IMG/VR virus record: IMGVR_UViG_3300036785_000081
Span: 1-24,715 of that record
From: a virus
Length of the DNA stretch: 24,715 nucleotides
Direction: 5' to 3' (one strand)
Made by a program: the position numbers and the translations under genes. Every line of letters begins with the position of its first letter. The stretch's first letter is position 1. Of this stretch, positions 1 to 24,715 are shown one piece after another. A model generated the notes under the pieces. The model was not told where the DNA came from, did not search any database, and worked only from the letters and a program-made list of their open reading frames with translations.

Positions 1-549
1 TAGCTGCGTCCAGTCGGCCATCCCTGTCTCCACGCTCGTCCACGTCGCCTGCGTGGCCACGTCGTACTCCCAGACGATGTCGGCCGGGACGTTGCGCCGA
101 AGCGCCTGGCGCACGGCTGCCGGGTTCGGTGTCTCGGCGGCGTAGGTGAGGATCGAGATGTAGTCGTTGTCGGCCGTGCCGTCCAGATGCGACCGCTCGC
201 GGAACTGGACCGTCTGCGTGCCCGTCAGCAGCCGCTTGACCGCGTTCACGATGCCCTTCGGCGAGCCGCGATCCTGCACCGGAGCCAACGTGATCCACTG
301 GCGCTGCGCGGCGTCGGTAAGACCGGACGGCAGCCGCTCGCCCACGACTTGCGCGAGCCACGGCAAGCCGCCGCTCGGTGCAATCGTCACGTCCCAGAGC
401 GGCTGCCATCCCACGACCCCGTCGTCGGGATCGTCAAGGTAATACTGCTCGGCCTCCTGCCACATCGACGCGATTGCCGACACGAAGTCGTACAGATCCA
501 GCGTCATCCACGGTTGCAGTTGTTCGAGCCAGTCGTCGGCGATGCTCAT
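1..549 (-). CDS. Baseplate/tail protein, P2 gpI-like (C-terminal end cut by window edge)
   Basis: The frame stays open for 183 codons from the ATG at 549 to the window edge, so the C-terminus lies outside. The start overlaps the stop of the baseplate J gene by ATGA, suggesting translational coupling. The N-terminal part is acidic and aromatic (WLEQLQPW, WQEAEQYYLDDPDD). The middle (LPWLAQVVGERLP, then QRQWITLAPVQDRGSPKGIV) follows the pattern of P2 gpI-type tail proteins, where a conserved Leu/Ala-Gln segment precedes an Arg-Gly-Thr/Ser-like turn and a helix. In P2-like phages gpI sits beside gpJ and helps assemble the baseplate periphery. The family call is moderate; its place directly after J is the stronger argument. 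Confidence 0.72.
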   Translation of the reverse strand, partial: MSIADDWLEQLQPWMTLDLYDFVSAIASMWQEAEQYYLDDPDDGVVGWQPLWDVTIAPSGGLPWLAQVVGERLPSGLTDAAQRQWITLAPVQDRGSPKGIVNAVKRLLTGTQTVQFRERSHLDGTADNDYISILTYAAETPNPAAVRQALRRNVPADIVWEYDVATQATWTSVETGMADWTQL

Positions 550-1736
550 GGTGCCGTGTCCACCGTTCCGGTCAGCGTCCCGACTTCCGGCAGCGCGACC
601 GTTCCGCCCATCGTGAAGTCGGCAGCGACCCCGTTGATCAGCGGATCGCCTTCGACGTAGTCCAGCCCGACCACCGCCCCGAGCGTCTGGATGATCTTGT
701 TCACGCGCACGACGTTGTCGTTGTCCCACGACAGCGCGTTCGCCGAGCCGGGGTCGCCCGCCAGCGGCGCTCCCCACCCGGCCGGATTGAGTAGCTGCGC
801 GAGCGCCGCGTTGCCCCGAGCGAGCACGTCGGACGCCGCATAGCCCGCCAGCGCCATCGCGGTCCAAGTGATGTCGATCGTCGTGTAGGCGGGATCAAGG
901 ATCCCGACCGTCACGTTGACGAGCCGCTTGGTCGCGTACAGCGCCGCAAGCTGATCCTTGATCGTCTGATCGACCGGCTGGCCGTCCGGGTCCGTGACCC
1001 AGACCGACACGTCCCGCGCCGTGTTTGTCTCCGCGTAGACGCGACCGATCCCCGGCGTGTCGAGCGCCGCGATCTCGTAGTCGGGCAGCGTGACCACGAC
1101 CCGAGCGCGTAGCTGTAGCTCGCGGCTAACCGTGTTGAGGTAGGTCTGACCATCGTCGGGATCCTCGCCGTTGACCGTCGGCGCTTCGGTTGCCACGTCC
1201 TGCACCCAGACCGGCAGCGTGACCGACGCCCAGCCGCTCGATGCACTCGACAGCCCGTTTGCCGCCGCGCCGACGAGCGTGGCGATGATCTCGACTCCCG
1301 TGATCGTGTCCGATCCGGCCACGCTCGTCTGGTCGTACATCGTGGAGAACGCATAGCCGCCCAAGTCGATCTCCGACCCGGCCGGGACGTAGTAGCCGCC
1401 CGCCGTGTCGATGAACGTCAGCATGGCCGTCGTCTGCGCCTGGACGCCGTCGTTGTAGGGAACGCCCATCATCTCGCCGAGCGCGATCAGCGCGGCCGGT
1501 GGCATGTTCGCCGCCTGCTGCGCGGCGTTCTGCGCCAGCGGCGCGAGCGTTTCGATCAGCACCACTTCCATATCGCCGTCGTTCGGCTCCCAATCCGGCC
1601 ACGTCGCTTGCAGCGCCGCGATGGCGTTGTCGGCCAACGTCTGCTCGTCGGTGGTGAGTTCCAACTGGACGTAGTCGGTCCCGTAGTCCGGCGTCGGTGT
1701 CGGGATCGTGGTCGTGCTAGTACGTGTGGCTGCCAT
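546..1736 (-). CDS. Baseplate J-like protein
   Basis: 396 aa, with an ATG start lying 20 nt inside the preceding gene. The first ~30 residues are Thr/Pro-rich. Next comes the typical J/gp47 opening: a helix-rich stretch (residues ~30-90, with DMEVVLIETLAPLAQ) and then a beta domain with VPAGSEIDLGG and TGVEIIATLVGAAANG, resembling the V.aGt.....G motifs of Baseplate_J proteins. The C-terminal third contains the conserved region around VWVTDPDGQPVDQTIKDQL and IDITWTAMALAGY. In P2 and T4 (gp6) this family forms the wedge ring that transmits the contraction signal. Its neighbours, gp25-like upstream and gpI-like downstream, are the expected ones. Length is within the usual 300-500 aa. Confidence 0.88.
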   Translation of the reverse strand: MAATRTSTTTIPTPTPDYGTDYVQLELTTDEQTLADNAIAALQATWPDWEPNDGDMEVVLIETLAPLAQNAAQQAANMPPAALIALGEMMGVPYNDGVQAQTTAMLTFIDTAGGYYVPAGSEIDLGGYAFSTMYDQTSVAGSDTITGVEIIATLVGAAANGLSSASSGWASVTLPVWVQDVATEAPTVNGEDPDDGQTYLNTVSRELQLRARVVVTLPDYEIAALDTPGIGRVYAETNTARDVSVWVTDPDGQPVDQTIKDQLAALYATKRLVNVTVGILDPAYTTIDITWTAMALAGYAASDVLARGNAALAQLLNPAGWGAPLAGDPGSANALSWDNDNVVRVNKIIQTLGAVVGLDYVEGDPLINGVAADFTMGGTVALPEVGTLTGTVDTAP

Positions 1737-3225
1737 CGCTCTCGATCTCCACTTGGACCTTGATGAATTGAGTCGCCGCGTCGATCAGATCGGCGTATTG
1801 CGTGACCTCCACGTCGGCACGCGGCTCGAAGTTCTCAAGCGCCGTTTGCAGCGCCGCCGTGTCGAGCGGTGGCGTGGACAGATCCGGCCACGCCCAGCCG
1901 AACTCGGGCCGGTCGTCGCGAGCGCCGAGCGGGCAGACGGTGATCACCATCTCGCAACTCATAATGTGCTCAACCGTGTCCTGCTCGATCACTCCGACTT
2001 GCGAAGACACGACCAGCGGCTCGGTCGCCTGGATGCCCGCCGCGTAGTGGCTCGCCACCTGATCGGCGCTCAGCGCGTAGTCGTAGATCGCGGCTTCGTC
2101 AATCGCCCCGTTGAACGGCCAGCCCGCGCCGTAGCGTGCCCCGACCCCGATCGCGATCGGGACAGTGCTGACCGTGTATGAGCTAACGAAGCTCGTCGCC
2201 AGAACGCCGTCCACGTAGAGCCGCAGCGTCGTGCCGTCGTAGGTGACGACGAAGTGATGCCAAGACCCGAGCGGCACAGCGATGTTCGCCGAAGCGTGCC
2301 AAGCCCCGGCGCTGTCGTACATACCCACCGAAGCAAGCCCGGTGTTGTACTGGATCAGCCACCCCTTCGGCGATAGGCAGTCCGCGACGAGCGGGCGCTG
2401 CACTTGGGCAGTAGGAGTGCTGTTGCCGTTCGCCCAAATCTCCCCCGAGAACAAGGGAGTCTGGAATCGAGCGTTGGCTGGCACGTTCACGCATCCAGAC
2501 AACCCATCGAGCTTGACGGCGGTGTCGTGGCTAGCCGGGATCGCTCCGGGCCACCCGAGCGTGTTCCCCTGCGTGTCGCTATACGGCACGACCGCTGAGC
2601 CTCGTACAAACTGGATGCCATCGACCCGCCACGTTGCGGGGGTGATAGCGCCCCCTCGCCGTATGTAGAGACTCACATGAGCGTCGGCCGGAGATGTGAA
2701 CGTGACGGAGATGCGTTGCCATCCCGTTGTCAACGTCGCCATTGGCGTCGAAACGTTTAGACCGGCAGTTGGGTCGTAAACGGTGGCGTTGACTTGCTCG
2801 CCGCCGACCGCACCCTTGACGTAGAGGCTCAGTGTGTACGCCACGCCAGCCAAGCAATCCACGACGCCCGCAGCACTCATGTTTTGGCTCAGACCTTCCC
2901 CGGCCACGGTGCCGGGTGTGACCACTTCACCGCAATAGCCCCCTACACCGGCTGGTGCGTCCTGCACCCGCGTCAGAGTGACGCCCACCGACACGCCCCA
3001 GCCCGAGTTGTCGATCTCGAAACTAGGGTTCTTCGTGACCTGATTCGGGACTTGGCTGCCGAGATATGAGCCGTTCGGCCCAACCTCGGCTTCGGCCACC
3101 ACGCCGGACGCCTCGCCCAGCCGCCAGTAGCCCACCGGCTTGTCGGCCACCACGGCGCTCTCATACGTTGCCCGCTGGCCTTGGCTGCGCGTGAACGGGA
3201 ACTGGATGTGCGGCCGATCAGCCAT
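1717..3225 (-). CDS. gp25-like baseplate wedge protein interrupted by carbohydrate-binding-like and LamG domains
   Basis: 502 aa; the ATG overlaps the previous stop (ATGGCTGA). Residues 1-16 (MADRPHIQFPFTR...) resemble the first strand of small gp25/GPW-like wedge proteins of actinophages. Residues ~405-502 carry the rest of that fold: VGVIEQDTVEHIMSCEMV, then CPLGARDDRPEFGWAWPDL, then ALENFEPRADVEV, matching the conserved PLG.R...PEFG and EPR motifs. Between them lie ~390 residues with a beta-rich segment (about 60-215, carbohydrate-binding-module-like: NPSFEIDNSGW, WQRISVTFTSPADAHVSLYIRR) and a concanavalin/LamG domain (about 235-395: WHHFVVTYDGTTLRLYVDGV, FNGAIDEAAIYDYALSADQV). I infer a wedge protein carrying surface-exposed sugar-binding modules, possibly for host recognition. 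It could instead be read as a LamG tail protein with a wedge-like tail. Confidence 0.8.
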   Translation of the reverse strand: MADRPHIQFPFTRSQGQRATYESAVVADKPVGYWRLGEASGVVAEAEVGPNGSYLGSQVPNQVTKNPSFEIDNSGWGVSVGVTLTRVQDAPAGVGGYCGEVVTPGTVAGEGLSQNMSAAGVVDCLAGVAYTLSLYVKGAVGGEQVNATVYDPTAGLNVSTPMATLTTGWQRISVTFTSPADAHVSLYIRRGGAITPATWRVDGIQFVRGSAVVPYSDTQGNTLGWPGAIPASHDTAVKLDGLSGCVNVPANARFQTPLFSGEIWANGNSTPTAQVQRPLVADCLSPKGWLIQYNTGLASVGMYDSAGAWHASANIAVPLGSWHHFVVTYDGTTLRLYVDGVLATSFVSSYTVSTVPIAIGVGARYGAGWPFNGAIDEAAIYDYALSADQVASHYAAGIQATEPLVVSSQVGVIEQDTVEHIMSCEMVITVCPLGARDDRPEFGWAWPDLSTPPLDTAALQTALENFEPRADVEVTQYADLIDAATQFIKVQVEIESDGSHTY

Positions 3226-3505
3226 CTAGCTCACCGGGAATTACGGGTGCGGGTGTGGCGGCAGCCAAGAGCACGGGCGGATCTGTCTTGACCTCGACCG
3301 TCGCCTCATACGCCACAACGAAGCCCTGCACGTCGGCGAGATCACAGCCGCACACATCACCCGGCGACACCCGACCCAGCGCAGTCGCAACCGCGATCGC
3401 GCCCTCCCCATCGACGGCATCGACAAGCGTTGCTTCGATCGGCAGCCACAGCGGCGGCTCGGGGTCAATCGGAGCGGGAACCTGGAACACGACGTAGGTC
3501 GGCAT
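3218..3505 (-). CDS. Small tail-region protein of unknown function
   Basis: 95 aa, from ATG at 3505 (MPTYVVFQVP) to a TGA overlapping the gp25/LamG gene start by 8 nt. I chose this start because the upstream in-frame extension runs into the fibre gene in another frame and loses protein-like composition. The protein is acidic and Ala/Val/Pro-rich with no membrane segment. It contains two cysteines (DVCGCDLADVQ) and a short beta-rich pattern. It lies between the collagen-like fibre and the wedge protein, so a role in fibre attachment or assembly is possible, but no family is recognised. Confidence 0.7.
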   Translation of the reverse strand: MPTYVVFQVPAPIDPEPPLWLPIEATLVDAVDGEGAIAVATALGRVSPGDVCGCDLADVQGFVVAYEATVEVKTDPPVLLAAATPAPVIPGELDG

Positions 3506-3506
3506 A

Positions 3507-4691
3507 TCACCCAATCCTCTGCATTGATGCGTAGGTGGCACCCACGCCGCCGTTACAGACGACACCCAAACCGCCCACCGCGCTGGCCCAAATGGTCGGC
3601 TGGACGCCAGCGCCAGCGCCAAGATAGAAGACCCGCGTCGTACACAGCGAGTAGTAGTACGTGTTGCCGAGCGGAACGCGCACGTAGTAGCTGCTGTTGA
3701 AGCCCCAAGCGCACTCGATCTGACCGCCCTGCGCGTTCTGGATCAGACTGGTGAAAGACGCCAAATACCAGCCCGCCGCCTGCGCGACGAACTGGCCGTT
3801 CCACCCGACGCTGCCGTCACCCGAGAACTCAGTTTGATCCCAAGCCACGCCCTGCCAGCCCGCCGCAAGCCCGTAGTTGCTGCTCCTGTAAACGCCGTAA
3901 CCCGGCCACGCGCCCTTCGCGCCTGCCGGTCCCTGCGGCCCTTGGGCACCCGTCGCCCCGGTCGCGCCCTGCGGCCCCGTCGCACCCGTCGCGCCTGCCG
4001 GTCCCGTTGCCCCCGTCGCGCCCTGCGGTCCCTGCGCCCCGGTCGCGCCGGTCGCACCCTTGATCGTGAACGTCTGATCGACCCACGCGCCAGAGACACG
4101 CTTGAACAACTCGCCGTCGTTCGAGCGCACCGCGTAGTCGCCGTCGGCCTCGCCCGCGAACGTGCCAGCGGGCGGCGTCCCGGTGCCCATGTACGAGTAC
4201 CACAGCGACCCTCGCTGGCCCTGGCTGCCGGTCGCCCCGGTGTCACCCTTCGGACCCTGCGCCCCGGCCGCTCCTGGCGCTCCTGTAGCGCCTGGGACGC
4301 CCTGGACGCCCTGCGGTCCGGTCGGTCCCGTCGGCCCCGCTGGTCCGGTCGGCCCCTCCGGTCCCTCCGGCCCGGTCGGTCCCGCTGGTCCCGGCTCACC
4401 GATGCCGCCGACCTCCATCCCGTCCCACAGCGGCACCCACACGTCGCCCTTGTCATCGAACACCGTGAGGCACTGAGCGCCGCGAGCCGGGAGGTTCGGC
4501 GCGTGCTCCCACTGGCTCGGCGGGACTTCGTAGCCGAACATTGACGAGAAGTCCGGCACGACCACGACGAGCGAGTCCGAATCGCTCGCCGGAGCGCGTT
4601 CGATGCGCCCGCGTGCGTTCTGCCCGACAGCCGGGTTCGGCCCGCCCGAGCCGCCGCCCCGAGAGAGTGATGTCAGATCGCTGGTGCCCAT
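3507..4691 (-). CDS. Collagen-like tail fibre with C1q-like C-terminal head
   Basis: 394 aa. Residues ~1-97 form an N-terminal attachment part. Residues ~98-162 and ~212-260 are uninterrupted Gly-X-Y tracts ([36 protein letters not shown]) predicted to form a collagen triple helix. Between them is a ~50-residue globular insert with [14 protein letters not shown] and [16 protein letters not shown]. Residues ~265-394 are beta-rich, with [19 protein letters not shown] resembling the F.vp..G.Y.f core of C1q/TNF-like trimeric heads. Gly-X-Y trimers capped by a jelly-roll head are a known fibre layout in phages and bacterial spores. The protein probably contacts the host surface. The Gly/Pro tracts create long false ORFs on both strands. 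Confidence 0.82.
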
Positions 4692-4696
4692 CGCGA

Positions 4697-6760
4697 CTAC
4701 AGCCCCGGAGGATGTCTTGCGGTGAACGAGCCGGACGCGGCGTCAGCCTGGCCGTTGGCTCCCCATGCGAACAGACGCGGCCCGTTGCCGCCGCCCGACG
4801 TGTTGAACTGCATGTGCCCGAGTCCCGGCACGTAGAACTCGGTGAAGACGTGGTCGGCGTTGCACCAGATCGTCATCGTCTTGCCCTTGCCGGGGTCGCC
4901 CCACGACTCGTAAGCGCCCGACACGGGTGGCCACTGGCCCGCCTTGTTGATCCCACCGGGCAGCGTGAACCCGGCCATCCACAGCATCCAGCTTGTCGAG
5001 CTTGAGCAGTCGGCGCTCGGCGGGTGCGCGACGAGCGTGCGCGACCCCTGCGAGTAGGGGATCTTCATCGCGTCCATCAGTTGCGCGGCCTTGTAGCAAG
5101 CCTCGACACTGCGCGGCGGCAGCGACCCGAGCGCGGCCGAGATGTTGCCGCCCTTGACCGACGCCGATGTCTGCGTGACTTGCGGTGCCGGTTCCTTCTT
5201 GGGCGGCACCGGCTGCTTGAGCGTGAACACCGAGAACGCATCGCCCTTGGTCCGCTGGATCTCGGTGATCAGCCAACGCCCCGGCAGCGGCGGCTTGGCC
5301 GTCGAGCCGACCGTTCCCGGCCCGAAGCCGTCCATCTGCCAGACCTCACCCGCCGAGAACGCGAACGGCTCGCAGATCACCGAGCACGTCATCTCCGTGA
5401 TGACGTGGCGGTTCTCCCAATCGTAGTGCCACGAGATCACGCTTGGATCGTCGCGGTGGAGCACGGTCGCGACCTTCTGGCGGATCAGTGTCAGTTCGGC
5501 GTCGTAGTAGAACCGCTCGCCGTCGGCGATCAGATCCCACACGACCTCTTGCGCGAGCCGGTTCATCCCCGTCCAGTAGTCCTCGCCCGCGTTGATCTGG
5601 AAGTAATACGGCTGCGTCGTTTCGATCGTCAGCGAACCGCCCGCCGAGCCGCCGCCGCCTGCCTGCACGATCGCTGCGGCCTCGTTGACCTTCGGCGGGT
5701 CGGACTGTCGCGCATAGCTGTCGCCGGGAGCGTTCGGGTTCGCGCTCGACCCGCCCGACTGGATGTAGACGGCGTTGACTTCGCAAGCGTTGGCGATCTG
5801 CGCCGGGGGGTGTCCGGCGTTGGCAAGGTGGATCGCGCCGCCGTTGCCGAACGGCCCCGTGCCCATGAAGAACTCGTGCGCCTCTTCGGCCGTGGACTTG
5901 GCCGCGACCCCGGTGTACTGGAACGTGTTGTTGAACGAGAGGTTGGTTTCGCCCATCGCCGCGTAGATCGCCGCGATCAGTGCGTTGGTCGGCGCGTGCA
6001 GCGAGTCACCGACTTGCAGGATCGTGTTCACGACGGCCTGCTGGCTCGATGAAAGCCCCTGGCCCCGGCAAGTGAGATCGTGCGCGTTGGTCCCGATCCC
6101 GACGGACTTGGCCGCTTGCCCCTGCTTGGACTTCGAGCTTGACTTGCTCGTCTGGTTGGCCGTCGAAGTGCCCGAGCCGACCGGCTGCTTGATGTCGAGT
6201 TGCTTGCAGTAGAACGTCGGCTTCGGCCGACCCGGCATCACCGGGATCTTCTCCACGAGCAGCTTGAAGAACTCGGCCCGCGTGCGGCTGGCGCGGTTGA
6301 CCTTGATCGGCCCGTACATGTTCATCAGTTCGACCACGGCCCACGGCAAGAGCGTGATCTGGATCGACTTGTCGTCTTGGGGCGAGAACTGGTGCAGCCG
6401 CCACCAGAACCGCGAGCGATCCGGGTAGTTGATGTCGATGTTGTCGAGCTTGCCGTCGGCGTCCACGTCGAAGAACCCGGAGTCGAGCAGCCGCCACGTC
6501 GGATCGAGCATCGTGATCACCAGCGACGGCGCTCCCGCGCTCTGTAGGTCGATCGCGACGGTCGTGATCGCCCGCGCCAGATCCGTCGAGTGCAGCCCGT
6601 GGCTCTTGACCAGCGACTTCGAGTGCTTCTTGCCCTCGACCAGCGACTCGGCGATGATCTGCTTGTCTGTCTCGGTCAGTTCGTAGTCGCGCAGAATCCC
6701 CGCGACTACCGGGTCATCGAAGGACTCGGGAACGAGTTGCAGTGCTGGCGTGGTCGCCAT
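4697..6760 (-). CDS. Tail hub protein with transglycosylase-like and NlpC/P60-like domains
   Basis: 687 aa; the ATG abuts the previous stop with no gap. Residues 1-190 and ~375-520 look like a phage hub/late-control D protein ([66 protein letters not shown]). They are separated by a Ser/Lys/Gln linker and a domain at ~235-365 ([16 protein letters not shown], then [16 protein letters not shown]) placed like the lysozyme-like/transglycosylase insert of actinophage tail proteins; E271 is the likely catalytic residue. The C-terminus (~550-687) has [13 protein letters not shown] and NADHVFTEF, consistent with NlpC/P60 Cys585 and His637. I infer a puncturing hub that cuts both glycan and peptide bonds of peptidoglycan during DNA entry. 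Confidence 0.78.
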
Positions 6761-7573
6761 CTAGTGATGCCTCTTCGTGCGGCTGCGCTGGCTCGCCGAG
6801 CGGATCGTCCAGATCAGCGGCGTGTATTGCGTGACCGTGACCGTGGCCAGTTGGCGCGTGCGCCGCCCCTTGTCGTCCGACTGCGCCCCGTCGGCCCACA
6901 CGATCCCGGTGATCCGGTACAGCGGCGCGTGCGTGTTGTGCGGCGTCCACTGGTAGTTCGTCGGGATCAGCGGCACGATGTTGCCCTGGTTGTCTGAGAC
7001 TGACAGCCGGATCACCGACGGTGGCCCGATCGCCGCGCCGGGGTACTGGCCGCGACCGGCCATCCGTTCGAGCTTCTGAATGTCGCGCTCGACCCAAGTG
7101 ATGTCGTCGCCCGTGTACGCCTCGAACTGGATCGCGATCTCCATCGCGACCGGGTCGTAGCCGTCGAAGCGACTCAGCCCGATCCGGCTCGGGACATCGA
7201 CCGTGTCGTACTTGGCATAGCCCGCCGTGATCTTCGGCCGGTTGTCGCCCGCCAGCACCGAGAACGCATCGCCGGACTTGAGCGTGCCCGGTATGCGGAC
7301 GGTCGCGTGATCGCGGAGCTTCTGCGTGACCGAGCGGAGTCCCGGTTGGCGCTTGACGATCTTGTGGTGCTTGTCGCGCACGATCGGCAGGATGTGCTTG
7401 CCCTTGTTGAGTTTCAGGATCTCCGCTGCCATGTTCGGCTCGCCGCGCTGCGCCGCGAGCTTCTTGATCGTCTGGTTGGAGCCGACCCGGACGTTCAAGT
7501 ACCTCGTGTAGTTCTCGTCGGGATCGAGCACCGACGCGAACGTGATCAGTTGGCCTAGCAGTCCCTCGGGCAT
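6761..7573 (-). CDS. LysM-containing baseplate/tail hub-associated protein
   Basis: 270 aa, with a 1-nt gap to the tape measure stop and ending directly against the hub gene. Residues ~25-62 fit a LysM module (NVRVGSNQTIKKLAAQRGE, then EILKLNKGKHILP). The middle is beta-rich (RIPGTLKSGDAFSVLAGDN, RIGLSRFDGYDPVAMEI), and the C-terminal ~60 residues are rich in basic residues (RSASQRSRTKRHH). A LysM protein between tape measure and hub is the rule in contractile systems (T4 gp53, P2 gpX and related particles), where it ties hub, tube and wedges together rather than binding peptidoglycan. That role is inferred from position. The protein is longer than gpX, so it may combine the LysM with an extra domain. 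Confidence 0.72.
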   Translation of the reverse strand: MPEGLLGQLITFASVLDPDENYTRYLNVRVGSNQTIKKLAAQRGEPNMAAEILKLNKGKHILPIVRDKHHKIVKRQPGLRSVTQKLRDHATVRIPGTLKSGDAFSVLAGDNRPKITAGYAKYDTVDVPSRIGLSRFDGYDPVAMEIAIQFEAYTGDDITWVERDIQKLERMAGRGQYPGAAIGPPSVIRLSVSDNQGNIVPLIPTNYQWTPHNTHAPLYRITGIVWADGAQSDDKGRRTRQLATVTVTQYTPLIWTIRSASQRSRTKRHH

Positions 7574-7574
7574 C

Positions 7575-9488
7575 TCACATCTTGCTCTGTTGCATCAGCC
7601 CTTGCCGGACGACCGACTTCGACAGCACCTTGCCGTCGAGCACGTTGTAGAGCACGATGTCGCCGCCACCGCCGCCACCGCCGCCACCGTTCGGCGTGAC
7701 GTAGGCACCACGCGGCAGATGCACCATCTCGGGTCCGCGCTCGCCGACCAGATACGAGCCATCGCCCCGCGCATAGCCGCCCGTCTGCAAGTGGATCCCG
7801 GTCAACTTGCCAAATCCGTGTATCGCCCCCCCCGTGACCTTGCCGATCGCGCCGACGACCTTGCCCAGCGGCCCGGTGATCTTGCCGAGCAGCTTGCCGA
7901 CCTCGTTGACCATCCACCGCACCGCGCCGACGATCCAGTTCATCACCGGATGAATGACCTTGTTCCAGACCCACGAGAACGGCGCGGAGAGGATCCCGGT
8001 CAGCGTGCCCCAGACCGTCGAGATCACCTTGACGGCCACCTTCACCGCGCCCACGAGCCAGTCGATGATGTCGCCGACGATCTTCCTGAACAGCTTCCAG
8101 TGCGTCACGACGATGTCGATCACGATCCCGGTCAGCCCGAACGCCAGCATGAACAGCTTCCAGTGCTTGATCACGAAGCCGATGGCCACGCTCACGCCCG
8201 TGACCAGATAGCCCGCGAACGTCTTGAGCACCGACCAGATGTCCTTGACGATGTCGCGGAAGACCTTGCAGTGCTTCCACAGTTCATAGATCCCGACCGC
8301 GAGCGCCGCGATCGCGATGATCACCAGCCCGATCGGGTTGGCGTCCATCTCTTCATCGAGCACCGTCCACGCCGCCGACAGCCCGCCAGTCTCGCCCGTC
8401 ATCGCCGACATCGCCGCCGCCGCGTTTCGCATGTTCTGCGCGGTCTTGAGCGCGTTCCACGCCTGCATCAGCACCAGCCCGAGCTTGAGCGAGATCGTGA
8501 ACGCCTTCCAGACGCCCCAGAACAGCAAAATCGCCTTGTAGTTGGCGAGCACCCACTTGAGCAGCTTCCCCAACTCGTTCGCGAGCGTGCTCACCATCCG
8601 CGCCACCCTGCCGCCCTCGCCGGTCCCGTGGATCATCTGATCCACGAACTTCCCCAGCCACGTCACAGCCTTGTCCACGTAGGGCAGCAGCTTTAGCCCG
8701 ATCTTCTCCGAGAGCAGATCGACGGTGTTGCGGAACATGTTCATCATCCCCGCCGACGTGGTCGCGAACGTCTTCGTTGATCCGGCGAACTTCTGCTGAA
8801 TCAGCCGCAGCGCCTCTTGCTTGGTTGCCTCCTGATCGAGCAGCTTGGCGTGTCGCGCCTGCTCCGGGGTGATCTTCTGTATCCCCGACTTGAGCGCGTC
8901 TTGCGCCGACGTGACCTTGACGAGCGAGATCCCCAGCCGCGCCAGCCCGGTCGTGCGGCCCGCCTCGGCCAGCAGGATCGTCCGCTCGGCCCGCGAGAAA
9001 TCGACGTGAGCGCCACGGGCCACATTGGTCGCCATCGTGAGATCGCTCATCGCCTTCTGCTGCGAGCCGGTTACGCGGGTGAACTGCGTCATCGCCTGCA
9101 AGTTCTCCGGCGCGGTGAAGCCGCCCTTGATCGACAGCGAGTCGGCGTACTCGTTCATCTGCTTCGTGGCCTCGGCCGTCGGCCGGTGGACGTTGACGCG
9201 GATCGAGCGTCCGAGCAACGCCTGGTTCTGTTGGAGATCCTGCGCGTTGGTGATCGCGTCCTTGAGTCCGAGCGCCAAGCCGCCAGCGCCCACGTATCCG
9301 GCAAGGTTCTGCACCATCCCGCCGACGTGGCCGAACGTTGCGCCGAGCTTGCCGAACGTCTGGTGCGCCTTCCCGGCTCCGGCGATGTTCTTGTCCAGCC
9401 CCTTGTGAAGCTGCGAAAACTGCTCGGACGCGATGTCCGCGCCTTCGGTCTTGATCCGAATCAGCAAGCTCTCGGCGCGATCAGCCAT
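7575..9488 (-). CDS. Tail tape measure protein
   Basis: 637 aa. The N-terminal ~270 residues are helical and polar (ESLLIRIKTEGADIASEQF, AEATKQMNEYADSL, SLVKVTSAQDALKSGIQKI), typical of tape measures. Hydrophobic segments follow around 340-500 (GLVIIAIAALAVGIYELW; VTGVSVAIGFVIKHWKLFML; GIVIDIVVTHW). The C-terminus is Gly-rich, with a run of ten glycines encoded by GGC/GGT repeats at about 7663-7690. At roughly 0.15 nm per residue the length predicts a tail near 95 nm. It lies directly after the chaperone genes and is the longest gene of the tail module except the hub, as expected. The start ATG overlaps the stop of the small upstream ORF by 8 nt. Confidence 0.9.
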   Translation of the reverse strand: MADRAESLLIRIKTEGADIASEQFSQLHKGLDKNIAGAGKAHQTFGKLGATFGHVGGMVQNLAGYVGAGGLALGLKDAITNAQDLQQNQALLGRSIRVNVHRPTAEATKQMNEYADSLSIKGGFTAPENLQAMTQFTRVTGSQQKAMSDLTMATNVARGAHVDFSRAERTILLAEAGRTTGLARLGISLVKVTSAQDALKSGIQKITPEQARHAKLLDQEATKQEALRLIQQKFAGSTKTFATTSAGMMNMFRNTVDLLSEKIGLKLLPYVDKAVTWLGKFVDQMIHGTGEGGRVARMVSTLANELGKLLKWVLANYKAILLFWGVWKAFTISLKLGLVLMQAWNALKTAQNMRNAAAAMSAMTGETGGLSAAWTVLDEEMDANPIGLVIIAIAALAVGIYELWKHCKVFRDIVKDIWSVLKTFAGYLVTGVSVAIGFVIKHWKLFMLAFGLTGIVIDIVVTHWKLFRKIVGDIIDWLVGAVKVAVKVISTVWGTLTGILSAPFSWVWNKVIHPVMNWIVGAVRWMVNEVGKLLGKITGPLGKVVGAIGKVTGGAIHGFGKLTGIHLQTGGYARGDGSYLVGERGPEMVHLPRGAYVTPNGGGGGGGGGDIVLYNVLDGKVLSKSVVRQGLMQQSKM

Positions 9489-9648
9489 GCCTCGCCTGCC
9501 GTTCCATGCGCTCGTTCTCGACCCGGTTGTGGTCAGACACCCGCTCGACTACCGCCCACATCGCGATCTCGTAATCCTCGTCGCCGTCGAACAGCCGCCC
9601 GCTATCGACCGGGATCCGCAACAGCGAGCAGTTCTTGACCAGTTCCAC
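9481..9648 (-). CDS. Second tail chaperone frame (own GTG start or product of -1 frameshift)
   Basis: A 55-codon frame from GTG at 9648 (MELVKNCSLLRIP...) to a TGA overlapping the tape measure start. It is -1 relative to the upstream chaperone gene, whose TAG lies 11 nt before this GTG. The GTG has a fair ribosome binding site (AGGGGA, 7-nt spacing), so independent initiation is plausible. Alternatively it is the extension of a G/G-T type frameshift product, since the open frame continues upstream across the stop at 9660. The slip site is not canonical; the nearest candidate is GGATTTC just before the stop. The protein is acidic then basic (FDGDEDYEIAMWAV, RVENERMERQARHG) and fits the C-terminal part of such chaperones. 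Confidence 0.65.
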   Translation of the reverse strand: MELVKNCSLLRIPVDSGRLFDGDEDYEIAMWAVVERVSDHNRVENERMERQARHG

Positions 9649-9659
9649 GACGGGATCCC

Positions 9660-10175
9660 CTAGAAATCCTTCTCTAGATCCTTGCTGACGCTGACCTCGG
9701 TCCCGCGCAGCCAGTCCATGTAGTTCGTCGCGAAGAGGTTGAGCATGTGATCGGGGATCACCGCGAGCAACGCCTGGCGATGCGTCAACTCCGGCCCGAG
9801 TTCTGGCCGTTTGGACATCGCCACGTCTTTCCAAGTGATGCCCTCGACCGACTCCGGCGTGCCGTTCGGCATGACCTCCCAGAACCCGACCGTGGCCGCG
9901 ACCAAGATGTCCGCGTTGATGTAGGAGCCGCGCAGCGCCTTGTCGTGGATGCGCTCGTGGCGGTCCACGATCCGCTGCTGCGACTTGGAGCCGACCGGCT
10001 TGACTTGCAGCTTGAAGACATCCTCGAACCCCGGCACGTCGATTAGGTCGTCTTCCCGGCGCTCTAGCTCGTCGCGCCGCTGCGCGATCCTCGCCGCCAG
10101 CGAGCCGAGCCGTGGCCCACTGCCATTGGGTTCGGTCGCTTCCTCGGCGATCACATTCACTGGTACGTCTTCCAT
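9660..10175 (-). CDS. Tail assembly chaperone
   Basis: 171 aa, ATG at 10175 with a purine-rich leader (AAAGTGAGAGTGG). The protein is soluble and charged: Arg/Glu-rich helix at ~30-45 (ARIAQRRDELERREDD), then DVFKLQVKPVGSKSQQRIVDRH and a C-terminal helix region (AVIPDHMLNLFATNYMDWL). It sits between tail tube and tape measure, which is the fixed place of the chaperone in long-tailed phages, where it coats the tape measure before tube assembly. The call is mostly positional; I do not recognise the exact family. A following frame at 9481-9648 could be its frameshift extension. Confidence 0.72.
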   Translation of the reverse strand: MEDVPVNVIAEEATEPNGSGPRLGSLAARIAQRRDELERREDDLIDVPGFEDVFKLQVKPVGSKSQQRIVDRHERIHDKALRGSYINADILVAATVGFWEVMPNGTPESVEGITWKDVAMSKRPELGPELTHRQALLAVIPDHMLNLFATNYMDWLRGTEVSVSKDLEKDF

Positions 10176-10196
10176 CGTCCACTCTCACTTTGGAAG

Positions 10197-10231
10197 GTGG
10201 CCAAGCCGGGGTGTCACCCCCCGCTGGCCAC
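10197..10231 (-). terminator. GC-rich hairpin after the basic-protein gene
   Basis: The arms GTGGCCA and TGGCCAC enclose a second GC stem (GGGG with CCCC) around a small loop. The hairpin starts 3 nt after the TAA of the upstream gene and ends before the chaperone leader. No U-tract follows, so it may be a Rho-independent terminator of the U-less type common in actinobacteria, an attenuator, or an mRNA processing/stability element. Confidence 0.5.
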
Positions 10232-10233
10232 GT

Positions 10234-10449
10234 TTACGGATGCTGTCTCTGCCGCTTTTGCACCTGCTGCATGATGCGGTTGAACTGAGCCGGTGACATC
10301 GGATTGCCCGACCCACCGCAGACGAACTTGCGCCTGCGCTGCGTCGTCGTGTGCGGCTTCTTGGTCTTCTTGGTTCGCATCGCGTGGCCGTGCGTGCCCT
10401 TGCGGCGGTGTTTGCCTCGGGTGGTCTTCGCCTTGGCCTTGGCTTTCAC
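10234..10449 (-). CDS. Small strongly basic protein between tail tube and chaperone
   Basis: 71 aa, starting at a GTG that overlaps the tail tube stop as GTGA (10446-10449), a coupled start. The first ~40 residues are almost all Lys, Arg, His and Thr (KAKAKAKTTRGKHRRKG, RTKKTKKPHTTTQRRRK). The rest (CGGSGNPMSPAQFNRIMQQV) looks like a short helix. Composition suggests nucleic-acid binding or contact with an acidic partner. A function in the virion is possible because of its position among tail genes, but no family is recognised. Codon use matches the neighbours. Confidence 0.7.
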   Translation of the reverse strand: MKAKAKAKTTRGKHRRKGTHGHAMRTKKTKKPHTTTQRRRKFVCGGSGNPMSPAQFNRIMQQVQKRQRQHP

Positions 10450-10871
10450 GCCCTGCGCTCGTCGCAGCCGACCACGACCGTATACATGCCTTGCGTGCCC
10501 GAGTCGAAGTTCACATCGGGCAGATGCGCCTCTTTGACGCGGCCCGTGACCCGGAAGCTCGCGCCGGGGATCGCGATGCCCTCGATGTCGAGATACTGGA
10601 TCGACACGACCGCTCGGCCCTTGCCGACGCGGTCTTCGAGCTTCGGGTGCTGGCCGACCATCACGTCCGAGTTCTGGATCGTCAGCGTGGCATCGCCGCG
10701 TGCGGCTGGCCCGCCGATGTTGATCTCTTTGCCCATCCCGCCCGGTCGCGTCTTGGCGTCGGCAGCCGTCAGCGCACCGCCCGTGTAGGTACACCACGAG
10801 TTGCCGTCGCCGAACGCAGCACCATCGACCGACAGTCCGATGTCCGCTTGGTCTTCGCGGATGTACGTCAT
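10446..10871 (-). CDS. Tail tube protein
   Basis: 141 aa, ATG at 10871 preceded by GTGAGG at a good distance. The protein is beta-rich, with YIREDQADIGLSVDG at the N-terminus, GKEINIGGPAARGDATLTIQ in the middle and VSIQYLDIEGIAIPGASFRV before the end. Its size (about 140-170 aa) and its location directly after the sheath gene are as in P2, Mu and T4-like contractile tails, where the tube polymerises inside the sheath. No transmembrane or signal segment is visible. The identity is inferred from size, predicted beta content and order. Confidence 0.78.
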   Translation of the reverse strand: MTYIREDQADIGLSVDGAAFGDGNSWCTYTGGALTAADAKTRPGGMGKEINIGGPAARGDATLTIQNSDVMVGQHPKLEDRVGKGRAVVSIQYLDIEGIAIPGASFRVTGRVKEAHLPDVNFDSGTQGMYTVVVGCDERRA

Positions 10872-10896
10872 CGCATCCTCACTTTCACTTTGTCGC

Positions 10897-12021
10897 TCAC
10901 GAGATCACGCCCTGGATCGGCACGCTGACGAGATCGACCACGACCGTGTCGGCGTACTGAGAGAACTTGACCTCGGCGATTCCTTTGAGCGTGGCGTCTG
11001 CCGCCGTCGCCGCCGTGTTGACCGTCACGCTGACGTTGATGTTGTACGCCTCGTCCGGCGTGTTGCCGTACAGCCCGCCAGCGTCGTGTAGGTCTTTGCA
11101 GACCAGCGCCAAGTCGGCTCCGAACCGCGCCGCGAGCTTGCCCTGGCCGTCGATCGTCCGCATGTAGTAGTTCTCGCCGACAGCCATGCACTGCGCTTTG
11201 AGCCACATCCGCGCCCGAGAGCAGTTCAACTGCCAGAACGGCGTGCTCGGATCGCGGGGGATCGGCGTCACGAACCCGTAGTTCTCAAGGACGCGGTAAA
11301 CGTCCTTGAACATGTTCACGCCATGCTGGAAGCACGCCGCCCGGTCGGAGTCGTTCGGATCCCAGACGAACGACGACGCATACTGCAACGGGAAGTCACG
11401 GCCACCGGCTGCGCGGTTCGGGTTGCCCGCCTGATCGACCAGCGAGCAGAGTCCGGCGATTGCCGCCGACGCCGGGACGACGCGCCCGCCCGAGCCGACG
11501 ACGCCAGCGGGTCCGGCCACGTTGATCCACGAGCCGAAGACGCCGACGTTCTCTTGCGAGCCAACGATCGCCATCGCGTTGTCGCCATGCGCCGTGGTCG
11601 TGGCCACATCGGCGTCGGTCGGACCCACGTCGATCAGCCCGATCCGGTTGTAGGCGTTGACGTGATCGGCGATTGCCTGCTGCACGGCCTGCGCCGGAGT
11701 CTCGCCGACGATCGTGACTTGGCCCGGTCCCAGCTTGGGGTCGAACAGCCCCAGCCCGGTCGCAAAGTCGCCGGTCGCGTCATAGCCGCCGACGTAAGCC
11801 GTGGTCAGCCCGTTGCGGTAGGCCACGTCAAGGTAGTCCCAGAGCACGGGGTTGACGTTGCGCCCGCCCTCGATCGCGCCCTCGAAGTCGGCGGTGGAGT
11901 GCAGCGGCCCCAGCACTGCGGTCGGCGCGGGAGTCAGAACCCCGGCCGCGAACAACTGGCTAATGTCGGTCGGAGCGCCCGCCGCCGCTGGTGCAGTGCG
12001 CTCGTTGACAGTGACGGTCAT
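10897..12021 (-). CDS. Contractile tail sheath protein
   Basis: 374 aa; ATG at 12021 with a strong ribosome binding site (GGAGGGAG) overlapping the stop of the upstream gene. The N-terminal half contains LGPLHSTADFEGAIEGGRNV and VGGYDATGDFATGLGLF. The C-terminal half carries the sheath-type segment with DPNDSDRAACFQHGVNMF, RVLENYGFVTPIP, FWQLNCSRARMWLKAQCMA and the terminal beta part NINVSVTVNTAATAADATLK. In sheath proteins the C-terminal domain contacts neighbouring subunits by strand exchange and drives contraction. At 374 aa it is at the short end of the family (usually 390-500), suggesting few decorating domains. With tube, J and gp25-like genes this defines a myovirus-type tail. Confidence 0.82.
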   Translation of the reverse strand: MTVTVNERTAPAAAGAPTDISQLFAAGVLTPAPTAVLGPLHSTADFEGAIEGGRNVNPVLWDYLDVAYRNGLTTAYVGGYDATGDFATGLGLFDPKLGPGQVTIVGETPAQAVQQAIADHVNAYNRIGLIDVGPTDADVATTTAHGDNAMAIVGSQENVGVFGSWINVAGPAGVVGSGGRVVPASAAIAGLCSLVDQAGNPNRAAGGRDFPLQYASSFVWDPNDSDRAACFQHGVNMFKDVYRVLENYGFVTPIPRDPSTPFWQLNCSRARMWLKAQCMAVGENYYMRTIDGQGKLAARFGADLALVCKDLHDAGGLYGNTPDEAYNINVSVTVNTAATAADATLKGIAEVKFSQYADTVVVDLVSVPIQGVIS

Positions 12022-12669
12022 CTAGCTCCCTCCGGTTCCTCCGATTGACACTGATTCGCCCGCGATGGTCAGATCAATCTCAGTCACCGTGGCTTCGCCG
12101 ACATACGAATCGGCGTCGGGGATCTCCGGCCCCCCGCTCCCTTGGACTGCGACGTTGGTCATCGTGGTAAAGACTGCGGTGGCCCCGGCCAGATAGCGCG
12201 TGCGATCCGTCGCGTCCGGCACGGGTCCGAGCGTCATCGACAGATAACGCAAGTCGTCAATGACATCCGGCGTGCGCCCCTTCTGGACGACGCAGAGCGT
12301 GACCGCGCCCATGAAGATCGACGCCAGCCGCCGCGTTTCCTGCGGCCGTCGGCCGCGCACGATCACCGATACGGCCGTGCGCCAGTCCACCCGATAGAAC
12401 GTGTTCGGCCCGCCGACAGCGGCGATCGCCGAGCTTGTCTCGACCACGATCGCCGGTAGCTGGTGATCCAGCCACTCGTAGTTCTCGACCGTGTTCGTGT
12501 ACGTGCGCGGCAGCGGCATCGCCTTACTCGTCGGCACCTTCTGCGACATCGGGCGCAGATAGGTCGGTGCCCACTTCTGCAACGCCGCGATCAGCGCCAG
12601 ATCGACATCCGTCGAGAGCACGACCGGCCCGAGCGTGCCCAGCGACACGACTGGCGGCGGCACGCTCAT
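12022..12669 (-). CDS. Tail terminator-like / head-tail joining protein
   Basis: 215 aa, ATG overlapping the upstream stop by ATGA. Recognisable stretches are STDVDLALIAALQKWAPTYL at the N-terminus, then a beta-alpha core (LDHQLPAIVVETSSAIAAVG, WRTAVSVIVRGRRPQETRRL) and a C-terminal beta part (VTEIDLTIAGESVSIGG). Position immediately before the sheath gene, after the tail completion gene, matches the tail terminator that caps the tube and joins it to the head. The sequence itself does not identify a family firmly, so the role is inferred from synteny. Confidence 0.62.
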   Translation of the reverse strand: MSVPPPVVSLGTLGPVVLSTDVDLALIAALQKWAPTYLRPMSQKVPTSKAMPLPRTYTNTVENYEWLDHQLPAIVVETSSAIAAVGGPNTFYRVDWRTAVSVIVRGRRPQETRRLASIFMGAVTLCVVQKGRTPDVIDDLRYLSMTLGPVPDATDRTRYLAGATAVFTTMTNVAVQGSGGPEIPDADSYVGEATVTEIDLTIAGESVSIGGTGGS

Positions 12670-13079
12670 TCGGTGCCCATGATGTGATCGCCGAGCTTGG
12701 CGGTGACGCGCTCGCCGAGATCGGGTGGCTGCTGGACGACCATGTTCGCGCCGCTTCGCGCCAGCCCGCCGCGAGCCGTCTGCGGCCCGATGTGCTCGGT
12801 CTGGAAGCGGGCATAGAAGACGTGCGTGCCGAACACCATGCCCTTCGGATTCACGTCGCGGACGGCGTCCGCTCCCGGCTCGGTCAGCGATGCCCGGAGC
12901 TTGCCGGTCTTGACGTACCTGCCGCCGTAGCCCGCGAACAAGCTCTGCTCGAACTCTTCCATGTAGCGGATCTCGCCCTGGAAGACCTCGGTCATATTGG
13001 CGGCGCGTTCGGACATCTGGCCGAGCAGCGCCGACAGCTTGTCGCCGCCGATGACCTCGACAATGTTCTGGACGGCCAT
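12666..13079 (-). CDS. Tail completion / virion morphogenesis protein (HK97 gp10-like or gpS-like)
   Basis: 137 aa, ATG at 13079. It has an N-terminal helix pair (LSALLGQMSERAANMTEVF, then YMEEFEQSLF). The TGKLRASLT motif follows, then a beta region with GMVFGTHVFYARFQTEHIG. The combination TG.LR.SlT followed by ..G....YA...q.G is characteristic of HK97 gp10-like and P2 gpS-like tail completion proteins. These act at the head-tail interface and are needed for stable tails. Gene order (capsid, two connector genes, this gene, terminator, sheath) agrees. Confidence 0.75.
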   Translation of the reverse strand: MAVQNIVEVIGGDKLSALLGQMSERAANMTEVFQGEIRYMEEFEQSLFAGYGGRYVKTGKLRASLTEPGADAVRDVNPKGMVFGTHVFYARFQTEHIGPQTARGGLARSGANMVVQQPPDLGERVTAKLGDHIMGTE

Positions 13080-13082
13080 CTC

Positions 13083-13589
13083 TCAGTCTCCGGGGATCTC
13101 CACGATCACCTTCGGCGGTGGTGCCGGGTAGTAGGGGTCGTAGTCGGTCATCGTGGAGCGCACGACCGGCGAATCAACTCGCGTCCCAGCGCCGCCGCCA
13201 CCGATGATCAGTTGGATCCCGGCGATCGTCGCGCTGAGTGCCGCCGTGTATCCGGCAGCCGAACCCGCCACCGCCTGCTCGCGGTAGAAGCCGAACTCCA
13301 CATAGATCGCCGCCTGCAACGTCACGGCCTGCTTGACGCGGGGATATGCCGCCGCCGAGAACTGGAACGGGAGCACCGAGAGCACGGTCTGCATCGCTTG
13401 AGTGATCACGGCCGCGCACTCCACGTCGGTCGGTCGCGTGTCGGCGTCGTAGGTGCCGACCTCGTCGCCCGCCTCGTTGAGCGTGCGCGTGTGCGTCAGC
13501 AGCGCCACGTCACCGACCGTCGGCGTGATCTGTGCGACATCGACCGCCTCGTAGTCGATGTCCATGATCGGTGATTCGGTGGTGCTCAT
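13083..13589 (-). CDS. Head-tail connector/adaptor candidate
   Basis: 168 aa, ATG at 13589 two bases after the previous stop, with GAG just upstream. The N-terminal 60 residues are acidic (MDIDYEAVDVAQITPTVGD, EAGDEVGTYDADTR). The middle is helical (VKQAVTLQAAIYVEFGFYRE), followed by AALSATIAGIQLIIGGGGAG and a Pro/Tyr-rich end (DPYYPAPPP). A helical core preceded by a short domain at this location fits the adaptor that docks under the portal in long-tailed phages (HK97 gp6 or SPP1 gp15 type). The assignment rests on order and size, not on a motif. Confidence 0.58.
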   Translation of the reverse strand: MSTTESPIMDIDYEAVDVAQITPTVGDVALLTHTRTLNEAGDEVGTYDADTRPTDVECAAVITQAMQTVLSVLPFQFSAAAYPRVKQAVTLQAAIYVEFGFYREQAVAGSAAGYTAALSATIAGIQLIIGGGGAGTRVDSPVVRSTMTDYDPYYPAPPPKVIVEIPGD

Positions 13590-13590
13590 C

Positions 13591-13851
13591 TCAGAGGTAG
13601 TTCAAGTCCTGGTTCGTGACCGGGATCGTGTCGGGGTCGTCGTCTTGGACGTAGGGGATCGCCTGGTCTGCGCGGTAGTCGAGCCACGCCTGCGTCTTGC
13701 CGCGCAGCGCGTAGGCGGCGTTCGGGTCGCCGACGAGACTGGCCTGCAACTGCGCCCGGAACGCGAACCGATTGGCCCGCTGGTCGCGCCATAGCTGCGC
13801 CCGGTCGGCCTCGTCCTGGTTGTAAGCGTTGGTGAGCGGGAAATCGGACAT
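13591..13851 (-). CDS. Small protein following the major capsid gene, function unknown
   Basis: 86 aa, ATG at 13851 with no clear Shine-Dalgarno sequence; the start is taken because the protein begins at once in good composition (MSDFPLTNAYNQDEADR). It is polar and Arg/Asp/Gln-rich with likely helices (WRDQRANRFAFRAQLQASL), followed by an acidic end (VQDDDPDTIPVTNQDLNYL). It may be a head decoration or head-tail joining component, by position only. A large hairpin between this gene and the capsid gene could set its expression relative to capsid. Confidence 0.65.
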   Translation of the reverse strand: MSDFPLTNAYNQDEADRAQLWRDQRANRFAFRAQLQASLVGDPNAAYALRGKTQAWLDYRADQAIPYVQDDDPDTIPVTNQDLNYL

Positions 13852-13865
13852 TGATCACTGACTGA

Positions 13866-13908
13866 CTGTGCGGGGGTCTGGACCCGTGAAGCCCAGACCC
13901 CCGCGCAG
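13866..13908 (-). terminator. 16-bp GC-rich hairpin directly downstream of the major capsid gene
   Basis: Arms 13866-13881 and 13893-13908 pair over 16 positions with one A-C mismatch in the transcript and an 11-nt loop. The core is GGGGGTCTGG with CCAGACCCCC. It begins 3 nt after the capsid TGA. There is no U-tract. It probably attenuates transcription or protects the capsid mRNA 3' end, so that capsid is made in excess over downstream tail genes. Confidence 0.65.
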
Positions 13909-13911
13909 CCC

Positions 13912-14865
13912 TCACGGAAGGTGGACCGTCGCGACCGGGTAGCGATCGGCCTCGACCGGCTGGTCCCAACTGATCGGGTTGGCGACTTGCCACCCGGCGC
14001 GGAACGTGAACCGCATCGCGACCATGTCCTGCTGCGGCAGGTTGTAGATGATCGCGTTCGTGTTGTCCGTGATCACAGCCTGATCCAGCAGCTTCATCGT
14101 GATGTCGCGCCGGACACCGATCACGAACTGGCTTTGGAACTCGCCGATGAACGCTTCGACCGCGCCGGTTCCACCCGGCCACAGCCCGCGCATCGGATAC
14201 GCGATCGGCAGCCCGTTGTACTCGGTGAGCGCCGGGTCGGTGCCGGACATCCGGTCGCCGAGCGTGTTACGCAGACGACGCAGCTTGCCTCGGAACGTCC
14301 GCACGGCCACGATCCCGTCGGCATCGAAGCCGTCGGCCTCGATCAGCCCTTGCGCCGCGTCGATGTCGTCCTGAATCCCACCGGCAGCGACCGCCGCGCC
14401 CTCGACTTGCGCGTTGCCCGCCGCTGCGGCGGCAGCCGCCACGTTAGTCGGGAACGTCGCCGGAGCGTTGTTGCCGAAGAACACCGCCGAGTCGAGCGTG
14501 CGGGCAATCTCGGCCGTCACCGCTGGCTCGATCTCTGCCCAGATGTCGATGTTGCCCTGGTCGAGCACGTCGTCCAGCACGTTCTCGGGGATCGGGCAGA
14601 CGACCGCGATCTCTTCGATGTTCAGATACTTGTTCCCCCACGCCATCTCGGTCGTCTGCTTGAGGCCGGTATCGCCGTTGACCCAATAGGCCATCGGGAG
14701 CGCGGAGAGGATTGGGAACCGGACTTGCGCGGCTGCGACCGGGACGCGCCGAAACATCTGCAACGTCGCCGACTCTGCCGACAAGTTGGTCAGCATCTCG
14801 TTCGAGACTTCCTCGGGAACGAGTGCCGCTGCGTCGGAGCGCGTGGTCTGAGTGTTGTACGCCAT
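13912..14865 (-). CDS. Major capsid protein, HK97 fold
   Basis: 317 aa; ATG at 14865 with an excellent ribosome binding site (GGGGAGG, 8-nt spacing), fitting high expression. It begins with a short N-arm (RSDAAALVPEEVSNEML) and not with a long delta/scaffold domain, in keeping with the separate scaffold gene upstream. Family-like segments are VRFPILSALPMAYWVNGDTG (E-loop region), EEIAVVCPIPENVLDDV (spine helix), SAVFFGNNAP, and the A-domain part with GLPIAYPMRG, IGVRRDITMKLLDQAV and MVAMRFTFRAGWQVANP. The last of these is the typical C-terminal signature of Phage_capsid proteins. No maturation protease gene is recognised next to it. Confidence 0.9.
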   Translation of the reverse strand: MAYNTQTTRSDAAALVPEEVSNEMLTNLSAESATLQMFRRVPVAAAQVRFPILSALPMAYWVNGDTGLKQTTEMAWGNKYLNIEEIAVVCPIPENVLDDVLDQGNIDIWAEIEPAVTAEIARTLDSAVFFGNNAPATFPTNVAAAAAAAGNAQVEGAAVAAGGIQDDIDAAQGLIEADGFDADGIVAVRTFRGKLRRLRNTLGDRMSGTDPALTEYNGLPIAYPMRGLWPGGTGAVEAFIGEFQSQFVIGVRRDITMKLLDQAVITDNTNAIIYNLPQQDMVAMRFTFRAGWQVANPISWDQPVEADRYPVATVHLP

Positions 14866-14868
14866 CGC

Positions 14869-15102
14869 TTACGCCTCCCCTCCGACCGACGCTTCCATCG
14901 CCGCAATCTCGGCTTTCTTGGCAGCCAAGAGCGAGTCGAAGGCGCTCGGGTTCTCGTCGTAGTCCGGCTGCTCCGGCCGATCGCCGAAGTAGCCCTGCTC
15001 CTGCGCCTTCTCGCGCAGTTCCGCCGCTCCGGCAGCGGCCTTGTCTTTGGCTGCGCCCGTCTTCTCGCGGGGAGCCGCGCTCGTCTTGGCCTCGTCAGCC
15101 AT
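14869..15102 (-). CDS. Small charged head-region protein
   Basis: 77 aa from ATG at 15102 (MADEAKTSAAPREKTG), preceded by AGGCGG at 9 nt. TTG codons further upstream in frame are possible but less likely. The first half is Ala/Lys/Glu-rich and probably disordered or helical; the second half has GYFGDRPEQPDYDENPSAF and a final helix (LLAAKKAEIAAMEASVGG). It lies between scaffold and capsid, 3 nt before the capsid GCG-ATG context, and is probably co-translated. It could be a head decoration, minor scaffold or capsid-binding protein; no family recognised. Confidence 0.65.
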   Translation of the reverse strand: MADEAKTSAAPREKTGAAKDKAAAGAAELREKAQEQGYFGDRPEQPDYDENPSAFDSLLAAKKAEIAAMEASVGGEA

Positions 15103-15136
15103 CGTCAACAACCGCCTTTTGCTGGAAAAGATGGAT

Positions 15137-15649
15137 TCAGCGACGACCGGCCGCTTGACGGATGAGATCGTTCATCGTCTTCGGCCTGCCGACTGCTGGA
15201 CCGCGAACGCCACCGTGAAAGTCGGTGGTCGTGCCGTTGTCCGGCTCGCCCATCTCTTTCATCAGCGCCTTCGCGTCTTCGACCATCTCTTCGCGGTTGC
15301 CGCCCTGGATTCGCTTCGCAGAGCGCAGCGGCAGCCCAACCTCGGCAGCGATCTCGTACTTGCTCGCCTTGGACCGCTCGGTGTCGCGCTCACGCTCGGC
15401 CGTGTTGGCTCGGTCGCGCTCGCGCTCCACTTCGGTCTTGCCTTGGTCTTCTAGCTGCTTGGTTCGATCGCGGAGCGTGTTGCGCTCGCGCCGCACTGAC
15501 CGATTCTCGCCACGAAGACGCCGGATCTCATCTTGGGCAGCCTGCCCCGTCAGAGGTTCCGGCTCGTTTGACCCCTGGTCATCCCCCCCGTCGCCGGGAG
15601 GCGTGTTCGTGCTGTCGTCCGGGTCCGGCCCGGTTGTCTCATCAGTCAC
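15137..15649 (-). CDS. Capsid scaffolding protein
   Basis: 170 aa if started at GTG 15649 (MTDETTGPDPDDS). An in-frame upstream GTG at 15733 would add 28 residues, but that stretch contains a very strong hairpin and a promoter-like element, so I prefer the inner start. The N-terminus is acidic and Pro/Gly/Asp-rich. Residues ~35-110 form a long charged coiled coil (DEIRRLRGENRSVRRERN, VERERDRANTAERERDTER). The C-terminal part is basic (AVGRPKTMNDLIRQAAGRR), as in scaffolds whose C-terminal helix binds capsid protein. Position between portal and capsid genes supports the call. If the promoter element is used, the transcript would be nearly leaderless. Confidence 0.8.
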   Translation of the reverse strand: MTDETTGPDPDDSTNTPPGDGGDDQGSNEPEPLTGQAAQDEIRRLRGENRSVRRERNTLRDRTKQLEDQGKTEVERERDRANTAERERDTERSKASKYEIAAEVGLPLRSAKRIQGGNREEMVEDAKALMKEMGEPDNGTTTDFHGGVRGPAVGRPKTMNDLIRQAAGRR

Positions 15650-15660
15650 GATTGGCGCGA

Positions 15661-15691
15661 ATCGTAGCGCCGCACGGGCGAACTTGTCCAA
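15661..15691 (-). promoter_or_regulatory. Promoter-like element upstream of the scaffold gene
   Basis: Reading leftward: TTGGAC (15691-15686), a 19-bp spacer, then TACGAT (15666-15661). The -10-like box lies within GGCGCTACGATTCGCGCC, an interrupted palindrome. A very similar element occurs at 22501-22530 before another gene. The spacing is slightly long, so this is a moderate call supported mainly by the duplication. Confidence 0.45.
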
Positions 15692-15719
15692 CGGGGGGTG
15701 TGACACCCCCGGTTGGACA
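15685..15719 (-). terminator. Strong hairpin between the small membrane gene and the scaffold gene
   Basis: An 8-bp outer stem (TGTCCAAC with GTTGGACA) and a 7-bp inner stem (GGGGGTG with CACCCCC) are separated by one G/G opposition and closed by a 3-nt loop. There is no U-tract. It may end head-gene transcripts from upstream or insulate the promoter-like element that follows. The -35-like box of that element overlaps its distal arm. Its sequence resembles the hairpins at 10197 and 22628. Confidence 0.55.
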
Positions 15720-15724
15720 CCTTC

Positions 15725-15744
15725 GGTTCCCACGCGGGAACTAG
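15725..15744. promoter_or_regulatory. 20-bp palindromic site, copy 1
   Basis: GGTTCCC, 4 nt, GGGAAC followed by TAG: a perfect 6-bp inverted repeat (GTTCCC/GGGAAC) with a 4-bp centre. A second copy at 23927-23946 is identical at 18 of 20 positions and in the same orientation. Both lie in junctions between genes. It is a candidate operator, or in RNA a small hairpin near a start codon. Confidence 0.4.
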
Positions 15745-15751
15745 ATGCCGA

Positions 15752-15910
15752 TCAATACCAACGGCTGCGCCCGCCGACGGGGTGTCCCACGCCGCCAGCG
15801 ACCGCGAGCACCAGCCCGACGATCAAGACGATGATCCCGATCGTGAACAGCACCGCGACCTTCGGGATCAGAAGGCCGAGCAGGATAAGGATGAGTCCAA
15901 GGATGATCAC
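15752..15910 (-). CDS. Small membrane protein, DUF6131-like
   Basis: 52 aa, from GTG at 15910 (a TTG two codons earlier is also possible). It has two hydrophobic segments, about residues 2-15 (IILGLILILLGLLI) and 18-40 (VAVLFTIGIIVLIVGLVLAV), followed by GHPVGGRSRWY. The length, the MIILGLILILLG opening and the GG.R..WY end fit the actinobacterial and actinophage DUF6131 family of unknown function. It lies between portal and scaffold genes, an odd place for a membrane protein. It could be a second holin-like or membrane-stress protein, but nothing in the sequence proves this. Confidence 0.72.
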   Translation of the reverse strand: MIILGLILILLGLLIPKVAVLFTIGIIVLIVGLVLAVAGGVGHPVGGRSRWY

Positions 15911-15940
15911 GCCCAAGCAGCTACCCGGCTGGCCGTTGGA

Positions 15941-17497
15941 TCAAATCTTCTTCGGCGCAGCGATCGGCGTCGGCGGCGGCACGGCAGCCTGCGGCTCGAA
16001 CTGATTGGCCGTCGGCGCGGCTGCGTTCTGTGTCGCTGGCTGCCCCGGCACGTTGGAGCCATTCGTGCCTGGCGGTGGCAGCGCGGAAGCTCCGACCGGA
16101 CCCCCTGGCGGCAGATTCATCATGTCCCGCGCCTGGCGGATCTTCTGCGGCGACCAGCCGAGCAGTTCCCAGCACATCTCGATCGGCACCGAGAGGTAGC
16201 TACGCATCTGCACCGCCGCCATCACGAGCACCGCGAGCGACTTGGACTCGGGGTCGGCCCAAATGACCTCGGCCTGCTGCGCGTGCCCGCGCTTGGTATC
16301 GCGCAGTGCGAGGAACGCCGTCCGCAGAACCTCTTCCCAGCCGTCAGAGAACGAGAGAATCTTGGCGTTGACGCGATCGACTAGCCCCTGGTCGGCCGCG
16401 TGCATGGCATCGGCCGAGAGGTTGGCGAGCTTGCCTTTGAGGTAGTAGACGGGGGTCTGCGTGATCGCCGCCAAGTGGTCGATGTAGAGATCCAGCGGCG
16501 CGATGTAGTTGTTCACGTCGCCCGCCAAGAACTGACCGAACTGCGTGTCATGCGAGTCCGAGCGCACGATCCGCGTCTGGCCCATCGCGACCTCGACCTC
16601 GCGGTTGGTCAGTTCGCGGCCAGTCTCGTCCACGGCCCGCTCCCAGCCGGTCGCCCACCGCTGCGGGTAGGCGTGGAACTCGCTCGATACCTGCATATCA
16701 AGGCAATACTTGTTGACGGCGTCCTGAATCGGAATCGCCGCTTCGAGATCCGAGCGCCCGCCGTAAAGCAAGTCCGGGTTGTTCTCGATCGGACAGAGCG
16801 GCACGACGCCCATCGGGTTCAGCCCACCGGGGTCGGCATCGTTGCGGGTCCATTGAATCTTGCGCTGCGATACGAAGAAATCGTCGCCGCGACCCTGGCG
16901 CGGGCGCTCGACCGACCGCCACGTATAGACCGCCGTCGGCAGGTAGACCGTGGCGTAGGCGTAGCCGTCGATGTCGTCAATCCACCGCTTGATCGCCGCC
17001 CAGCGTTCCTTGAGGTTGGCCGGGTTGCGGTAGACGTAGCACTGGCTCGCGTGCTCCGGCGTGAGCACCGGCAGCTTGTTGTAGGGATCGAGCGGGTTCG
17101 GCGGCTGGATCAACACGAACGACGTGCCGAGCTTGATCGCGTCGGTGTGGACGATGCGCGACAGCGCGTCCATGCCGTTCGCCTGCCAGACGTTCCAAGC
17201 ATCCACGTCGGCATCGAGTTCCCACGTCGCCGCTTTGGGATCGGGGTCGAACCGGAAGCCTTGAATCTGTAGCCGACTGACCGGCGCTTCCACGACGATC
17301 TTCATCCAGTTGTTCGCCAGCGGCGGGAAGAACCGGGAGAACGCCTCGCGGAACTTCGCAGTCGCGAACGCCAGCCGGTGCTCGCCGTTGAAGTAGTCCT
17401 CCGGCGTCTGGATCGCTGCCACTTGCGCGTCAAGCCGTGGCTCTAGGAATTGCAGCCACGCGGCCGGTGTCAACGCTGGCATATCGGCGAGCGCCAC
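15941..17497 (-). CDS. Portal protein, SPP1 gp6-like
   Basis: 518 aa from GTG 17497; the ATG five codons inside is an alternative, and neither has a clear ribosome binding site. Family-like features are an N-terminal helix with DYFNGEHRLAFA, then NNWMKIVVEAPVSRLQIQGF, GTSFVLIQPPNPLDP, PVLTPEHASQCYVYRNP, VVPLCPIENNPDLLYGGRSD, IPIQDAVNKYCLDMQVSSEF and the stem/crown helices (ADQGLVDRVNAKILSFSDGW). The last ~60 residues are Pro/Ala/Gln-rich and disordered, a common portal tail. The portal forms the dodecameric DNA gate and docks the terminase. Its gene is separated from the terminase genes by a 1.2-kb insert holding a divergent gene and a putative RNA. Confidence 0.88.
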   Translation of the reverse strand: MALADMPALTPAAWLQFLEPRLDAQVAAIQTPEDYFNGEHRLAFATAKFREAFSRFFPPLANNWMKIVVEAPVSRLQIQGFRFDPDPKAATWELDADVDAWNVWQANGMDALSRIVHTDAIKLGTSFVLIQPPNPLDPYNKLPVLTPEHASQCYVYRNPANLKERWAAIKRWIDDIDGYAYATVYLPTAVYTWRSVERPRQGRGDDFFVSQRKIQWTRNDADPGGLNPMGVVPLCPIENNPDLLYGGRSDLEAAIPIQDAVNKYCLDMQVSSEFHAYPQRWATGWERAVDETGRELTNREVEVAMGQTRIVRSDSHDTQFGQFLAGDVNNYIAPLDLYIDHLAAITQTPVYYLKGKLANLSADAMHAADQGLVDRVNAKILSFSDGWEEVLRTAFLALRDTKRGHAQQAEVIWADPESKSLAVLVMAAVQMRSYLSVPIEMCWELLGWSPQKIRQARDMMNLPPGGPVGASALPPPGTNGSNVPGQPATQNAAAPTANQFEPQAAVPPPTPIAAPKKI

Positions 17498-17544
17498 GAT
17501 CGGGAGCGTACTATCTCCGGCAACACGAGCCGAAGGGGAGCCGC

Positions 17545-18309
17545 ATGACCGACATCACCGTCCAGATCGCCAACCCAAACGGCCATGCGGTCACGGTCGA
17601 TCAGAACACCGTCGAAGCGGGCAGCCTCGCCGAGTTCGTCTTGGACAACAGCACCGCCGACGCTTGGGAATGGCTCGAAGCCGACTGCGCCATCGTCCCG
17701 GTCACGCAAGTCGTGGAGCAGCAAGAGGCGGGGTGGATCATCGTCAACGCCACGGCCGACCTCGCAACGCACCCCGGATCAGAGCCAGACGCGCCGTCAG
17801 AACCCCCGGCCATCACCGACGTATCGCCCGACCACGGACCCAAAGCGGGCGGCACGTCGGTCGTGCTGACCGGCTCGGGACTCGCTTCGGTCACGGATGT
17901 GGTATTTGCCGGTACGCCCGCGACCTTCACCGTGGACAGCGACGAGCAGATCACCGCCGTGACGGGTGCCACGCCCTATGAAGGCACCAACTCCGTGACA
18001 GTCTCCGACGCGGCCGGGAACAGCGACTCTGCGGCCTGGACTTACGACCTCACGAAGCCTGCCCCGGCCGCCTGCACGCCCAGCAACGGGCCGGTCGCGG
18101 GCGAGACTCCGGTTTCCGTGACGGGAGAGCGGTTCACTGGCGCGACTGCCGTGCGGTTCGGGATGCAAGACGCCACGGCGCTCGTCGTCGTGGACGACAC
18201 CGAACTTACCTGCACCACTCCCGCTCAAGCCGGGGCCGGTGCGTTCGACGTGTATGTGATCACCCCGGCCGGTGAAGGTACGCTCGGCGCGGGCTTCACC
18301 TACGAATAA
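17545..18309 (+). CDS. IPT/TIG Ig-like domain protein, only plus-strand gene in the window
   Basis: 254 aa; ATG at 17545 with a strong ribosome binding site (AAGGGGAG, 4-nt spacing). Residues 1-85 form a unique beta-rich domain (TVQIANPNGHAVTVDQNTV, VTQVVEQQEAGWIIVNAT). Residues ~88-168 are an IPT/TIG domain (PAITDVSPDHGPKAGGTSVV, then YEGTNSVTVSDAAGNS). Residues ~172-254 are a second one (PAACTPSNGPVAGETPVSV, then VYVITPAGEGTLG). Such Ig-like folds decorate phage capsids and tails and bind cell-surface sugars; there is no signal peptide, so a virion role is likelier than secretion. It diverges from the portal gene with only 47 nt between starts, with a weak -10-like TACTAT at 17509-17514. 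It ends in a terminator, so it looks like a self-contained accessory (moron-like) unit. Confidence 0.85.
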   Translation: MTDITVQIANPNGHAVTVDQNTVEAGSLAEFVLDNSTADAWEWLEADCAIVPVTQVVEQQEAGWIIVNATADLATHPGSEPDAPSEPPAITDVSPDHGPKAGGTSVVLTGSGLASVTDVVFAGTPATFTVDSDEQITAVTGATPYEGTNSVTVSDAAGNSDSAAWTYDLTKPAPAACTPSNGPVAGETPVSVTGERFTGATAVRFGMQDATALVVVDDTELTCTTPAQAGAGAFDVYVITPAGEGTLGAGFTYE

Positions 18310-18697
18310 AGAGAGCCGATCCCAATGTCGGGACCGGCTCTCTTGTGAAGCGCAGCTTGTCGGGCTAACCGGATTGTGGTCTACGGCATGACGAACCAAG
18401 CTGCTCTCCCACTAGGTCAGTTCGCGGAATCTTGCGACCCCCCTTCTGCTTGGGAGCGGGAAAAGTTGGGACTGGACCGGACGGCTCGCCTCTGCTTGCT
18501 CTCCCCCATCGTGGCCACTCCGGGTTGCACTCAGCTTTGGTCTGCCGTCTGTTACCGCTTCACTCGCCGCTTGCCTTCGGGGGCCGCTCACGCGGGGGAG
18601 CTTCATAAAGCCGGGTTTCGCTTGCGCTCACCGACCGTAGGCTCTTGCTCCGTACTCTGGGGGCTTCGGTACTTCGCGGTGGTCCTGTCCTGCACCC
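18304..18697 (-). ncRNA. Putative ~390-nt structured non-coding RNA
   Basis: The minus strand from the promoter at 18701-18728 to the terminator at 18309-18344 has no credible ORF. Several complementary segments are visible in the transcript. GGACAGGACC (18690-18681) pairs with GGUCCAGUCC (18478-18469), one A-A mismatch. CUCCCCC (18600-18594) pairs with GGGGGAG (18507-18501). CUCCCA (18456-18451) pairs with UGGGAG (18411-18406). GCAGCUUG (18404-18397) pairs with CAAGCUGC (18359-18352). Local hairpins are CCGC-GUGA-GCGG (18595-18584), GCUU-UAUG-AAGC (18611-18600, which competes for one base with the CUCCCCC helix) and GGGGUC-GCAA-GAUUCC (18441-18426); GUGA and GCAA are GNRA loops. I do not see RNase P, tmRNA or 6S signatures. 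The 5' end is estimated from the -10 box. Function is unknown; placement between terminase and portal genes may or may not be meaningful. Confidence 0.68.
18309..18344. terminator. Bidirectional hairpin terminator shared by the TIG gene and the putative RNA
   Basis: Arms 18309-18323 and 18330-18344 pair over 15 positions with one A-C mismatch and a 6-nt loop (AATGTC). It starts on the last base of the TIG stop codon. Reading leftward the stem is followed by TTTATT, a usable U-tract, so it is a better terminator for the minus-strand unit; reading rightward only TT follows. Confidence 0.85.
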
Positions 18698-18700
18698 ATA

Positions 18701-18728
18701 ACTATAGCTCAACTGTAGCTAGAGTCAA
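18701..18728 (-). promoter_or_regulatory. Near-consensus sigma-70-type promoter for the putative RNA
   Basis: Reading leftward: TTGACT (18728-18723), 16-bp spacer, TATAGT (18706-18701). Each box differs from consensus at one position. The boxes are AT-rich in an otherwise GC-rich sequence. Transcription would start near the G run at 18697-18695. It lies just downstream of the large terminase stop and is the best promoter I see in the window. Confidence 0.8.
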
Positions 18729-18755
18729 GCCCTGGACGCAGGACTTCGGGAACTC

Positions 18756-20228
18756 TTAGAAGTGGACGGTGGCCCGCTTCGGGACCGCATGGCGCAGCGT
18801 CACCGCCCGGTCGGCCATCATCGCCAGCGCCACCGCCGCGTCGATCCGCTCCTGGCTGCGGCGCTTGGAGATCCGCCAGCCGCCCCGGTCGGTCGGCGCT
18901 GCCACGGCCGAGAGGATCTGGCGCTTTAGCTCGGCGTTGCCGTCGTGGACGATCCGGCGCTCGGTGATCAACTCGTACAGAGTCTCGGACGCCGGAGCCA
19001 TCCGCGCCGCGTTCTGCGGGAACTCGACCATCGGGAAGCCGCGCTCGGCAAGGATCTCGGCCGACTCCAAGAACTGCCACGGGTCGAAGTCACACTCGCG
19101 TAGCTGCGCCTGCACCGACGCCCGCCGAGCGACCTCGCCCCGGATGTCGGCCACGCCGAACCCCGGCCCCTCGTCGTGCGGGATCAGGATGTGGTGCCCG
19201 ACGTGTAGCTGCTCGCCGTGCCACTGGCCCCAGATGATCGCCGCCGAGTCGCGCCGGATCCCGACATCGACGGCCATGTAGCTCGGCTGGCTCGTGTCGA
19301 ACAGCGGACGGCCCCGGCACGCATCCCACTCCCACGTCTTGACCCACGCCTCGTCTGTCTCGGTCCACTGGTTGAGATGCAGTCGCCGGAAGACCGACTC
19401 GGGCAGCCGCTCGTGCTCGTGGCGCAGCACGTCCAGCGTGATCCAGTCCGACGGGTTGGCCTGCTTCCAGACCGACTCGTCGCGGTAGTCGGCTTGGGCA
19501 TCGACCTCGTACCACCAGAACAGGAACCGGGCCTTCCGCATCGCCGCGATCCCGCCCTCGTCGCGCAGCCCGACGCCGCGCTCGTATAGCTCGTGGCAGA
19601 TCGTGTCGCGATCGAACCCGGCCGTCGTAGCCGACACGACGAGCGGATCCAACCGCGCCAGTTGGCCGGTCGTCAGCGCGTAGTAAAGCTCCGGGTTGGC
19701 GTGCGCCCATAGCTCGTCAATCACGACCATGTTCGGGTTCAGCCCGTATTGCAGCGGCGCGTCGGACGCCAGCACCCGGAAGATGCCCCGGTTGGCCTTG
19801 CAGTAGATCACCGACCGCTGCGGCTTGAGCCATTGGCGCAGCAGCGGCGAGGCTTCCACAAAGTCAGTGCTCTGACCGAACACGACCCTTGCCTGATCCT
19901 TCGCCGCCGCTGCCGCGTAAACCTCCGGCGAGTGCTCCGGCGTGCCCATCAGCCCGTACAGCGCGACCTCTGAGCCGGTGGTGCTCTTGCCGTTCTTGCG
20001 AGCAATGCCCAGCAGCGCCTCGCGGTAAACGCGCTCGCCGTTGTCGTAGCGAAGGAACAACTCATCGAGAAACTGGTGCTGCCACGGCTGGTGGATCAGC
20101 TTGTTGCCCGCCCAGCGGCCCTTCGTCTGGACGATGTATCGCTCGCCGAAGCGCCGGACTCGTGCGCCCTCGCCCCGGACGTAGCTACGTCGGGAGTCCG
20201 GCGTCGTCGTCGTCACTGACGACCTCAC
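18756..20228 (-). CDS. terL: Terminase large subunit (HK97-type packaging ATPase/nuclease)
   Basis: 490 aa from GTG 20228; a second GTG at 20216 (residue 5) has a better GAGG at 6 nt and may be the true start. ATPase domain: Walker A GIARKNGKST at 74-83, Walker B MVVIDE at 167-172, coupling motif SATTAG at 199-204. Nuclease domain: MAVDVGIRRDSAA with Asp321 as a metal ligand and RIDAAVALAMM with Asp463 near the C-terminus. The enzyme pumps DNA into the prohead through the portal and cuts the concatemer. The start lies 44 nt inside the small subunit gene. All catalytic motifs are intact and the length is usual, so it should be functional. Confidence 0.93.
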   Translation of the reverse strand: MRSSVTTTTPDSRRSYVRGEGARVRRFGERYIVQTKGRWAGNKLIHQPWQHQFLDELFLRYDNGERVYREALLGIARKNGKSTTGSEVALYGLMGTPEHSPEVYAAAAAKDQARVVFGQSTDFVEASPLLRQWLKPQRSVIYCKANRGIFRVLASDAPLQYGLNPNMVVIDELWAHANPELYYALTTGQLARLDPLVVSATTAGFDRDTICHELYERGVGLRDEGGIAAMRKARFLFWWYEVDAQADYRDESVWKQANPSDWITLDVLRHEHERLPESVFRRLHLNQWTETDEAWVKTWEWDACRGRPLFDTSQPSYMAVDVGIRRDSAAIIWGQWHGEQLHVGHHILIPHDEGPGFGVADIRGEVARRASVQAQLRECDFDPWQFLESAEILAERGFPMVEFPQNAARMAPASETLYELITERRIVHDGNAELKRQILSAVAAPTDRGGWRISKRRSQERIDAAVALAMMADRAVTLRHAVPKRATVHF

Positions 20229-20730
20229 CGTCCACCGGCACGGCTTCGTCGGCGAGCGCCCGGTCTAGCTCGGCCTGCATCGACTGCGCCCTGATCCCCT
20301 GCAACCCGAGCCGCGTCCGCGCTAGCGGCATGAGTCCGAACTGCTCGGCGTAGCGGTGGATCAGGATCGCCGCGTCACGCTGAGCGCGGACGGCCGGGTT
20401 GATGATCGTCCCGCCGTGCGAGCCTGGCAGCAGCAGACCGTGACGATTGATTGCTCGCGTGGCCCGCCGCCACTCCGCATACGCGGTCGCCAGAATCTCC
20501 AACACCGGCCCGTCCACGAGATCGACCAGCCCGACCTCGACCAACTGCGGCACCTGGCGGTTCCAGTACGCCTTCGCGTCCTTCGCCAGCCACGCCGGAG
20601 CCTCGATCATCTCGGTCGCTCGCCCGCCGACGCTGACCGGCTCGGGCAGCGGCCGGTGACTCACGTCGCCACCCTCCACGACCCGCTGCTCGAACGACTT
20701 CGGGGGTCTACCGATCACTCTGGGCACCAT
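20185..20730 (-). CDS. terS: Terminase small subunit, P27 family
   Basis: 181 aa, ATG at 20730; GTG codons just downstream are alternative starts and no strong ribosome binding site is seen. The N-terminus is GRPPKS, the usual opening of P27-type small terminases. Next come AWLAKDAKAYWNRQVPQLVE, LVDGPVLEILATAYAEWRRA and the conserved region with NPAVRAQRDAAILIHRYAEQFGL, where the NP and later aromatic residues are typical. An acidic tail (VSDDDDAGLPT) ends the protein. The family recognises packaging sites and regulates the large subunit, whose gene overlaps the 3' end. Confidence 0.88.
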   Translation of the reverse strand: MVPRVIGRPPKSFEQRVVEGGDVSHRPLPEPVSVGGRATEMIEAPAWLAKDAKAYWNRQVPQLVEVGLVDLVDGPVLEILATAYAEWRRATRAINRHGLLLPGSHGGTIINPAVRAQRDAAILIHRYAEQFGLMPLARTRLGLQGIRAQSMQAELDRALADEAVPVDGEVVSDDDDAGLPT

Positions 20731-20836
20731 CCGGCCAGCTTTCGCGGCCGAGCACGGTCGTCGGTTTGAGGGTGTCCACGACGTTTGTGCTTGGGGTCAT
20801 GTGGGGTCTTGCTTCGTTCGTGATGGTGGATGTCAT
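20708..20836 (-). CDS. Possible 42-aa protein upstream of the small terminase
   Basis: Frame from ATG 20836 (MTSTITNEARPHM) to TAG 20708, overlapping the small terminase start by 23 nt in another frame. Composition is Thr/Pro/Arg-rich and ends with GRESWPDGAQSDR. No clear ribosome binding site is visible. It fills most of the 166-nt gap between the holin and terminase genes. The overlap with a gene start suggests coupling, but the frame could be chance. Confidence 0.28.
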   Translation of the reverse strand: MTSTITNEARPHMTPSTNVVDTLKPTTVLGRESWPDGAQSDR

Positions 20837-20896
20837 CGGATTCGGGGTTCTACTGGCGACCCTCTCGACTCGTCGTCGGCTGGCCTGGTAGTTCCT

Positions 20897-21103
20897 CTAC
20901 CGCCCACGCTCGTTGTCGTCGTGATGGTTGCCGTTGCCGGTGATGTCGAGCACTGCGTTGATCAGCACAGCTAGTCCACCGAGAAACGCCACGCCACCGA
21001 GCAGTTCGGTTGAGAGGCTTTGGTTCTTGACGAGCACGATCACAGCAGCGCCCATCATCGCCACCGAGAACACGATCAAATAGACCCTGGCCTTGGCGTT
21101 CAT
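20897..21103 (-). CDS. Holin candidate, two transmembrane segments
   Basis: 68 aa, ATG at 21103. There are two hydrophobic helices, residues ~6-25 (VYLIVFSVAMMGAAVIVLV) and ~33-52 (ELLGGVAFLGGLAVLINAVL), joined by a short polar turn (KNQSLST). A His/Asp/Asn-rich polar tail (NGNHHDDNERGR) follows. Small size, two TM helices, charged C-terminus and location 47 nt after the endolysin gene fit a class II holin that permeabilises the membrane to time lysis. Holins share little sequence, so this is a topology and context call. Confidence 0.75.
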   Translation of the reverse strand: MNAKARVYLIVFSVAMMGAAVIVLVKNQSLSTELLGGVAFLGGLAVLINAVLDITGNGNHHDDNERGR

Positions 21104-21150
21104 CTACCAACGGCCACGAAAATATGCATAGGCCCACTAGACGGGGGTGG

Positions 21151-22005
21151 TCACTTCGGCAGTCCCGTAAACGCAGCCTTCGACTTGCCTTGCTCGCCAC
21201 CGTGCCAAGCGGTTTCGCCCTTGCGCTGCCACGTATGCACGGGATTGCCGTCGGCCGTGCGACCGAACAACTCCATCGTGCCGGTTGCGTTCGTAGTCGC
21301 CGATAGACCGGCCAGCTTCTCGTTTGACTTCAACAGCGTCCCGCCGTCGTTCCAGTCGGTTTCGCCCTTGCGCTGGTAGCGATACCAAACCGTCTTGCCG
21401 TCTTCGCCGACCCAGAAGACGTGGATCGCCCCGTTGTCGGCCACCGCTGACGTGATCAAATCCTCACCCTCTTCTGTTGTCGGTTCGATGCCCGCGCCGC
21501 TGCGAGCGGCGTCCAAGACGCGATCGAGCGGGAAGTGGTCGCCACAGTCCCAATGCCCGCCGCCTGCACTTCCTAGATCGACGTGCATACAAACGCCGCG
21601 ACCCGATCCTTGCGCCTGGCTCGGATTCAGCCGCGTGATCGGGATCCCGAAGTGAGCGCACTCTTCGGCGACCCACTTGGCCGTGTTGTCGAGCATGGTC
21701 GGATGCCGATCCCACTCAGCCCGATCCCACGCACTAAAAGCGCAGAGTTCGGCGCTCGTGCTGGCCGGATTGAAGTTGCCCTGCGTCCAGCTTTTGTTCG
21801 ATCTCGACACGTACTCGCCGACCGTGTTTGGCGTGTCGTCTATGCCGACTTGCGACGAAACGCCCGCGCTTGAGCTTGCGAAGAAATTGCCCAAGCTCTG
21901 ATACGTCAACGCACCCTCGGCCGTGTGCAGAACGACCAATCTGACGGCTGCGCCGCCACGGCTTGAGTAGTTCGGCGAAGGGATCCAGACTCGTTTGAGC
22001 GCCAT
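21151..22005 (-). CDS. Endolysin: N-acetylmuramoyl-L-alanine amidase with C-terminal repeat domain
   Basis: 284 aa, ATG overlapping the previous stop (TGATG). Residues ~1-165 are an Amidase_2/PGRP-like domain. The first zinc histidine is in VRLVVLHTAEGA (H27). The second lies in GVCMHVDLG (H141). The HWDCGDHFP segment (D153) corresponds to the usual third-ligand D-x-G..FP region. Residues ~190-284 hold two copies of a ~45-residue repeat (FWVGEDGKTVWYRYQRKGET and FGRTADGNPVHTWQRKGETA) resembling PLL/tectonin-like lectin repeats, a likely cell-wall binding part. It cleaves the amide between MurNAc and the stem peptide. No signal peptide is present, so export depends on a holin, encoded next. 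Confidence 0.88.
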   Translation of the reverse strand: MALKRVWIPSPNYSSRGGAAVRLVVLHTAEGALTYQSLGNFFASSSAGVSSQVGIDDTPNTVGEYVSRSNKSWTQGNFNPASTSAELCAFSAWDRAEWDRHPTMLDNTAKWVAEECAHFGIPITRLNPSQAQGSGRGVCMHVDLGSAGGGHWDCGDHFPLDRVLDAARSGAGIEPTTEEGEDLITSAVADNGAIHVFWVGEDGKTVWYRYQRKGETDWNDGGTLLKSNEKLAGLSATTNATGTMELFGRTADGNPVHTWQRKGETAWHGGEQGKSKAAFTGLPK

Positions 22006-22199
22006 CAGTCGTCGCCTCTCAGCTTGTGCAGCAGCTTGCCGGGATGCCAGTGCTTCTCGCCCTTGTCACGCGCAATTCGGCGCGGATCGTCGTCGCGCAG
22101 CCAGCGCACATCGTCGTCGTTGTCGAGCGGACCCAGATGCGGATCGAACGGCTCGCGGCTCGGTTCCGGCGTTGGTTGTACTTCGTCGCGCTCGATCAT
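22005..22199 (-). CDS. Small acidic/His-containing protein before the endolysin
   Basis: 64 aa from ATG 22199 (MIERDEVQPTPEPSREP), overlapping the upstream stop by ATGA. A longer in-frame reading to 22574 exists but runs through the upstream gene in another frame with poor composition, so I reject it. The protein is rich in Asp, Pro, Arg and His (LDNDDDVRWLRDDDPRR, EKHWHPGKLLHKLRGDD). No membrane segment. Function unknown; its tight coupling to the amidase gene suggests co-expression at lysis. Confidence 0.68.
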   Translation of the reverse strand: MIERDEVQPTPEPSREPFDPHLGPLDNDDDVRWLRDDDPRRIARDKGEKHWHPGKLLHKLRGDD

Positions 22200-22471
22200 C
22201 GGCCCTTGCGCCCGACCGATTTGACCGCGCCAGCGTTTCGCCTGGCGACTACGGCCCGCACCGTCGAGTGTGAACCCGACGTTGATCGCTTGGCCGAGTA
22301 AGACAACGCGGCCTTGTGGATCTTGGCTCGCGATGTCTCCGAGATCCCGGCTTTGCGTGCCTGCGCCTTGGTTGGCACCGGGTATTTCCACTTGGAGCGC
22401 GGAGCACTCTTCGGCGCATACACAAACGCCGATCTCGGGAGCTTGCGCCGCTGTGCTGCTGATAGAGCCAC
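22196..22471 (-). CDS. Small basic phage protein of unknown function
   Basis: 91 aa starting at GTG 22471, with a very strong ribosome binding site (AAGGGAGG, 6 nt). It is highly basic: RRKLPRSAFVYAPKSAPRSK, then KYPVPTKAQARKAG and a C-terminal run with ARRNAGAVKSVGRKGR. The LP.SAF..p......YPvp....ARkA pattern is seen in small phage proteins with a putative protein-processing or capsid link, but I cannot name the family with confidence. A promoter-like element sits 30-60 nt upstream, so this gene may head the lysis transcript. Confidence 0.7.
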   Translation of the reverse strand: MALSAAQRRKLPRSAFVYAPKSAPRSKWKYPVPTKAQARKAGISETSRAKIHKAALSYSAKRSTSGSHSTVRAVVARRNAGAVKSVGRKGR

Positions 22472-22500
22472 GATGGCCTCCCTTGACGATGTCGCGCCGA

Positions 22501-22530
22501 ATCGTAACGCCGTCCGTAGCCTCGTCCCAA
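22501..22530 (-). promoter_or_regulatory. Promoter-like element before the lysis gene group
   Basis: Reading leftward: TTGGGA (22530-22525), 18-bp spacer, TACGAT (22506-22501), inside GGCGTTACGATTCGGCGC. It matches the element at 15661-15691 in both boxes and in the GGCG-TACGATTCG core. A start about 7 nt downstream would give a leader of roughly 20 nt containing the AAGGGAGG ribosome binding site. Confidence 0.5.
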
Positions 22531-22627
22531 CCAGCGTGCAGAACTTGCCGCCACGGAGGCGAGCATCCGATCAAGTCGGCGAATCCAAGCCCTTAGAACG
22601 CCGGAGAATCGGCCGAACATGGCCAAC

Positions 22628-22646
22628 CGGGTGTCTTAGACCCCCG
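22628..22646 (-). terminator. GC-rich hairpin at the end of the 71-aa gene
   Basis: CGGGTGTC and GACCCCCG pair with one mismatch around a 3-nt loop that contains the TAA stop of the gene. The flanks (GTGTCC on the far side) resemble those of the hairpin at 15685-15719. No U-tract. Possible U-less terminator upstream of the promoter-like element at 22501. Confidence 0.42.
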
Positions 22647-22851
22647 TGGACACCTTTGGCGGCGAGATCGCGTCGATCCGAGCAGTCAGCCCGTCAACGC
22701 GCTCGATCAGATCAGCGACCACGACGGCCAGTGCTCGCGGCAGCGCATCGTTCGCCGTCCAGCCGCCCTCGCCGACGAGTCCGACCTTGACCGTCTGGCG
22801 CTCGGCCTCGGCTGCCTGCTTGACGATCTTGCGAGCGTCTTCGCCGGTCAC
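22636..22851 (-). CDS. Small helical protein of unknown function
   Basis: 71 aa from GTG 22851, overlapping the previous stop as GTGA. N-terminal helix EDARKIVKQAAEAERQTVKV, a Gly/Trp turn (GEGGWTAND), then a heptad-like helix (VVVADLIERVDGLTARIDAI) compatible with a short coiled coil. No cysteines or membrane segment. The next gene begins after a 164-nt gap containing a hairpin and a promoter-like element, so this gene probably ends the small-gene operon. Confidence 0.65.
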   Translation of the reverse strand: MTGEDARKIVKQAAEAERQTVKVGLVGEGGWTANDALPRALAVVVADLIERVDGLTARIDAISPPKVSTGV

Positions 22852-23237
22852 TTGCGCTTCGGCTTCGGTCGTGGCTTTGGCTCGATCAGTTCCGGTGGCT
22901 TCTCGGGTTCGGGTGGCTTCTCTGGCTCCGACGGCCCTGACGGCTTCTCTGGCTCCGACGGCTTCGATGGCGGCGTCGGCTTTGTGGGTGGCGTTGGCTT
23001 CGTTGTTGACAGCGGCGGTTGACTCGTTGACTCACGGCCGAGCGGCGTCGGGACCACCTGGCTCCCGTCGGATAGAGTGCCCAGCGGCAGAGCCATCGCG
23101 TAGCCCTCGCGGACGAGCAACCGCGCATCACCCGCTTCGCCCTCGTCCAGCCGACCGTAGATCACCACTGCTCCACTCTCTTCATGCGCCGCGACCATTT
23201 GATCGAGCATGGTCTGGGCGCTATCGGTGAGAGCCAC
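22848..23237 (-). CDS. Protein with small N-terminal domain and Pro/Lys/Glu-rich tail
   Basis: 129 aa, GTG start at 23237 with AGAGGA 8 nt upstream. Residues ~1-68 form an ordered domain (DSAQTMLDQMVAAHEESGAV, GRLDEGEAGDARLLVREGY, LPLGTLSDGSQVVPTPLG). Residues ~75-129 are a low-complexity tail of PTPPTKP, PSEPEKP and PEPEKPPE repeats ending in PKPRPKPKRK. Such tails act as extended spacers or peptidoglycan/nucleic-acid contacts in phage and wall proteins. No signal peptide or TM helix precedes it, so secretion is not supported. Function unknown. Confidence 0.7.
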   Translation of the reverse strand: MALTDSAQTMLDQMVAAHEESGAVVIYGRLDEGEAGDARLLVREGYAMALPLGTLSDGSQVVPTPLGRESTSQPPLSTTKPTPPTKPTPPSKPSEPEKPSGPSEPEKPPEPEKPPELIEPKPRPKPKRK

Positions 23238-23260
23238 GGCTTGAATCCTCTCACGCCAAC

Positions 23261-23527
23261 CTAGCCACCACGAACCGGCATCACCATCAGTGTCTTGCCG
23301 TTGGCCTCGAAGATCGCTTTCAGATGCACGAGCAGATCGGCCATCGCGTCAACGTCGGAGTCGTAGCCGTGGATCCCGATGCCGCCGCGCTTGCCATCGT
23401 CCATGAACACGATGCACTTGTCGCCGTCGCGGTATTCGAGATCGGCTTCGACCACCGCGAGCAGCCGATCGGCGATTCGCGTCAGCCGGTCGTGCGGCTC
23501 GCCCTCGGTGCGCCTGGCATCGCTCAT
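23261..23527 (-). CDS. Conserved-looking small phage protein
   Basis: 88 aa, ATG at 23527. The protein reads as a compact alpha/beta fold: RLTRIADRLLAVVEADLEYR, then DKCIVFMDDGKRGGIGIHGY, then DAMADLLVHLKAIFEANGK and a final strand (LMVMPVRGG). I recall similar small proteins in actinophage genomes but no named function. No ribosome binding site is obvious. A 14-codon frame (23568-23524) overlaps its start by ATGA and could couple its translation. Confidence 0.7.
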   Translation of the reverse strand: MSDARRTEGEPHDRLTRIADRLLAVVEADLEYRDGDKCIVFMDDGKRGGIGIHGYDSDVDAMADLLVHLKAIFEANGKTLMVMPVRGG

Positions 23528-23595
23528 GGCGCGGTGCGGGGCGGTTCACCGACGGAGCGGTCAGCCATCGCGCCGGTCCATCCCGCTACCCGCAC

Positions 23596-23925
23596 CTAGT
23601 CGGTTCCCATCCGACCATCGGCCCGCTGACCGGCCGATACCTCGTCGCGCACGATCGCCACGGCTTGATCGTGTCCGGCCAGCGCCGCGTGCCGGTTTGG
23701 CCAGCGCCACTGGTCGCCGTCGTGCTCGCCGCCAAAGATCATCGTTTCGTAGATCAGCGGCGCTCCCGGCTCGCCGAACCGATGATCGAGTCCGATCCAG
23801 ACCGTCGAGACTTCCACGTCGCCGAGCCGATCCAGCGCCACCATCCGCTCGGCATAGTCGGCAAACAGCCGCGACCACGCATCGAGCGAGATCGGGTTGC
23901 CGTCGAAGTCGTAGGCGTCGGTCAT
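23596..23925 (-). CDS. Conserved-looking phage protein of unknown function
   Basis: 109 aa from ATG 23925, preceded by GGGGGAACCA, a good ribosome binding site embedded in the 20-bp palindrome. A longer in-frame reading upstream to 24183 overlaps other genes and is rejected. Signature stretches are YDFDGNPISLDAWSRLFADY, VEVSTVWIGLDHRFGEPGAP and IYETMIFGGEHDGDQWRW, then GHDQAVAIVRDEV. Such VSTVWLG.DH.f....PLI.ETM.F proteins are common in actinophages and are thought to be small cytoplasmic proteins, function unknown. The overlap of its leader with the palindrome suggests specific control. Confidence 0.75.
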   Translation of the reverse strand: MTDAYDFDGNPISLDAWSRLFADYAERMVALDRLGDVEVSTVWIGLDHRFGEPGAPLIYETMIFGGEHDGDQWRWPNRHAALAGHDQAVAIVRDEVSAGQRADGRMGTD

Positions 23926-23926
23926 T

Positions 23927-23946
23927 GGTTCCCCCGTGGGAACTAG
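23927..23946. promoter_or_regulatory. 20-bp palindromic site, copy 2
   Basis: GGTTCCC, 4 nt, GGGAAC, TAG; 18 of 20 bases match copy 1 at 15725-15744. This copy contains the TAG of the upstream gene and the purine-rich ribosome binding site of the downstream gene, whose ATG is 1 nt away. As RNA the inverted repeat could sequester that site; as DNA it could be an operator. Confidence 0.42.
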
Positions 23947-24116
23947 TTCCGGCGCTTGTGGCGTAGGTGGCTCGTGATGTGCCACGCCTGGCAGAAGATG
24001 CACGGATACGCCCGCCACGGCTGGCCGTCTGTCTCGCGCCACAGTTGCGCCTTGGCGATGGCGTCCCGCTCGGCGTAGCACGTCTTGCCGGTGCGGCACC
24101 ACGGAAACGTCGTCAT
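23943..24116 (-). CDS. Small Cys/His-rich protein, putative zinc-binding
   Basis: 57 aa, ATG at 24116 overlapping the previous stop by ATGA. Cysteines and histidines are spaced as in a small zinc finger: CRTGKTCYAERDA at the start and YPCIFCQAWHITSH near the end, followed by a basic tail (LRHKRRN). This C...C-x2-C..WH..SH pattern recurs in short actinophage proteins. It may bind nucleic acid. It lies in a run of tightly coupled small genes and its stop sits within the palindrome copy 2. Confidence 0.75.
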   Translation of the reverse strand: MTTFPWCRTGKTCYAERDAIAKAQLWRETDGQPWRAYPCIFCQAWHITSHLRHKRRN

Positions 24117-24250
24117 TTCTTGCGCCGCCGTTTCGCCTTGCGCTTGGCCGGTGGCACCTTGGACCCAGCCTTGCGCCCCTCACCGTTAGGGATGCGATGA
24201 CCGCGTGCGTCTGTCAGCGCGAACGGCCCGCCCTTGTGTTCCCACGCCAT
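24113..24250 (-). CDS. 45-aa basic protein
   Basis: ATG at 24250, 2 nt after the previous stop; its own stop overlaps the next start by ATGA. The first ~25 residues (MAWEHKGGPFALTDARG) may fold around a short strand pair, while the end is almost wholly basic (KVPPAKRKAKRRRKK). Likely nucleic-acid or ribosome contacting; too short for a family call. Confidence 0.6.
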   Translation of the reverse strand: MAWEHKGGPFALTDARGHRIPNGEGRKAGSKVPPAKRKAKRRRKK

Positions 24251-24252
24251 CG

Positions 24253-24459
24253 TCAGTCGGCTTTCTTGGCCCGCGTGCGCTTCGGCTTCGCTGGCTCCGG
24301 CTGCGGCGGGTCTTCGGGACTGGCGATCATCAGGAACACCGGCTCGACATCCGGCGCGTGCGCCGAGAGGAACCGTGCGCCTGCCGGGTCGATGTAGACA
24401 TCGACCACCCCGCCAGCGGGCATCTGCTCTACGTGGCCGATCAGTTCTTCGACTGTCAT
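24253..24459 (-). CDS. Small protein with basic C-terminal tail
   Basis: 68 aa from ATG 24459, overlapping the upstream stop by ATGA. An in-frame extension to 24561 exists inside the upstream gene and is rejected. The ordered part (TVEELIGHVEQMPAGGVVDV, then FLSAHAPDVEPVFLMIAS) looks like a small alpha/beta domain; the end is Pro/Lys/Arg-rich (EPAKPKRTRAKKAD). Function unknown. Confidence 0.65.
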   Translation of the reverse strand: MTVEELIGHVEQMPAGGVVDVYIDPAGARFLSAHAPDVEPVFLMIASPEDPPQPEPAKPKRTRAKKAD

Positions 24460-24707
24460 GGCAACTCCCCATTGAGGATGAATTGACGGATCTCGTTCTG
24501 GCGGATCTTGTGCGCGACCTTGGTCGGCGTCAACCTGCCGCACGAGTTGCACTCCACACACTGCACGTCACCGAACGCCACGATGATCGCGCCCATCAGT
24601 TCGGTCGAACGACAGCGGGCGCAGCGCAGCGGGAACAACACATCGCCCGCCGCAATCTTGCGGAAACGGGCGATGCGGTTGTTCTTCTCGGCGGCTGGAC
24701 TGGTCAC
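24456..24707 (-). CDS. Zinc-ribbon-like small protein
   Basis: 83 aa from GTG 24707; only 8 nt of upstream sequence are visible, so a longer form cannot be excluded. Four cysteines form two knuckles: CARC at 29-32 and CNSC at 53-56, with an extra Cys at 50. About 20 residues of mainly hydrophobic sequence (MGAIIVAFGDVQ) lie between, which is the layout of a zinc ribbon. The C-terminal helix is polar (VAHKIRQNEIRQFIL). Such proteins may bind DNA, RNA or polymerase; a role in late transcription is possible but unproven. Confidence 0.68.
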   Translation of the reverse strand: MTSPAAEKNNRIARFRKIAAGDVLFPLRCARCRSTELMGAIIVAFGDVQCVECNSCGRLTPTKVAHKIRQNEIRQFILNGELP

Positions 24708-24715
24708 GCCGCCTG

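Follow-up and report, generated by a model that had tools for sequence, protein, structure and literature searches.

A predicted leftward transcription unit between the terminase and portal genes of a virus with actinobacterial affinity resembles a moron with an orphan payload

Morons were originally defined in HK97 and HK022. Classical morons are inserted between genes that are adjacent in related phages, carry their own promoter and terminator, and encode protein. The insert described here shares the first two of these properties, but its promoter reads no convincing open reading frame (ORF) and its protein gene is on the other strand. In SPP1, the morons, genes 3-5, are located between terminase and portal (PMC6316719), the same junction as that of our insert. 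RNA-seq of the actinophages WC1, D29, and Kampy revealed highly expressed orphan non-coding RNAs, mainly at genome ends; because such unexplained transcripts exist in actinophage transcriptomes, an orphan RNA in the present locus would not be unprecedented (PMC10986025). Those RNAs resemble our candidate, with which they were compared by description only, in being short transcripts of non-coding regions in actinobacterial phages, whereas our transcript is predicted from sequence and lies at an internal junction. The ornate RNAs GOLLD and ROOL, which are often found near tRNA islands (PMC12286853), are likewise long RNAs within phage genomes, and the phi29 packaging RNA invites comparison since the unit lies beside packaging genes.

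We analyzed a 24,715-base virus record, classed as linear and referred to here as the window. Its module, read leftward, consisted of morphogenesis genes: the terminase small and large subunits, an SPP1-type portal, a scaffold, the major head protein, the tail sheath, and baseplate J. The top matches of the portal among annotated phages were actinobacterial (Streptomyces, Arthrobacter, Thermobifida), and the virus appears to be a bacterial virus with actinobacterial affinity. Alignment of the portal against bacterial genomes confirmed no relative, so no host is named. No tRNA was found in the window, and no integrase was noticed. The features at the junction were as follows.

18756-20228, minus strand: terminase large subunit gene (Pfam TerL ATPase and nuclease, PHROG 9)
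17500-18755, no strand assigned: insert of ~1.25 kb separating terminase from portal; close relatives lack it
18701-18728, minus strand: sigma-70-type promoter, TTGACT-16-TATAGT, score 10/12
18304-18695, minus strand: predicted transcript of ~390 nt, a candidate non-coding RNA, bounded by promoter and terminator
18309-18344, minus strand: intrinsic terminator, a hairpin of 16 pairs with a loop of 4 and a short U-rich tail (TATTC), better paired on this strand
17545-18309, plus strand: IPT/TIG-domain protein gene (Pfam TIG, E=5.6e-21), convergent with the predicted transcript
15941-17497, minus strand: SPP1-type portal protein gene (Pfam SPP1_portal, E=7e-26; PHROG 104)

The insert contained the leftward unit and the rightward TIG-domain gene, which converges on the terminator. 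In the nearest relatives covering the junction (L002-L005, L009, L012, and L013; 57-65% identity), terminase and portal were separated by only ~10-45 nt, and the insert thus lies between genes that are adjacent in related phages. The sequence-only reading had correctly placed the unit between terminase and portal but did not mention the plus-strand TIG-domain gene in the same interval. Other members of the portal family carried small genes at this position. L068 (2279-2578) has TTGACA-18-TACACT, a 67-amino-acid ORF with several cysteines whose ATG begins 8 nt after the -10 box, and a palindromic terminator. On the opposite strand, L043 (1987-2212) has TTGACA-16-TATCTT and a 63-amino-acid ORF, without a convincing Pfam match, whose ATG begins 7 nt after the -10 box. 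L037 (2393-2842) has a 149-amino-acid ORF that, judged by eye, resembles recombination endonuclease VII (HNH type). These small genes suggest that accessory ("moron") insertions recur at the terminase-portal junction.

The near-consensus leftward promoter that had been read at 18728-18701 was found there, and TTGACT-16-TATAGT was the only site in the window scoring at least 10/12, under sigma-70 scoring rules. Shuffling the local 455 nt produced a site of this quality in 0.9% of cases, but shuffling the whole window did so in 24%. Transcription would start near 18695-18693. The strong leftward hairpin with a U-rich tail was likewise found at 18344-18309, ~360 nt downstream on the same strand; hairpins with at least 15 pairs occurred in 0.3% of local shuffles. 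Its 16 minus-strand pairs include G-U, where the plus strand has an A-C mismatch, which makes the minus-strand hairpin the stronger one. The TATTC tail is short, and a generic terminator scan missed the element. We scanned 1.2 million strand-bases of the relatives' loci with the promoter and terminator test. Five promoter-like sites reached at least 10/12, two of them in the terminase-portal gaps of L043 and L068. No promoter-terminator pair was found in these loci under the first criteria; when the demand on stem G+C was relaxed, one appeared, at the L068 terminase-portal junction. A dedicated leftward transcription unit in the region 18728-18304, with a promoter and a terminator of its own that are both unusual against local shuffles, is well supported at the level of sequence.

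The sequence-only reading had further proposed that the product is a large structured RNA of ~390 nt with long-range helices and a possible pseudoknot. The segments were present, on the minus strand, as GACGGC (18549-18544) with GCCGUC (18485-18480) and CUCCCCC (18600-18594) with GGGGGAG (18507-18501), but such elements were no more numerous than chance: helices of at least 6 bp numbered 13 against 11.8 in shuffles, long-range helices 10 against 8.9, and H-type pseudoknot combinations 5 against 5.2. At 63% GC, chance alone is expected to supply many of the long-range helices that the eye picks out. The whole interval gave a fold z of -1.8 to -2.3 because the terminator was included. Without it, the fold energy did not exceed the stability of dinucleotide shuffles, as that of a structured non-coding RNA should, but lay at their level (z 0.0). 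As yardsticks, E. coli RNase P RNA (rnpB), comparable to the interval in length and G+C, gave -3.2 and tmRNA (ssrA) only -1.2, so a modest z is compatible with real structure. Rfam searches of the interval, at gathering and relaxed thresholds, returned no family, the hits being confined to miRNA noise at the terminator hairpin. AACCCGGCUU looked similar to RNase P RNA, an idea dropped for want of an Rfam match. The GOLLD model run alone on the interval gave no match, with the controls also silent. A large structured RNA as the product is not supported.

The interval accordingly differs from GOLLD and ROOL in matching no family covariance model, in having no tRNA in the window, and in folding at chance level; from the phi29 packaging RNA it differs in lacking an Rfam match and in not being conserved with the packaging machinery, since it is absent from the relatives' terminase-portal gap and no similar DNA occurred in 30 records. 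Because relatives with the same packaging genes lack the insert, it cannot be a core part of packaging. It is very unlikely that the unit represents a new class of pseudoknotted phage non-coding RNA of ~350 nt, carried as an RNA-only moron between terminase and portal.

Homology searches in related phages, which the sequence-only reading had envisaged as a check on the RNA, yielded no homologue by blastn, nhmmer, or patterns. Among the relatives, neither nhmmer (86 loci) nor blastn (30 whole records) gave more than short matches, and the best one inspected (L088) lay in an apparent coding region. DNA similarity searches in phages and plasmids returned no meaningful match, and the translated interval, used as a query for diverged copies, found no relative. 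Pattern scans found no match to a 22-mer or an 18-mer in viral contigs, nor to a 20-mer in genomes; a 15-mer pattern hit 90 stretches, of which the aligned ones were alike only around the 15-mer itself. Antisense pairing with the start regions of 20 phage genes showed no stand-out target after correction for 20 tests.

Two ORFs were present within the predicted transcript.

18603-18695, minus strand: ORF A, 30 amino acids, GTG 6 nt after the -10 box, a possible leaderless start
18412-18606, minus strand: ORF B, 64 amino acids, ATG overlapping the stop of ORF A (ATGA)

The earlier claim that the interval lacks an ORF held for codon statistics, by which the transcript looks non-coding, but not for these frames of 30 and 64 codons, which overlap by ATGA and run from the probable start site. 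By a codon model fitted to 16 genes of the window (bits per codon), ORF A scored -0.39, under all in-frame 30-codon windows of known genes, and ORF B scored -0.52, below the known-gene range of the phage; GC was flat across codon positions in both. The transcript could be a leaderless mRNA, in which GTG 18695 at the 5' end would open ORF A and the ATGA overlap could allow translational coupling to ORF B. The start lies 6 nt after its -10 box, similar to the 7-8 nt of the L043 and L068 moron ORFs, and a chain as long as ORF A plus ORF B, starting at positions 6-8, arose in 0.5% of shuffles in a post hoc test. The codon test is also weak for imported genes and morons, as the L068 moron ORF scores -0.31 even against its own genome. 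Against this stand the codon scores and flat GC, the absence of a Shine-Dalgarno sequence for ORF B, and the lack of protein homologues for either ORF in our searches. We regard short leaderless peptides as a serious rival reading, though less likely than a non-coding, possibly regulatory, RNA, for which the odds appear a little short of even.

We consider it probable (roughly 70%) that this stretch represents a moron, in the form of an accessory transcription unit that occupies a recurrent terminase-portal insertion site together with an opposite-strand TIG gene. This reading and the leaderless one are not mutually exclusive, since a unit for leaderless small proteins would also count as a moron. 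The unit and the TIG gene would have been inserted together between terminase and portal. The leftward transcript of ~390 nt would be initiated at the unit's own host-type promoter and would finish at an intrinsic terminator that also belongs to the unit. From these two elements we infer that the unit is transcribed and that its RNA could appear even when the late operon is off; late transcripts running from terminase into portal would need to pass the terminator. The payload codon statistics, which are unlike those of the phage's genes, were counted in favor of a moron with a non-coding payload. Counted against the moron reading were the absence of any homologue, and hence of any sign of selection on the payload, the chance-level fold energy and helix count, the short U tract of the terminator, and the use of sigma-70 rules without an identified host together with the 24% whole-window shuffle rate.

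Some of the same observations could suit a functionless spacer, an insertion remnant whose hairpin serves mainly as the terminator of the TIG gene: there is no codon signal, the fold is at chance level, and no homologue was found. This is unlikely, as the hairpin pairs better when read on the minus strand and has a poor tail on the plus strand (TTGTGAAG), and as a near-consensus promoter lies 360 nt upstream on the minus strand; a bare spacer should show neither. The promoter, the ~390-nt leader, and the terminator are all oriented toward the portal and head genes, and the promoter might instead feed these genes as a late-operon leader with an attenuator, antitermination bypassing the terminator. 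Antitermination past a terminator is known from lambda pR'/tR' and the HK022 put sites. However, the insert is missing in close relatives, the antisense TIG gene of ~760 nt separates the terminator from the portal, and no antiterminator gene was identified, which makes this the least probable of the readings.

The unit thus appears to be a moron, a known kind of element, with an orphan payload for which a non-coding nature is likelier than a coding one. For actinobacterial-type phages it supplies, at the level of sequence, one more case of an accessory transcription unit between terminase and portal, a junction at which small genes that start close to their promoters are found repeatedly. Were the transcript to prove both functional and non-coding, the element would qualify as an RNA-only moron.

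The TIG gene had a codon score of +0.26. The best relatives of its protein were Streptomyces IPT/TIG proteins and gp64 of phage Gilgamesh, whose gene is located between the tail terminator and tail assembly chaperone genes. The gene at 17545-18309 on the plus strand runs against the late operon, and no promoter was noticed for it. Elsewhere in the window, a G+C-rich hairpin of 16 pairs without a U tail (GCGGGGGTCTGGGCTTCACGGGTCCAGACCCCCGC; 13904-13870, minus strand) was observed directly 3' of the major head protein gene.
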